In this document: piece by piece, positions 1 through 64,000 of the stretch | Layout: every line of letters starts with the position of its first letter | How positions within the stretch are numbered: the first letter of the stretch is position 1 | Source of the DNA: Gammaproteobacteria bacterium | Lineage (GTDB): Bacteria > Pseudomonadota > Gammaproteobacteria > SZUA-229 | Length of the DNA: 64,000 nt | Direction of reading: 5' to 3' | Assembly (NCBI GenBank): GCA_026195895.1 | Contig: JAPHRO010000025.1 | Span: 1-64,000 of the forward strand | The notes under the pieces: generated by a model | What the model saw: the letters and a program-made list of their open reading frames with translations, nothing else | Told to the model about the DNA's origin: nothing | Database searches by the model: none | Made by a program: the position numbers and the translations under genes

Positions 1-62
1 ATCACACTTTTATTTGCCTGATTTGAATTAACTTAACTTAAGCAATTAAATTAGCAATATCT

Positions 63-91
63 TTGAATAATAATAAAATTCAGACTATAAA
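63..91 (+). promoter_or_regulatory. sigma70-like promoter of the TlpA/DUF4266/DUF3570 cluster
   Basis: A -35 box ttgaat (63-68) and a -10 box tataaa (86-91) are separated by 17 bases and lie upstream of the thioredoxin-like gene. Seen by eye only; the surrounding DNA is AT-rich, so chance matches are possible. Confidence 0.45.
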
Positions 92-156
92 CTTATCTGG
101 ATTTTACATTTTTGTAATATTCCTACGTTATGCAGTTTGTTAGGAGATTAAAAGCA

Positions 157-645
157 GTGCAAAAAACCCATAACCGTTTCACATTTGTATCATTTTTTTT
201 ACTTTTATTCATGGCCTCGGCGCATGCTGAAAGAGCCCCTGATTTTTCTTTGCCAGGTGACAAATCAGCAGTGAAATTATCTTCTTTCAAAGGAAAAGTC
301 GTTTATGTCGATTTCTGGGCCTCATGGTGCAAGCCCTGTAGAAAATCTTTTCCATTTATGAATGACATGCATAAAAGATATGAAAAAAAAGGTTTAAAAG
401 TTATTGGCATAAACCTGGATTCTGAAAAAGCAGATGCGGATAGATTCCTCAAAAAATTTCCGGCTGACTTTACCGTCGCTTATGATGCAGAGGGCAAAAC
501 CCCAAAAACATACAAACTGAGCGTAATGCCGACCTCATATCTGATCGATCGCAGAGGCAACATGATCGATATTCACCAGGGCTTTAAAGAAGGTCAAGCT
601 GCAGATTTAGAAACCAAAATCAAAAAAGCCCTGGCAAGCAAATAA
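157..645 (+). CDS. TlpA-like periplasmic thioredoxin
   Basis: A thioredoxin-fold protein of the TlpA/ResA type, expected to be exported and to exchange thiols or disulfides in the periplasm. Counting from the GTG at 157, a hydrophobic signal segment ending SAHA covers residues 1-24, the active site WCKPC is at 57-61, and the cis-proline loop MPT is at 124-126. I prefer GTG 157 because aggag lies 10 bases upstream. The ATG at 130 has no ribosome site and would put a charged extension before the signal peptide. It leads a cluster with DUF4266, DUF3570 and ApbE proteins, so it may keep cysteines of those partners reduced; that is inference. Confidence 0.85.
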   Translation: MQKTHNRFTFVSFFLLLFMASAHAERAPDFSLPGDKSAVKLSSFKGKVVYVDFWASWCKPCRKSFPFMNDMHKRYEKKGLKVIGINLDSEKADADRFLKKFPADFTVAYDAEGKTPKTYKLSVMPTSYLIDRRGNMIDIHQGFKEGQAADLETKIKKALASK

Positions 646-660
646 CACTCGGCGTTAATT

Positions 661-906
661 ATGAAACCACTACTCATTACAATTTCACTACTCATTATCC
701 TGAGCGGATGCTCACTAAAAGATGCAACCATCGCAGCCTTTAAATCAGAACCCGTGCAACCCTGGGAAAGAGACATATTAGCCAGAGATGACATGCAACT
801 TGAGCCTGATCCCATGCGTGCTTTTGTAGACGACCATATTTATTTCAGTAAAGAAGCAGCTACCGGCGGTAAAGGCGTTGGTGGCGGCGGCTGCGGTTGT
901 AACTAA
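661..906 (+). CDS. DUF4266 small lipoprotein
   Basis: An 81-residue protein with a signal peptide and lipobox LSGC (Cys17), so it is probably a lipoprotein. It carries the DUF4266 hallmarks: VQPWERD in the middle, a DDHIYFSKEAATGG segment, and a glycine/cysteine tail ending GGGGCGCN. Its function is unknown. It sits 15 bases after the TlpA-like gene and 11 before the DUF3570 gene, an order I know from other proteobacteria. The C-terminal CGC could bind metal or be a substrate of the neighbouring thioredoxin (inference). Confidence 0.85.
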   Translation: MKPLLITISLLIILSGCSLKDATIAAFKSEPVQPWERDILARDDMQLEPDPMRAFVDDHIYFSKEAATGGKGVGGGGCGCN

Positions 907-917
907 TAGACTCCATT

Positions 918-2156
918 ATGAAATCAATTAAAGATAAACTTTCTATAGCAACATGCACGTTACTGACTGGTGGCGCACATCAGGCCCAGGCAATTGATAA
1001 CGCCTGGGATCTGGACACTTCCTATCTGTATTACGGTGAAGCAGACGATCGAGTGACCGTCAATAAAGCAATAGCAAATCTCTCTGGCGATATCACCGAC
1101 AATGATCGGGTCACTATTAATCTGGTTTTGGATACCATGTCCGGAGCAACACCAACTGGGGCTGTTGAATCTGAAACTAGCTCTGTTACTTTCTCAAGCG
1201 CCTCTGGCGCAGGTGGCTCGACTGCAACCGGGGGCGCGCCCGATATTGCTGATTTTAGTGATACCCGTCTGGGCTTTTCACTGAGCTGGGAACAAACGAT
1301 AAGTCGCCTGCGAAAACTAACCTATGGCGGCAACCTGTCGGTTGAAAAGGATTATCACTCCTACGGTGCAAACGCCACATTAAACCAGGACACCGAAGAC
1401 CGTGGTACCACCTACACTGCGGGCCTGGCAGTAACTTACGATGAAATTTTCACCAAAACCGGCGGTACACCAGATCCTTTGGGCCGGGTTGAAGATGGCG
1501 TAACATTTGGTGATGGTGAACGCTACACCTACAATGCTATTGTTGGTGTATCTAAAGTACTCAATAAAAAAACTGTCGCCCAGTTAAACTACAACATCAC
1601 TTATTCTGATGGCTATCATACTGATCCATACAAGGTTATCAGCGAAGTGCGATTAGTTGGCGACAGTGAAACCAACGCTTTTGCTTTTGCTGAAACCGAT
1701 CGATATTATGAAAGCCGTCCCGGCTCCAGACTTCGACATGCGCTATTTACTTCGATGGCCCACCAGTATGGTGAAAAAGGCGAAGTCGTGCATCTTTCTT
1801 ACCGTTATTATTTTGATGACTGGGATATTAGCGCCCATACTATCGATTTAACACATCGTACACCTCTGGGACTCGGTCGCTATATCGAACCGCATTTTAG
1901 ATTCCATATGCAATCTTCTGCTGAGTTTTTCATGCATAGCATTCTGGATGACGGCAGCCCATTGCCTGAATTTGCCAGCGCTGATTATCGTCTGGATCAA
2001 TCGACAGGTTATACAATTGGCGCCGAATATGGACAACCCTGGAAAGGCGGCAACTTACGTATTCGCCTGGAACAGATGGAGCAGAATTTTGAAGACGCCG
2101 AATACGATGAAAACTCGGCATTAATTTTCCAGGTGAGTTATCAAAAACTATTTTGA
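918..2156 (+). CDS. DUF3570 family outer-membrane-barrel-like protein
   Basis: A 412-residue exported protein (signal peptide ending near HQAQA, residue 25) of the DUF3570 family. Its many alternating aromatic/polar strands and C-terminal VSYQKLF, ending in an aromatic residue, suggest an outer membrane beta barrel. Residues 72-78 read DTMSGAT, which fits the D-x-x-(S/T)-G-A-(T/S) pattern on which ApbE enzymes place FMN; an apbE gene follows. A Gly/Ser/Thr-rich stretch follows at about residues 85-110. The molecular function is not established. A terminator separates it from apbE, so apbE may have its own transcription. Confidence 0.8.
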   Translation: MKSIKDKLSIATCTLLTGGAHQAQAIDNAWDLDTSYLYYGEADDRVTVNKAIANLSGDITDNDRVTINLVLDTMSGATPTGAVESETSSVTFSSASGAGGSTATGGAPDIADFSDTRLGFSLSWEQTISRLRKLTYGGNLSVEKDYHSYGANATLNQDTEDRGTTYTAGLAVTYDEIFTKTGGTPDPLGRVEDGVTFGDGERYTYNAIVGVSKVLNKKTVAQLNYNITYSDGYHTDPYKVISEVRLVGDSETNAFAFAETDRYYESRPGSRLRHALFTSMAHQYGEKGEVVHLSYRYYFDDWDISAHTIDLTHRTPLGLGRYIEPHFRFHMQSSAEFFMHSILDDGSPLPEFASADYRLDQSTGYTIGAEYGQPWKGGNLRIRLEQMEQNFEDAEYDENSALIFQVSYQKLF

Positions 2157-2168
2157 TTAAACTATAAA

Positions 2169-2200
2169 AATAAGCCAGAATCTTTTCTGGCTTATTTTTT
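2169..2200 (+). terminator. rho-independent terminator after the DUF3570 gene
   Basis: A 12-bp stem (aataagccagaa pairing with ttctggcttatt) with a 4-base loop is followed by a run of T. It lies 13 bases after the DUF3570 stop codon and just before apbE. Confidence 0.85.
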
Positions 2201-2214
2201 GACCGCTATACATT

Positions 2215-3105
2215 ATGCCTCAGACATCCGATCTCATTACCAGGGACGATTATTTTATCGGGCGCTTCACTGCCATGGCTTGTCCATGCGAAATCCTGAT
2301 TTCAACCAACGATAAAAAAACCGCTATCCATGCGCTCGAGATTGCCCAGGCCGAAGCCACTCGTATAGAACAAAAGTTTAGCCGTTACCGCAAAGATAAT
2401 ATTATTTTTAAAATAAATAATTCTAACGGCACAACCATTGAAGTCGATGAAGAAACAGCAGGCATGCTGGACTTTGCCAATCAATGTTACGAACTCAGCG
2501 ATAAAAAATTTGATATTACTTCCGGTGTATTACGCGAGATATGGAAATTTGATGGCTCCAATAATATTCCCAGCAAACAACAGGTCATGGATATCTTACC
2601 GCGTATCGGCTGGAACAAAATCACATGGGAAAATCCATTTATCACGCTTCAGAGAGGAATGGAAATTGACCTCGGTGGCATTGGCAAAGAATATGCTGTC
2701 GACCAGACCACCCAGATAATTCATAAAACAATCACTGACAGTGTTCTGGTAAATTTTGGCGGTGATATTGCAACCTTAAGCCCTCGAAAAAACAATACCC
2801 CCTGGCTCATCGGTGTTGATGATCCTGAAAACACGGGCAGGAATGCTCTGGGGCAGATACCATTGTTACGCGGCGGCCTGGCAACTAGCGGCGATGCGCG
2901 CCGATATCTATTAAAAGATGGCATTCGTTACAGCCATATACTTGATCCAACAACCGGCTGGCCAGTACCCGATGCGCCACGATCCGTAACCGTGGTCGCC
3001 AACACCTGTCTTGAAGCCGGCATGCTATCGACATTCGCGATGCTTGAGGGCAATAAGGCAAAGGAATTTCTCCAGGCACAGGATGTGCAATTCTGGTGTG
3101 CGTGA
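2215..3105 (+). CDS. apbE: FAD:protein FMN transferase (ApbE family)
   Basis: ApbE enzymes move FMN from FAD onto a Ser or Thr of a target protein. This 296-residue protein has the family blocks DLGGIGKEYA (152-161), NFGGD (180-184), ATSGD (223-227), HILDPTTG (241-248) and a C-terminal EAGMLST that corresponds to the usual metal-binding ADALST block, with Glu for Asp. Unlike most ApbE proteins it shows no N-terminal signal peptide or lipobox: residues 1-20 are polar, so it looks cytoplasmic. The likely partner is the DUF3570 protein upstream, which carries a flavinylation-like motif. The start is the only ATG near the terminator; no strong ribosome site is visible. Confidence 0.9.
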   Translation: MPQTSDLITRDDYFIGRFTAMACPCEILISTNDKKTAIHALEIAQAEATRIEQKFSRYRKDNIIFKINNSNGTTIEVDEETAGMLDFANQCYELSDKKFDITSGVLREIWKFDGSNNIPSKQQVMDILPRIGWNKITWENPFITLQRGMEIDLGGIGKEYAVDQTTQIIHKTITDSVLVNFGGDIATLSPRKNNTPWLIGVDDPENTGRNALGQIPLLRGGLATSGDARRYLLKDGIRYSHILDPTTGWPVPDAPRSVTVVANTCLEAGMLSTFAMLEGNKAKEFLQAQDVQFWCA

Positions 3106-3195
3106 ATTTGCAATAACCACGAAAACTGAATAGCTCATAGAAAAACAACTAACCTGAATATTGCTTATTCACGACATTGCTTTTTTCTCTAAGCA

Positions 3196-3222
3196 CAAAA
3201 AAGCCCACCAAAGTGGGCTTTC
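3196..3222 (-). terminator. terminator of the DUF1501 operon
   Basis: On the minus strand a stem of aaagcccac with gtgggcttt is followed by six T. It lies 20 bases beyond the DUF1501 stop. It could also stop apbE transcripts from the other side, although the T run there is short. Confidence 0.8.
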
Positions 3223-3242
3223 GCAATCAGTTTAATAATTCA

Positions 3243-4769
3243 TTAAAACAATGTTGGCTCTCCCGCAACTGTTTCATCAATAGCTGGATCGCCTCCAGGA
3301 TTCATTTCGGGATCCGTCGTTAATACTTCCGGATTCTGTACACCAAAATATGTATACACCGTAGAAGCAATGGACATGGGTTCTGCTTCATAACTACTAC
3401 TGGTTGGCTCAGTGAACTGCCTGTTCTGACCGGAGCTACCAAAGCGCTGAGTTGAACCAACAACTTTACCTAATGCACCCGCAGGCCTAAGCGCTGAACC
3501 ACCAACGGTATACAGGTTTTGATTATTGCCATGATCCCAGCCCATAGAGCCATTGAGATTAACATTACGACCAAAATCACCGTGCACATTAATTACAATA
3601 TTATCCGTAGGCACACCCGTGGCAACTCCATTTTCATCGAGTCGTTGCCCCAAACGAATATGTTTGGCTGCCACACGGAGAACAGTCATTAAATCAGTCA
3701 TTCGATCTTTATATCTTTCGATTGAATTATCATGATCATCCCAACCACCCAGACCACCACCAACGCTAATGTACAAAGAATCTGTATTTTGCATAGCCAG
3801 AGTTACTGCAGCTTTAACTCGATCGGTATATCTATTATTTCCGGGATAAACAAGTCGACCTGAAGTAGCATCACGGTCAGGATCATTCACATCTGCTATC
3901 AACGGCAACAAGGCTGGATCATTTAAATTCGTACTAAACCGGGCAACTTTTGTTTCTAGACTTGCACGATTTGTAAACCCATCAGACACCTTACCAAAAC
4001 GAGTATTTGTAGCGGGTGCAATCTTGCTAACAATGGCATCAATATCAGCAGAGTTTCCGATACCACTACCCCTTGTATAAGGGTTATCAAAATTCTGGTC
4101 CAGACTAATACCACGCAATTGTAATGGCAACTGTACATTGCTTGCGCCAGCATCAGGAGAAAAGGCTGAAGATTCACCTTCAAACGACACGAATGGCAAC
4201 ACCAGTTCTTCTAACGGGCGACCGCCTAACAAAGGAGTACCATCAATAACTGCTTTATTCGCATACAATACAGACGCAATGGTAGTTCCTACACCGCCAC
4301 TAATTTCAATATCCAGATTACCTTTTTGACTGGACAAAATACTGGGGCGATGTGCACGGGTATTATTTTTACGGCGATTAATTGTCCGATAAACTGTTAG
4401 ATCACCCGCGGCGAGCATGTCTTCCATCTGCGAGCCACCGGCATCTCGCCAGAAGCCATTCCGAGTAATCTGACCGGTGCCGCCAGGATTGTCTTCCAGT
4501 AAAATATCTGTTTCAACCGCTGTATAGGGGTTCTGAGAATTGGCATTAATATCGCCGATATTTGTTAAGTTACCAGCCAGCTCAGAAGGCCCGCCATACA
4601 GAAATATATTTATAACCTGGGGCAATACTGCAGGTGCTACAAAATTTGCCTCATTAATAGCAGGTGCTGCATTCGCAGATTTTATAAAACTGCTGTTATG
4701 AAAAATGGAGGGTGCAGCTACAGTAGCACCGAGTGCGCCCATGGATTTTATAAAGTTTCTACGTTTCAT
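3243..4769 (-). CDS. DUF1501 family secreted protein
   Basis: A 508-residue DUF1501 protein, a family within the sulfatase/alkaline phosphatase-like superfamily and of unknown substrate. The N-terminus MKRRNFIKSMGALGATVAAP is a twin-arginine-like signal (an R-R-x-F-I-K motif plus a hydrophobic stretch), so export through Tat is likely. The C-terminal block NVHGDFGRNVNLNGSMGWDHG resembles the conserved family motif with GR and DH residues. The start at 4769 is chosen because ggag lies 8 bases upstream; the longer frame up to 4835 would bury the signal. It is the second gene of an operon with the large lipoprotein upstream (13-base gap), the usual type of partnership for DUF1501 proteins. Confidence 0.85.
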   Translation of the reverse strand: MKRRNFIKSMGALGATVAAPSIFHNSSFIKSANAAPAINEANFVAPAVLPQVINIFLYGGPSELAGNLTNIGDINANSQNPYTAVETDILLEDNPGGTGQITRNGFWRDAGGSQMEDMLAAGDLTVYRTINRRKNNTRAHRPSILSSQKGNLDIEISGGVGTTIASVLYANKAVIDGTPLLGGRPLEELVLPFVSFEGESSAFSPDAGASNVQLPLQLRGISLDQNFDNPYTRGSGIGNSADIDAIVSKIAPATNTRFGKVSDGFTNRASLETKVARFSTNLNDPALLPLIADVNDPDRDATSGRLVYPGNNRYTDRVKAAVTLAMQNTDSLYISVGGGLGGWDDHDNSIERYKDRMTDLMTVLRVAAKHIRLGQRLDENGVATGVPTDNIVINVHGDFGRNVNLNGSMGWDHGNNQNLYTVGGSALRPAGALGKVVGSTQRFGSSGQNRQFTEPTSSSYEAEPMSIASTVYTYFGVQNPEVLTTDPEMNPGGDPAIDETVAGEPTLF

Positions 4770-4782
4770 GGCCATCACTCCG

Positions 4783-6513
4783 TTAGTTAATACTCTGGAA
4801 ATAATAATATTCTGGAAGTCTCGACATATAATCAAAAGCTATTTGGGCCATTTCATCATGTCGATTATTCCTGATCGTAATATTTCCATCGGCATCAGTA
4901 ATCAGATCACTTCTGCCTGTATAAATTGCTCTCAGATCTGTATTTTCTGTTGCATTTGCTCTGCGCTGCAGCACAGTCATGAATAAGTAATCTATATAGT
5001 CATCAACACTTAATGCCTGTACACGATCAAATCTATCCGTTAGCTTTTGCAGACGATTAACCTCATACTCATATTTTGCATGTAGTGGTTCCACATCATC
5101 TACGACAGGCGCAACCAGATCACCAGTTCGAACTGTAGCGCCAATACCATTCGACCATCTGCAGCGAGTTCGACTGTCGTTTTCTTCATTACTACATGAA
5201 CCACCACCTGTACTGCCTAGCAATAGAAACTCGCGCACACCTTTGTGATAATTAGCAAAGCTTAATGCATCCAGAGGTACGCCAGTAAATCTTCCCAGCT
5301 TAAGAGACAGAACAGGCCAGCCCATTTGTTTCAGACTTAGTGTATTGGTGTCGCTTGTCATTTCTGACAGTACACTACGATAGGGTTTCCAGTCCATTTG
5401 ATGGGCTGTTGAAAAAAACGCCTCTTCAGCAGACTTAGGCCGTTCGTTACTTAATAAATATTGTTCATTAAATAATATTCCCTTAAAGATATCCTGGAAG
5501 GTGACAGGGTTGCCGCTCATAATACGCTGAACAATATCCGCTCTTTCTTCACCTGTTTTGGTATAGAAAAAGTACTCTACAAGCACTGTTGTTACTCGCG
5601 GCATAACCAGGGGATGATTTGCCACCACATTATAGAAATCGTTACAGGTAACGACAAATGTATCCAGAACGAATTGTGGTTCAGTATTGGCAAAACCATT
5701 AGAGACTAATTCATAATCTGCATCTTCATCTGTTAGATATAAGTTCTGACAGGCTATAGATGCTCGAGGCACGTCCGCATCACGATCAAACAGCCCTAAA
5801 TAAATTTCGATCATTTCACGGGTGTTATCTTCTGGGGAACGGAATCGGCGCCAGTTTTCCTGACTATTCTGATGCCGTGCAATTATGTCTCGCACAGATT
5901 TATTCTGCCTTAGGTCTTCTCTTAACTTATCAAATACTTTTTGTACATCGCGAATACTGGCGCTATCTATTTCTTCTGCGGGAGAAAACAATATTGTATT
6001 GGCAAGCACATAGGCGACCCAGTTATCAAAAGAATCTTTACTTAACGGATACTCATACATTCTTGCCAACGGAAGATGTTTTGGCCAATCGCCATCCGCG
6101 TCATTAAAATCAATATCAAACATTGATTTCAGATCATCGTCCACTGCACTTTGATTATCATCATCAATATCTGTAATGATGAGATCATGTTTTGTCCTTT
6201 GCTCAACCGTTAAATCCTTAGAAAGCGCATCTCTGGTTTGCGTAATCAGATTGCGCCCTTTATCCGTTAATGACAGGGCGCCCATACCATTTGATATATC
6301 AAAAAACTCATCAACCGGGATACCCTTAAACATGGTGCCCAGCAACTTATTAGCAACCTGATATTTTTGCTCATCAGTTAAGGCATTATATTTCGACTGG
6401 GTTAACTCTCCTGGGCCTACGTCGGAACTGCCATCACTGGGCAAATCCACAGAACACCCCCAACCAGTAAGCGCTGCCGCCAGTATTATTATTAAAGGCT
6501 TTATATTATTCAT
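4783..6513 (-). CDS. large lipoprotein, possible DUF1800-like partner of DUF1501
   Basis: A 576-residue protein with a signal peptide and lipobox LTGWGC (Cys20). It is mostly helical and acidic, with no motif I can assign firmly. The C-terminal half (LVEYFFYTKTGEE, then FKGILFNEQYLL, then SAEEAFFSTAHQM) loosely recalls DUF1800 proteins, which are usual neighbours of DUF1501 genes; that assignment is tentative. A cysteine pair near residue 455-465 (GGGSCSNEENDSRTRC) may form a disulfide. The start is placed at 6513 because gaggtg lies 7-8 bases before it and the signal peptide then begins at Met1; ATG 6528 is an alternative. It is probably co-transcribed with the DUF1501 gene. Confidence 0.6.
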   Translation of the reverse strand: MNNIKPLIIILAAALTGWGCSVDLPSDGSSDVGPGELTQSKYNALTDEQKYQVANKLLGTMFKGIPVDEFFDISNGMGALSLTDKGRNLITQTRDALSKDLTVEQRTKHDLIITDIDDDNQSAVDDDLKSMFDIDFNDADGDWPKHLPLARMYEYPLSKDSFDNWVAYVLANTILFSPAEEIDSASIRDVQKVFDKLREDLRQNKSVRDIIARHQNSQENWRRFRSPEDNTREMIEIYLGLFDRDADVPRASIACQNLYLTDEDADYELVSNGFANTEPQFVLDTFVVTCNDFYNVVANHPLVMPRVTTVLVEYFFYTKTGEERADIVQRIMSGNPVTFQDIFKGILFNEQYLLSNERPKSAEEAFFSTAHQMDWKPYRSVLSEMTSDTNTLSLKQMGWPVLSLKLGRFTGVPLDALSFANYHKGVREFLLLGSTGGGSCSNEENDSRTRCRWSNGIGATVRTGDLVAPVVDDVEPLHAKYEYEVNRLQKLTDRFDRVQALSVDDYIDYLFMTVLQRRANATENTDLRAIYTGRSDLITDADGNITIRNNRHDEMAQIAFDYMSRLPEYYYFQSIN

Positions 6514-6528
6514 GGGTCCACACCTCAT

Positions 6529-7361
6529 TGTTTATCCTACGACCCCAGTTGAATCGATGTTCATTTACAAATTCCAGCTACTGTGAGCAATCCGGGAATC
6601 ACCAGCAAATCCGACAAATATCAAATTTGTATTTCAATGCTTGCAGTATATGTAGATTTGAATGGGGAAAACGTGATTAGGTTAACAAAGATGAATTAAT
6701 GACTATTTTTATGAATAATCTTAATAAACAGCATTAACATGAAGTTTATTCTAATAATAACAGCCAACAGATAGCGATTTATTTCATAGACTAATTTTTA
6801 GAGAGGATATTTTATCCCGGAAAAACAGAAGAGTTAGCCGCCAGCAGCAGCAGAACAGTCACAGGAAAAGGAAACTATATATATTTTGCTATTTCTATGT
6901 GAAAAATAGAATTATTTTAGACAATAACAGCTGATTTCGAGACATTAAGCTTGCATATTGAAAACAGCTTAACTGTTTGAAACTGACAAATTACCTGTAT
7001 TTGCAATATCAGCGCCAGAAAATATATCTTGTTGATTTTTTGATATTTTCTACCATCAACATCCTTACATCCGAAGCCTGTTTCCCCATTTGTGTCGGAT
7101 TAGTTAACGGATCACAACTTTGTACTAAAAATTCCATTTAAATATCAATCAGTTATCAGTCTATACGGAATTATCACACAATCCATTATTGTAAGAATCG
7201 CCGACAAACTCCTGGGAGTCCATCTCATGTCCAGCAGTTTTCAACCATTACAGGTAAAGTCTACTGTGTGCAGTATTCAGCGCTGTGAAACAGTTCAAAC
7301 TCCATTGTTTCATAGAATGGCCGGTGGGATATTTTTGATAAACGGACGGTATATTCACTTT
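6529..7361. other. AT-rich stretch without a recognised gene
   Basis: About 830 bases hold no convincing gene. The region is AT-rich and must contain the promoter of the lipoprotein/DUF1501 operon on its left side. A weak inverted repeat (tgttgat with atcaaca, near 7032-7062) is visible. A 67-codon frame at 7227-7430 overlaps the hslR 3' end and shows no family features. Confidence 0.6.
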
Positions 7362-7754
7362 TCAGGGATTCTGCACTCGCTTAAAACGGACAATTTGACG
7401 TCGCTGTTTCTTGCTCGGTCTTTTATCTGAATATTGTATATGCGAATTCATGGCTTTGGCTGTTTCTGCCTGCTTTGTCCGCGCCTGAATGCTTTCATCC
7501 GATTCCTGATACATCAATTGGGCTTCACTGGCAGGACGACGATGCCTGTTCAAACTACAAATGATGATGACATATTCAAAAAGACCTTTGGTAATGCTAA
7601 GTTGATCACCTACTTTTACTGTTCGCCCTGGCTTAATTCTGTCCCCATGTAAATGGACTTTTCCTCCTGATACTGCTTCTGCCGCCAGCGCCCGAGTCTT
7701 AAAAAACCTTGCCGCCCATAGCCATTTATCCAGTCGTTGTTTTTCTGCTTCCAT
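7362..7754 (-). CDS. hslR: heat shock protein 15 (S4-domain RNA-binding protein)
   Basis: HslR binds stalled 50S subunits that carry a nascent chain and helps recycle them. The 130-residue protein begins with an S4 RNA-binding domain (RLDKWLWAARFFKTRALAAEAVSGGKV, residues 7-33, then GDRIKPGRTVKVGDQL) and ends in a long basic tail (KRPSKKQRRQIVRFKR), the same layout and length as the E. coli protein. It starts 6 bases after the stop of the LysM/FecR-like gene, so the two are probably one transcript. No clear terminator follows. Confidence 0.92.
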   Translation of the reverse strand: MEAEKQRLDKWLWAARFFKTRALAAEAVSGGKVHLHGDRIKPGRTVKVGDQLSITKGLFEYVIIICSLNRHRRPASEAQLMYQESDESIQARTKQAETAKAMNSHIQYSDKRPSKKQRRQIVRFKRVQNP

Positions 7755-7760
7755 AATGAC

Positions 7761-8732
7761 TCAAACTGCGGCAGCAATGACAACAATACCTAACAGCCAC
7801 CACCACCAGGACACTTCATTTTCTTCAGCAGCATCAAATACACCGCCTTCCACCTTAATCGCCTGGGGATCATTTTCTTCACTTGTAACATGCGCAGCAT
7901 CACCCGCTATTAATTCCTGGTTGCCCGATTTATTTTTTAAATCAATGGCACCCTTATTCACTTTGACGAAAAGTCCATCACTGTTCACGTCCAGGCTGCC
8001 ATCACAACCATGGGCCTGCAGCACCCTCAGTGCATATTCGGTACCCCGCACCCCAACAGTGGCCATCGGCGTTTTCATCTCGTAGACATCGGCGGCCATT
8101 TTCCCTATGGTTCCGGTAATTTTTCTTAAGCTGCCCTGAATAAGATAAATAACACTCCGATTGCCTGCCCTTAATAACTGGTAGTCCTCAATCAGCATCT
8201 CGCTATTGCAGCGTAGATCGATTTTTGCATCATCAATCATACTTAAACGCATAAAACCATTGACGCCGGTATATAAACGATCACCCACATAAACTTCACT
8301 GCCAAGCCCAAGGTCTCGACGTTTTTTCTTTGATGAAATTGCAAAGGACTTGCCCCTGGCCTGAATAACCTGGCCCACCGCTTCTGAACCTTTATAAATA
8401 ACATTCTTGCCAACCAGTGGTTTAATGCTAGTTTTTAATGCGGGTAACTGGATACGTTCGCCAATAACAATTCTTGATGCATCCTTATTGACAAATGCAT
8501 GGGGATTTTTTCGCACTATTTGTTTAATAATCGCTGGCCACTCATCTTTTTGATCAGGATACAAAACCTTGACGATGCTGAATACCGTCTGTCCCGGCTG
8601 AATATAGAGAAAACGTTTTTCTACATTAAAACTCGCCGACTTTGCCGCGCTAACATCATGACTATCGAGCATTAAATATCCACCCAACAGTATTGCGAGA
8701 GCCCAGAAAAATATTACCGTATGATGACGCAT
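7761..8732 (-). CDS. exported LysM/FecR-domain envelope protein
   Basis: A 323-residue envelope protein. A signal segment covers residues 1-29. A LysM-like region follows (LYIQPGQTVFSIVKVLYP to ERIQLP, about 40-95), then a FecR domain (about 125-235, with YEMKTPMATVGVRGTEYALRV), and it ends in EVSWWWWLLGIVVIAAAV, a Trp-rich hydrophobic tail probably inserted in a membrane. FecR domains without a TonB receptor or sigma factor nearby often act in the envelope rather than in iron signalling. Start 8732 has the ribosome site ggagaagg; the longer ATG at 8777 has none. It is co-directional with hslR. Substrate and partner are unknown. Confidence 0.75.
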   Translation of the reverse strand: MRHHTVIFFWALAILLGGYLMLDSHDVSAAKSASFNVEKRFLYIQPGQTVFSIVKVLYPDQKDEWPAIIKQIVRKNPHAFVNKDASRIVIGERIQLPALKTSIKPLVGKNVIYKGSEAVGQVIQARGKSFAISSKKKRRDLGLGSEVYVGDRLYTGVNGFMRLSMIDDAKIDLRCNSEMLIEDYQLLRAGNRSVIYLIQGSLRKITGTIGKMAADVYEMKTPMATVGVRGTEYALRVLQAHGCDGSLDVNSDGLFVKVNKGAIDLKNKSGNQELIAGDAAHVTSEENDPQAIKVEGGVFDAAEENEVSWWWWLLGIVVIAAAV

Positions 8733-8873
8733 GCCTTCTCCACCAGGATATAAAACTTCCCTGCCAGTAAATTCCATATTTTCTTCTTCAACCTGTATTA
8801 AATAGCTTATAAATTAATAATTTACAAGACTGAAATACAAAATTATGGGCAAGCCCCCTGATTACTGCAGGCC

Positions 8874-8907
8874 TAAAAAAAGGCATGCCATTAACCGGCA
8901 TGCCTTT
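8874..8907 (-). terminator. htpG terminator
   Basis: A perfect 9-bp stem (aggcatgcc/ggcatgcct) with a 7-base loop is followed on the minus strand by seven T. It lies 23 bases beyond the htpG stop. Confidence 0.9.
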
Positions 8908-8929
8908 CCTGTTTATCCCATTAATCCGT

Positions 8930-10822
8930 TTACTTTTGCAACATCTGATTCAAACGTTTAACAAAAGCTGCCGGATCATCCAGGCGACCACCTTCAGCTA
9001 ACATTGCCTGATCAAACAGAATATTTGACCAGTTTTCCAAAGCTTCTTTGTCACTCATATCTTTAAGCTGCTTAACCAGCGGATGCTCCGGATTTAGCTC
9101 AAGAATCGGTTTGGTGACTGGCATTGCCTGCCCGGCTGCCTGCATGATCTGCTGCATCTGCAGGCCCATGTCATTCTGATCCAGCACCAGACAGGATGGG
9201 GAATCGGTCAAACGATGGGTAATACGCACTTCTTTGGCTTTATCCGCCAGGCATTCTTTTACCGATTCGATAACATCTTTGAAATCACCCTCTGCTTTTT
9301 CCTGCGCTTTTTTGTCTTCTTCGTCTTCAATAGCACCGAGATCCAGATCGCCTTTTGCAACCGACTGAAGTTTCTTGCCTTCGTAATCGCGCAAATGCTC
9401 AACCAGCCACTCATCCACTCGATCACTCATCAACAGGACTTCAATACCTTTGCGGCGGAACACTTCCAGATGAGGACTGTTTTTTGCGGCTGCGAAATTC
9501 TCGGCAGTGATGAAATAAATAATTTCCTGAGAGTCTTTCATTCTCGAAATATAATCATCGAGGGAAACATTTTGTACTTCACTATCGGTATGTGTAGAAC
9601 TGAAACGCAACAGCCTGGCGATTTTCTCTTTATTGGCAAAGTCTTCGATTGGCCCTTCTTTCAATACCTGGCCAAATGCCGTCCAGAATTCCGCATATTT
9701 TTCCGGTTCATTTTTAGCCATTGACTCCAGCATGCCCAGCACTTTTTTAACTGAGGCCGCTTTGATTTTATCAATTACTTTATTGTGCTGAAGAATTTCA
9801 CGGGAAACATTCAACGGCAAATCATCAGAATCGACAACGCCTCGAATAAACCGTAAATACATCGGCATCAGATGATCCGTATCATCCATGATGAATACGC
9901 GTTTCACATAAAGCTTGGTACCCTGCTTGCGCTCACGATCATACAAATCCATTTGCGGATGCTTGGGAATATATAACAGCGATGTGTAGGACTGATTACC
10001 TTCCACCTTGTTATGACTCCAGACCATAGGATCCTCGAAGTCATGCGCGATATGTTTATAAAACTCTCTGTATTCATCTTCTTCAATATCACTTTTGGCA
10101 CGCGCCCAGAGTGCTGAAGCCTTGTTGACCACCTCATCTTCTGGCTGATCGGTTTTTTCTTCTTCACCCATTGCTTCTTTCGGCATCAAAATAGGCAGGG
10201 AGATGTGATCAGAATAGGTATGGATAATATTGCGCAGACGCCAGCCGTCTAAAAACTCTTCTTCGCCTTCCCGGATGTGTAGCGTTATTTCAGTGCCACG
10301 CTCGGCTTTTTCTATCGTTTCCAGCGTGTAGTCACCTTCGCCGGTAGACTCCCAGACCACGCCATGTTCAGCAGTTAATCCCGCTCGGCGAGTTTTAATA
10401 GTTACCCTGTCGGCAACAATAAAGGTGGCATAAAAACCCACGCCAAACTGGCCAATCAAATGCGAGTCTTTCGCCTGATCGCCGGTTAGGGAATCAATGA
10501 ATTTTTTGGTGCCGGAATTTGCGATGGTGCCGATGTTTTCTACCACTTCATCGCGCGACATCCCAATGCCATTGTCGGTTATGGTTAAGGTCTTCGCTTC
10601 TTTATCGAAACGGACATGAATGTTTAGCTCAGAATCACCTTCATATAGATCATTATTACCCAGCGCCTCAAAACGTAATTTATCGCAAGCATCGGACGCA
10701 TTGGATATCAGCTCACGCAGGAATATTTCCTTGTTGGAATACAGGGAATGAATCATCAATTTCAGCAGTTGTTTTACTTCTGCCTGGAATTCAAGGGTTT
10801 CTTTATAAGCATCTACACTCAT
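8930..10822 (-). CDS. htpG: chaperone HtpG (Hsp90)
   Basis: The bacterial Hsp90, a dimeric ATP-dependent cytoplasmic chaperone. The 630-residue length is typical. The N-terminal GHKL ATPase shows the Bergerat-fold blocks [16 protein letters not shown] and [17 protein letters not shown]. The middle domain (with NVSREILQ) and the C-terminal dimerisation domain ([13 protein letters not shown]) follow. A ribosome site (aggagc) precedes the ATG by a few bases. A sigma32-like promoter lies about 50 bases upstream and a strong terminator follows, so it appears to be a single-gene heat-shock unit. Confidence 0.98.
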
Positions 10823-10870
10823 TTGGAGCTCCTGGTAATATTGGGCCTGATTTAATATTTGGCCACATAC

Positions 10871-10896
10871 ATTGGGGGATTTATCTAGATTTCAAC
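10871..10896 (-). promoter_or_regulatory. sigma32-type heat-shock promoter for htpG
   Basis: Read on the minus strand, gttgaaa (10896-10890), a 12-base spacer and ccccaatg fit the heat-shock promoter pattern cttgaaa-N11-16-ccccatnt. It overlaps the last codons of ogt and sits just upstream of htpG, itself a known sigma32 target in gammaproteobacteria. Confidence 0.55.
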
Positions 10897-11349
10897 CCCT
10901 TCATGACGCAATAATCGCTGTTTTAACTTCACTTTACCGCCACTGATATCACCTGCGAAACCACCGATACCCGCCCTGGACACGACTCGATGACAGGGAA
11001 TAATGAGCGGAATTGGATTTGCTCGACAGGCGTTACCCACGGCACGGGGAGACGAACCCAGTTCCGCTGCAATATCGCCATAAGTTCTGACCTGCCCGGC
11101 GGGAATCGCTATCAGACATTGCCAGACACGCTGTTGAAAATCCGTTCCCTGAGGACTCAAAGCAAGATCAAATTGAAAATCAGCAGAATGACAATATTGT
11201 AGTATCTGATCTTTCACCTCCTGTAAAATCCCGGATACTGCCATCACCGAAGCATACTCATCCTCAACAAAGTCGACACTGAAAACAGCATCGTCCAGGC
11301 AGTTTACTTTTAGCTGGGTAAAGGGAGTATGTATCAGTAAAGATTTCAT
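10885..11349 (-). CDS. ogt: methylated-DNA-protein cysteine methyltransferase
   Basis: A suicide DNA-repair enzyme that moves the alkyl group of O6-alkylguanine to its own cysteine. The 154 residues include the active site IPCHRV (Cys119), the recognition-helix segment [11 protein letters not shown] (102-112) and the C-terminal [23 protein letters not shown], all standard for Ogt/MGMT. There is no Ada N-terminal domain. Its ATG overlaps the stop of the upstream TPR-like gene by 4 bases (ATGA), so the two are translationally coupled. Confidence 0.95.
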
Positions 11350-13274
11350 CGGGCAGATGAAACCTGAGCCGCTTCATCTAGCTGTTTGCCCTGTTTCAAA
11401 CGTAGCTGCTGAAGACGTTGCTGGATGACCGCCTTGCGCGCAGTATTAGATGTGAAACGCAATAACTTAAGGTATTGGCGCCGAGCATCATCAATTAAAC
11501 CCGCCTCGGCCAGTGCCTCTGCTGCGCGAAAACTGGCCGTATGAAACCAGGGGTCAATAACATTATCCAGAGGTTTTGCCGATTTCAAAAACAGAAATGC
11601 CGCCTGCTCAAAATCATCGCTGTTTTTATCACCGCGAGCCTGATACGACTCGGCTTTCCAGAATAAGATCTCACGCTGCAATTTGGCAGTTATTTCAAGT
11701 TGCTCCAGATTTTTAAACAGTGACAGAGCCAGATCGTGTTGCTGTACATTTTGAAAATCAAACACCACCTGCATATACTGATCGATTTGTTGCGCTTCCA
11801 GTTGCTGATCAATTGTTAGCAAGGATTTCATCAACCGAGCACCTTCTTCATATTGCCCGCCCAGAATCAATACTCGAGCACGCCGTAAACTCCAGGCAAA
11901 ACCATCTTCCCCCTCGGGCGGCTGTTTTAATTTTTCCATCAGGCGTGCAGCTGATTTCAAATCAGCCTGCTCCAGCGCATAGTCAACCAGGCGATACCTG
12001 ACCTCGGCTGGCACCTGCTCTATATCGGTTATTCGCTTACTGTGCAAAAACAATTGATTTATGAGTCGCAGACCTGCTTCCTGCTTTTCCAGCAATTTGA
12101 CTAACTGATGCATTGCTACATGCCGATGCTGCTGCTGTTGTGCGCTAAAAGCCAGTTCCGAAAAAAGCGCTCTGGATTTCAGTGGTTCTGATTCAAACAA
12201 ATTGCTCGCTTCGACATACCATGCCTCATCATTACCACGTAGCAATTTATACTGATTGGCCAGACTTTCGCCATAAATCTGGTAAACATCCCACAAGGCA
12301 TCTGCTGAAACAAATTGTTCAACATCAAAAAAAACATCACTGAGATAGCGCCTCCCCTCCATAGACAACAACTGTTCAAGGGCATCAATTTGTCCCGCAT
12401 GATCCTGCATCGCCCTGAACACATGCAATAAAACATACCAGTACAATCTCTGGTTTGTTTCATTCAGTTCAGGGTCTGCCAGTTTTTTTATTAGCTGATT
12501 TTTAATGCCAGTAGCAGTAGCAACATCTTCGTACAATTTTGCCATTAATAACAACGCATCTGCCGCTGCTGTTTGTTCATTATCTAATAACAAGATGGCC
12601 TGCCTGGATCGGCCAGTCTGCAGCAGCAATTTCGCCTGCAGCAACTTCCACTTTACGCCATCTTCATTACCCATCTCACCGTAATCTTGCTGATATCGAC
12701 GCATGGCATGTTGCGCATCTTCCAGCAAGCCCATATTCATATAGGTGCGGATAATTAACCGTCGCCACATAGCGATGACATCAGAACTTACATAGGCATT
12801 GACATTCCATAATAACTCCTGCAATTGTTCGAGCGCCTGCTGGTTATTATTTAACTGCAGATTGGCTTTTACTTTCCGAGTCAGAAACCAGTTTCTATCT
12901 GCCGTGGCCACCGTGAATCTTTTTAGTGACGGCTCCTGCTGCGCAATTCGTTTTACTATCTCATCCCATCGCTCTAGATATTCCAGTAAAAGAATTCTTT
13001 TCTGTTCCCATAACAACCATATTTCCAGGTTTTTTTTATTTAAATCAGGCTGATTTTTTTTGGTTATTCTTAATGCCAGCCCCGGCGTGCCTAATGCTAT
13101 TAATTCATCAATTTTCTTAAATTGAATTTCAACAGGATTTTCTGCTGGCGTAACAGCAGTCACAGCAGAAACCAGAGATACGGGTTGCGATACATTCTGG
13201 GCCGCAGACAGGCCACTGGCAAAATAGCCAGCCAGAATTAGAATAGAAATTTTTTTTTGTAAATGCCTTAACAT
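11346..13274 (-). CDS. exported TPR-like alpha-solenoid protein
   Basis: A 642-residue protein with a signal peptide (residues 1 to about 25, ending SGLSAAQ). The rest is a run of helical pairs of TPR/HAT type (for example LLLQTGRSRQAILLLDNEQ, RARVLILGGQYEEGARLMKSL and AAEALAEAGLIDDARRQYLKLLR), which suggests a periplasmic scaffold. No enzymatic motif is seen and no family name is certain. It starts just after the rplS terminator, and its stop overlaps the ogt start. Confidence 0.7.
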   Translation of the reverse strand: MLRHLQKKISILILAGYFASGLSAAQNVSQPVSLVSAVTAVTPAENPVEIQFKKIDELIALGTPGLALRITKKNQPDLNKKNLEIWLLWEQKRILLLEYLERWDEIVKRIAQQEPSLKRFTVATADRNWFLTRKVKANLQLNNNQQALEQLQELLWNVNAYVSSDVIAMWRRLIIRTYMNMGLLEDAQHAMRRYQQDYGEMGNEDGVKWKLLQAKLLLQTGRSRQAILLLDNEQTAAADALLLMAKLYEDVATATGIKNQLIKKLADPELNETNQRLYWYVLLHVFRAMQDHAGQIDALEQLLSMEGRRYLSDVFFDVEQFVSADALWDVYQIYGESLANQYKLLRGNDEAWYVEASNLFESEPLKSRALFSELAFSAQQQQHRHVAMHQLVKLLEKQEAGLRLINQLFLHSKRITDIEQVPAEVRYRLVDYALEQADLKSAARLMEKLKQPPEGEDGFAWSLRRARVLILGGQYEEGARLMKSLLTIDQQLEAQQIDQYMQVVFDFQNVQQHDLALSLFKNLEQLEITAKLQREILFWKAESYQARGDKNSDDFEQAAFLFLKSAKPLDNVIDPWFHTASFRAAEALAEAGLIDDARRQYLKLLRFTSNTARKAVIQQRLQQLRLKQGKQLDEAAQVSSAR

Positions 13275-13288
13275 TCTATATCACGCAT

Positions 13289-13316
13289 AAAAAAGGGTGC
13301 TGAGCACCCTTTTTTA
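13289..13316 (-). terminator. terminator of the rpsP-rplS operon
   Basis: A near-perfect stem (aaaaagggtgct with agcacccttttt) has A and T runs on both sides, so it can work in both directions. It lies 24 bases past the rplS stop. Confidence 0.9.
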
Positions 13317-13339
13317 AATGACTACCTGAAGAAAAGCAA

Positions 13340-13684
13340 TTAAAGTTTTTCTTTAATACGTGCAGCCTTACCAGTAAGACCACGCAGATAGTACAATTTG
13401 GCACGACGCACTTTACCACGACGCTTAACATCGATGTTTGCAATCAATGGACTATAGGTCTGGAATACACGTTCCACACCTTCGCCGTTCGAAATTTTAC
13501 GGACAGTAAATGCCGAATGTAAACCACGGTTGCGCTTGGCAATTACAACACCTTCAAAGGCCTGTAAACGCTCACGATCACCCTCTTTAACACGCACCTG
13601 AACAATAATAGTATCACCAGATGAGAATGCTGGGATCTCTTTGTTCATCTGCTCTTTTTCAAGCTCCGCGATGATGTTACTCAT
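13340..13684 (-). CDS. rplS: 50S ribosomal protein L19
   Basis: Ribosomal protein L19, located at the 30S/50S interface. The 114-residue length and sequence are typical: [35 protein letters not shown], then SFQTYSPLI-like ([38 protein letters not shown]). It is the last gene of the rpsP-rimM-trmD-rplS operon, with a terminator directly after it. Confidence 0.98.
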
Positions 13685-13716
13685 TGTTCTACTCCAAATA
13701 TATAAATCTAAATCGA

Positions 13717-14457
13717 TTATTGCTGATATTCCGCCTGGAATTCCTGCAACAAACGTTGCTGTTCATCTGTCAGCGTTAATTCATTCAAAAGCTCAGGTCG
13801 CCTTAACCAGGTACGCCCCAGAGCCTGTTTCATTCGCCATTGCTCAATGGCCCTGTGATTGCCGCCCAGTAAAACCTCTGGAACACGCCGACCATCGATT
13901 TCTTCCGGCCGAGTGTAATGCGGGCAATCCAGTAGTCCATCCATGAATGAGTCCTGTGCTGCGGAATCTATATCACCCAGCACCCCCGGGATCATCCGCG
14001 CTACCGCATCAATCATGACCAGAGCAGCCAGTTCGCCACCACTTAATACATAGTCACCAATCGACCATTCTTCATCGATTTCCGTCTCGATGATGCGTTC
14101 ATCTATGCCTTCATAACGACCGGCGATAAATATCAAACCCGATTGCTCGGCGAGTGATTTCACACCTGCCTGGTCCAGAGGGCGTCCCTGTGGACTCAAA
14201 TAGATGACTCGGGCATTTTCACCCGCCGCCTTGCGCGCATCATGGATGGCTTCTCGCAAGGGCTCAACTTTCATTAACATGCCCGGTCCGCCGCCGTAGG
14301 GTCTATCATCGACCGTGCGATGTCTGTCGTGGGTGTAGTCCCTGGGATTCCAGCAATGCACCTGTACCAGGTCATTTTTCACTGCTCGCCCAAGCACACC
14401 TACTGTCGCAACACTTTCCACCATTTCCGGAAACAGAGTAACGACATCAAATCTCAT
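13717..14457 (-). CDS. trmD: tRNA (guanine-N1)-methyltransferase
   Basis: TrmD methylates G37 of tRNAs with SAM and prevents +1 frameshifting. The 246-residue SPOUT protein shows [16 protein letters not shown], the knot segments [15 protein letters not shown] and [20 protein letters not shown], and the C-terminal [19 protein letters not shown]. It starts 2 bases after the rimM stop, so the two are likely coupled. Confidence 0.98.
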
Positions 14458-14459
14458 GG

Positions 14460-14999
14460 TTAAAAATCCGCATCCCAGTCAACCGTAATTTCACCGGCTG
14501 CCAGATCGACTTTCAACACTGCGTGGCCCGTGCCTGCTTCGCCCAGTGTAAAAGGAATCAGTCGTTCCCGATCACCTTCCACCACCATGACGTCATTGGC
14601 TCCGGTTTCCAGCATGTGATCAACGATGCCAAAATCAACACCGTCGGTATTCACTACGCGGAGACCTTCAAGATCACGCCAGTAATATTCATCCTGTTCC
14701 AGACCAGCTAGCTGGTCTGGACGTATCGCGATCTTTGCACCCATTAACAACATGGCCTGATCACGATCTTCAACGCCCCTGATCTTGGCGATGACGGTTT
14801 TTCCCTGGCGCTGCCCAGTTTCAAGCTGAACTTCTCGCCACGACCCCTGTTGCTTAATAAGCCAGGAGCCGTAATCCACAATCCCTTCGCGCGGGTCAGT
14901 AAAGGAATGTACCTTGACCCAGCCTTTTACCCCAAATACGCCGGAGATCTTCCCCAGCTCAAGTAGTTCTTCTGTTAAGTCGCCCACGGATATAGTCAA
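14460..14999 (-). CDS. rimM: 16S rRNA processing protein RimM
   Basis: RimM is an assembly factor for the 30S head domain that binds S19. The 179 residues have the N-terminal barrel ([21 protein letters not shown]) and the C-terminal PRC-barrel ([36 protein letters not shown]). It lies between rpsP and trmD with short gaps. Confidence 0.97.
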
Positions 15000-15026
15000 C
15001 CAGTAGCCAGAACCACCAGAAGTTGA

Positions 15027-15281
15027 TTAAGCGTCAGTAGCTTTACGTGCCTGCTTGATCAATGTGCCAACACGCTCAGATGTTCCCGCGCCCTGTGACA
15101 CCCAGTGATCAACACGATCCAGGCTTAACTCAAGCTTTTTCTCAGCACCGCGTGCCATAGGATTAAAATACCCTACACGCTCGATGTAACGGCCGTCACG
15201 CGCATTGCGCGAATCAGTTACAACAACATGATAAAAAGGCTTTTTCTTAGCACCGCCACGTGATAAACGAATGGTTACCAT
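15027..15281 (-). CDS. rpsP: 30S ribosomal protein S16
   Basis: S16 is an early-assembly protein of the 30S body. The 84-residue sequence [30 protein letters not shown] is diagnostic. It is the first gene of the rpsP-rimM-trmD-rplS operon, read from the promoter at 15349-15377. Confidence 0.98.
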
Positions 15282-15348
15282 TAGTTTCTATCTCAAATTG
15301 ATTAAATTACACCCACACATAAGCCATCCGGCTTTGGGGAAACGCGGA

Positions 15349-15377
15349 ATTTTAGCGATTTGACGGGTCTGTGGCAA
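15349..15377 (-). promoter_or_regulatory. sigma70 promoter of the rpsP operon
   Basis: On the minus strand, -35 TTGCCA (15377-15372) and -10 TAAAAT (15354-15349) are separated by exactly 17 bases and lie about 70 bases before rpsP. It is a good consensus match in the expected place. Confidence 0.7.
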
Positions 15378-15646
15378 GTAAATTTACCATTAATAACCGA
15401 ATAATCCGGATTCAGCTTCGATTACCCCTGCCCAGACCTGCTTCAGCGCCGTTAATAGCAGAAAATCGAGGAATGTACTGTGCCAGCTCCTGCCGTGAAC
15501 ACCCTCATCGCCTGTAATCTGCAACAGGCGCAAGCTCACCTGAGGACATCAACCACAAATATGGATGGTTATATGATCAATCAAATCGATCAGAAATAAT
15601 CTATACACGAAACAATCAACCCGTCGAGCTACAAGAAGCGGAACGA
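15378..15646. other. spacer between the stator-like pair and rpsP
   Basis: No gene is visible. A 7-bp hairpin (cgcctgt 15509-15515 with acaggcg 15524-15530) without a T run lies downstream of the MotB-like gene and may end or stabilise its transcript. The rest shows nothing recognisable. Confidence 0.5.
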
Positions 15647-16573
15647 CTACTGGTAGTAGTAGTCATATTTTTCCAGAATATCCTTCATGAAAGTCCAGGC
15701 CTCACTGTATGAAAGACCACTGTCTTTAGGTATGACAACTTTGACGTATAGTTTTTTCGGGTGTTTTTTCTTTAAATCTTTCAGCGCCGCATGCAATTGT
15801 TTAGCTGAAACCGTTTTATATTTTTCACCCGCTGTTTTATGTTTGATTCGAATACGTGTTTTGTCGCCCAGCACCTGGTAATACACTTCGACAATGTATT
15901 TACCCCGCGCCGTTCTGGCAGGTTTCACCAGTTTGTCGTACTTGACCTTGAGCTCGCTGTAGTCAGTTTTTAATACGCCCAGTTTCTGTTCCGCTTCCTG
16001 CATTTTGCTACGCAAACCCGCAAGTTCTGTTGTTTGTTCCTGATTGATGTTTTTCACAGAGGCCAGTTGATTTTCTGATTCATTGAGTTCTGCAGTTTTC
16101 TGCTCAAAATCCAGTTGCAGTTTCTGGTAATCCTGCTCAGCCTGTTGTAAATTTTCCTGCAGTTGTTTTTCCCGCTGCTCGGATTCCATTAATGTATTTG
16201 ATAATCGTTGCTGCTCATCCTGCAGCAACATCAAACTTTGTTCCCGGTTAGCCAGTTGTTCCATCATTTCATTGTATTGCTCACTGGCCAGCATCAACTG
16301 GCGATACTGTTCCGACAACTGCGCTTTTGCCTGTTCCAGTTGTTCTTCAAGCGTGGCATTTTCTTCAACGGTGAATTTCAATACTTCGGTAGTTTCACGT
16401 TCGGCTGCTATACTGTTTCGCAACTGCTCAACCAGTTCCCAGTTACGCACAATCAACACCGTCGATGCGAGTAAAAAAATCATCACGATAACCGTCATGA
16501 TGTCAGTAAACGACGGCCAGAAGTTATCGTTATTTTCATGGGCAGCACGCAGATCGATGAAATCGAAACTCAT
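15647..16573 (-). CDS. MotB/ExbD/ZorB-like membrane protein with long coiled coil
   Basis: A 308-residue protein with one N-terminal membrane segment (about residues 25-45). It is preceded by WPSFTDIMTV, in which Asp24 matches the proton-carrying Asp of MotB/ExbD/ZorB stator proteins. A long coiled coil follows (about 48-210, rich in E, Q and L). The C-terminal domain (about 215-308, with KLYVKVVIPKDSGLSYSEAWTFMKDIL) recalls the ExbD/TolR fold rather than an OmpA peptidoglycan-binding domain. Its ATG overlaps the stop of the MotA/ExbB-like gene (ATGA), so the two form a pair. The role is unknown; candidates are energy transduction to the envelope or phage defence. Confidence 0.7.
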   Translation of the reverse strand: MSFDFIDLRAAHENNDNFWPSFTDIMTVIVMIFLLASTVLIVRNWELVEQLRNSIAAERETTEVLKFTVEENATLEEQLEQAKAQLSEQYRQLMLASEQYNEMMEQLANREQSLMLLQDEQQRLSNTLMESEQREKQLQENLQQAEQDYQKLQLDFEQKTAELNESENQLASVKNINQEQTTELAGLRSKMQEAEQKLGVLKTDYSELKVKYDKLVKPARTARGKYIVEVYYQVLGDKTRIRIKHKTAGEKYKTVSAKQLHAALKDLKKKHPKKLYVKVVIPKDSGLSYSEAWTFMKDILEKYDYYYQ

Positions 16574-17484
16574 GGTAAGCGAAAGCCTTCACGGAGTAGC
16601 TGACGAACTTCTGCCATTGCGCTGGAGATAGAGGACAATTGCTCATTACTTGATTCAGTCATATCACGCAGATTGGCTCCAGCAGCGGCAAAATTATCCT
16701 GGGTAGCTTTCATTGCCTCCGCCGCCAGGCGAAGTTCTTTAACCAGTTGCCCCACTTCATGCAACATACTGTCTGTCTGGTAAGTGTATTTGGGCAAAAT
16801 ATAAACACTGGTTACCTGCTCCACACCGCTGATCAGCTGTGTTTGTACGTCAGCTAGTTTTAAATAAAAATAACCATAAAAAATATAACAGACAATTGCC
16901 GTTGTGGTGGTCGACAATGCGGTGGACATGCCATGAATCACCACCCCCATGCCATTAATACCTTCTGCTGCTCCCAGAATATTCGATGCACCGAGCAGGG
17001 CAATAGATAAAGAAACGATGGTACCAAACACACCGGTTAGTATAAGAATATTGCTAATAAATTTTGGCAAACTGATACGCGTACTTTCAGTTGCTACCGT
17101 GGTTGATGCCAGCGCGCCATGATTCACCGCAACATTTTGCATACTGATCGCGACAATCGTTTTATAACGATTAAAAATAATTGATTTGGGGCTAACGCCT
17201 TCGACGGGCTTTGCCTGTTCAGCTTCAACATTTTCTATGAAGCGCGCCAACGAAGATTCTTCCCGCATATATCGAAACAACAACATAATCAGTTTCGACA
17301 AACCGAGAAAAAACAGAATTAAAATACCGCCGTTGACCAGATAGCCGGTACGCGTTATTTGATTTTTAAAATAGATATCGATGATGTAGTCGGTGTTGGC
17401 CGCCAGCGCAAAAAACAGCAGGCCAAAAGAAATTATCAGGTGCACAAAAATACGACGGCTATAATTAGCTCGAAACTGGATCAT
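16570..17484 (-). CDS. MotA/TolQ/ExbB-family proton channel protein
   Basis: A 304-residue membrane protein with two N-terminal hydrophobic segments (about 10-30 and 45-68), a cytoplasmic loop, and two more (about 145-170 and 185-215). The last pair, ILTGVFGTIVSLSIALLGAS and GVVIHGMSTALSTTTTAIVCYIFYGYFYL, is the MotA/TolQ/ExbB channel signature with its conserved glycines and threonines. The C-terminal tail is helical. It is translationally coupled to the MotB/ExbD-like gene and lies 81 bases after ffh. No tonB, flagellar or tol genes are nearby, so its motor partner is not known. Confidence 0.75.
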   Translation of the reverse strand: MIQFRANYSRRIFVHLIISFGLLFFALAANTDYIIDIYFKNQITRTGYLVNGGILILFFLGLSKLIMLLFRYMREESSLARFIENVEAEQAKPVEGVSPKSIIFNRYKTIVAISMQNVAVNHGALASTTVATESTRISLPKFISNILILTGVFGTIVSLSIALLGASNILGAAEGINGMGVVIHGMSTALSTTTTAIVCYIFYGYFYLKLADVQTQLISGVEQVTSVYILPKYTYQTDSMLHEVGQLVKELRLAAEAMKATQDNFAAAGANLRDMTESSNEQLSSISSAMAEVRQLLREGFRLP

Positions 17485-17565
17485 TCATCATTTCCCGGAT
17501 AGATTAAATTCTGGAACAGATAACTATCAATCTATATATTGCTACTAGATATTGCTACTCGCTAT

Positions 17566-18939
17566 CTAGAAACCCATTCCACCTGGACCACCGCCCATCG
17601 GCAGCTTACCCTTCAGCCCACGCATCATTTTTGCCATGCCGCCCTTGGCCATTTTTTTCATCATTTTACTCATCTGTTTTTGTTGCTTCATCAGGCGATT
17701 GACGTCCTGCACCTGCACGCCGGCACCGAGAGCAATACGCCGTTTTCGCGAACCCTTGATCACATCCGGAAAAGCTCGCTCCTGCGGCGTCATCGACTGG
17801 ATAATAGCCACCAGACGTTTCACATCCTTGTCATTGACCTTGTCTTTTACATTCGCCGGCAGATCCCCCATACCCGGTAACTTGTCCATCAAGCTACCCA
17901 GGCCACCCATGTTCATCATTTGCTCCATCTGATCTTTCAGATCATTGAAATCAAATGACTTGCCTTTCTTGAATTTGGTCGCCAGTTTTTCTGCTTTAAC
18001 TTTATCGACGCTGCGCTCAGCTTCTTCCACCAGACTGAGCACATCCCCCATGCCCAGAATACGCGAGGCCAGACGATCAGGATAAAACGGTTCCAGCGCA
18101 TCGACTTTTTCACCCGCCCCCAGAAACTTGATTGGCTTGCCGGTGATATGACGAATCGATAAGGCCGCACCGCCGCGGGCATCGCCATCGGTTTTGGTCA
18201 GCACAACACCGGTTAATTCCAGACTGTCATTGAACGCTTTGGCCGTATTCGCCGCATCCTGGCCGGTCATGCTATCGACCACAAACAGGGTTTCTACCGG
18301 ATTAATCGCACTGTGGATTTTCTGGATTTCACCCATCATGTCGGCATCGATGTGCAAACGGCCCGCTGTATCCACCAGCAGCACGTCCTGGAACTGTCGT
18401 TTGGCCGCATCGATGGCTGCCCTGGCAATATCGACCGGATCCTGCTCTTTTTCACTGGGGAAGAATTCGGCACCGACCTGATTAGCCAGCGTTTCCAGCT
18501 GTTTGATAGCCGCCGGGCGATAGACGTCACAGCTCACCACCATGACTTTTTTATTGTGTCGATCCTTGAGCAACTTGGCCAGCTTGGCCACCGTGGTGGT
18601 TTTACCTGCGCCCTGCAAACCCGCCATCAACACAACTGCAGGCGGCTGCGCACTCAGATCAAGTTCTTCGTTGGCCGCCCCCATGGTTTCGACCAGCTCT
18701 TCATCCACCACCTTGATCAGCGCCTGGCCGGGTGACAGACTGGTCATCACCTCTTTGCCAATAGCTCGCTGTTTTACGCGATCAACAAAATCCCGCACCA
18801 CCGGTAAAGCCACATCGGCTTCCAGCAGGGCCATCCGCACATCGCGCATAGTGTCTTTGATATTGTCTTCGGTCAGTCTGCCCTGACCGCGCAGGTTTTT
18901 AATCGTCCTGGATAGACGATCGCTTAAGCTATCGAACAT
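17566..18939 (-). CDS. ffh: signal recognition particle protein Ffh
   Basis: Ffh is the GTPase that with 4.5S RNA targets ribosomes to the membrane. The 457-residue protein has the N domain, the G domain (GLQGAGKTTTVAKLA, DTAGRL and TKTDGDARGGAALS) and a Met-rich M domain near the C-terminus (QKQMSKMMKKMAKGGMAKMMRG). A 7-bp inverted repeat (ctagata/tatctag, 17545-17569) overlaps the stop codon. A possible -10 box TATAAT lies on the minus strand at 18981-18976, about 40 bases upstream. Confidence 0.98.
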   Translation of the reverse strand: MFDSLSDRLSRTIKNLRGQGRLTEDNIKDTMRDVRMALLEADVALPVVRDFVDRVKQRAIGKEVMTSLSPGQALIKVVDEELVETMGAANEELDLSAQPPAVVLMAGLQGAGKTTTVAKLAKLLKDRHNKKVMVVSCDVYRPAAIKQLETLANQVGAEFFPSEKEQDPVDIARAAIDAAKRQFQDVLLVDTAGRLHIDADMMGEIQKIHSAINPVETLFVVDSMTGQDAANTAKAFNDSLELTGVVLTKTDGDARGGAALSIRHITGKPIKFLGAGEKVDALEPFYPDRLASRILGMGDVLSLVEEAERSVDKVKAEKLATKFKKGKSFDFNDLKDQMEQMMNMGGLGSLMDKLPGMGDLPANVKDKVNDKDVKRLVAIIQSMTPQERAFPDVIKGSRKRRIALGAGVQVQDVNRLMKQQKQMSKMMKKMAKGGMAKMMRGLKGKLPMGGGPGGMGF

Positions 18940-18976
18940 GGTGTGGTATTAGTAGTGTGTTAAAACGTGGGGGAGA

Positions 18977-19747
18977 TTATATAGTAAAACTGTCGCCACT
19001 GGATAACTGGTGGATATCCCAGTCAGCATCCAGCGCAATTTTGCATTCTTCCATGATGCGCTTTTCTTCACCGGGCTTAAGATGGGATATGCCCAGCCTG
19101 GGCTGATGCGTTAACTTGGTCAGGTCTTTTGCCAGCAATTCAGGACAGTAATGCCGTGCAATTTGAGCCAGTTGTATATCGTGATTAGCAAACGCAGACT
19201 CTATGACCATAAAATCCAGTCGATCATAGCCGTTGAGGACATGCCACAAATTATCATTGGTGGTGGTATCACCACTGTAGGCAAAAGTACTGTTAGCGGT
19301 TTTCACGGCATAGGCGGCGGCGGGTACGGTATGATTCACGTCAATCATCTCAATGCTGCGACCATCGATATCGATCGTCTCTCCCGGCCGCATGACCTGA
19401 AAGCTAAGCACTGCCGATTCTTTGGTTGGCAGCTCGGTAAAATCCGGCCATATTTCCCAGTTAAACACATGCTGTTGCAGACTTTTCAGTGTTTCAGGTC
19501 GAGCATGGACAATTAACGGCCGCTCTAAATCAGAAAACAGGGTATCCACCAGTAGCGGCAGACTGGTCACATGATCCATGTGACTGTGGGTAATAAAAAT
19601 GTGTTTTAGCTTGCGCATGTCGACCAGCGACAGATCACCTACACCCGTGCCGGCATCCAGTAATATGTCTTCATCTATCAAATAAGAAGAAGTGCGCAAT
19701 CCCTGCCCTATGCCTCCGCTGCAACCTAAAACTTTTAATTGCATCAT
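18977..19747 (-). CDS. MBL-fold phosphodiesterase (class II cyclic-nucleotide type)
   Basis: A 256-residue metallo-beta-lactamase fold protein without a signal peptide. THSHMDHVTSLPLLVDTLF supplies the HxHxDH metal motif and resembles the class II cAMP phosphodiesterase group. Later metal ligands are suggested by DVNHTVPAAAYAV, YSGDTTTND and SHLKPGEEKRI. The probable reaction is hydrolysis of a cyclic nucleotide or similar phosphodiester; the exact substrate is inferred only from family resemblance. It lies upstream of ffh on the same strand with a 37-base gap. Confidence 0.75.
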   Translation of the reverse strand: MMQLKVLGCSGGIGQGLRTSSYLIDEDILLDAGTGVGDLSLVDMRKLKHIFITHSHMDHVTSLPLLVDTLFSDLERPLIVHARPETLKSLQQHVFNWEIWPDFTELPTKESAVLSFQVMRPGETIDIDGRSIEMIDVNHTVPAAAYAVKTANSTFAYSGDTTTNDNLWHVLNGYDRLDFMVIESAFANHDIQLAQIARHYCPELLAKDLTKLTHQPRLGISHLKPGEEKRIMEECKIALDADWDIHQLSSGDSFTI

Positions 19748-20012
19748 TTCTCCCGCAGGTACCCGTATTTATCCCTGATGTATTAATTATTTAATTAGCC
19801 TAGCATGCGGCGTTCTATAAAACGGCAAATTCCTGATAATTCAGGTAATTTCCGGAGTTAATTCGTGAACGTTGTCACACAGTATAGACAATGCCCTAAA
19901 AAAAAACCCACAAAAAAACTCAATCAAGCATGGTGATTCGTCGTGTTTTTATTTAACCTATCTCAAACCTGTCTCACTGAAACATAACTTATAAAGAAAA
20001 TCTGTAAATAAC

Positions 20013-20819
20013 ATGAATGCCGCATTCGGTTTTATCGCACTTATCCTTTACCTGGCCTGTACCCTGGGTCTGGTTTTTCGCATACAGGGCACATCAAAAT
20101 TTAAAGATCAGGCAATTACCACTTTACTAGTGCCAGGCTTTGTTGGCGTTGTATTTCATCTGATCAGCCTTTACTCCAGCCTGATCACAGATTTTGGCCT
20201 GCAATTTGGGTTCTTTTCCGCTGCCTCCACCATCGGTGCGGTTAATAGCCTGCTGATACTACTGATGTCACTAAAGCGCCAAACGGAATTACTGGCAACC
20301 ATCGTACTGCCTATTTCGGCACTGGCCATACTGCTGGAAATGCTATTTCCCGGCGGTTATTTTCTACCCCCAGACAGCGCAACCGGTTTACAAATCCACG
20401 TATTGATTTCAATTGTTGCCTATAGTCTGCTCGGTCTGGCGGCGCTGATGTCACTCATACTCGCCGTGCAAAATCATTTACTGCATAACCATCATCCCGG
20501 TGGTTTATTACGCCATTTACCGCCTCTGCAAATCATGGAAAAACTGTTATTTGATTCCATTGTGGCGGGTTTCATCGGCCTCAGCATTGCGTTGATTACC
20601 GGCTTCATTTTTCTTGATGATCTGTTTGCCCAGCATCTGGTACACAAAACTATCCTGGCCATTATTGCCTGGCTGGTTTTTGCCATTCTGCTCACGGGAC
20701 GCGCAATTATGGGCTGGCGAGGCCGCACGGCTATTCGCTGGACGCTCAGCGGATTTGTCAGCCTGATGCTGGCATACTTTGGCAGTAAATTCGTGCTTGA
20801 ATTTATCCTGGCCTCATAA
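20013..20819 (+). CDS. ypjD: YpjD/CcsA-like inner membrane protein
   Basis: A 268-residue protein with about eight membrane segments. It is of the cytochrome c assembly (CcsA/CcmC-like) superfamily in its YpjD form, which is classically found beside ffh and yfjD in gammaproteobacteria. The C-terminal block HLVHKTILAIIAWLVFAILLTGRAIMGWRGRTAIRWTL is characteristic. The biochemical role of YpjD is not settled. It is followed after 35 bases by the yfjD-like gene. Confidence 0.85.
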   Translation: MNAAFGFIALILYLACTLGLVFRIQGTSKFKDQAITTLLVPGFVGVVFHLISLYSSLITDFGLQFGFFSAASTIGAVNSLLILLMSLKRQTELLATIVLPISALAILLEMLFPGGYFLPPDSATGLQIHVLISIVAYSLLGLAALMSLILAVQNHLLHNHHPGGLLRHLPPLQIMEKLLFDSIVAGFIGLSIALITGFIFLDDLFAQHLVHKTILAIIAWLVFAILLTGRAIMGWRGRTAIRWTLSGFVSLMLAYFGSKFVLEFILAS

Positions 20820-20854
20820 GCTTCAAAATTTTTAGCCATCATGGACATAGATAA

Positions 20855-22165
20855 TTGAACGATATATCCACGGGTACCCTGTTTGCCCTGCTGTTTATTC
20901 TGATTCTACTATCTGCTTTATTTTCCAGCTCTGAAACCGGGCTGATGTCGCTCAATCGCTATCGACTAAAACATCTCGCCGATAAAGGTAATCGGGGCGC
21001 CAGGCTGGCCCAGGAATTACTGAAGCGCCCCGACCGCTTACTGGGATTAATTTTACTCGGCAATAATTTTGTCAATATACTGGCCTCGGCTTTGGCCACG
21101 ATTATTGCGCTGCGATTACTGGGCGAAGCCGGCATTGCCATTGCCACTGGCCTGCTTACCTTTGTGGTACTGATTTTTGCTGAAGTCGCACCGAAAACAC
21201 TGGCAGCACTGCACCCGGAACGCATTGCCTTTCCGGCAGCCTATGTATACACACCGCTATTAAAAACAGTTTATCCACTGGTGCTACTGGTCAACATTAT
21301 TGCCAACACGCTATTAAAAATTGTGGGCGTAAAAACCGATAACATAAAACATGATGGAGTCAGCGCTGAAGAATTACGCGCCGTGGTTATGGAAACCAGC
21401 AAGCTGATTCCCCAGAAACATCAGGATATGCTGCTCGGTATCCTGAATCTGGAAAACGCTACGGTAGAAGATATCATGGTGCCACGCAGTGAAATTACCG
21501 CCATTGACCTGGACGAAGACTGGGAGGAAATCCTGAGCGACCTGACCACCTGTCAGCGCACCCGGCTGCCAGTATACCGCAGCGACATCAATAATATTGC
21601 CGGCATCATTCACATGCGCCGCGTCATTAATTTATTATCGCGTAATGAACTAACCCTGGAAAACTTGCAAACACAGATTCGAGACGCCTATTTTATCCCC
21701 GAAGGTACTTCCCTGTATCAACAGCTGATTAACTTCCAGCTGGAAAAACGTCGCACCGCGCTCGCCGTCGATGAATACGGCGACATCCAGGGACTGGTCA
21801 CCCTGGAAGATATCCTGGAAGAAGTGGTGGGTGAGTTCACCACAGCATCGCCCATCAATACTCAGAATATACACCCGGAAGATGATGACAGTTATCTCAT
21901 TTCAGGCAGTACGCACATACGCGAAATTAACCGCAGCCTCAACTGGCATCTACCCATCGATGGCCCGAAAACCCTCAATGGACTGATTATCGAACATCTG
22001 GAAATGATACCGGAACCGGGTACCAGCCTGATGATCGCCCGCCATCCTATAGAAATCACCAAAACCCAGAACAACGCCGTACAAATGACCCGGGTTAAAG
22101 CAGCCATTGCCGATCCCGATGAAAACCTGGCCGAGTTTGATGACATAGATGCAGACGGTGGCTAA
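20855..22165 (+). CDS. yfjD: CNNM/CBS-domain transporter of the CorC/HlyC family
   Basis: A 436-residue protein with an N-terminal CNNM membrane domain (residues 1 to about 170, SSSETGLMSLNRYRLKHLA), a pair of CBS domains (about 200-335, IMVPRSEITAIDLDEDWEEI and LAVDEYGDIQGLVTLEDILEEVVGEF) and a C-terminal CorC_HlyC domain. Members are linked to magnesium and other divalent-ion export. It begins with TTG, which gives the N-terminus MNDISTGTLF that matches the E. coli relative. Its TAA overlaps the radA ATG by one base (TAATG). Confidence 0.92.
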   Translation: MNDISTGTLFALLFILILLSALFSSSETGLMSLNRYRLKHLADKGNRGARLAQELLKRPDRLLGLILLGNNFVNILASALATIIALRLLGEAGIAIATGLLTFVVLIFAEVAPKTLAALHPERIAFPAAYVYTPLLKTVYPLVLLVNIIANTLLKIVGVKTDNIKHDGVSAEELRAVVMETSKLIPQKHQDMLLGILNLENATVEDIMVPRSEITAIDLDEDWEEILSDLTTCQRTRLPVYRSDINNIAGIIHMRRVINLLSRNELTLENLQTQIRDAYFIPEGTSLYQQLINFQLEKRRTALAVDEYGDIQGLVTLEDILEEVVGEFTTASPINTQNIHPEDDDSYLISGSTHIREINRSLNWHLPIDGPKTLNGLIIEHLEMIPEPGTSLMIARHPIEITKTQNNAVQMTRVKAAIADPDENLAEFDDIDADGG

Positions 22166-23523
22166 TGGCTAAATCCAGAATCCAGTATCAGTGTACAGAG
22201 TGCGGCTCTGTGCATAACAAATGGGCGGGCCAGTGCGGCGACTGCAAGGCCTGGAATACGCTTATCGAAAGCATCCCGGCGCCAGAAACCGGCACCAGCC
22301 CTCGATTCACCGGCTATGCCGGCGAGTCCAGCATCCAAAGCATGAAGGATATCGAACTGGCTGAAGAGCCTCGCTGTCCGACCGGTGTTAATGAGCTGGA
22401 TCGGGTACTGGGCGGTGGTCTGGTCTATGGTTCAGTCATTCTCATTGGCGGCGATCCGGGCATTGGCAAATCAACCCTGCTGACGCAGACACTGGCAACT
22501 CTCGGCAGCCACATGAATGCTCTGTATGTGACCGGAGAAGAGTCGTTGCAGCAGGTCACCCTGCGTGCCAGACGCCTCGGGCTGGGCGACGACAAATTCA
22601 ACCTGCTCACCGAAACCTGCGTCGAACGCATCCTGCAACTGGCCAAAAAAGAACAGCCGCAGATCATGGTGGTGGATTCCATCCAGACCATCTACACCGA
22701 ACTGCTGCAATCTGCGCCGGGTGCCGTGGCACAGGTCAGGGAAAGTGCGGCGCAGTTAGTGCGATTTGCCAAACAGACCAATACAGCCCTGTTCCTGGTT
22801 GGCCATGTCACCAAAGAAGGCACGCTGGCCGGCCCTCGCGTGCTTGAGCATATGGTCGATACCGTACTGTATTTTGAAGGTGACTCGGGTGAGCGCTACC
22901 GGATGATCCGGGCCGTCAAAAATCGCTTCGGCGCCGTCAATGAGCTTGGGCTGTTCGCAATGACCGAGCATGGACTGAAAGCAGTCAGCAATCCTTCTGC
23001 CATATTTCTTTCCCGCCACGATGAACCGGTCCCCGGCACCATTGTGACGGTAACCCGGGAAGGCAACCGACCCCTGCTGGTGGAAGTCCAGGCACTGGTG
23101 GACGAAAGTCATCTGGGCAATCCGCGCCGCGTCACCCTGGGACTGGATCAGAATCGACTCTCCATGTTACTGGCGGTACTGCATCGTCACGGTGGCATCG
23201 CCATGTATGATCAGGATGTGTTCATCAATATAGTCGGTGGTGTGCGGGTGACCGAAACTGCGGCCGACAGCGCCATGTTGTTAGCCATCCTGTCCAGTTT
23301 CCGCAACAAACCGCTGCCGGATAAACTGATTACCTTCGGCGAAATCGGCCTGGCCGGTGAAATTCGCCCGGTACCCAATGGCCAGGAACGGCTCAAGGAA
23401 GCCGCCAAACACGGATTCACCCATGCCGTCATCCCCAAAGACAATATGCCGAAAAAACAGGATATTCCTGATGGCATGACCCTGATCCCGGTGCATCGAG
23501 TGAGTGAATTGCTGGATATATAA
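22165..23523 (+). CDS. radA: DNA repair protein RadA
   Basis: RadA is a RecA-like ATPase that drives branch migration in recombinational repair. The 452 residues contain a C4 zinc finger (Cys10, 13, 24 and 27), Walker A GGDPGIGKSTLL, the RadA-specific VKNRFG motif and a C-terminal Lon-protease-like domain (VGGVRVTETAADSAMLLAILSS, GEIGLAGEIRPV). It is the last gene before the CRISPR array, which starts 147 bases after its stop. Confidence 0.97.
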   Translation: MAKSRIQYQCTECGSVHNKWAGQCGDCKAWNTLIESIPAPETGTSPRFTGYAGESSIQSMKDIELAEEPRCPTGVNELDRVLGGGLVYGSVILIGGDPGIGKSTLLTQTLATLGSHMNALYVTGEESLQQVTLRARRLGLGDDKFNLLTETCVERILQLAKKEQPQIMVVDSIQTIYTELLQSAPGAVAQVRESAAQLVRFAKQTNTALFLVGHVTKEGTLAGPRVLEHMVDTVLYFEGDSGERYRMIRAVKNRFGAVNELGLFAMTEHGLKAVSNPSAIFLSRHDEPVPGTIVTVTREGNRPLLVEVQALVDESHLGNPRRVTLGLDQNRLSMLLAVLHRHGGIAMYDQDVFINIVGGVRVTETAADSAMLLAILSSFRNKPLPDKLITFGEIGLAGEIRPVPNGQERLKEAAKHGFTHAVIPKDNMPKKQDIPDGMTLIPVHRVSELLDI

Positions 23524-23581
23524 ACATAAACCTGTCATTTTCGCTGCTTGTGTGGCAGTGAACAGCAATCTACAACAAAAA

Positions 23582-23608
23582 CAAATAAAACAAATAAAAC
23601 AAATAAAA
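23582..23608 (+). repeat. three tandem 9-nt units (caaataaaa)
   Basis: Three exact copies of caaataaaa lie between radA and the distal (trailer) end of the CRISPR array. Simple AT-rich sequence; no function is evident. Confidence 0.6.
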
Positions 23609-23669
23609 CAATAACTTATCTCTAAAACGCTAAAATAACCAATATTGTTCGGTCATGTCGCACACCATC

Positions 23670-26600
23670 CGGTTCATCCCCGCGCATGCGGGGAACACCC
23701 AATCTGACTGATATTACATAACAAATCACCCGGTTCATCCCCGCGCATGCGGGGAACACTATAACATCTGGGCTGTTGCACATGGCGCAGGCGGTTCATC
23801 CCCGCGCATGCGGGGAACACCTTTTTCGCTACTTTTTCGCTACTTTTTCGCTACGGTTCATCCCCGCGCATGCGGGGAACACCAATGCATCTCGGCTGAA
23901 CTGACGGGTCATGCCGGTTCATCCCCGCGCATGCGGGGAACACATAGCCCCTGATGGAACGCTGACAGCGGATGCCGGTTCATCCCCGCGCATGCGGGGA
24001 ACACTATATGTACATAATTGTCCGGAGTGCAGGTTCCGGTTCATCCCCGCGCATGCGGGGAACACGTATTCATGGGGGCTGAGGTAATAGAAAAGCACGG
24101 TTCATCCCCGCGCATGCGGGGAACACTATAAATCTCCCGCGCTGTCATCACGACAGTGCGGTTCATCCCCGCGCATGCGGGGAACACCTAAATCAGCGGT
24201 CGCGGCTGTTTCTGCTATGCGGTTCATCCCCGCGCATGCGGGGAACACATACGGATGTATCTATTAACCAGTTATCGGTACGGTTCATCCCCGCGCATGC
24301 GGGGAACACTTTTCCGGGAAACTTCGAATTAACTCGAATATCGGTTCATCCCCGCGCATGCGGGGAACACCCGTACTCATACCATCAATAGCGCGCGTAA
24401 TTCGGTTCATCCCCGCGCATGCGGGGAACACACGACGTAAATTACCCGTCGAAGCGGTTAACGCGGTTCATCCCCGCGCATGCGGGGAACACGATCGTCT
24501 CCCAGAATGTAACCTCGATTATCGCGGTTCATCCCCGCGCATGCGGGGAACACCAAAATATCTGCGACCTTGGCCGCTTCCGTTGCGGTTCATCCCCGCG
24601 CATGCGGGGAACACTATTTTACGATTATTATTAATGATTTCAATAACGGTTCATCCCCGCGCATGCGGGGAACACACTGGGTGGTATAATATCCGCGCCA
24701 CCGATTGCGGTTCATCCCCGCGCATGCGGGGAACACTAAGCATAGCGTTAAAAGGTGTTGCCGCAATACGGTTCATCCCCGCGCATGCGGGGAACACGAT
24801 GGTATAGTAAGGGCTGATGCAATTAGAAACGGTTCATCCCCGCGCATGCGGGGAACACCCACTGCGAGATAGGTGCGGTAAGCTCTATCCCGGTTCATCC
24901 CCGCGCATGCGGGGAACACTCAACCCGTTTATCGTAAGTGCCTATAAAGTCCGGTTCATCCCCGCGCATGCGGGGAACACAAATCTTCTGTATCTGAAAA
25001 TTATTCAATAAACGGTTCATCCCCGCGCATGCGGGGAACACCACCGGGTACTGAATCAGCCCTCCTTCTCATCCGGTTCATCCCCGCGCATGCGGGGAAC
25101 ACCAAACATCGAATTGCACAGATACATCATGCGCCGGTTCATCCCCGCGCATGCGGGGAACACTACGATATCAGGGTTCCTGATGAATCCTATCCCGGTT
25201 CATCCCCGCGCATGCGGGGAACACAGCTACCTTTTTAGCTCCTGCCATATCGATTTCGGTTCATCCCCGCGCATGCGGGGAACACTCATTACCTTGCACA
25301 GAAAGAGTCGCAATAGGCGGTTCATCCCCGCGCATGCGGGGAACACTTAGCCGCTTTTAGGTCTTCTGCAACCATGTCCGGTTCATCCCCGCGCATGCGG
25401 GGAACACGATCTGTGTCTAAACTAGCCATTATTCGCCTCCGGTTCATCCCCGCGCATGCGGGGAACACTCTGCAAGGCTATCAGGCACACCAGGAAGGTA
25501 CGGTTCATCCCCGCGCATGCGGGGAACACGATGAGAAGCTATACAAGGATGATTTTAATACCGGTTCATCCCCGCGCATGCGGGGAACACGTTTGTTGTT
25601 AGGTCTTTCATTCTTTCATGGCCGGTTCATCCCCGCGCATGCGGGGAACACTTCGGCAGCGGACTCCAGGTATTTTCTGTTGGCGGTTCATCCCCGCGCA
25701 TGCGGGGAACACCCCGTTGCTCATATATCTGACCGGCTCGCATTCGGTTCATCCCCGCGCATGCGGGGAACACTACGATATCAGGGTTCCTGATGAATCC
25801 TATCTCGGTTCATCCCCGCGCATGCGGGGAACACACATGGTGCGCGATACATTTAATGTGACGTATCGGTTCATCCCCGCGCATGCGGGGAACACAACCG
25901 GTTGCGCTGTCTGGGGGTAGAAAATAACGGTTCATCCCCGCGCATGCGGGGAACACGCTGTTAAGCACTCAAGGGCGAGCATACCAAACGGTTCATCCCC
26001 GCGCATGCGGGGAACACACCTATCAGGTGCCCGTCACTAATTGGTGGGACGGTTCATCCCCGCGCATGCGGGGAACACGGCATGTAGTCCCTTCCGATAT
26101 TCGCTAAGCCCGGTTCATCCCCGCGCATGCGGGGAACACAATAGCACGAAAAGATTTAAGATCATCTATCGCGGTTCATCCCCGCGCATGCGGGGAACAC
26201 GTCACGTATCGCATAACTAAATCGTTATAACGCGGTTCATCCCCGCGCATGCGGGGAACACACAGTAATGTAATGCGTGCCACTGGTTGCTGGCGGTTCA
26301 TCCCCGCGCATGCGGGGAACACATGCAAGAAAAGCTGCAACCGCCACAGCCACACGGTTCATCCCCGCGCATGCGGGGAACACACTATAAAAAATATCAT
26401 CTATATTCTCACCAGCGGTTCATCCCCGCGCATGCGGGGAACACATTAACCGATTCATTTTCAGTGGTATCTATTGCGGTTCATCCCCGCGCATGCGGGG
26501 AACACGCCGTAATGCAACGATGCCTGTTTCTCAAACGCGGTTCATCCCCGCGCATGCGGGGAACACTGCCAATTGTTGGATGCATAATCTTTTGCGCGCG

Positions 26601-27237
26601 GTTCATCCCCGCGCATGCGGGGAACACTTCTTTAGTCATGTCTCGTTTTGGTATTGTATCGGTTCATCCCCGCGCATGCGGGGAACACGCTCCTTCAACT
26701 TTTTTTATGCGTTTATCGAACGGTTCATCCCCGCGCATGCGGGGAACACCCAGCCTCTACGAACTTTCCGCCTGGTACACGCGGTTCATCCCCGCGCATG
26801 CGGGGAACACCCCACGAATGAATTTTGCAGGGTTGTTTTTGGCGGTTCATCCCCGCGCATGCGGGGAACACAAAGCCCAGGTCAATTACGCTTTGAATGG
26901 TTGCGGTTCATCCCCGCGCATGCGGGGAACACGTGTGTATTTCATCGGTTACCGAGGCCGATACCGGTTCATCCCCGCGCATGCGGGGAACACTGTTTCC
27001 TCAATCACTTTTGCTAAACTAGCCGCGGTTCATCCCCGCGCATGCGGGGAACACTGGTAGTGGTGACGGTACAGGAGCATTAGTAACGGTTCATCCCCGC
27101 GCATGCGGGGAACACATCACGCTCTAGTAACTTTTGTATCTGGAAGGCGGTTCATCCCCGCGCATGCGGGGAACACGTCCTGTCGTTCCTGTTATATTTT
27201 CTTGTGTCCGGTTCATCCCCGCGCATGCGGGGAACAC
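23670..27237 (-). CRISPR. type I-E CRISPR array, 59 repeats and 58 spacers
   Basis: A 29-base repeat (plus strand starts cggttcatcc and ends ggggaacac, with stem ccccgc/gcgggg) recurs every 61 bases from 23670 to 27209. All copies look identical, including the last at the trailer end. Spacers are 32 bases except spacer 3 (23821-23853), which has 33. In crRNA sense (minus strand) the repeat begins gtgttccccgc, like the E. coli I-E repeat, which places the leader and the newest spacers at the right, next to cas2. Spacers 25164-25195 and 25774-25805 are the same apart from one base. I saw no spacer that matches the rest of the window by eye. Confidence 0.99.
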
Positions 27238-27328
27238 TCCATTTATAACATATTGTTAAATAACGTGCTTTTTAAGCTCGAAAAATCTACCAACTAATTT
27301 TCCGATAATGATGAGGGATTTACAGAAT
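27238..27328 (-). promoter_or_regulatory. CRISPR leader
   Basis: An AT-rich stretch of 91 bases lies between the cas2 stop and the first repeat in transcript order. Position and composition fit an I-E leader holding the array promoter and integration signals. I could not identify an exact IHF site. Confidence 0.65.
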
Positions 27329-28553
<1,225 letters not shown>

Positions 28554-28554
<1 letters not shown>

Positions 28555-29375
28555 TATTCATCCCGGCTCAGGCTGGCCGGCATCTGCTGCCGCACCAGGA
28601 TACGCATCTGCCGAATAGCCAGCTCATTCAATTTCACCAGTCGTTCGGATTGACTCATACCCTGTTCAATAAAATGGGCATTCATAGCTTCCAGATTAGC
28701 CAAACAAACCAGTTGATGCACATTGGCATGATCGCGCATATTGCCTCTCAATTCAGAATTGTCATCCCGCCATTGCTTTGCCGTGGCGCCAAACAGTGCA
28801 ACATTCAACAAATCTGCCTCACTGGAATAAACAAAGCTGATTTGTTGCGGCGTCAAGCTATCGGGAATAAGGTTTTCCTTGATAGCATCGGTATGGATTA
28901 AATAATTCACCCTGGCAAGATTACGCCGAATATCCCAGCCCAACTGCTGATATTCCTGTTCTTTGAGTCGCTGAAACTCTTTAATCAGGTAAAGTTTAAA
29001 TTCTACTGAAATCCAGCTAGCGAACTCGAAAGCAATATCCTTTTGCGCATAAGTCCCCCCATAACGACCTGCTTTAGAAATAATGCCGATGGCGCCTGTT
29101 TGTTCAATCCATTGTTTGGGGGTAAGGGTGAAACTGTTCAGGCCTGCTTCTTTTTTAAAGTCATCGAATTCGATGACTTTAAAATCTGGGTTGTTAAGTT
29201 GTTCCCAAATACCAAGAAATTCTATGGTATTCCTGTTTCTCATCCAGTTTCCAATTATTACTCCCGTTCTATCGGTATTTTTGAATCTGGCAATATCTGT
29301 AATGTTGATATATTCAATACCATTTTTATTATCGGTTGCTATTTCCTGTTCGAGTACCTGCAATTTGGGTTTCAT
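28554..29375 (-). CDS. KilA-N domain protein inside the cas operon
   Basis: A 273-residue protein with a KilA-N type DNA-binding domain (about residues 18-135: YINITDIARF, then WMRNRNTIEFLGIWEQLNNPDFK, TPKQWIEQTGAIGIISKAGRYGGTYAQKDIAFEFASWISVEFKLYLIKEFQRLK). The helical C-terminal part (ALFGATAKQWRDDNSELRGNMRDHANVHQLVCLANLEAMNA) is typical of stand-alone bacterial KilA-N proteins. Start 29375 has a strong ribosome site (gggagg, 6 bases before the ATG); an upstream frame to 29429 has none. It lies 20 bases after cas6e and overlaps cas1 by one base, so it is embedded in the operon. KilA-N proteins come mostly from phages and large DNA viruses. No role in type I-E immunity is known to me. Confidence 0.85.
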
Positions 29376-29395
29376 TATTTCCTCCCTGAGAACAT

Positions 29396-30004
29396 TTAGC
29401 CAGCTGGTGCAAGTGACAACATACCGCAACCAAACGCCTTACCGGGCCCCATACCTGTTTCCAGTAATATTTTCATCTGTTCAGGATCAATCACGGTTAA
29501 CACACCTTGATAACGAACTGGCTGAATTTTACCCGCCCCAGTTTTCTGTTTGCGAAAATAAAGTGGCTCCAAAGGGTTGATATCCAGCTCCTCAATGCGT
29601 GCTGCATATGTCAATCGCTTAATTAACCATTGCTGCTGCTCTTCAAAATCAATCAGTGGCACACGGCAAGATTTGATTTGACCTTTTTTATTAACTCTCT
29701 GCTGTGCATCTTTGATGGTTTTAACCGGATTGGCATGAATAAAAAAGCGAAGACACTGACCTTGATGAAATACAGGCTGCCATGCTTTACTGGCGAGAAC
29801 ATTGATAGATTCACTATCAACCGTTTGCAAAGGCCGACAACTTTGCACCAGTAAGGCCACACGGCCTCTCTGCTTTTGCTCAACCCGATACAGAAAATCT
29901 CTTTGCCTGTCAGGTGTATCCGAAAACAGCTTCCATAAACCATTGTGATACTCGTAAGAATTTTTAGCATATTGTCCTGTGAGATGGATTTTACTCAGAT
30001 ACAT
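29396..30004 (-). CDS. cas6e: Cas6e crRNA endonuclease
   Basis: Cas6e cuts the repeat hairpin of pre-crRNA and stays bound to the 3' handle in Cascade. From ATG 30004 the protein has 202 residues, close to E. coli Cas6e (199). His20 in YEYHNGLW sits where the catalytic His is expected, and the C-terminal glycine-rich loop GMGPGKAFGCGMLSLAP is present. The longer frame to 30109 runs through the cas5e 3' end and is not needed. The gene overlaps cas5e by 14 bases. Confidence 0.96.
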   Translation of the reverse strand: MYLSKIHLTGQYAKNSYEYHNGLWKLFSDTPDRQRDFLYRVEQKQRGRVALLVQSCRPLQTVDSESINVLASKAWQPVFHQGQCLRFFIHANPVKTIKDAQQRVNKKGQIKSCRVPLIDFEEQQQWLIKRLTYAARIEELDINPLEPLYFRKQKTGAGKIQPVRYQGVLTVIDPEQMKILLETGMGPGKAFGCGMLSLAPAG

Positions 30005-30647
30005 AGTCGTCGCCTTTATTCGAATGGATAAACACACGTCGCGTAGCAAACTGCCTGTGCCTATCCAAAGGTACATCCCGCATTTGCAACTGACCATCGC
30101 TGTTCTCATTCACATCACTATAGATCAGGCCTTTGCCTGGTTCTGTAAGCTGTAGTGAATTGATAAATGAATCCGCCTGCACTCTCGTCTCATAAAGTGG
30201 TCGTGAAACAGGACAGGCGCGACGGCCAAGAAATGGCGTATAGAACGGTTTTTTAACTGCGCCTTCAATATCATCCAGTGAAAAAATGCCATTAAGACTA
30301 GAACGAATTGCTACGGTGAAACTGACATCACAGAGATATTCTCGTCGAGAGACCACCGGATTTTTATTGGCCGAGCCGTCTACTTTACGCGCAGCTTCAA
30401 CCGTATGAAAATCCGTCAGTCTGCTGCCGGTGATTGCCCGTTCATCCTGACGCACAGCCATCTCAATGCTGTCGGCAAGATCAAGTAGCCTTTTTTTGTC
30501 ACTGCGATCAATGCCAATGCAGGCAGCCAATAAACCAATTACGCCACTACGTGTAGGAAAAGCTTCAGTGGGTCGATAGTCTTCATAGGTATGTCCTCCC
30601 CAACTTTGCATAGGGCCCTGCAATTTCAGAATAAGATAATCAGTCAT
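29991..30647 (-). CDS. cas5e: Cas5e Cascade subunit
   Basis: Cas5e binds the 5' handle of the crRNA at the tail of Cascade. The start at 30647 gives MTDYLILKLQGPMQSWGG, which matches the family N-terminus, and has agga 8 bases upstream; ATG 30656 lacks this. The product has 218 residues (E. coli 224), with FPTRSGVIGLLAACIGIDR near residue 32. It overlaps the cas7e 3' end by 8 bases. Confidence 0.97.
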   Translation of the reverse strand: MTDYLILKLQGPMQSWGGHTYEDYRPTEAFPTRSGVIGLLAACIGIDRSDKKRLLDLADSIEMAVRQDERAITGSRLTDFHTVEAARKVDGSANKNPVVSRREYLCDVSFTVAIRSSLNGIFSLDDIEGAVKKPFYTPFLGRRACPVSRPLYETRVQADSFINSLQLTEPGKGLIYSDVNENSDGQLQMRDVPLDRHRQFATRRVFIHSNKGDDYVSE

Positions 30648-31737
30648 TGCTGCCATCCTGATGTTCCAGCCAGTTGATTAACTCTTTTAAACCGCCTGCT
30701 TTTTCAGCATCCACTTCCAGAATAGAAAACAGTTTACAGTCCTGTTGCAAGCCATAAGCAGTTTGCAATTGCTGGTGATGATTGACCAGCGCCTTGCTTG
30801 ATGGCAAACGGAAACCGCCTTCTCTATCTGCCGCTACCGGCGTTTCGAATGCATTGGCCAGAGACAAGGGTTGATCGGCCATACACAACAATATGGTATC
30901 CGCCATATTGTGCGCTGCAAAGGTTTGCTGTTTGGCACTGGGCACCACGGTGGCCAGCATATGCACCAGATGCCCGGCGATTTCCAGTGCATGCTCACGA
31001 CTGCAATTTCCCAGATTTTTTTGTAGTTGTGGAATATTCAAACTGGCATAACGATAAAAGACTCCGCTGGAGAATTCCTGGGTATTCAAATGCCCCGCAC
31101 CAACATCACCTTCTTCGACAACAAGATCATCCACGGCAGTGAACCAGTCGATATCAGCATCCACCGTGTGAGTTGTCATGGCATGGGCGACAGCCATGGC
31201 ACCGTCAATATTAGTCATTAAACCAGACGTTGCCATGCGGCCAGAAAGCGCGATATCAACAGCCTGCTCAAAAGCGGTACGAAATTTCGCTGCGTCCTTT
31301 TCGATCTGTTTTTGTAATTTCTTGTCATCAACACCCGCTTTACGGCCTTCTATAATGGCTTCACATATTGCTTTAATTTCGCTCATCGCCCAGGGAGCCA
31401 GGGCGCTGGCCTGAATTTTATCGTCGGATGCCAGGCCGTCTTTCCCGGCAATCCATTCAATGGCTGTAATCACCAGATCTTGCTCAAACTCATCCGCTAA
31501 AGCACGAATCGCCTTATCTTTTAACTCAGTTAATTCACGAGTTCGAATAGAGGGCAATCCAATATGTTCTCGGTAGTAATCACTAGTACGAATTGCACGT
31601 TTCAGACTTTGGCTGGAAACCCTTACCCTTCTCTTGCCACCAAAAACGGTGGATTTTTGCATATTCATATCATCCCGATTTAAACAGGATGGACTGTGCG
31701 AAATCAGCACATGGATATTCAGAAAATTTTTGCTCAT
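30640..31737 (-). CDS. cas7e: Cas7e Cascade backbone subunit
   Basis: Cas7e forms the six-subunit backbone that holds the crRNA spacer. The 365-residue length equals that of E. coli CasC. Diagnostic blocks include NIHVLISHSPSCLNRDDMNMQKSTVFGGKRRVRVSSQSLKRAIR at the N-terminus and DGAMAVAHAMTTHTVDADIDWFTAVDDL in the middle. It lies 4 bases after cse2. Confidence 0.98.
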   Translation of the reverse strand: MSKNFLNIHVLISHSPSCLNRDDMNMQKSTVFGGKRRVRVSSQSLKRAIRTSDYYREHIGLPSIRTRELTELKDKAIRALADEFEQDLVITAIEWIAGKDGLASDDKIQASALAPWAMSEIKAICEAIIEGRKAGVDDKKLQKQIEKDAAKFRTAFEQAVDIALSGRMATSGLMTNIDGAMAVAHAMTTHTVDADIDWFTAVDDLVVEEGDVGAGHLNTQEFSSGVFYRYASLNIPQLQKNLGNCSREHALEIAGHLVHMLATVVPSAKQQTFAAHNMADTILLCMADQPLSLANAFETPVAADREGGFRLPSSKALVNHHQQLQTAYGLQQDCKLFSILEVDAEKAGGLKELINWLEHQDGSND

Positions 31738-31741
31738 TACC

Positions 31742-32218
31742 TTATTCCTTGTCTTGTGATGGTGAGTTACTCAGAAAATAATCTTGCAATAACTGACGTT
31801 TTTGATGTTTCCCCCAGTACTGCATAACCTTGCCAAATGTCGACCAGTCAACACTGGGTTTGGCCTGCTGAATTAAACGGCGTAGTAATACCAGGTCATT
31901 AGGGTATTCAGCGCGTAATACCTGAAACAGGCGCATTTCACTAATACCTGCTGCTTTTAATTGTGTACCCAATGCAGCTGCATCGGTTTCATGAGGCAAC
32001 CAGGGCAATAGAAATGTAACTCGTTCTGCTACTCGGCCCGGTGATATACAGCCCTGAATCAGTCGATAATAGGCTGGTAGATCGGCAATGCTTTCGTTAT
32101 CTTTTGCACGTTTTAATTCTGCCAGCCAGCCACGCTGATGCTGCTGCCAGTTGGTAAGTCTTTTATTTAGCATTTGCCAATCCGGCTCATTGATATTGGT
32201 TTGTGTTACGGTTTCCAT
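31742..32218 (-). CDS. cse2: Cse2/Cas11 small Cascade subunit
   Basis: Cse2 dimers stabilise the displaced strand in Cascade R-loops. The 158-residue helical protein (E. coli 160) has the family features RRLIQQAKPSVDWSTFGKVMQYWG near the C-terminus. It follows cas8e after 9 bases, with a ribosome site aaggag. Confidence 0.95.
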   Translation of the reverse strand: METVTQTNINEPDWQMLNKRLTNWQQHQRGWLAELKRAKDNESIADLPAYYRLIQGCISPGRVAERVTFLLPWLPHETDAAALGTQLKAAGISEMRLFQVLRAEYPNDLVLLRRLIQQAKPSVDWSTFGKVMQYWGKHQKRQLLQDYFLSNSPSQDKE

Positions 32219-32227
32219 AGATTCTCC

Positions 32228-33694
32228 TTAAATACTTATATTTCTCAAGCCCGCTTCAAGACTGGATCTGGATTTTGCGTATTGCGCCAAACCTGCAGGT
32301 GAGTATTGATAAGGCACAGTCAGTTCTTCAAATATTTGCCTTGCAAGTGATTTACATTGATCAATAAATTCCTGCAAAGCCTGTCTGGCTTCTATACGGT
32401 GTGAAAAATTTTGTAGAAAGCGGTGAATATTGGATTCGGTTTGCTGGTAATACTGTCGTTCTGCCTGCGTATGAACATGGGCGCCTGTTTCTTTTCCAAA
32501 GTAATACAATCTTCCCCGCAATATTTGTTTGGTTTCCAGGGCAAGATCGATTGCTCGCTCCAGCCATTTTTTATTTTCATGCCATTGCTCTGGCATGGCG
32601 AAAAGCTCGTGCCTTCGTTCTAAAATAGCTGCCTGTTTGTTTGCATAGCCTGCGACATAAAGCACTAGCTTGTTATGGGTACGATCAAGAAATACCTGTT
32701 CAAATTGGTCAATAACCGGTGCCCGGGCACTGCCCTGTTTATCCGTTGATTGATTGAGTACAAATTGATTAAGCTGAGTCCAGCCAGGTATTAATTGATT
32801 CAGTGACAAATAGCGTTCTTTTTCTTTACTGCCTTTTTTAATATCCCACTGTCGCGGACTGTGAGGATGTGACCACTGGCCAACCACTTCAAACTTAAAG
32901 TCCGCTTCACACAAAAAACGGTCAACAATCTTTTCGGTTGTATGACCACAGTGATCACATACAGCAGATTGCTCATATGATGACAGTCTTAAACGCAATG
33001 GTTGCCAGAATAGCCCTCGGTTAATACCAATTAAGTCAGCAGGTATTTTTTGACCGGAGTGAATGGGCGAAATCCAGCAAAAGTCATTAGCCATTGCTTC
33101 AGGCAGCACTTGATTTACAACCTGTTGCGATAACACATTTAGCCAGATGGTTTCACGCAGAGACTCACCTACGGCAAAGGTGTTTATTTTTCCACCGCCT
33201 CTTAATCCTGCTTTATGTTTTCCTGAAAACCCGGGAGCATTACTGGCCTGATTAAATAACGCTATGGCAGAACATGACTCGCAAATGTGACTTATCTCTC
33301 CAGGCTCATTAAAGAACGCATGATTATTCCCTTCCGGCAACCCAATAAACAATTTTTGAATCGGGGTAGCTTCTTTGGCTTTGGGATCGGTAACCTGCAT
33401 AAACGGTTGCCTGTCATGCAACAGGTCAAACTTATCTAGCCAGCCTTCAGTTATTTTCTGGTAATGCGATTCAGTTAATGGCGTTTTGGCTCTTTGGCGC
33501 AGTTGCTCGGCATCATCTGGCGGTGCAATGGCCTGCACCAGCGAAATGAGTAATTGCAATGCCCCCAGTTCCATATCGTCTCTGGGTAAGGCCAGGTGGT
33601 AGTCGGTATCTGTTGTTAGCAATTGTTGCAAAGTAATCTGTGAAAATTGTCCACCCAGTCTAATGGGTATCCATTTATCCGTTAACAGGTTCAT
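32228..33694 (-). CDS. cas8e: Cas8e/Cse1 large Cascade subunit
   Basis: Cse1 recognises the PAM and recruits Cas3. The 488 residues (E. coli 502) begin NLLTDKWIPIRLGGQFSQITLQQLL as in the family. Two Cys pairs are visible (CESCSAIALF and CDHCGHTTEKI), which could bind zinc. The C-terminal helical bundle that contacts Cse2 ends in SRSSLEAGLRNISI. Its first 20 bases overlap the cas3 3' end. Confidence 0.97.
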   Translation of the reverse strand: MNLLTDKWIPIRLGGQFSQITLQQLLTTDTDYHLALPRDDMELGALQLLISLVQAIAPPDDAEQLRQRAKTPLTESHYQKITEGWLDKFDLLHDRQPFMQVTDPKAKEATPIQKLFIGLPEGNNHAFFNEPGEISHICESCSAIALFNQASNAPGFSGKHKAGLRGGGKINTFAVGESLRETIWLNVLSQQVVNQVLPEAMANDFCWISPIHSGQKIPADLIGINRGLFWQPLRLRLSSYEQSAVCDHCGHTTEKIVDRFLCEADFKFEVVGQWSHPHSPRQWDIKKGSKEKERYLSLNQLIPGWTQLNQFVLNQSTDKQGSARAPVIDQFEQVFLDRTHNKLVLYVAGYANKQAAILERRHELFAMPEQWHENKKWLERAIDLALETKQILRGRLYYFGKETGAHVHTQAERQYYQQTESNIHRFLQNFSHRIEARQALQEFIDQCKSLARQIFEELTVPYQYSPAGLAQYAKSRSSLEAGLRNISI

Positions 33695-36266
33695 GATCGA
33701 ATCGCTCCAGTCCCCGAGCGGGGTGATAAGTTAATAATGTTTTTTCCTGTTGCCACTGCCATTGTTCATTGAGCCAGCCCATGGGCAGCTTGATCAACTC
33801 CTCACGATCTTTCCCAGGCAATAGCTTTTCCCAGCTTCTGGGAACCGAAACCGTATTCATTTGCAATGCTTCAAAGTATTCCCAGTCATCCAGCTCACTC
33901 AGCTTTCGCCCATCCAGCAAAATGGCTTCTGAGGTATTTTGCATTAACAGAACATTGAGATTCATATCGCCGTCACGGGTCATTAAAGCGACCTTGTCTT
34001 CGGTGTCTGAAAATGGCTTGTAGTCGGTATTGGCAATTCGATTGGCAAACTGTCGCGCCGTGCTGCACTTGATCCAGTATTCGTCATGAGACTGAATTAT
34101 TTCATCTGGTTCGTCAGGCCAGGCCTGTTCGTCATATACTTTTTCTATCCAGTCACGATACGCGCCGGGAAAGTGAATCTGTTTTTCCTGTAACAGTTCT
34201 CTGGTGCGCCATAAAAAGCGTGCTGTGGCGTAGACATATTGATGCAACCCAAAATCATTGGTTTCTGGTACCAGAACGGTCACTTTCGGCTGCGTGTACT
34301 CACTGGGTCGATTATCTCTTGGATGGCGATGTAAGCGTCCCAGTCTCTGGAACAGCAGATCAACAGGGCAGATCTGTGTAAGTAGCCAGTCAAAGTCCAG
34401 ATCCAGTGACTGCTCTATGACCTGGGTTGCCACAAGGATTCGACCCCGGCCTCTATCGGCTTCTTTTCCGTAGTGTTTGATAACCAAGCCTTCATGTTGT
34501 TGTCGATCTGCAAAACAGAATCGGGCATGAAAAAGATCTATGGGAATATTCAGGTTTTGCATATTACACTGCGCAACAATTCTATGGTGAAGCTGTTGTG
34601 CATCAGCCACCAGATTGCATACCAGCCCCACCAGTGCGCCCTGATTGGCCGCATTTATTATGCGATGAATCAGCGTTTCGTCCGGCAGAATATCCTGACT
34701 GATAATCTGCTCAACCTCGACCAGTCGGCTCGGTGGTTGCTCTGATTCGGCCGGTACAAAATGCTGGATAGTGGCCGCATGACTAACATGGCTGATCAAA
34801 GGGTAAGGCTGGATATTGGATAAAGTATCGTTTTGAGCAATTTTCTCATAGGTATCTAACAGTTGCTTTTTCTGCTGAAGGGGCAGCGTGGCCGATAGCA
34901 ACAGCGCAGAACCACTGGCCTGATGTTGTCGTTGTAATACCGACGTCAGCAGACCATACATATAAGCATCATAGGCGTGAACCTCATCAATAATCAGTAT
35001 GCTTTTATTGATACCAAATTGCCGCACAAAGTTATGCCGCACCGGCAGAACAGACACTAGCACCTGATCAATGGTACAAACACCAATCTGGCCAAGAAAA
35101 ACCCGTTTTCTACTTTCGCCCAACCATTGAACACACTGCACCTGCGCCGCACGTTCCTGGTCATTGGTTTGAACATCGTTATTTCTCGAAGCTTGCTTAA
35201 TACGTTCAAAATCAGTATTAAAACGCGCCTTGCCATGAGCCAGCACCAAATTTGCACCATCATCAAACAGGCTTGTGGCAACTCGTTCCAGTCGACCCAG
35301 CATGGCATTGGCTGTCGCCTGTGTGGGCAAAGCAAAAATAATACTATCCGCTAATCCAGCATTCAGTAATTTACTGGCATAGGCCAATGCTGTTTCGGTT
35401 TTTCCGGAGCCAGTAGGTGCCTCGATAATCGTTAAGCCAGACTCGACAGGCAAATTTTCAACCAGTGTTTGCAACTGTCTGGGCTGATAGCCTGGAAATA
35501 AATCCTTCATTCCATTTTGGCCAGTTAAATTCTGTTGCAAACCCATTTGATTGACTAAAGGTTGTGCGATGACTTTGGCTTGATACCAGTATTTTTCCAG
35601 TTCCATTATTTCAGATTGATAAATAAAATAAGTCGAGTTTGAACCTATCCAGTCACATACAGAACAAAATCCGGCAAGTAAGGAAGGTGCATTGGGTAAT
35701 GGATGAATTAGATTAATATTTGCTGGCTTAAGAAAAAAATCAATCAACCACTGCAACCAATCATAACGTGTTTTTTTATCATGCTCGATAACCCAGTCAT
35801 CTGCATCCGGCTCGTGCCACACGCCCTGAAAATTCATATCACCATGGTGTCCGCACACAGCTTTTAACCAAGGATCAAGTGAATCAAAGTTTAATTCGAT
35901 TTGTTTCAGGATTTGACGGCGAAATACCATGTAACCTTCAACGCCATGGTAATAGGATTTTTCATAATCTGCGGCATCTTCCGTGAATTCAGGCCAGCAG
36001 GCCGCAATAACTTCAGGGGCCTTAAGCTGAAACCGAACATCAAATTTTCCCAGATCATGCAAAGCGACAAAAAACAATATCAGTGCCCTGGTTTTTGTTG
36101 TATCCAGCCCCGTTTCTTTAGCAAACTGATTGCGCAATGATATGCTTTGATCCCACCAAACACTGGCCACCGCCGCAACATCCAGGCAATGATAAGGCAG
36201 CAGGTGATAACTATCATTCTCTTTTGAAGCCTTGCCCCAGTATTTGAAATAACTTTCTATATCCAT
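33675..36266 (-). CDS. cas3: Cas3 helicase-nuclease (type I-E)
   Basis: Cas3 degrades DNA bound by Cascade. The 863 residues combine an N-terminal HD nuclease (His26 in YHCLDV, His70-Asp71 in HDLGKFDVRFQ, further His at CGHHGD about 139) with a superfamily 2 helicase: Walker A APTGSGKTE (283-291), DEVH box IIDEVHAYDAYM, LLSATLP, and the C-terminal helicase motif QVIEQSLDLDFDWLL followed by QRLGRLHRH. All motifs are intact, so interference should work. It is the first gene of the Cascade operon and lies 49 bases after the small upstream gene. Confidence 0.98.
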   Translation of the reverse strand: MDIESYFKYWGKASKENDSYHLLPYHCLDVAAVASVWWDQSISLRNQFAKETGLDTTKTRALILFFVALHDLGKFDVRFQLKAPEVIAACWPEFTEDAADYEKSYYHGVEGYMVFRRQILKQIELNFDSLDPWLKAVCGHHGDMNFQGVWHEPDADDWVIEHDKKTRYDWLQWLIDFFLKPANINLIHPLPNAPSLLAGFCSVCDWIGSNSTYFIYQSEIMELEKYWYQAKVIAQPLVNQMGLQQNLTGQNGMKDLFPGYQPRQLQTLVENLPVESGLTIIEAPTGSGKTETALAYASKLLNAGLADSIIFALPTQATANAMLGRLERVATSLFDDGANLVLAHGKARFNTDFERIKQASRNNDVQTNDQERAAQVQCVQWLGESRKRVFLGQIGVCTIDQVLVSVLPVRHNFVRQFGINKSILIIDEVHAYDAYMYGLLTSVLQRQHQASGSALLLSATLPLQQKKQLLDTYEKIAQNDTLSNIQPYPLISHVSHAATIQHFVPAESEQPPSRLVEVEQIISQDILPDETLIHRIINAANQGALVGLVCNLVADAQQLHHRIVAQCNMQNLNIPIDLFHARFCFADRQQHEGLVIKHYGKEADRGRGRILVATQVIEQSLDLDFDWLLTQICPVDLLFQRLGRLHRHPRDNRPSEYTQPKVTVLVPETNDFGLHQYVYATARFLWRTRELLQEKQIHFPGAYRDWIEKVYDEQAWPDEPDEIIQSHDEYWIKCSTARQFANRIANTDYKPFSDTEDKVALMTRDGDMNLNVLLMQNTSEAILLDGRKLSELDDWEYFEALQMNTVSVPRSWEKLLPGKDREELIKLPMGWLNEQWQWQQEKTLLTYHPARGLERFDHEPVNG

Positions 36267-36315
36267 TTGTTTTTTATTTTAAGTCTTCTGTATTAGATTT
36301 TTTCCAACCCTGTAT

Positions 36316-36606
36316 TCACACTCTATCACGCGACTCAAAAGCTACCTGCCCACTATCCGGGTCTATTACCGCCTGATAGGCCATGAAGTAATTTTCTTTC
36401 ATATAACTGGAAACATGATCAAAACTGGCATTGGGCCAGATGCCGTTGGTAGGGCGAATATCATCGTCATAGCAGTAGAATTCGTAACAGCTGTAGTCAT
36501 TAAACACCAGGAATAACTGACTACTATAAACACCCTCACTGTTATGTTCGCGTATGACGACACCGGTTATTTTTTTGTTGTGTATCTGATTTATGTTCTG
36601 ATTCAT
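36316..36606 (-). CDS. small protein of unknown function upstream of cas3
   Basis: A 96-residue acidic, aromatic-rich protein: KKITGVVIREHNSEGVYSSQLFLVFNDYSCYEFYCYDDDIRP in the N-terminal half, then a segment ending VIDPDSGQVAFESRDRV. It has no signal peptide and no family I recognise. The start is uncertain: ATG 36606 has a weak gag-type site, and an in-frame ATG at 36627 would add 7 residues. It lies 49 bases before cas3 on the same strand with no terminator between, so it is probably in the same transcript. It could be an accessory or regulatory factor of the locus. Confidence 0.55.
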   Translation of the reverse strand: MNQNINQIHNKKITGVVIREHNSEGVYSSQLFLVFNDYSCYEFYCYDDDIRPTNGIWPNASFDHVSSYMKENYFMAYQAVIDPDSGQVAFESRDRV

Positions 36607-36669
36607 ACTGCGACTCTTTGTTGTCATTTATATGGCTGACGTCATCTTGCCATGTTCTGGTTGTACCCC

Positions 36670-36692
36670 GAGACTGTCTCAAAACATGAGAC
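36670..36692. promoter_or_regulatory. inverted repeats between the WYL gene and the cas operon
   Basis: A 6-bp inverted repeat gtctca (36676-36681) / tgagac (36687-36692) with a 5-base spacer overlaps a second one, gagac (36670-36674) / gtctc (36676-36680), giving three gagac half-sites in 23 bases. There is no T run after it on the minus strand, so an operator is more likely than a terminator. It is a candidate binding site for the neighbouring WYL regulator. Confidence 0.4.
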
Positions 36693-36697
36693 GGATT

Positions 36698-37657
36698 TTA
36701 TTTGGGGTAATGTTTCTGCATTTTGTTGATTTCATCGGCTACGACCCGTTTTAACTCATCCGGCCCTATCACTTTTATTTCTGCTCCGTATTTAAGAATA
36801 TCCATGATCAATTCGGTGTGATTATGATACGGAATGGTGATTTGATACTTTCCGTTTTCCAGCCATTGTCCTGTTTGCTTCGGATGCCACTGTTCTTCGG
36901 CTAACCAACGGGCCAGTTTTGGGCTAGCCCAAAGCACTGCCTCTTTGTCAGCCTCGCCAGCAAATATGCCATAAGCCGTTGCATAGTGTTGATTCAGTTT
37001 ATCTTCGCTGAATGCTTTGCTCTTATATGGCAGTTCTTTTATATATTGAATGCGGTCAATTGCAAAAGTACGAAAAGCTTTTCTATGATGACACCAGGCA
37101 TCCAGATACCAGTTATCTCGATAATGACTGATGCGCTGGGGGGACAGGGTGCGTTCACTTTCGATATTGTGACTTCTATCGCGATATTTAATCGTCGCCT
37201 GTCTCTGATTCAACACACAACTGGCTGCATGTTGAAATATATTGTTTTGCTGTTCACGCCAGCCTATGCCCAATATGCGGATACGTTTAAATACTTCATC
37301 TGGGTTTAATCCCTGTTTCTGTAGAATGCTTTCGATACGTTTTTGCAAGGGTTTGATATGCACATCCATGAGTCCGGTGTGCATTTGTGAGATCATCTGG
37401 TTCATTGTCAGCAGCGCGAATAACTCCTGCCGATTAAACCACAATCCGGGAAGTTCATATTTTTGCGCTGACTGATAAAAATATCCCTGCTCATTATTTT
37501 CAATCGGCGCATAAAGAATATCGCGCATCAGGTTGATTAACCGATAAACCGATGCTCGAGAACATTCAAGATGACTCATAATCTGTGAAATGGGCACCGG
37601 GTAACGGTGGTTTTTAAGTAACAAATCCAGATGATAGATCCGATCAAATTTATCCAT
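36698..37657 (-). CDS. WYL-domain transcriptional regulator of the CRISPR locus
   Basis: A 319-residue DNA-binding protein. The N-terminal winged helix-turn-helix (residues 1-60: LLLKNHRYPVPISQIMSHLECSRASVYRLINLM) is followed by a WYL domain (about 130-225, with NWYLDAWCHHRKAFRTFAIDRI) and a WCX-like C-terminal domain. WYL regulators often accompany CRISPR-Cas and other defence loci and are thought to sense nucleic acid or nucleotide ligands. It lies upstream of the small gene and cas3 on the same strand, so it may regulate or be co-transcribed with the operon. Confidence 0.88.
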   Translation of the reverse strand: MDKFDRIYHLDLLLKNHRYPVPISQIMSHLECSRASVYRLINLMRDILYAPIENNEQGYFYQSAQKYELPGLWFNRQELFALLTMNQMISQMHTGLMDVHIKPLQKRIESILQKQGLNPDEVFKRIRILGIGWREQQNNIFQHAASCVLNQRQATIKYRDRSHNIESERTLSPQRISHYRDNWYLDAWCHHRKAFRTFAIDRIQYIKELPYKSKAFSEDKLNQHYATAYGIFAGEADKEAVLWASPKLARWLAEEQWHPKQTGQWLENGKYQITIPYHNHTELIMDILKYGAEIKVIGPDELKRVVADEINKMQKHYPK

Positions 37658-37840
37658 TTTAATATCCGTTTTGACGCTGATATTGCCACAATCGCCTATA
37701 CACGTATATATGGAATGGTTTTTACTAATTTACTGATTTACCCATTATACCCATACTGCTCTTTAACTGGATTCAACTTGCGAAAAACCGAATAAACCAG
37801 TACCTTACGCCCTCTAATACAAACAGCTATCTTCACCTCC

Positions 37841-38074
37841 ATGGCACGCAAATCAACGACTAATTTTGAAAAATCCCTGGCCGACCTTGAACAACTGGTC
37901 GAGGACATGGAGGACGGCGATTTATCCCTGGAAGACGCCCTGAAGCATTTCGAAAAGGGTATTGCCCTGGCCACTAATTGCCAGCAGGCATTGCAGAAAG
38001 CCGAACAGAAAGTAGCACAACTGGTCGAGAAAAACGGCGAACTACTGGAAAAACCCTTCGATCTTGATGAGTAG
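37841..38074 (+). CDS. xseB: exodeoxyribonuclease VII small subunit
   Basis: XseB is the small coiled-coil subunit of exonuclease VII, which degrades single-stranded DNA. The 77-residue sequence NFEKSLADLEQLVEDMEDGDLSLEDALKHFEKGIAL is diagnostic. It lies 2 bases before ispA, the usual xseB-ispA-dxs operon. It marks the right border of the CRISPR region. Confidence 0.97.
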   Translation: MARKSTTNFEKSLADLEQLVEDMEDGDLSLEDALKHFEKGIALATNCQQALQKAEQKVAQLVEKNGELLEKPFDLDE

Positions 38075-38076
38075 TA

Positions 38077-38982
38077 ATGCCCGATAACAAACCCTTCAAA
38101 AAGAACCTGCAGATATTCTGCCAGCGCGTTGATGCCTCGCTGGATCGCTGGCTGCCGCAACCCAGGGGGCCGGAATCTCACCTGCAGGAGGCGATGCGCT
38201 ATTCTGTTATCGGTGGCGGCGGCAAACGGGTGCGGCCGGTACTGGTGTATGCCGCAGGCCAGGCACTGAACCTTCAACTGGAACAACTGGACGCCTGCGC
38301 CTGCGCGGTAGAAATCATCCATGCCTATTCCTTAATCCATGACGATCTGCCGGCGATGGACGATGACGACTTGCGCCGCGGTCGACCTACCTGCCATAAG
38401 ACATTTGACGAAGCCACCGCTATTCTGGCCGGCGATGCACTGCAGGCACTGGCATTCGAAGTGCTGGCGAAAGACGAACACATGAGCTGCAACTCCACTA
38501 CCCGGCTGGATATGATTCGTCTGCTGGCCGAAGCCAGCGGCTCCACCGGCATGGCAGGGGGGCAGGCGATAGATTTAGACTCGGTAGGCAAACAGCTCGC
38601 ACTCGATCAACTGGAAAACATGCACCAATTAAAAACCGGTGCGCTAATCCGCGCCAGTGTACTATTGGGCGCCATGTGCAGCCCGGACGCCAGCGCCGAG
38701 GTATTGCAGAAACTGGACACCTACGCCCATTGCGTGGGGCTGGCATTCCAGATCCATGACGATATTCTCGACGTGGTGGCCGACACCGCAACCCTGGGCA
38801 AACCACAGGGGTCGGATCAGGCCCAGAACAAACCGACTTACCCGGCACTGCTCGGACTGGATGGCGCGCGCGAACGGGCGCTGGATCTGCATCACCAGTC
38901 TTTAGCCGCACTCGATATTTTTAATGAATCTGCGGATACCCTGCGCCAGCTATCGGCCTATATAGTGGAACGTAAACATTAA
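38077..38982 (+). CDS. ispA: (2E,6E)-farnesyl diphosphate synthase
   Basis: IspA condenses IPP with DMAPP and then GPP to give FPP. The 301-residue protein has the first aspartate-rich motif [15 protein letters not shown] (from residue 89) and the second, [10 protein letters not shown] (near 228), plus the GGGGKRVRP binding block (46-54). The stop overlaps the dxs ATG by one base (TAATG). Confidence 0.97.
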
Positions 38983-40841
38983 TGACTGAGTCAACGGCAA
39001 AAAACTACCCGCTACTGGAGACCATCGATTCTCCGATCAAACTGCGCGCCCTGCCACCAGCCAAACTGCCGCAGTTGGCAGATGAGTTGCGTGACTACGT
39101 CATCCAGTCTGTTGCCAATACCGGCGGCCATTTATCGGCTGGGCTGGGTACAGTAGAACTCACCCTGGCCCTGCACTATGTGTACAACACGCCCAGCGAC
39201 AAACTGGTCTGGGATGTTGGGCACCAGACCTACCCGCATAAAATTATCACCGGCCGCCGCGAACAGATGCACAGCATCCGCCAGCACCATGGCCTGTCCG
39301 GCTTTCCGAAACGGGAAGAAAGCGAATATGACACCTTTGGTGTCGGCCATTCCAGCACCTCGATCAGTGCTGCACTGGGCATGAGCATGGCTGCCGCTAA
39401 CAAAGGCTCGAAACAGAAAACCGTCGCCATTATCGGTGATGGTGCGATGAGCGGCGGCATGGCTTTTGAAGCGCTGAACCATGCCGGTGACACCGATGCC
39501 GATATGCTGGTCATTCTCAACGACAATGAGATGTCTATTTCCCCTAATGTCGGCGGCTTATCCAAACATCTGGCCAAGATCCTCTCCGGTAAAACCTATT
39601 CCTCCATGCGCAGTGGCAGCAAGCGCGTACTGGAAAAGTTTTCCATGTGGGAACTGGCGCGACGCGCGGAAGAACATGTCAAAGGCATGGTAGTGCCAGG
39701 CACTTTGTTTGAAGAACTGGGCTTCCATTATTATGGCCCGGTGGATGGCCATGACATTCCGACGCTGATCACCATGCTGCGCAATCTGAAAAACCAGACC
39801 GGGCCACGTTTCCTGCATGTGGTGACGCATAAGGGCAAGGGTTTTGCTCCGGCAGAAGAGAATCCCTGCCTGTATCACGGCGTCGGCAGTTTTGATCCGG
39901 AAACCGGCAACAAACTCGACCAGTCGTCCAGTAAACCCACCTACACCCAGGTATTTTCCGACTGGGTCTGTGATATGGCCAAACAGGATGAACGACTGGT
40001 TGCCATTACCCCCGCCATGCGCGAAGGTTCTGGCCTGGTGGCATTCTCCCAACGCTTTCCCCGGCGCTACCACGATGTTGGTATCGCAGAGCAACATGCG
40101 GTGACGTTGGCCGCCGGTATGGCCTGTGAAGGGCTGAAACCGGTGGTTGCGATATATTCGACTTTTTTACAGCGCGCCTATGACCAGTTAATCCATGATG
40201 TCGCCCTGCAAAACCTGCCGGTATTATTTGCCATCGACCGGGCCGGCCTGGTAGGTGCCGATGGCCCGACCCATGCGGGCGCGTTTGACCTCAGCTATCT
40301 ACGCTGCATTCCTAATCTACTGATCATGGCACCAGCCGATGAAAACGAATGCCGACAAATGCTATTCACCGGTTTCATACATGATGGCCCGGCGGCGGTA
40401 CGCTACCCCAGAGGCCAGGGTCCCGGCATCGAAATTCAATCTGACATGCAGGTTCTGGAACACGGCAGGGCCGATATTCGCAGACAGGGCAAAAAAATTG
40501 CCATACTGGCCTTTGGCAGCATGCTCGCTCCTGCGCTTGAAGCCGGTGAGCAACTGGACGCCACGGTAGTTAACATGCGTTTTATCAAACCACTCGATAC
40601 CGCAACCCTCGATAAAATAGCCCGCGAGCACGAACAACTGATCACCATTGAAGAAAATGCTGTCAACGGTGGTGCTGGCAGCGCAGTCAATGAATACCTG
40701 CAGAGCCAGGGCATCCTCAGCCGAATCACAAATCTGGGTCTACCCGACCGTTTTGTCGAACATGGCAGCTCGGCCCAGCTATTAGCTGAATGCGGACTGG
40801 ATGTGCAGGGCATCCTGAAAGCCGCTGAACTTGCCGGGTAA
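38982..40841 (+). CDS. dxs: 1-deoxy-D-xylulose-5-phosphate synthase
   Basis: Dxs is the first enzyme of the MEP pathway; it joins pyruvate and glyceraldehyde 3-phosphate with TPP. The 619 residues are full length and include [15 protein letters not shown], the TPP-binding [20 protein letters not shown] with NDN, and the transketolase central block [17 protein letters not shown]. It works directly upstream of IspA in the same pathway. A weak hairpin (aaaaccg/cggtttt, 40857-40881) lies after the stop. Confidence 0.98.
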
Positions 40842-40918
40842 TTGCTAATAAACTGAAAAACCGATAAAATCCTGCGGTTTTACCCGGCCCTTTTTCAGAT
40901 ATACTCCCTGACCAGACT

Positions 40919-41299
40919 ATGCCTGCCAAGTACACATTGAAAGTATTAACAGATTTCGCATCTGCCCACACCCTGCGTGATTATCCGGGTGCCTGTAGCC
41001 GCATGCATGGCCATAACTGGAAAGTCGAACTTGAGGTTGAAGCCACCCGGTTGAATAAAATCGGTATTGCTATCGATTTCAAACAAATGAAGAAAATAGC
41101 CAATGCTGTCTGTGACCAGCTTGATCATCGCTACTTAAACGAGCTTGAACCTTTTACTGAAATGAATCCAACGGCGGAAAATATTGCTGCTTATCTGTAC
41201 GGTGAAATTTCAAAACAGCTTAATAATGACACCGTGAAAGTAACTGCTCTGACTCTTTGGGAAACCGAACGGGCGAGCGTTAAATACCAGGAAAACTGA
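40919..41299 (+). CDS. queD: 6-carboxy-5,6,7,8-tetrahydropterin synthase
   Basis: QueD makes 6-carboxytetrahydropterin in queuosine synthesis from the product of GTP cyclohydrolase. The 126 residues show the zinc-binding His17, His30 and His32 (SAHTLRD and [12 protein letters not shown]), the catalytic Cys26, and LDHRYLNEL further on. It sits 4 bases upstream of folE2, so it may use dihydroneopterin triphosphate made by that gene. It ends with [13 protein letters not shown], as in the family. Confidence 0.95.
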
Positions 41300-41303
41300 A
41301 CTG

Positions 41304-42101
41304 ATGACTGATTCCACATCCATCCCAGACGTACAAAATAGCGCCGACCGCCGTCAGATTGCTATCAATAAAGTCGGCATCAAGGATATTCTGCATCCTG
41401 TTCAGGTCAAAGACCGCACCGGCAAAGTGCAACACACGGTAGCCAATTTCAATATGTATGTGGACCTGCCCCACCATTTCAAAGGCACCCACATGTCACG
41501 CTTTGTTGAAATCCTCAACAGCCATGAACATGAAATCACCGTGGAATCTTTCAAGGTGATGCTGTCAGAAATGACCGAGCGTCTGGATGCAGAATGCGGT
41601 CATATCGAAATGCGTTTCACTTATTTCGTCAATAAAAAAGCGCCCGAGAGCGGCGTGGAAAGTCTGCTGGATTACGATGTCACCTTTATTGGCGCCCGTG
41701 AAAATAACAAAAACTGTGTTGCCATTAAAGTTATTGTTCCAGTTACCAGTCTGTGCCCCTGTTCGAAAAAAATCTCTGACTATGGCGCACATAATCAACG
41801 CTCTCACGTAACCGTCAATGTACGCACCAATGGCTTTGTCTGGATTGAAGACATTATCGACATTGTGGAAGCCGAAGCGTCCTGCGAACTATACAGCCTG
41901 CTTAAACGCCCGGATGAAAAAGTCGTTACCGAACGCGCTTACGACAATCCAAAATTTGTGGAAGACATGGTGCGTGATGTTGCCGCGCGCTTAAATGACG
42001 ATGATCGCATTACGGCTTATACATTAGAATCGGAAAATTTTGAGTCTATTCATAATCATTCGGCTTATGCCTTGATTGAAAACGACAAGACTAAAGCATA
42101 A
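41304..42101 (+). CDS. folE2: GTP cyclohydrolase FolE2 (type IB)
   Basis: FolE2 converts GTP to 7,8-dihydroneopterin triphosphate for folate and queuosine synthesis and does not need zinc. The 265 residues have the active-site region [25 protein letters not shown] and the C-terminal [24 protein letters not shown]. The Cys-Pro-Cys in SLCPCSK is characteristic. It forms an operon with queD and ends at a strong hairpin. Confidence 0.96.
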
Positions 42102-42103
42102 GC

Positions 42104-42144
42104 AAATCTGCCGCGAATAAATACGTTTATTTGCGGCAGATTTA
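42104..42144. terminator. hairpin terminator between folE2 and the MBL gene
   Basis: An 18-bp stem (aaatctgccgcgaataaa with tttatttgcggcagattt, one G-T pair) and a 4-base loop lie between convergent genes. T and A ends are short on both sides, so it is probably a two-way terminator of moderate strength. Confidence 0.75.
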
Positions 42145-42149
42145 AAACA

Positions 42150-43094
42150 CTACTCAAATTCAGCTTTTTCAATTTCCAGCACGGCAAGACTGATGTGCTT
42201 GCCCACTTCATGCTCGAAACCACTCCAGTCTTGAAAATCGATTAACGACTTAACAATCATTGGCTTCATTTCAAAATCACTCAGGCCCTGATCATAATAT
42301 TTGCCAGCTTCAGCATACAAAATTTCCAGATAACGTTTTTGCTGTTTAACCAGATCCACTTTACCTGTTGGCCCATGGCCTGGAACATAATGCTTTAACT
42401 TCAGGCTAATCGCTTTATCGCAGGCCGCGATATTGTCTTTAATATTGGCATCGTCCAGACGTATTATGCGTTTATAAGCAACGTTATCGCCGGTAAACAT
42501 TACCGAGTCTTCGACAAACTCAATCATAATATCGGTATCACTATGGGCAATACCCACTGAATACATACGAAAATTAAAATTATGTATTTTTAGCGCATCG
42601 CCATTTACAACTTGCTGCTCTGGGTAGGTTATTTTTGTGCCTCTGGTCGCACCATCGGTTAACCTGTCTAATGAATCAATCCAGTTTTGCCCTTCACCGG
42701 CTTTGGCTTTTTTAATCATTCTTGGATCAGCCAGAATAACCACCTCAGGATATACCTGCTTGATAATATTATTACCCAGCCAGTGATCACCATGCACATG
42801 GGTATTAAAAATGTGCGTAACCGGTTTACTGGTAACAGCTTTTATTTTTTTTAACACCATGGTGCCCGTTTCATGGCTGGAGCCGGGATCAATAACAATC
42901 ACCCCTTTATCTATCACAATAAAGGCAGGATTATTCATAAAACCACGATTTTCTGGATTAGGTCTTTCTGTCGGCCCGTGAATCACATAGGTATGAGGGG
43001 AGATCTTCTCGGCTGGATATTCATGCATCGATTTCTGAGGAAAAGCACTCGATGAAAAGCAGCATGCCATAAGTAGAATTATAAAACGTCGCAT
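42150..43094 (-). CDS. secreted MBL-fold hydrolase
   Basis: A 314-residue metallo-beta-lactamase fold protein with a signal peptide (MRRFIILLMACCFSSSAF). The metal motif NTHVHGDHWLGN gives HxHxDH, followed by GIAHSDTDIMIEF and VPGHGP with further ligands. The layout fits periplasmic MBL enzymes near the SoxH/quinoprotein-relay group; the substrate is unknown. It stands alone, convergent to folE2. Confidence 0.82.
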   Translation of the reverse strand: MRRFIILLMACCFSSSAFPQKSMHEYPAEKISPHTYVIHGPTERPNPENRGFMNNPAFIVIDKGVIVIDPGSSHETGTMVLKKIKAVTSKPVTHIFNTHVHGDHWLGNNIIKQVYPEVVILADPRMIKKAKAGEGQNWIDSLDRLTDGATRGTKITYPEQQVVNGDALKIHNFNFRMYSVGIAHSDTDIMIEFVEDSVMFTGDNVAYKRIIRLDDANIKDNIAACDKAISLKLKHYVPGHGPTGKVDLVKQQKRYLEILYAEAGKYYDQGLSDFEMKPMIVKSLIDFQDWSGFEHEVGKHISLAVLEIEKAEFE

Positions 43095-43370
43095 TGGAAC
43101 CTCTGTTATCTGTTTGATTCAACTCATAGATAACCACGAACCACTCGCAGTCTCCCAGGGGATTCCATTTTAAGAACTGATCTGGAGCTGATACTCTCTC
43201 CAGTTGTTATATTTTTTATTCACGCCAGAAGCAATAAAGCAAAACAAACCCCACTGCGGCATGTTGTTTTTATATCGCCAGCTTTATCTATTTGATCGCC
43301 GATAACCGGCTCAATTCAGTAAAATAAAAAAATCTTTTTACCCGCCGCCTTAAAACAGTATTCATAAAAG

Positions 43371-44528
43371 CTATTTTAATATTGTGACCAGATCATCCCT
43401 GAACAATACAGCCAGGGGTGATTTTATATCCGCGCCTTCGGTCTGACTAAAATAAATTTGTACCGAATTTTCTACCGGTTTTAACTGAACAAACACTTTA
43501 ACTGGCTGTTGATTTTCATCCAGCTCTAACATTTCGATAGCCGTTTCCTGTTCATCAGGATTATCTTCTGGCATATCATAAATATCTTCATCAACGGCTT
43601 TAGATGGCGCGGCTTTACCCGATTGTTTAGCGACATCAGGCACGGCATCACGCTCATATGCAGACACCAGCACTTCAATGCTTCCAGTCTGTTGATCCTG
43701 GCTCTTAATACTAGCACCCAATCGATCAATGCCGTGGATCACGCGCTGCCACACGTAAGCTTGTTCACCTACTATTTCATATCCGGAATGACTGCCTTCG
43801 ATAGTGCGTATTCTTGCCTGATAGGGCAAATAACTGGCAAACACATCATCGACTGCGGCCTGCTTGAGTCCGGTATACATTACCATACGGTATAAAATTT
43901 CACGTTCCAGCATCGGTTCTGCTTTACGCTGTTGCCATATATTATGACCATCTTCAGCAAGTGCTATTTCAAGACCGCGATGACTTACAAATATGCGTGA
44001 CAGTTTTTTACCAGGTACGCGTTCAACTCTAATTCTGAACTTATCGACCAGATCCGGGGAAAATGCCTTGAGCCAGCGTTGATAAAATGCCTGATCACGT
44101 TCTGGCTCATATTCATTCAGCCATTCGGTTTCCATGAATCCCAGCAGCGGCTCATCACGTTCAATTTTAATGCCTTCATGGGCAAGGAACTGTTTTAACA
44201 AGGGCCATAATTCATCTGCATCCTGCTCAATTTCCAGCCAGTAGATGCCTTGCTCAGATTTGAGTGTCAGCCCTTTAAACAGGGGAGCCACAGTACCTTC
44301 AACCTGCTCTCGCTCTTTTAACAAGGCCAGTGCTTTCACTGATGGCTCGGGTATTTTAAGTTCATCCTGTACATTTGGCCGGGTCAGCCTGGGTGGAATT
44401 TCCAGACCTTCCAGCGCATAACTATCCAGATATTCAGGACGCTCCTCACCATCAGAACTACAGGCAGAAATAAAAACGACTATGGATAAAACGGTTATAA
44501 GATTTAGCAGTGACAAATTTTTTCTCAT
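43371..44528 (-). CDS. bamC: outer membrane assembly lipoprotein BamC
   Basis: BamC is an accessory lipoprotein of the BAM complex that inserts outer membrane barrels. The 385-residue product has lipobox FISAC (Cys23), the unstructured N-terminal region that binds BamD (YALEGLEIPPRLTRPN), and two helix-grip domains (about 100-215 and 225-380). An acidic insert (DEDIYDMPEDNPDEQET, about residue 320) interrupts the second domain. It abuts dapA with no gap, as in E. coli (dapA-bamC). Confidence 0.9.
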   Translation of the reverse strand: MRKNLSLLNLITVLSIVVFISACSSDGEERPEYLDSYALEGLEIPPRLTRPNVQDELKIPEPSVKALALLKEREQVEGTVAPLFKGLTLKSEQGIYWLEIEQDADELWPLLKQFLAHEGIKIERDEPLLGFMETEWLNEYEPERDQAFYQRWLKAFSPDLVDKFRIRVERVPGKKLSRIFVSHRGLEIALAEDGHNIWQQRKAEPMLEREILYRMVMYTGLKQAAVDDVFASYLPYQARIRTIEGSHSGYEIVGEQAYVWQRVIHGIDRLGASIKSQDQQTGSIEVLVSAYERDAVPDVAKQSGKAAPSKAVDEDIYDMPEDNPDEQETAIEMLELDENQQPVKVFVQLKPVENSVQIYFSQTEGADIKSPLAVLFRDDLVTILK

Positions 44529-45404
44529 TCAAAGAATTCCAGCATCACGCAACGCTGCGCGAATAACATCATGATATTGCTCAGACAAAATCGTTAATGG
44601 CAATCGAATGCCTGCGGCGATCATACCCATTTCCAGCAGTGCCCATTTCACCGGAATGGGATTCGCCTCGACAAATAATTTGTCATGTAGAGACAGCAGC
44701 GGCGCATTAAGTTCCATGGCTTTTTCACGATCGCCGGCAAGTGCTGCGGCACACATTGCTGACATGGCTTTGGGTGCCACATTGGTTGTTACTGATATAA
44801 CTCCGTGCCCACCCTGCAGCATAAACTCGGTTCCAGTGGCATCATCGCCGCTATACAAATCGAAGTTTTCACCACACAGATTTTGAATATCTTGCAGGCG
44901 CTGCAAATCACCCGTTGCCTCTTTAATGCCAATAATATTGGAAATTTTGGCCAGACGCGCCACCGTTTCTGGCTGCATATCACAGGCCGTACGACCAGGT
45001 ACATTGTATAAAATCTGCGGCACAGGCACGGCTTCAGCAATAGCTTTATAGTGTAAATACAAACCTTCCTGGGTTGGTTTGTTGTAATAAGGCGTGACCA
45101 GTAGACAGGCATCTGCACCCGCCTCCATGGCACAACGGGTCAGCGTAATGGCTTCCGTTGTCGAATTTGCGCCGGTGCCGGCAATAACCGGGATGCGCTC
45201 ATTGACCATGTCGACCGTGCGACGAATGACTTCACAATGTTCTTTTTCATCCAGTGTTGCTGACTCGCCCGTGGTTCCCATGGAAATAATGGCTGAAGTA
45301 CCATTTTCCACATGAAATTCCACCAGCCCTGCCAGGCTATCAAAATCAACGGAACCGTCTGCATGCATTGGAGTTACCAATGCCACCATGCTGCCACGAA
45401 ACAT
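44529..45404 (-). CDS. dapA: 4-hydroxy-tetrahydrodipicolinate synthase
   Basis: DapA condenses pyruvate with aspartate semialdehyde in lysine and peptidoglycan synthesis. From ATG 45404 (ggagat 7 bases upstream) the 291-residue protein starts [17 protein letters not shown], as in the family; the longer frame to 45446 is not needed. GTTGES, YNVPGRT (Tyr) and GIKEATGD (Schiff-base Lys) are present. It is directly followed by bamC. Confidence 0.97.
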
Positions 45405-45572
45405 GTTTATATCTCCAGAAATCAAGCCGGACATGGTACTTGGCAACCCCGCGGTTTACAAGGCTATAGCCCGCTTTTCTGATCAGGATTACGATCTCGA
45501 CCTCGAATAAGAAATACCATCCAACATAAGGTAAACTGACAGCCATCATTAACTGAATAAAGACTAATAACA

Positions 45573-46103
45573 ATGACTGAATTTCTGGTACTGACTGCCA
45601 TTGGTGAAGACCGTCCCGGTATCGTTGATGACCTGACCCGTGTACTGCTGAATGCCGAGCTAAATATTGAAGACAGCCGCATGAGTGTGCTGGGCGGTGA
45701 ATTTGCCATTATCCTGCTGATTCATGGTGAAACGGACGCGCTAAAGCAGATACAACAACAAAAAGATCAGCTGGAAACGGCGCTCAAACTCAATTTATTA
45801 TTTAAACCGACGAAAGCCCGTGAAGCGATTCGGAACAAAATTTCCTACCACCTGAAAGTCGTCGGCATGGACCACCCTGGTATTGTTCACCGGCTGGCAC
45901 GTTTCCTGTCACAAAGAAATATCAATATCGAGGACCTGGAAACCGAAAGCTACCCGGCGCCGCATACCGGCACCCCCATGTTTGCAGTCAACATGACCGT
46001 CGACATCCCCAATGAACTGGCCAACAGCAAACTACGTGATGAATTTATGGAACTGTGTGATGAACAGAATCTGGACGCCCAGTTTTCCCCTCTGCAACCC
46101 TGA
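45573..46103 (+). CDS. gcvR: glycine cleavage repressor-type ACT-domain protein GcvR
   Basis: A 176-residue protein of two ACT domains (residues 1-80, LTAIGEDRPGIVDDLTRVLLNAELNIEDSRM, and 90-170, VVGMDHPGIVHRLARFLSQRNINIEDLETESYPAPHTGTPMF). This is the GcvR layout; in E. coli GcvR binds GcvA and represses gcvTHP. It is next to dapA and bcp, the same neighbours as in E. coli. A gcv operon is not in the window. Confidence 0.9.
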   Translation: MTEFLVLTAIGEDRPGIVDDLTRVLLNAELNIEDSRMSVLGGEFAIILLIHGETDALKQIQQQKDQLETALKLNLLFKPTKAREAIRNKISYHLKVVGMDHPGIVHRLARFLSQRNINIEDLETESYPAPHTGTPMFAVNMTVDIPNELANSKLRDEFMELCDEQNLDAQFSPLQP

Positions 46104-46117
46104 TAGAGAGAACACCC

Positions 46118-46594
46118 ATGGCCGAACTGAAAACAGGCAAAAAAGCCCCCAACTTCACCCTGCCGGCAACTGGTGATCAGGACATTAGCCTGAAAGACCT
46201 GAAAGGCAAAAACGTGGTGATTTATTTTTATCCCAAAGACAACACCCCTGGCTGTACCCAGGAAGGACAGGATTTTCGCGATCTTTACAATAAATTCAAG
46301 CGCGCCAAAACGGTCGTGCTGGGCGTTTCACGGGATTCGGTAAAGGTCCACACCAATTTCAAGGCAAAACACGAATTTCCCTTCGAATTGCTCTCCGATG
46401 CCGATGAAACCCTGTGCAAGCTGTTTGACGTGATCAAGCTGAAAAAAAATTATGGCCGTGAATACATGGGCATAGAGCGCAGTACGTTTCTGATTGATAG
46501 CAAGGGCGTGCTGAGGGAAGAATGGCGAGGCGTTAAAGTGAAAGGTCATGCCGAAGAAGTGCTAGCGGCTGCTAAACAATACAAACCCGAATAA
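46118..46594 (+). CDS. bcp: thiol peroxidase Bcp (PrxQ type)
   Basis: Bcp reduces peroxides through a peroxidatic cysteine, here Cys46 in FYPKDNTPGCTQEG. The 158-residue protein is full length, with SRDSVKVHTNFKAKHEFPFELLSDAD after it. The resolving Cys found five residues later in E. coli Bcp is replaced (CTQEGQD); the only other Cys is in ETLCKLF, so it may work as a 1-Cys enzyme. Its last 71 coding bases are copied again 138 bases downstream. Confidence 0.95.
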   Translation: MAELKTGKKAPNFTLPATGDQDISLKDLKGKNVVIYFYPKDNTPGCTQEGQDFRDLYNKFKRAKTVVLGVSRDSVKVHTNFKAKHEFPFELLSDADETLCKLFDVIKLKKNYGREYMGIERSTFLIDSKGVLREEWRGVKVKGHAEEVLAAAKQYKPE

Positions 46595-46595
46595 C
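46524..46595 (+). repeat. direct repeat copy 1 (bcp 3' end)
   Basis: The 72 bases from ggcgaggcgtt to the bcp stop codon plus one base recur without a mismatch at 46662-46733. Confidence 0.95.
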
Positions 46596-46661
46596 ACGCC
46601 ATTCTTCTTCTCGGTGTGCTATCGCACCCATGTATTACGTGTCCTCTTTACACGCAAAAAC

Positions 46662-46733
46662 GGCGAGGCGTTAAAGTGAAAGGTCATGCCGAAGAAGTGC
46701 TAGCGGCTGCTAAACAATACAAACCCGAATAAC
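46662..46733 (+). repeat. direct repeat copy 2 (orphan bcp 3' end)
   Basis: An exact 72-base copy of the bcp 3' end including its TAA, placed 66 bases after the first copy. It has no start codon or upstream bcp sequence, so it is a duplicated fragment. The 66 bases between copies (with small hairpins such as cgtgt/acacg) do not match the sequence after copy 2, so it is not a simple tandem duplication. Confidence 0.9.
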
Positions 46734-46829
46734 TGTCTCAGCTACCGAAAAATACAGGATGGGTGTCAAACTCTATCCTGAGCTATTGCCGCGAAATGGT
46801 ATGTAAAATCAGGAAAATATAAAGAAAAG
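46734..46829. other. intergenic sequence with repeat remnants
   Basis: No gene is seen. The words tatcctgagc and attgccg recur in related form inside the inverted-repeat element at 46830-47016, which suggests remnants of the same repeat family. Confidence 0.4.
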
Positions 46830-47016
46830 TCCGCAAATGATCGCGAATAAACGCCAATGTAGTTTGTCATCTCGACTGCAGCGATAGCGGAACGGAGAGA
46901 TCCAGTTCTCTCCACTATCCCTCCACCAAGTTTATCCTGAGCAATGCCGAAGGGCTATCGCTTCGGTCGGACATTTACTCGGCATTATGTTGCGTTTATT
47001 CGCGATCATTTGCGGA
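46830..47016. mobile_element. MITE-like element with 25-bp terminal inverted repeats
   Basis: Bases 46830-46854 (tccgcaaatgatcgcg and onward) are the exact reverse complement of 46992-47016. The 187-bp unit has no ORF and contains GC-rich imperfect hairpins (for example gagagatcc... and gccgaagggctatcgcttcggtc). No clear target-site duplication is seen. Size, perfect terminal repeats and lack of coding suggest a non-autonomous transposable element or a palindromic intergenic repeat. Confidence 0.6.
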
Positions 47017-47115
47017 AATCTTTAGCTTTTGTTTTATATAAAATATTTGTAGACATACCCCAAACTCTATTCTGTATCCCACCATCACATCCTCCACCCC
47101 CTTCAACAATTAAAT

Positions 47116-47134
47116 ACAAATGATAACTATTATT
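47116..47134 (+). promoter_or_regulatory. Fur-box-like site before fbpA
   Basis: A 19-base sequence matches the Fur consensus gataatgataatcattatc at 13 of 19 positions, with the core aatgataa intact, about 65-80 bases upstream of the fbpA start. Iron repression of the transporter is expected. Confidence 0.5.
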
Positions 47135-47197
47135 ATTTACATTTCTATGATGTTGATGTAGCCTTGAACCTGTTTGTTGTCTGGAGCTATTAAGGTC

Positions 47198-48223
47198 ATG
47201 AAATTGAAAATGCTTTCTATCATCGCGGCGAGCCTGTCAGTACTTGCGGGCAGCTACGCCCAGGCCTCGAATGAAGTGAATGTATATTCGGCACGAAAAG
47301 AAAAACTCATCAAGCCGCTGCTCGACAAGTTCACCGCAGCCACCGGCATAAAAACCAATCTGGTGACGGCAAAAGCCGACAAGCTGCTAACACGTCTACA
47401 GAATGAAGGCCGCAACTCTCCCGCCGACCTGTTCATTACTGTCGATGCCGGTCGCTTGCACCGCGCCAGGGAAAAAGGCGTATTACAGGCCATAAACAGC
47501 AGTACAATTAATAGCATTGTGCCCAGCCACCTGCGTGACCCCGATGACCAATGGGTTGCCCTGTCACAACGTTCCCGAGTTATTTTTTATGTCAAAGATC
47601 GGGTCAAGGCCGATGAACTGTCCAGCTATGAAGATCTGGCTAATCCAAAATGGAAAAAACGTATTTGCATCCGTGGTTCCAGCAACATTTATAATCAGTC
47701 ATTACTGGCTTCAATGATTGAAACCAATGGCGAGCAGGCGGCGGAAGCCTGGGCCAGAGGCATCGTTGCTAACATGGCCAGACCCCCCAAAGGCGGCGAT
47801 CGAGATCAGATTAAAGCCGCTGCGGCCGGCCAGTGTGATATTGCCATTGCCAATACCTACTATTACGGCACCATGCTGAGCAATAAAAAAGACCCCGCAC
47901 AAATGGCGGCGGCAAATAAAGTGGCTATTTTCTGGCCTAACCAGTCGGGTCGTGGTGCACATGTCAATGTCAGCGGCGCCGGCATTACCAGACATGCCCC
48001 CAACAAAGAAAACGCGATCAGGCTACTGGCATTTCTGGTAAGCCCGGAATCACAAAAATGGTATGCCGAAGTAAACTTTGAGTACCCGGTAACAGCCGAT
48101 GCTGAAACCAGCGACATGCTAAAAAGCTGGGGGGCATTCAAGGCCGATAATCTTAACCTGTCCAGACTGGGTGCTAATAACGTCACCGCCGTTAAAATCA
48201 TGGACAGGGCCGGCTGGCGATAA
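47198..48223 (+). CDS. fbpA: iron(III) ABC transporter substrate-binding protein
   Basis: FbpA binds ferric iron in the periplasm and delivers it to FbpBC. From ATG 47198 the protein has 341 residues with a signal peptide (to about ASLSVLAGSYAQA). NEVNVYSARKEKLIKPLLDKF starts the mature part. NTYYYGTML supplies the paired tyrosines that bind Fe3+. An upstream TTG frame from 47174 lacks a good site. A Fur-like box precedes it and a hairpin follows it, so it can be made in excess over the permease. Confidence 0.93.
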   Translation: MKLKMLSIIAASLSVLAGSYAQASNEVNVYSARKEKLIKPLLDKFTAATGIKTNLVTAKADKLLTRLQNEGRNSPADLFITVDAGRLHRAREKGVLQAINSSTINSIVPSHLRDPDDQWVALSQRSRVIFYVKDRVKADELSSYEDLANPKWKKRICIRGSSNIYNQSLLASMIETNGEQAAEAWARGIVANMARPPKGGDRDQIKAAAAGQCDIAIANTYYYGTMLSNKKDPAQMAAANKVAIFWPNQSGRGAHVNVSGAGITRHAPNKENAIRLLAFLVSPESQKWYAEVNFEYPVTADAETSDMLKSWGAFKADNLNLSRLGANNVTAVKIMDRAGWR

Positions 48224-48242
48224 CGCTATCCGTTGCAGAATT

Positions 48243-48277
48243 AAAGGGTGTGCATTATTTGATGCCCACCCTTTTTT
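48243..48277 (+). terminator. attenuating terminator between fbpA and fbpB
   Basis: A 12-bp stem with one mismatch (aagggtgtgcat with atgcccaccctt) is followed by six T. It lies 20 bases after fbpA and would reduce fbpBC transcription relative to fbpA. Confidence 0.75.
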
Positions 48278-48304
48278 ACTTTAACCCATCACATCTAGTA
48301 AACA

Positions 48305-49984
48305 GTGTTGATAAAAAAAGTAATCCGTCACGTTAAATCTTTAAGCTCCTGGCAGTCGGCTATCATGCTGATTGCCATTCTATTCAGCGTGCCCACGCTA
48401 ACCATCTTTACTTTTGTATTTCAGCCAGCAACCGACACCTGGCAGCACTTATACGACACGGTGTTGACCGAATATTTAACCAACTCCGCATTACTTGTTA
48501 TGGGTGTCAGTATTGGCTCGCTGACGCTGGGCGTTTCAACCGCCTGGTTAACCAGCCTGTGTACATTTCCCGGCAAAAAAATATTTATCTGGGCACTGTT
48601 ACTGCCACTGGCCATGCCCGCCTATATTATTGCCTACACCTACACCGGCATGTTTGATTTTGCTGGCCCGGTACAAACTTTATTACGGGAACTAACCGGC
48701 TGGGGCTATGGCGATTACTGGTTTCCTGAAATCCGATCACTGGGTGGCGCCATCACCATGCTGTCACTGGTGCTGTACCCTTATGTTTATTTGCTGGCTC
48801 GGGCGGCTTTTCTGGAACAATCGGTATGCGTGCTTGAAGTCAGTCGTTCTTTAGGCTGCGGCCCCTGGTGCAGTTTTTATCGCGTCGCTTTGCCACTGGC
48901 ACGCCCCGCCATTGTTGCCGGTTTATCACTAGCCCTGATGGAAACACTGGCCGATTACGGTACCGTTTCCTATTTTGGTCTGGGCGTATTTACCACCGGC
49001 ATTTTTCGTACCTGGTTTGGCCTGGGCGATGAAACCGCAGCCGCAAAACTGGCGGCCTTATTATTATTGTTTGTTTTTACTCTGGTGATTATTGAACGCG
49101 GTTCACGCAAGCAGGCACGCTATCATCACACCAGCAACAAATACAGCCAGCTACCTGAATATCAGTTAACAGGCCTGCGCGCATTTACCGCCATGTTGAT
49201 TTGTTTTCTCCCGGTCTTCCTGGGTTTCCTGTTACCCGGCGGTCAACTGGCTTACTGGGCCGGCATCACTTTTGATGAAATGGTTGATGCCAGTTTTATT
49301 CGGCTAACCATGAATAGCGTTTTGCTGGCTGCCAGCGCCGCCATACTTTCACTGGCCCTTGCGCTGATCCTTGCCTATGGCAAACGCCTAATGCCACAAA
49401 AATCTGTGTTAGCCGCAGTGCGAATTTCCGGCATGGGTTATGCCATTCCCGGCACGGTCATTGCGGTTGGCATTATTATTCCTTTCGCCTGGCTGGATAA
49501 CACTATCGATGCATTTACCCGAGAACATTTTAATATCTCAACCGGCCTGTTATTAAGCGGTACGTTAGTCGCCGTTTTGTTTGCTTACATGGTACGTTTC
49601 CTGGCCGTATCTCTACAGACAGTCGAGTCAGGATTGGGCAAAATAAAATATTCCATGGATGATGCCGCAAGGTCACTGGGTTATACACCCACCGAAACAT
49701 TGCGCAAAATTCACATGCCATTAATGAAAGGCACACTATTAACTTCGCTGTTAATTGTATTCGTTGACGTTATGAAAGAATTGCCGGCAACGCTCATTTT
49801 AAGACCGTTTAATTTCAACACATTAGCAGTACGCGCATTTGAACTGGCATCCGATGAACGTTTGGCCGATTCCGCCAGCGCCGCCATTATGATTGTATTA
49901 GCTGGACTCATTCCGGTTATTTTATTAAGCAAAAGTATTTCAACTTCACGAGCAGGTCATGTCAAAGCAACTCGAAGTCAATAA
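48305..49984 (+). CDS. fbpB: iron(III) ABC transporter permease
   Basis: A 559-residue permease with two fused MetI-type halves and about 12 membrane segments. EAA-like loops occur as EVSRSLGCGPWCSFYRVALPLARPAI (about 178-203) and DDAARSLGYTPTETLRKIHMPLMKGTL (about 455-480). Translation starts at GTG 48305 with a weak ribosome site. Its last 26 bases overlap fbpC. Confidence 0.93.
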   Translation: MLIKKVIRHVKSLSSWQSAIMLIAILFSVPTLTIFTFVFQPATDTWQHLYDTVLTEYLTNSALLVMGVSIGSLTLGVSTAWLTSLCTFPGKKIFIWALLLPLAMPAYIIAYTYTGMFDFAGPVQTLLRELTGWGYGDYWFPEIRSLGGAITMLSLVLYPYVYLLARAAFLEQSVCVLEVSRSLGCGPWCSFYRVALPLARPAIVAGLSLALMETLADYGTVSYFGLGVFTTGIFRTWFGLGDETAAAKLAALLLLFVFTLVIIERGSRKQARYHHTSNKYSQLPEYQLTGLRAFTAMLICFLPVFLGFLLPGGQLAYWAGITFDEMVDASFIRLTMNSVLLAASAAILSLALALILAYGKRLMPQKSVLAAVRISGMGYAIPGTVIAVGIIIPFAWLDNTIDAFTREHFNISTGLLLSGTLVAVLFAYMVRFLAVSLQTVESGLGKIKYSMDDAARSLGYTPTETLRKIHMPLMKGTLLTSLLIVFVDVMKELPATLILRPFNFNTLAVRAFELASDERLADSASAAIMIVLAGLIPVILLSKSISTSRAGHVKATRSQ

Positions 49985-51002
49985 GCTCAGCGTTTCTTTC
50001 GGTAAAGTGAACGTGATCAATGATATTTCGTTTTCCCTGGCAGCCGGACGTATTGGCTGTATCCTGGGCCCAAGTGGCTGCGGCAAAACAACCGCCTTAC
50101 GCACTATTGCGGGTTTCCAGCAACCGACAAAAGGCTATGTACTACTGGGTAATAAGCAAATCAGCTCGCCGCAAAAATCTTTACCACCGGAAAAAAGAAA
50201 CATCGGCATGGTGTTCCAGGATTTTGCTTTATTTCCCAATTTAACAGTAGCCGACAATATTCGCTTTGGTTTAAGGAACTGGACGACAGATGCACAACAG
50301 AAACGCATCGATGAATTACTGGAACTCATCGGCTTAAAACATCTGGCCACGGCCTACAGCCACCAGCTTTCGGGCGGCCAGCAACAACGTGTAGCTTTGG
50401 CCCGCGCCATGGCGCCCAAACCCGACATACTGTTGCTGGATGAACCTTTCTCAAGTATGGATATTGATTTGCGTGAGCAGCTAGCGCGTGAAGTGCGTAA
50501 CATACTTAAACAGGAAAATATTACCGCCATCCTGGTCACCCATGACCAGCATGAAGCATTTGTCATGGCCGATGAAATTTGCGTGATGCATGACGGCATT
50601 ATCCAGCAACACGATACGGGTTATAACCTGTATCACAAACCTGCTAACAAGTTTGTTGCTGACTTTATTGGGCAGGGCGTGATCATTACTGGAGAAGCAA
50701 TAGATACTGGAAAAATAAAAACCGAGCTGGGTATCATTGAAGGCAGCACACCGGAAGGATGCCAACCCGGTTGCAAAGTCGATGTATTAATACGGCCAGA
50801 CGACGTGATTCATGATGATGAATCAAATGAACAGGCGATCATTATCGACAAGGCATTTAAAGGTGCGGAATTTCTGTATACCCTGCGCACCCGCACAGGT
50901 GTTGAAGTGCTGTGTCTGGCGCCCAGCCACCACAATCATCAAATCAACGAAAGCATTGGAATTCGGCTGGATATTGATCATCTGGTGGTTTTCAAACAAT
51001 AA
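49959..51002 (+). CDS. fbpC: iron(III) ABC transporter ATP-binding protein
   Basis: The 347-residue ATPase of the FbpABC importer: Walker A GPSGCGKTTALR (37-48), Q loop FQDFALFPNLTV, signature LSGGQQQRVALARA, Walker B ILLLDEPFSSMD and the switch His in VTHDQHEA. A C-terminal TOBE-like regulatory domain (about 240-347) follows. It overlaps fbpB and completes the operon. Confidence 0.96.
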   Translation: MSKQLEVNKLSVSFGKVNVINDISFSLAAGRIGCILGPSGCGKTTALRTIAGFQQPTKGYVLLGNKQISSPQKSLPPEKRNIGMVFQDFALFPNLTVADNIRFGLRNWTTDAQQKRIDELLELIGLKHLATAYSHQLSGGQQQRVALARAMAPKPDILLLDEPFSSMDIDLREQLAREVRNILKQENITAILVTHDQHEAFVMADEICVMHDGIIQQHDTGYNLYHKPANKFVADFIGQGVIITGEAIDTGKIKTELGIIEGSTPEGCQPGCKVDVLIRPDDVIHDDESNEQAIIIDKAFKGAEFLYTLRTRTGVEVLCLAPSHHNHQINESIGIRLDIDHLVVFKQ

Positions 51003-51026
51003 AATTTAGCAGTTCAGTAACGCTAG

Positions 51027-51437
51027 CATATTCATGGCGTATTTAATGATCTAAAAAACCCGAAACCCGTGTCGGACGGTATCCTACCAGGTCGTGTCGG
51101 TAATCGTAATGTACCGGCTGCCAGCTACCTGGCTTTAAGTCCTGAGTTTCAATTCGATACTGAAGAAGGTATGTATATTTGAAGCCATTTCCGAGATGGT
51201 CAAGCCTGCTCTCTTACCGAGCAGGCCAAAGACCCCTGACTCAATCCTCTTGAAATGGCCAATCCTGATAAGCAAAGCGCCATTAAAAACATTCGCCAAT
51301 CTGCTTACGCAAATCTATTTGAGAAAGTTTATGACGCAAAAGCACTGAATGATGTGGAAGACACTTTTGACATCGTGGCATTTATGAAAACATTAACCGA
51401 CGGTTTCAGCCCTGAAAAACAACTGGTAAAAAAGTGA
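51027..51437 (+). pseudogene. remnant of a di-haem cytochrome c peroxidase (MauG/CcpA type)
   Basis: One reading frame spells KPVSDGILPGRVGNRNVPAASYLALSPE, then EEGMYI, a TGA stop (51180), SHFRDGQACSLTEQAKDP, a second TGA (51237), and LNPLEMANPDKQSAIKNIRQSAYANLFEKVYDAKALNDVEDTFDIV. This follows the order of bacterial di-haem peroxidases (RN-P-T, then F-DGRA-SLEEQA--P-LNP-EMA). The haem-binding CxxCH parts are missing at both ends and two stops interrupt the frame. A short intact frame begins at ATG 51255 but is only the C-terminal piece. Confidence 0.7.
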
Positions 51438-51654
51438 TAATAATTTGAACAGCCTAGCGTAAAAACACTAGTCTCCTTGAGTTAATTGCTTGCAGATTAT
51501 GACTGGGCCTGGAAATACTTACTGCCAGGGTGGGGAACACTCTCAGTCGTATCCGGCGAGCTGAATACCCGTTAGTAAAAAACGGTAACCTCTTTCTCGT
51601 ACCGGAGGCAGAAAAATCTTTAAAAAATCTGCCCAAAACTTGATCCGTATTAAT
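51438..51654. other. gap with a short unidentified reading frame
   Basis: Between the peroxidase remnant and the Fur site one frame (GTG 51530 to TGA 51643) reads VGNTLSRIRRAEYPLVKNGN and continues LFLVPEAEKSLKNLPKT. It has no clear ribosome site. It may be the end of a broken gene or chance. Confidence 0.3.
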
Positions 51655-51673
51655 AATGATAATGATTATCATT
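51655..51673 (+). promoter_or_regulatory. Fur box before feoA
   Basis: aatgataatgattatcatt is a nearly palindromic Fur-box sequence 56 bases upstream of the feoA start. It fits iron repression of feoABC. Confidence 0.75.
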
Positions 51674-51728
51674 GAGCGCGAGACAAATACCCGATAAAAT
51701 GCACTCACGTTTTTATGAGGTAAGCAGC

Positions 51729-51977
51729 ATGACCACAGCGCCTGAACACGGCAAAGTTTATTCATTGGCCAACGCCAGGGCGGGCGATCTGGTACGCGTC
51801 ATCGATGTAAAAGCCGGCAAATTGCTGAAAAAGCGCCTGGTTAGCATGGGTGTGTTAGTCAATTCTCGTCTCCGGGTTATCCAGCGTCGGGGTGGCGCAA
51901 CCGTGGTGGGTTTCGATGCCAGTCGCATTGCCATTGGTTCCGGCATGAGCCAGCACATTCTGGTTCGTAATATTTAA
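51729..51977 (+). CDS. feoA: ferrous iron transport protein FeoA
   Basis: FeoA is a small SH3-like cytoplasmic partner of FeoB. From ATG 51729 (gaggtaa upstream) it has 82 residues: LANARAGDLVRVIDVKAGKLLKKRLVSMGV, then RRGGATVVGFDASRIAIGSGMSQHILV. The longer frame to 51672 would overlap the Fur box. feoB follows after 17 bases. Confidence 0.95.
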   Translation: MTTAPEHGKVYSLANARAGDLVRVIDVKAGKLLKKRLVSMGVLVNSRLRVIQRRGGATVVGFDASRIAIGSGMSQHILVRNI

Positions 51978-51994
51978 TCCGAAGATTTATCTCC

Positions 51995-54367
51995 ATGAAA
52001 AAAGATTGTTGCGATACAGATAAGGGCCAGACCTCAGGTTCTCATTTTACCGTCGGCCTGCTGGGCAATCCCAACTGCGGAAAATCCACTTTATTCAATC
52101 ACTTGACCGGTTCCCGCCAACGCATCGGCAACTGGCCAGGGGTTACCGTAGATCGAAAAGTTGGCCAGTATGAATTCCAGCATGTGGCATTCGACATTAT
52201 TGACCTGCCGGGAGTGTATTCGCTGGACAACAGCGCCCGCTCACTGGATGAAAAAATCACCCGTGATTACATTCTGTCTGATGAACCGGATGTCATCGTC
52301 AACGTCGTCGATGCCTCTAATCTAGAACGAAATCTGTATCTGAGTGGCCAGTTACTGGAAATGCAGGTACCCATGATACTGGCCATCAATATGATGGACG
52401 TCGCCGAAAGCCACCAGTTAACACTGGATCTGGATGTCATCGCGCGGGAGTTTGGCTGCCCGGTAGTTCCGTTAATTGCCTCCAGAAAACAGGGGCTGGC
52501 GGCGCTGGAACAGGCCATTCTCGACGTCGCCCAGAAAGGCACTGCCCCCGACAAAAATCTGCCCTATTCCAGCCACATTGAACAGGCTGTCGCTACCCTG
52601 TTAGAAAGCATCCCGGAACATGACAAATCCTGCGCCCACATCAACTGCCGCTGGATGGCCGCCCAGCTACTGGATGGCGACACCGGCGTTGAATCGCTGA
52701 AAGCCATTGACAATAAAATTATCGAGCTGGCCCACCAGCTAAGAGCCGAGGTCGAACAGGATCTGGAAGAGGACATGGACATCCTGCTGGCTGACTGTCG
52801 CTACGGCTTTGCTCGCCGGATTACCGATGAGGCAGTAGATCGCCCGGAAAAACACCAGCACAGCCGCTCCGATCATATTGATCGCGTGGTGCTGAATAAA
52901 TTCCTCGGTGTGCCCATCTTCCTGGCTGTGATCTATTTGATGTTCCTGTTCACCATTAATCTGGGCGGCGCCTTCATCGATTTTTTTGATATGGCCGCCG
53001 GCGCTATTTTTGTCGATAGCGTGGGCTCAGTGCTGGACAGCATCGGCACGCCAGCCTGGCTGCGAGTGGTCATCGCCGACGGGCTGGGCGGCGGCATCCA
53101 GGTGGTCGCGACCTTCATTCCCATTATTGGCTTTTTGTATTTGTTCCTGTCGTTCCTGGAAGATTCCGGCTACATGATGCGCGCCGCTTTTGTGGTCGAT
53201 CGCTTCATGCGGATGCTCGGCCTGCCCGGCAAAGCCTTTGTCCCTTTAATCGTTGGCTTCGGCTGCAACGTACCCTCGATCATGGCGACCCGTACCCTGG
53301 AAAATCACCGGGAACGCATTATCACCGTGATGATGGCGCCGTTTATGTCCTGCGGTGCGCGCCTGTCCGTGTTTGCACTGTTCGCTGCTGCTTTCTTTCC
53401 AGTCGGCGGCCAGAATATGGTGTTTTCCCTGTATATCATCGGCATCGTATTTGCCATCCTGACGGCACTGGTCATTAAATCGACCTTGCTGCCGGGTGAG
53501 GCCTCGCCCTTTTTAATGGAGCTGCCCACCTATCACCTGCCATCGCTAAAAGGCGTACTGTTACGCACCTGGTCACGACTGAAAGGTTTTTTAAGCGATG
53601 CCGGAAAAATTATTATCATGATGGTTGTGGTCATCAATTTCCTTAACTCCTGGGGTACCGATGGCAGTTTTGGCAATGAAGACAGCCAGAGTTCCGTGCT
53701 CAGCGCCATCAGTCGTGCGATTACGCCCGTATTCAGCCCACTGGGCATCAAGGAAGATAACTGGCCAGCAACCGTCGGCATCTTCACCGGCGTACTGGCC
53801 AAGGAAGTCGTGGTGGGCACACTGGACGCAATTTATTCCCAGATAGATGCCAAACCCTCGGCTGCTGACGAAGAACAGACATTTGCACTGGGCACAGCTT
53901 TGCTGGACGCCCTGGCAACAGTTCCCGCAAATCTCGGCGACACCCTGAGCAGCTTAACCGATCCACTCGGATTCAATGTACTGGACTCGAGCCATGACCA
54001 GACACTGGCGGCGGAAGAACAGGAGATAGACAGCGCCACCTTTGGCGCCATGGCCAAACGCTTTGACGGCCAGGCCGGTGCATTTGCCTACCTGCTGTTT
54101 ATTTTGCTCTATGCTCCCTGCGTCGCCGCCACCGGTGCCATCTACCGTGAAGCGGGCAGTCGCTGGATGTGGTTTGCCCTGGCCTGGAGTACTGGCCTTG
54201 CCTATACCGCTGCCACCGTGTTTTATCAGTTGGCCCGCTTCCATCAACATCCAGCCAGCTCAATCGGCTGGATTGCTGGCCTCCTGCTGGCACTGGCCGC
54301 ATCAATTCTGTACATGCGTCATCATGGCAAACGAACGAATCCATTATCGGCTGTTCCACAATCATGA
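51995..54367 (+). CDS. feoB: ferrous iron transporter FeoB
   Basis: FeoB is the GTPase-linked membrane permease for Fe2+. The 790 residues have the G domain (GNPNCGKSTLFN 24-35, GNWPGVTVDRKVG, DLPGVYSL, and INMMD for the NxxD base contact), a helical insert, and Gate domains with FVPLIVGFGCNVPSIMATRTL and APFMSCGARLSVFALFAAAFF. An N-terminal KKDCCDTDK precedes the G domain. It overlaps feoC by 4 bases (ATGA). Confidence 0.98.
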   Translation: MKKDCCDTDKGQTSGSHFTVGLLGNPNCGKSTLFNHLTGSRQRIGNWPGVTVDRKVGQYEFQHVAFDIIDLPGVYSLDNSARSLDEKITRDYILSDEPDVIVNVVDASNLERNLYLSGQLLEMQVPMILAINMMDVAESHQLTLDLDVIAREFGCPVVPLIASRKQGLAALEQAILDVAQKGTAPDKNLPYSSHIEQAVATLLESIPEHDKSCAHINCRWMAAQLLDGDTGVESLKAIDNKIIELAHQLRAEVEQDLEEDMDILLADCRYGFARRITDEAVDRPEKHQHSRSDHIDRVVLNKFLGVPIFLAVIYLMFLFTINLGGAFIDFFDMAAGAIFVDSVGSVLDSIGTPAWLRVVIADGLGGGIQVVATFIPIIGFLYLFLSFLEDSGYMMRAAFVVDRFMRMLGLPGKAFVPLIVGFGCNVPSIMATRTLENHRERIITVMMAPFMSCGARLSVFALFAAAFFPVGGQNMVFSLYIIGIVFAILTALVIKSTLLPGEASPFLMELPTYHLPSLKGVLLRTWSRLKGFLSDAGKIIIMMVVVINFLNSWGTDGSFGNEDSQSSVLSAISRAITPVFSPLGIKEDNWPATVGIFTGVLAKEVVVGTLDAIYSQIDAKPSAADEEQTFALGTALLDALATVPANLGDTLSSLTDPLGFNVLDSSHDQTLAAEEQEIDSATFGAMAKRFDGQAGAFAYLLFILLYAPCVAATGAIYREAGSRWMWFALAWSTGLAYTAATVFYQLARFHQHPASSIGWIAGLLLALAASILYMRHHGKRTNPLSAVPQS

Positions 54368-54588
54368 TTGTTACCGAGGTTAGAGACTATCTAAAACAAC
54401 GGGGCACGGCGCCACTGCGAGATATGGCGCTGACTTTCGACATGGAACAGGATGCCCTGCGCCCGATCATCGAACAATGGGTAGCCAAGGGAAAAGTCAG
54501 AAAACTCCCGCCGGGAACAGCCTGCGCTGGCGGCTGCAATTCCTGTGCGCCAGAAACTGTTGAAATATATCAGTGGATTGATAAATGA
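54364..54588 (+). CDS. feoC: FeoC-like small regulator
   Basis: A 74-residue protein with a winged-helix N-terminus (VTEVRDYLKQRGTAPLRDMALTFDMEQDALRPIIEQWVAKGKV) and a cysteine cluster C54, C58 and C61 (ACAGGCNSC) that could hold an Fe-S cluster, as reported for FeoC. The start at 54364 overlaps the feoB stop; a longer in-frame ORF beginning inside feoB is a shadow. It closes the feoABC operon. Confidence 0.88.
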   Translation: MIVTEVRDYLKQRGTAPLRDMALTFDMEQDALRPIIEQWVAKGKVRKLPPGTACAGGCNSCAPETVEIYQWIDK

Positions 54589-54638
54589 AACCCGATGCCG
54601 TTACTGGCTTTGTCTCGGGCATAAGAACAGGTTTTAAA

Positions 54639-55451
54639 TTATTTTTTCTCAGCGCTAATTGTAAATAACCAGATAGGCTCTGCTTTAACGCGTTCGACTT
54701 CAACTGCATCGTAGCTGAAAATTTCTTCCTGCCATTCATCGAACAGTTTTTCTGTCGGTGCATAGCGCTCCAATGGCTCGTAGTCGTAACGCCATTTTTC
54801 AATAACCACATTACACCAGTCTTCATCTGGAAATAAACTGGCTATTTTCTGGATATCACCCATGATGAACATTTCATGACCGTGAAAGTGCATCGGCGCA
54901 TCAAGATATACAGCACCTCCCGGTTTTAACACTCGACGAATCTCATTCAGGCAGTCGCTATATTCCGAGGGTTTACGCGCTGCAGCAGCAGCTTTTTGCC
55001 CCCAGTGTTCGAATGACTGGATACCAAACACCATATCAAAGGTATTGTCGGGAAAAGGAATATCTTCGGCGTGACCATAGCCACCTTTGCCTAATTGTGG
55101 CTTTCGCTCTTTCGGCTGATGTGGTTCAACACCGGTCCAGGTGCCGCCGCTCCGATTCACCAGATTCCTGCCGAGAGACAGACGGCCAAAACCAATTTCT
55201 AAAACATTTTTATCCCTGGCATCAGACAAATGTGCTTCCGTAGCCGCGATGACGCATTTTCGCAATGGCGTTCCAAAGGGAATTGTACAGGTAATTTTCT
55301 GTTCATTAAATTTGGGGCAATGCCGACATGAAATATTTCGAATTCCATCTAGCTCCTGCCAGTATTGTTTGCCCCATTCTTTTCTGGCTTTGCGTGGACT
55401 GGCTAAAATACTGTGCAATCGTTTGCGTAATGAATTTCCTAAACTGTGCAT
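54639..55451 (-). CDS. SAM-dependent methyltransferase
   Basis: A 270-residue class I methyltransferase: motif I VLEIGFGRLSLGRNL (about 86-100), acidic position in TGVEPHQ, DNTFDMVFGIQSFEHW (motif II region) and RRVLKPGGAVYLDAP. Before it, residues 40-66 hold CRHC and two more Cys (TCTIPFG and RKCVIAA), a possible metal site. The target is unknown; the class often methylates lipids, quinones or small molecules. It lies 18 bases after the AI-2E exporter gene on the same strand. Confidence 0.75.
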   Translation of the reverse strand: MHSLGNSLRKRLHSILASPRKARKEWGKQYWQELDGIRNISCRHCPKFNEQKITCTIPFGTPLRKCVIAATEAHLSDARDKNVLEIGFGRLSLGRNLVNRSGGTWTGVEPHQPKERKPQLGKGGYGHAEDIPFPDNTFDMVFGIQSFEHWGQKAAAAARKPSEYSDCLNEIRRVLKPGGAVYLDAPMHFHGHEMFIMGDIQKIASLFPDEDWCNVVIEKWRYDYEPLERYAPTEKLFDEWQEEIFSYDAVEVERVKAEPIWLFTISAEKK

Positions 55452-55469
55452 CGATATAAAATCTCTTGT

Positions 55470-56546
55470 TTATTGCGGCTCGACAACTTCTTCCATTCTT
55501 GCTGTCGCATCAGGCCATGCATTAATCACCGCCTGGATTAGCGTTGCCAGAGGGATAGCAAAAAACACACCCCACACGCCCCACATACCACCAAATACCA
55601 GAACAGCAATTATGATCGCCGCCGGATGCATATTCACCACCTCGGAAAATAACAGCGGAACCAGTAAGTTGCCATCGAGAAATTGAACCGTTAAATAGGC
55701 AGCCATTAGATAAAATAACTCTGGCGATACTCCCCATTGAAAATAAGCAATGAGCGCGACAGGAATAGTTACTGCAATAGCGCCAACATAGGGAATAATA
55801 ACCGACAGGCCAACCAGCAGACTGATTAGCGCGGCATAATTGAGGCCCATGATTTTCAGTGGCAGATAAGTTGCAAAGCCCACGATTAAAATTTCCAGCA
55901 CCTTGCCACGGATATACATGCCAATTTTTTTATCGACTTCGCGCCATACTTCATGCGCCAGACCTTCCTTTGCCGGCAAAAAACGCATCAACCAGTTAAT
56001 AATAACTTCTTTATCTTTAAGAAAGAAAAATACCAGCAGCGGCACCACCACCATATAAACCAGGATAGTGAACATATCGACGGCAGACGACAAAGATATG
56101 GAAACAGCTTTTTGCCCTAAAGTCGCCAGCTCGGTATTAACATTGGCAACGATTTCCTGAATTTGTTTTTCAGAAATAAAAGGATATTTTTGCGGCAGGG
56201 TCAACAGCAATTGCTGACCCGAGGTTAGCATATTGGGCACCTCGCTAAAAAACTGGCTGAGCTGCCTGGAAAATATCGGCACCAGACCCAGAAAGATTAT
56301 CAATACACTGAGCAGGAAAGTAATTACTACCGATACCACGGCGACCAGATGCGGTATTTTGCAGCACTGCATTTTTTTAACCACACCCTCCAGCACATAA
56401 GCAATAACCACCGCCGCAATGACTGGCGTGAGTATCTCGCCCATCAATAAAATGATACTGAAACCAACAAACAACAAAATAGCCAGAATTACGGCCTGAG
56501 GATCTGAGAAGTAGCGTTCGTACCAGCTACGCAGGACTGAAATCAT
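55470..56546 (-). CDS. AI-2E family transporter
   Basis: A 358-residue membrane protein of the AI-2E exporter superfamily (PerM/TqsA/YdiK). It has eight or so membrane segments with the conserved VVPLLVFFFLKDKEVIINWLMRFLP and GLNYAALISLLVGLSVIIPYVGAIAVTIP blocks. The name reflects TqsA; many members move other solutes, so the substrate is not known. It overlaps the 115-residue gene upstream by 4 bases (ATGA). Confidence 0.88.
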   Translation of the reverse strand: MISVLRSWYERYFSDPQAVILAILLFVGFSIILLMGEILTPVIAAVVIAYVLEGVVKKMQCCKIPHLVAVVSVVITFLLSVLIIFLGLVPIFSRQLSQFFSEVPNMLTSGQQLLLTLPQKYPFISEKQIQEIVANVNTELATLGQKAVSISLSSAVDMFTILVYMVVVPLLVFFFLKDKEVIINWLMRFLPAKEGLAHEVWREVDKKIGMYIRGKVLEILIVGFATYLPLKIMGLNYAALISLLVGLSVIIPYVGAIAVTIPVALIAYFQWGVSPELFYLMAAYLTVQFLDGNLLVPLLFSEVVNMHPAAIIIAVLVFGGMWGVWGVFFAIPLATLIQAVINAWPDATARMEEVVEPQ

Positions 56547-56890
56547 TTATGTTTCTCAATCACTAATTTGAATTTTTCTTCGAACAATATTTCCAGTTCA
56601 TCGATGATGTCATCAGCCTTACGCCCCTGCATCATGTGCTGCATCATTAACTCAGAGGTTTCATTGAATAAATGGGAATGCTCAACCATTGGATAGTTCT
56701 GTTTCAGTCGCTTGATAGCGGATACTACGCTTTCTGCTTCGGGTCGCGGAATATCCAGCGGTTCGGTAATTACTGACTTTGGCTCAGGCGCACGAGATTG
56801 TAGAAATTCGGCAAACTCTAATAGCGTTTTCTGATCCTGCTCCGGCAAATAATCAAATATCTCGACCAGTTTTTTTGCCGACGAATCCAT
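56543..56890 (-). CDS. small acidic protein of unknown function
   Basis: A 115-residue soluble protein, mostly helical: KKLVEIFDYLPEQDQKTLLEFAEFLQSRA, then a proline-rich linker (APEPKSVITEPLDIPRPEAE), then a second helical part ending FEEKFKLVIEKHK. The N-terminal part recalls small DUF2281-like helical domains, but I do not assign a family. It is coupled to the AI-2E gene and starts 10 bases after the lysR stop. Confidence 0.6.
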   Translation of the reverse strand: MDSSAKKLVEIFDYLPEQDQKTLLEFAEFLQSRAPEPKSVITEPLDIPRPEAESVVSAIKRLKQNYPMVEHSHLFNETSELMMQHMMQGRKADDIIDELEILFEEKFKLVIEKHK

Positions 56891-56900
56891 ATTACCTCAA

Positions 56901-57806
56901 TTAATCCTGCTGATGATCTTCACAATATTTTTTCGCGAATGCCAACAGCTCTTCCATGGCCCGCGCTTTAAATTTGTGGCGTTGATGAACAAACGAGAAA
57001 GGACGATCTAGCGGTGGATCCAGTGGTACCGCCGCCAGCGATTCCAGCTTCAGTTCTTTTGCTACCGTTGAATACGACATGATAGAAATACCCATACCTG
57101 CTTCGACCGCACCCTTGATGGCTTCCGGGCTACCCAGTTCGAGACAGATGGTCAGTTCATCACTGCCTACATGATCGTGCAGATATTCATTGATCACTTC
57201 ACGGGTACCCGAACCTTCTTCACGACAGATAAACGGATAAGGCACCAGTTGCTGTGGTGTCAAAGCACCGCCGGTATTTGCCAGTGGATGACTGGGTGGC
57301 ATGATGGCAACCAGTTGATCACGCCGACACACATCGACCTGTAAGTTTTTGTTATTAACCGATGCCTCAACGATACCCAGATCGATAATATTATTTTCGA
57401 CCATGGCCACAATGCCTTCGGTATTCGATACTTTCAGGCGGATGTTCACTTCCGGATTCTGCGCTTTAAAATCGCCTAGCAGGAATGGCAGCATGTATTC
57501 AGCAATGGTGGTACTCGCGCCTAAAGTGACCACACCACTGACATCACCGGTGAGTTCACGGATGGAATTCTCCATCTCATCGTACAGTTCAAAAATCCGA
57601 TCCGAATAGCCATAGACCCGCTGCCCCGCTTCGGTCAGGCTGACACGATTGTGGGTGCGATCAAACAGGCGAGTGTTGAAATATTCTTCTAACTGGCGAA
57701 TCTGAAAAGTCACCGCAGGTTGCGTCATGTGCAGGGCATCTGCTGCCTTGGTGAAGTTCAGCAGCCTGGCTACAGTGTGGAATACTTTCAGTCGTCGATC
57801 TGCCAT
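56901..57806 (-). CDS. LysR-type transcriptional regulator
   Basis: A 301-residue LysR regulator with the N-terminal helix-turn-helix (RRLKVFHTVARLLNFTKAADALHMTQPAVTFQIRQLEEYFNTRLFDR) and a periplasmic-binding-like effector domain (about 90-300). The block PFICREEGSGTREVINEYL resembles the CysL/CbbR branch. The effector and target are unknown. It lies downstream of the RND pump gene on the same strand with a 129-base gap that should hold its promoter. Confidence 0.92.
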   Translation of the reverse strand: MADRRLKVFHTVARLLNFTKAADALHMTQPAVTFQIRQLEEYFNTRLFDRTHNRVSLTEAGQRVYGYSDRIFELYDEMENSIRELTGDVSGVVTLGASTTIAEYMLPFLLGDFKAQNPEVNIRLKVSNTEGIVAMVENNIIDLGIVEASVNNKNLQVDVCRRDQLVAIMPPSHPLANTGGALTPQQLVPYPFICREEGSGTREVINEYLHDHVGSDELTICLELGSPEAIKGAVEAGMGISIMSYSTVAKELKLESLAAVPLDPPLDRPFSFVHQRHKFKARAMEELLAFAKKYCEDHQQD

Positions 57807-57935
57807 AACATTTTCTTATGATTACCCTAGAAAGCGCTATAGTACCAATTCTGGCACCGTTATGAAAACTATCTGATAGAGATATGGCTATTTAGTTACA
57901 TCTAATCGGTGCTGCAACCATCTGGCATTATCTGG

Positions 57936-60900
57936 TTAGACTTTATTGCGCATAACAGCGTAATACATCACCGGTATTACCAGCAATGTCAGTAGCGTTG
58001 CCACCAGAATGCCAAAGATCAACGATATGGCAAGCCCACTAAATATAGGGTCATCAAGAATAAACAGCGCCCCCATCATGGCCGCCAGTGCCGTCAGTAC
58101 GATGGGTTTACTGCGCACGGCACTGGCCTGGATCACCGCCTCGCGAAACGCCATGCCCTGTGCCAGTTGCTCGTTGATAAAATCTACCAGCAATATCGAA
58201 TTGCGCACAATAATGCCGGCCAGGGCAATCATGCCGATCATTGAAGTCGCGGTGAACTTGGCACCCAGCACAGCATGGCCCGGCATCACCCCAATAATGG
58301 TCAACGGGATTGGCGCCATAATAATCAGCGGCACAATATAGGAACGGAACTGCGCCACCACCAGCAGATAAATCAACAACAGACCAATGGAATAAGCGAT
58401 CCCCATATCACGGAAAGTCTCATAGGTGATCTGCCATTCACCGTCCCATTTCATACTGTACTCATAGGGATTGTCCGGCGGCGTAATGAAATACTGCTGA
58501 ATGCTGCTGCCTGGATTATGCTCGCTTTGCGACAGGAGTTTGTCATCCAGTTGCTTCATCATATCGAGCATACCGTACAACGGACTATCCAGCTCACCCG
58601 ACATATCGCCGGTGACAAACACTACGGGTAATAAATCTTTATGGTAAATACTCTGCTCGCGGATAGACTCTTCGATACGCACGATATCGGCCAGCGCAAC
58701 TTCCGCCCCCTGATTGCCGCGCAATTTAACGGACAGTATTTTTTCAATAGCCGATTTATCTGCAAGCGGTAACTCGACGCGAATGGGCACAGCATATTTA
58801 AAATGCTCACCATGCAGATAGGCCATGTCGTCACCCTGCAACAAGGTTCGCAGCAGCTGGTTCACATCCTGCTGACTGATACCCAGCAACGCCGCTTTGT
58901 CTCGGTCGACATGCACAATAATACGTTTTGAAGGCACCACAATCGTGTCATCCACATCCACAATATCCGGCGTCGACTCAAACACCTGACGCACCTGACT
59001 GGCTACCTTGACCTGCCCCGAATAGTCGAGACCATAGACTTCCGCCACCAGCGGCGACATCACCGGTGGCCCCGGCGGTACTTCGATCACTTTTACATTG
59101 GCATGATATTGCTCAGCAATCTGCTGCAGCGGTATACGCATGGCCTGGGCAATTTCGTGACTCTTTTTATCGCGCTCAGATTTATCCAGCAGGTTCACCT
59201 GGATATCCCCCACATTGGATCCGGCACGCAAATAATACTGGCGCACCAGGCCATTAAAATTGATCGGTGCAGCGGTGCCGCTATAAATCTGATAATCAGT
59301 CACTTCCGGAATACTGGCGACATACGCGCCCAGCTCATCCAGCACCTGGGTGGTCAGTTCCAGCGGCGCGCCTTCTGGCATATCGACCACAATCTGAAAT
59401 TCCGATTTATTATCGAACGGCAGCATTTTTAGCACCACATGTTTGGTGTACACCAGCACCATAGAAAGCGTAATAAGTGCCAGCACCACCAACGCTAATT
59501 GAATGCGGCGTTTTTTACCGGCAGCCTCATCCAGAAATGGCCCAATCAGCCGGGTAAAAAATGCATTATATTTATTGTCGGTTTCTGTGGCGTGCCCCGC
59601 AGCGGTATGCTGACTGAGAAACTTGTTACACATCCAGGGCGTAATCACGAAAGCCACTGCCAGCGAAATCAACATACCCATACTGGCATTGATCGGAATA
59701 GGACTCATGTACGGCCCCATCAAACCGGTAACAAAAGCCATCGGCAACAGCGCAGCTATTACAGTAAAAGTCGCCAGGATAGTCGGACCACCCACTTCAT
59801 CGACCGCTTTGGGAATGGCATCGAGTAAATTGGTATTGCCCATACTCATGTGACGATGAATATTTTCCACCACCACAATCGCGTCATCCACCAGAATACC
59901 GATGGAAAAAATCAGCGCGAACAGTGATACACGGTTCAGGGTAAAGCCCCAGGCCCAGGATGCGAACAGGGTAATGGCCAGGGTAATGACCACCGCCGTG
60001 CCCACAATAAAAGCTTCCCGCCCGCCCAGTGCGATGAATACCAGCAGCACCACAATGGAGGTGGCAAAAACAAGTTTTGTGATCAGCGTTTTGGCTTTGC
60101 TGTCTGCGGTTTTGCCATAGTTACGCGTAACGCTAACATTCACCCCTTCGGGTAAAAAAATACCTTCCAGTTTTGCCATGCGCTCAACTACCGCGTTGGC
60201 GATATCAACGGCGTTAGTGCCGGGTTTTTTATTGACCGCCAGGGTCAGCGCTGGATAGTGTATCGGCTGGGCGTTTTTACTTTGTGCCAGGCCACTACCA
60301 TGAAACACATGCTGCTTCGCATAGGCCGGACCAAAACTGATAGTAGCCACATCCTGCAGATAAACCGGCTTAGCCTTTTTCACCGTAACGACTAATTTAG
60401 CGACTTCTTCCGCGGTGGTTAAAAATCGCCCGGCGGTGACAATTATTTCATTGTTGTCGGCAACCAGAGTACCGGCATCGGTTGAAACATTACTCACGGA
60501 TAATGCGGCGCGCAAATCATTTAAGGTCAGACCATAGGCCGCCAGTTTCTGGGGATCGAGCTTTACATGAACAACCTGCTGGGCGCCGCCAATGGTATAA
60601 ATTTCACGGGTGCCAGGGACGCGTTTTAATTCCGCTTCCAGCGCATGGGCAACCTGTAACAAATCATAACCACTGCCTGCTTCATCATCGGTCCATAACG
60701 TCAAAGCGACAATAGGTACATCATCTATACCCTTCGGCTTGATGATCGGCTGGCCGATGCCCAGCCCCTGCGGCAACCAGTCTTCATTGGAGAAAATTTT
60801 ATTGTAGAGCCGTACGATGGCCTGGGTACGATCTTCGCCTACCTGATATTCAACCGTGAGCACCGATAAACCGGGCGTGGATACCGAGTACACATGCTTG

Positions 60901-61172
60901 ATACCCTCGATTTCCGATAACACCTGCTCCGCCGGCACACTCACCAGGCTTTCCACTTCTCTGGCCGAGGCACCGGGATAGGCGATAAACACATTGGCAA
61001 AGGTGACATTAATTTGCGGCTCTTCTTCGCGTGGCGTCACCAGTACCGCAAATAAACCCAGCAGCAATCCAAGCAAAGCCAGCAGCAGAGTAATTTCAGT
61101 CTGCAGAAAACTTTGCGCTATGTGACCGGAAAAACCCAGTTTCTGATCGGCGCCCTTAGTCATGATCAGCAT
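57936..61172 (-). CDS. RND efflux transporter permease
   Basis: A 1078-residue inner membrane RND pump that exports small molecules by proton antiport. It has 12 expected membrane segments and two large periplasmic loops, and the paired Asp of TM4 occurs in ILVDDAIVVVENIHRHMSMG. The N-terminal TPREEEPQI with INVTFANVFIAYPGASAREVESLV is typical of the hydrophobe-type RND group, as is the C-terminal ALAGIIVRNSILLVDF. Start ATG 61172 overlaps the adaptor gene by 17 bases; ATG 61163 is a close alternative. It pairs with the adaptor upstream; no outer membrane channel gene is adjacent. Confidence 0.95.
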   Translation of the reverse strand: MLIMTKGADQKLGFSGHIAQSFLQTEITLLLALLGLLLGLFAVLVTPREEEPQINVTFANVFIAYPGASAREVESLVSVPAEQVLSEIEGIKHVYSVSTPGLSVLTVEYQVGEDRTQAIVRLYNKIFSNEDWLPQGLGIGQPIIKPKGIDDVPIVALTLWTDDEAGSGYDLLQVAHALEAELKRVPGTREIYTIGGAQQVVHVKLDPQKLAAYGLTLNDLRAALSVSNVSTDAGTLVADNNEIIVTAGRFLTTAEEVAKLVVTVKKAKPVYLQDVATISFGPAYAKQHVFHGSGLAQSKNAQPIHYPALTLAVNKKPGTNAVDIANAVVERMAKLEGIFLPEGVNVSVTRNYGKTADSKAKTLITKLVFATSIVVLLVFIALGGREAFIVGTAVVITLAITLFASWAWGFTLNRVSLFALIFSIGILVDDAIVVVENIHRHMSMGNTNLLDAIPKAVDEVGGPTILATFTVIAALLPMAFVTGLMGPYMSPIPINASMGMLISLAVAFVITPWMCNKFLSQHTAAGHATETDNKYNAFFTRLIGPFLDEAAGKKRRIQLALVVLALITLSMVLVYTKHVVLKMLPFDNKSEFQIVVDMPEGAPLELTTQVLDELGAYVASIPEVTDYQIYSGTAAPINFNGLVRQYYLRAGSNVGDIQVNLLDKSERDKKSHEIAQAMRIPLQQIAEQYHANVKVIEVPPGPPVMSPLVAEVYGLDYSGQVKVASQVRQVFESTPDIVDVDDTIVVPSKRIIVHVDRDKAALLGISQQDVNQLLRTLLQGDDMAYLHGEHFKYAVPIRVELPLADKSAIEKILSVKLRGNQGAEVALADIVRIEESIREQSIYHKDLLPVVFVTGDMSGELDSPLYGMLDMMKQLDDKLLSQSEHNPGSSIQQYFITPPDNPYEYSMKWDGEWQITYETFRDMGIAYSIGLLLIYLLVVAQFRSYIVPLIIMAPIPLTIIGVMPGHAVLGAKFTATSMIGMIALAGIIVRNSILLVDFINEQLAQGMAFREAVIQASAVRSKPIVLTALAAMMGALFILDDPIFSGLAISLIFGILVATLLTLLVIPVMYYAVMRNKV

Positions 61173-62247
61173 TTCCCGACGACTGCTTCTGGCCGCGCTG
61201 CTTCAATGCGACCGTCGCCGCCAGCGGATTCAGGTAAATATTTTCTCCCTCGGTCAATCCCGCATGAATAACCCGACGCTTGTCGTCTATCATATTGCCG
61301 GGCCTGACCTGACGCATCACAATGCGACCATCCGGCGATTTCACATACACCACATTCATCTCACCACGATGCGCCATCGCCTCTGCCGGAATCACCAGCA
61401 GTTGCTGCTCCCCGGCAACAAAGCCTGTTTTAACTAACATACCGGGATAGAGGGAATTGCTGCCTTTCGAGACAGCCACATCAGCTGGCAACTCAACCCT
61501 GACGGTAAAGCTATGGCTCATGTCATCGGCAAATGGAAACACGGTGATATTCTCACTTTTCAGTATCGAACCATCTGCCAGATAAACCATGGCCTGATGC
61601 CGGGTGCGGATGTTTTCAACCAGGGATTGCGGCACTTCCACCACCACCCGGAGCACATCCAGGGATATGCCACTCACCAGCGGTGAGCCCGGGTTCACCG
61701 ATTCACCCACCTCCACGTGTCGTTTGGTTACGATACCGCTATAGGGTGCTCGAATAATGGTGTATTCATAATCTTCACGGGCCTGTTTGATTCTAGCTCT
61801 GGCACCGTCTAACCGCGCTTTAGCTGTTTTTAAGGCCGCCCGCGCCTGATCAACGGTAGACACCGCCACCAGCTTTTGTTCATACAGATTCTGATATCGG
61901 TCATAGTCAGCCTGACTGCGCTCCTTTTCAGCGATGGCTTCCTGTAAGCCGGCGTTAGCCAGATCCAGCTCGGCTTGCTGCCGTTCGTTCCTGAACCGTG
62001 CCAGTACTTCGCCCTGCTTGACGATATCATCGACATCAAAATATATTTCTGCCAGCCGCCCCGATGTCTGTGCTTTCATGGTGGCCTTATTCACCGCTTC
62101 AACTGTTCCGATAAACTGCTTAAGCAGAGGAATATTTATCCGTTCAACGACGGCCAGTTGTAACTCTTTGTCAGCCTCGGCCGCCGCGACATTCAGCCAC
62201 AGCGACGCCAGGATTAGACGGGAAATATAAGCCAAAGAAAATCGCAT
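61156..62247 (-). CDS. RND periplasmic adaptor (membrane fusion protein)
   Basis: A 363-residue adaptor with a signal peptide (MRFSLAYISRLILASLWLNVAAAEA), a biotin/lipoyl-like and hairpin region (about 45-165, AQTSGRLAEIYFDVDDIVKQGEVLARF, then a coiled coil, then TIIRAPYSGIVTKRHVEVGE) and beta-barrel parts to the C-terminus. It links the RND pump to the outer membrane. It is translated just before the pump gene, with overlap. Confidence 0.93.
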   Translation of the reverse strand: MRFSLAYISRLILASLWLNVAAAEADKELQLAVVERINIPLLKQFIGTVEAVNKATMKAQTSGRLAEIYFDVDDIVKQGEVLARFRNERQQAELDLANAGLQEAIAEKERSQADYDRYQNLYEQKLVAVSTVDQARAALKTAKARLDGARARIKQAREDYEYTIIRAPYSGIVTKRHVEVGESVNPGSPLVSGISLDVLRVVVEVPQSLVENIRTRHQAMVYLADGSILKSENITVFPFADDMSHSFTVRVELPADVAVSKGSNSLYPGMLVKTGFVAGEQQLLVIPAEAMAHRGEMNVVYVKSPDGRIVMRQVRPGNMIDDKRRVIHAGLTEGENIYLNPLAATVALKQRGQKQSSGNADHD

Positions 62248-62446
62248 AATGATGCACCCATGTTTTTTTGTATCGTGCCTGGACTAATGAAGCATTATAG
62301 CCCGCTTTTGCCCTGCTCGAATAATGCCCGATTTCTGTGTATGCTAACATTACTCATATTCATTATAAGAATGTTTCTATGTGACGGGAACATCATATAA
62401 TGAATCGGAGCAGCCTTAAGTAACTTGATCACAAATGGAATCAGCC

Positions 62447-62932
62447 ATGCATAAAACATTTCTTCTAGCCTGTAGCCTGATAGTTTTCCCTGGCATAACA
62501 CAGGCCGGCATATACAAATGGACCGACGAACAGGGCAACGTCCATTATTCACAGGAAAAACCTAAAAACCAGGCCGTAGAAAGCATTAAGGGCAACTATC
62601 GCGCACCGGAAGATCGATCAAGCTACAAACGCCCAACACTGGGATTAAAAAATAAAAATAAAACAGACGCAGCGGAAAATAATTCACAGAATCCGGAGCA
62701 GCAGGAACAAACTGCACAGCAGCAAAAACCCGCAGAAGAAAAAACACCAAAGTTAAAACCGAAACAGAAAAAAGCCGGCTGTGAATCTGCACGTAATAAT
62801 CTGGCGACCATGCAGGCAAAAGGACAAATTCGCCGCCGCGATAAAGACGGCAATGTTAGCTATATGAGCGAAGCAGAAAAACAGGCGCGCATTAAACGTA
62901 CCCAGGAAATCATTAAAAAGAATTGCAAATAA
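62447..62932 (+). CDS. DUF4124 domain periplasmic protein
   Basis: A 161-residue exported protein with signal peptide MHKTFLLACSLIVFPGITQAG followed at once by the DUF4124 block IYKWTDEQGNVHYSQEKP. The middle is a Gln/Lys/Glu-rich, low-complexity stretch (EQQEQTAQQQKPAEEKTPKLKPKQKK), then CESARNNLATMQAKGQIRRRDKDGNVSYMSEAEKQARI, which is common in this family. Function is unknown. Start 62447 has gga 8 bases upstream; ATG 62435 is an alternative. Confidence 0.85.
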   Translation: MHKTFLLACSLIVFPGITQAGIYKWTDEQGNVHYSQEKPKNQAVESIKGNYRAPEDRSSYKRPTLGLKNKNKTDAAENNSQNPEQQEQTAQQQKPAEEKTPKLKPKQKKAGCESARNNLATMQAKGQIRRRDKDGNVSYMSEAEKQARIKRTQEIIKKNCK

Positions 62933-62949
62933 ATCAGTGGGAGCTGCTC

Positions 62950-63288
62950 ATGCCGCTATTAAAAATTCAAACCAGTACCAGCATTGCAGACAAACAGCAA
63001 CTGGCCCTTGAGGCATCAAAAAAGGTTGCCGAAATCCTGGGCAAACCAGAACGCTATGTCATGGTTAACGTTAACGATCAACAGACACTGACCTTTGCCG
63101 GTTCAACCGAAGCCGCCGCCTATCTGGAACTAAAAAGCATTAACCTGCCAGAGTCGGAAACGGCGCAACTGTCTACCCGCCTGTGTGACTTTATCAACAG
63201 CCAGCTAGACATCGATGTAGACAGAATCTATATTGAATTCAGCAATGCGCCTCGCCATTTGTGGGGCTGGAATGGCGCAACCTTCTAA
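62950..63288 (+). CDS. MIF-family tautomerase
   Basis: A 112-residue protein of the macrophage migration inhibitory factor / phenylpyruvate tautomerase family. The start at 62950 (gggag upstream) puts Pro right after Met, and this N-terminal Pro is the catalytic base of the superfamily; the longer frame to 62923 would hide it. The later IYIEFSNAPRHLWGWNGATF is the classic MIF C-terminus. The physiological substrate is unknown. Confidence 0.92.
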   Translation: MPLLKIQTSTSIADKQQLALEASKKVAEILGKPERYVMVNVNDQQTLTFAGSTEAAAYLELKSINLPESETAQLSTRLCDFINSQLDIDVDRIYIEFSNAPRHLWGWNGATF

Positions 63289-63304
63289 GTAAAAGGAAAA
63301 ACTT

Positions 63305-64000
63305 ATGAGCAATCCTTACCGTCCACCTGAAACAGAACTGGAACTGGATTCCGGTAATGTAAATGAAATGCATCCGCCAATTAAACTATCTACGGGTCAC
63401 GGCTGGAGCTGGTTCAAAGACGCCATCAAACTGTTCATGCAAAGTCCGTTGATATGGCTGGTCAATTTCATTCTGCTTATTGTAATTTTACTGACCCTGT
63501 CAGTCATTCCACTGGTATCACTGGTTGCGCAAATTATCGGACCCATATTTATTGGTGGCCTCATGATTGGCTGTCACAATCTCGATAATGGCGATAGCTT
63601 ATCCATTCATCATTTATTTGTCGGCTTCAAACAAAATGCGTCGCAGCTCGCGGGTCTGGGCGTAATCCAGCTCATTGGCAGCATCATAATTCTCATCGCT
63701 CCCGCGATACCGCTGGCAATGTTAGGCCTGCTATCAATGTCAGACTTAATGCAGATGCAACCGGGTGGCAGCGGCATGTCGGAAGCGGCCGAACTCTATA
63801 CGGCCGTTATGCTGTATATGTTGCTGGTGAGCGCCCTGCTCATCCCTTTAATCATGGGTATATGGTTTGCCCCCTGTCTGATTGCATTACATAACATGAA
63901 AGCCTGGGATGCATTTAAATTAAGTTTTAAAGCCTGCGCTAAAAACGTCATGCCATTTCTGCTTTATGGTCTGGTGGGACTGGGATTATCTATGCTCGCC
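63305..64000 (+). CDS. BPSS1780-like multi-pass membrane protein (partial)
   Basis: The frame from ATG 63305 runs open to the window edge (232 codons, 3' end missing). A proline-rich cytoplasmic start (MSNPYRPPETELEL) is followed by GHGWSWFKDAIKLFMQSPLIW and several hydrophobic helices, with FIGGLMIGCHNLDNGDSLSIHHLFVGF. This matches the BPSS1780 family of inner membrane proteins of unknown function. A ribosome site (aaaagg) precedes it by about 8 bases. Confidence 0.75.
   Translation, partial: MSNPYRPPETELELDSGNVNEMHPPIKLSTGHGWSWFKDAIKLFMQSPLIWLVNFILLIVILLTLSVIPLVSLVAQIIGPIFIGGLMIGCHNLDNGDSLSIHHLFVGFKQNASQLAGLGVIQLIGSIIILIAPAIPLAMLGLLSMSDLMQMQPGGSGMSEAAELYTAVMLYMLLVSALLIPLIMGIWFAPCLIALHNMKAWDAFKLSFKACAKNVMPFLLYGLVGLGLSMLA

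Follow-up and report, generated by a model that had tools for sequence, protein, structure and literature searches.

A two-gene branch of the MotA/TolQ/ExbB motor superfamily with an unusual coiled-coil shaft

Two overlapping genes, here called A and B, located in the window (the whole analysed stretch of 64,000 nucleotides of a gammaproteobacterial contig), belong to a known motor superfamily, in which they form a branch that is missing from the catalogues and is marked by an unusual shaft. Rather probably, the pair is a motor of the MotA/TolQ/ExbB (5:2) kind that consists of two genes and is so far uncharacterised; its shaft would place TolR-like heads beyond the wall. It is best read as a dedicated machine, probably ion-driven, which drives some target at the outer envelope or anchors it there. 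The gene pair, its superfamily, the invariant residues, the coiled coil with its heptad register and the lack of a constant third gene are established here, and the fold of the head is given by a model. The A-B pair also adds a motor family absent from the catalogues, which is frequent in certain environmental proteobacteria.

The gene pair, its occurrence and its surroundings

The pair and the adjoining genes are arranged in the window as follows.

17566-18939, minus strand (the same direction as A, B and rpsP): ffh
16570..17484, minus strand: gene A, 304 aa, channel subunit of the MotA/TolQ/ExbB superfamily
16570..16573, minus strand: ATGA overlap between the stop codon of A and the start codon of B
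15647..16573, minus strand: gene B, 308 aa, membrane helix, coiled coil and TolR/ExbD-like C-terminal domain
16493..16522, minus strand: codons of FWPSFTDIMT, B residues 18-27, including Asp24 (presumed ion-binding)
15926..16441, minus strand: coiled coil of B, about residues 45-216
15656..15901, minus strand: TolR/ExbD-like head of B, residues 225-306
15027-15281, minus strand (the same direction as A, B and ffh): rpsP

The initial annotation had placed a pair of coupled genes between ffh and rpsP, and both open reading frames are present there on the minus strand, with the ATGA overlap likely coupling their translation. The genes rplS, trmD and rimM lie beyond rpsP, and a gene for an MBL-fold hydrolase on the ffh side (all named from their sequences); among the immediate neighbours in the window there are no flagellar, ton, tol, gld or zor genes, as had also been stated. 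The observation of the pair was confirmed as real and far beyond chance, since orthologues of A with 43-63% identity in the alignment were found in 49 other loci, and B adjoins A in 85 of the 90 loci, several of the other five being cut by contig ends.

Gene A is present in 27 of the 54 genomes of a same-order sample (11 of the 22 near-complete ones), in 55 of 369 genomes of the class sample (E < 1e-40), and in a different class, where 27 genomes of two families carry it (E < 1e-80); no copy of the pair occurred in the plasmid and phage records searched. Thus, the pair is widespread but dispensable. One bacterial-looking copy belongs to a record titled Halobacteria archaeon (L007), which is probably a mis-binned contig.

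The neighbourhood survey that had been proposed for the pair, when extended over 90 loci, revealed only A and B as constant, with no conserved third gene: any other gene family recurred in at most 9 of the 90 loci and was mostly lineage-bound. The housekeeping site, which the initial annotation had taken for conserved, did not hold, as the ffh and rpsP neighbours did not recur at any of the 89 further loci, the insertion is seen in the window genome only, and the location of the pair varies between lineages. Therefore, with neither a constant third gene nor a shared site, A and B make up a free-standing two-gene unit outside any conserved operon.

Two candidate partners were considered and rejected. 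A gene of the MlaC family is found at 8 loci of three families, but its position differs: in two families it lies immediately upstream, whereas in the window's own family it is found downstream of the pair, at a distance of a few genes. Its examples are the following.

L072:9013-9777: MlaC-family gene near the pair (PF05494)
L084:8974-9615: MlaC-family gene near the pair
L063:11305-11970: MlaC-family gene near the pair

The genes of a 2OG-oxygenase and of a small secreted protein stand beside the pair in close relatives only, and in the window's genome both are located on other contigs.

Architecture of the two proteins

At E < 0.1, 49 of 50 A proteins matched the profile PF01618 (MotA_ExbB), with a lowest value of 8e-6, the A protein of the window alone reaching 11.2 bits against a cut-off of 22.9; no Pfam or NCBIfam model claims the A or B protein of the window above its cut-off, and the PADLOC matches to the pair are weak. 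The structures of A and B were modelled as single chains. The model of A (mean pLDDT 85) contains four predicted membrane helices, the helices as a whole extending over residues 8-29, 31-40, 46-87, 102-115, 122-171, 176-233 and 237-300. Its best structural matches are ExbB/TolQ, with Z 13.1-13.9 and rmsd 3.3-4.2 over ~200 residues, a Z of ~13.9 being near the level that helical bundles may reach by chance; the Z-scores are about 11 with ZorA and about 10 with MotA/PomA, and these families together occupy the top 18 places. By its fold and the PF01618 profile, A is a channel subunit of the MotA/TolQ/ExbB superfamily, in agreement with its earlier description as a MotA/ExbB-type channel protein.

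TM2 and TM3 are joined by a short loop, cytoplasmic in the model (about residues 88-121, with one helix). The threonines T155 (in GVFGT) and T192/T193 (in ALSTT) are invariant among the aligned orthologues and, when A is aligned with ExbB, fall on its GTV and TT motifs. The C-terminal cytoplasmic helix 237-300, of 64 residues, carries the conserved GFRLP motif at its end; GFRL is terminal in about nine-tenths of 97 distinct A proteins, and the spacing from the end of TM4 to GFRL amounts to 72 residues in 27 of the 30 proteins measured and to 86 in two. Such a tail end is probably read by some cytoplasmic partner or by other A tails.

The B protein carries ...NDNFWPSFTDIMTVIVMIFLLAS... with the Asp at position 24. 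The claim of a one-helix partner with a MotB-type Asp had been accompanied by a test set beforehand, the conservation of this residue, and Asp24 proved to be invariant in all 47 aligned B orthologues; the invariant membrane Asp of B and channel Thr of A are features of the superfamily. The model of B shows an unbroken helix 22-215, with ~172 residues past the membrane segment (about 160 coiled-coil residues had been claimed), and a C-terminal domain 224-306. In profile comparisons, the N-terminus of B resembles MotB, ZorB and TolR, and profile searches of the PDB with the alignments A1 and A2 returned mostly unrelated coiled coils, the informative matches being the MotB-like N-terminal chains 8vvn and 8vvi. 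The best structural match of the head is TolR 2jwk (Z 8.0, 73 residues, 2.4 A), with Z 6.7 for ExbD, and the five top entries of the VIA list are all TolR/ExbD, with Z from 8.0 to 5.9, so that the head is a TolR-type periplasmic domain, consistent with the ExbD-like end described initially. An OmpA-like match is absent from the same list, such absence being no proof. The integrase-core identity suggested for B by Foldseek was rejected, as its matches are weak and not meaningful, and the VIA list ranks TolR/ExbD first.

The length of the coil, taken from the membrane helix to the KPAR motif, equals 172 residues in the B protein of the window and ranges from 151 to 361 in 70 distinct orthologues, 63 of which have lengths congruent to 4 modulo 7. 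By parsimony on the tree of A (69 loci), 30 changes of coil length were reconstructed, including 23 multiples of 7, six of 7k+4, which is the known stutter step of coiled coils, and one of 7k+1. The share of multiples of 7 (23 of 30 against an expected 1/7) corresponds to a binomial P of about 3e-14, which is approximate, because the events come from one reconstruction. In the controls, multiples of 7 accounted for none of the 26 length changes in the N-terminal segment of B and none of the 9 in its head. The hydrophobic periodicity of the coil has a sharp peak at 3.50. Hence, the heptad length steps together with this period mark the segment as a true coiled coil in which selection maintains the register between membrane and head, as expected for a stiff shaft.

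With the textbook coiled-coil rise of 0.1485 nm per residue, the coil would extend over 22 nm or more across the orthologues, the value for the B protein of the window being 25.5 nm. In four orthologues, the coil reaches 277-361 residues (41-54 nm if straight), which exceeds a normal periplasm, and therefore the rod is not always straight from membrane to membrane. The distance from the inner membrane to the peptidoglycan is about 9 nm (PMC4646322). In one locus (L151, G518:C87:6824-7708), the reading frame of the A homologue includes a TAG codon, and the coil of the accompanying B protein, of 159 residues, is the only one to deviate from the heptad rule by a single residue; the pair is possibly decaying there, or sequencing errors are involved.

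Relation to known motors of the superfamily

Seven other PF01618 genes are encoded in the window's genome, and their sets, named from sequence and gene order, are TolQRA, ExbBD by msbA, MotAB, PomAB, ExbBD with TonB, and two of ExbB-ExbD-ExbD. Since these are seven separate motor sets, the A-B pair is an eighth motor and no replacement for Tol or Ton. In the same genome, an ExbB-like gene is accompanied at each of the loci L122 and L124 by two ExbD-like genes that differ from each other, and a TonB-like gene is found near the L122 set and a TPR gene near the L124 set.

The profile search proposed for placing the pair found no characterised TolQR/ExbBD model that claims it, and, with no such neighbours and no constant third gene, its locus is not a Zorya, Tol, Ton or flagellar one, in line with the initial annotation. 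With TolQR/ExbBD, the pair shares the fold of A, nearest to ExbB/TolQ, the TolR/ExbD-like head of B, and the conserved membrane Asp and Thr. However, A has four membrane helices instead of three, 150 or more coiled-coil residues of B separate the helix from the head, and no TolA, TonB or Pal adjoins the pair, the genome having its own TolQRA and TonB-ExbBD elsewhere. Neither the tolA, tolB and pal genes of a Tol-Pal operon nor a TonB gene alongside, as in Ton, recur as a third gene in the 90 loci.

Like MotAB/PomAB, the pair consists of two genes, with four membrane helices in A and the Asp in the B helix, but A leaves no room for the torque-generating domain between TM2 and TM3, the structural matches of the B head are to TolR/ExbD, with no OmpA-like one in the list, and there is no flagellar link. 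The motor core, the MotB-like Asp helix and the cytoplasmic extension of the A subunit are shared with ZorAB, whereas the peptidoglycan-binding domain of ZorB is Pal-like, a long coil is lacking there, and the tail of ZorA is much longer. The Zor models of NCBIfam stay below their cut-offs (ZorB1, 22.6 bits vs 400; ZorA_3, 14 bits vs 250), the ZorA search of the class gave two weak matches only, and there is no zorC, zorD or zorE beside the pair in the window. With GldLM/PorLM, the pair would have in common a periplasmic dimeric shaft on a 5:2 motor, the GldM shaft being 18 nm long (PMC9389320); however, the latter consists of four folded domains and no single coiled coil, and its genes stand in a gliding/T9SS context.

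The nearest relatives of A outside the family (L109-L114, L117) show 22-29% identity and an hhalign probability of 98.1%. These loci combine a tolQ-like gene with a membrane-anchored vWA-like DxSGS protein, which has a membrane Asp and no Pfam match, and they have no tolR; apparently, they are the tolQ-vWA pairs that form the second family in PMC12204202, where such pairs were described as uncharacterised. The two-gene layout without tolR/exbD and the membrane Asp of the B partner are alike in both groups, but the B protein of the tolQ-vWA pairs ends in the vWA-like DxSGS domain after a short coil and has no TolR-like head, and the DxSGS motif is absent from the B protein of the window, which is thus not of the vWA kind. 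A third kind of set, kept in two genomes (L115:7974-9849, L116:7776-9572), joins a tolQ-like gene with a one-helix Asp protein of 200-208 aa and a membrane protein of 166-172 aa, the partners in L115 having no Pfam match. An mBio survey of 2025 assigns all the non-flagellar relatives to a 'generic ion transporter' group, which is heterogeneous and includes many unknowns (PMC12505986). No paper on the A-B pair was found among the open-access papers that the search covered.

Proposed mechanism and its alternatives

For the A-B pair, we infer the 5:2 stoichiometry, the ion flow, the rotation, the reach to the outer membrane and a target. Five A subunits would surround a B dimer in the inner membrane as a channel ring, and ions passing between Asp24 of B and the threonine ring of A (T155, T192/T193) would make the ring and the axle turn relative to one another. 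The axle would be prolonged by a parallel coiled-coil dimer of 150 or more residues (25 nm in the B protein of the window), carrying the paired TolR-like heads through the wall; as the coil is longer than the distance to the peptidoglycan, the heads would reach the outer-membrane side, where a partner encoded elsewhere in the genome may receive torque or pull from them or anchor them. Within this scheme, a continuous register-locked drive shaft that crosses the peptidoglycan and passes its rotation straight on to the outer membrane, with no separate transducer, is conceivable, though somewhat doubtful. To our knowledge, the rotation of non-flagellar 5:2 motors has been deduced and not observed, and there is debate on the transfer of force across the envelope. 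For both questions, a motor of two genes with a coiled-coil shaft varying mostly by seven residues is a natural test.

TolR heads can bind peptidoglycan, and B might therefore be an anchor only. A ZorAB-like anchored motor, in which the B heads grip the wall or a partner in the outer membrane, the A ring turns, and the GFRLP tails act on a cytoplasmic partner, is a tentative and rather unlikely alternative: it agrees with the 64-residue tail of A with its nearly constant terminus and spacing, with the weak ZorA/ZorB profile matches, and with the precedent of ZorAB, where the ZorA tail is cytoplasmic and bundled and ZorB binds peptidoglycan (PMC11890865), but no gene of a cytoplasmic partner is constant in the 90 loci, and the coil far exceeds the reach to the wall. 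It appears quite improbable that the pair is a motor of the TolQR/ExbBD type using a separate TonB/TolA-like transducer from elsewhere in the genome, with the coil as a mere spacer. The TolR/ExbD-like head of B, the ExbB/TolQ-like fold of A and the TolA and TonB genes at other loci would suit it; however, a transducer gene is lacking beside the pair in all 90 loci, the TolR and ExbD proteins of the same genome (133-140 aa) have no such coil, and strict seven-residue steps are unexpected for a spacer.

An anti-phage defence motor of an unrecognised Zorya-like system would account for the weak matches to ZorA profiles, which up to 20 of the 50 members show, and for those of ZorB to the B N-terminus, likewise weak, and yet it is very improbable, given no recurrent defence-gene neighbour in the 90 loci, no EH_Signature (ZorC) in the genome, no copy on the plasmid and phage records searched, and NCBIfam Zor cut-offs far from reached. 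An accessory flagellar stator, in spite of the MotB-like WxxFxDxMT motif in B and the presence of FliG and two Mot/Pom pairs in the window's genome, is hardly credible: flagellar use is unlikely, as FliG is absent in 29 of the 55 genomes with the pair (odds ratio 0.79, P = 0.47), and the TolR/ExbD-like head and the short TM2-TM3 loop speak against it as well.

Elsewhere in the window, a CRISPR array is located at 23668-27178, with the 29-base repeat CGGTTCATCCCCGCGCATGCGGGGAACAC and a period of about 61 bases. It apparently consists of two blocks separated by a gap near 26.5-26.8 kb, and its repeat resembles those of type I-E.
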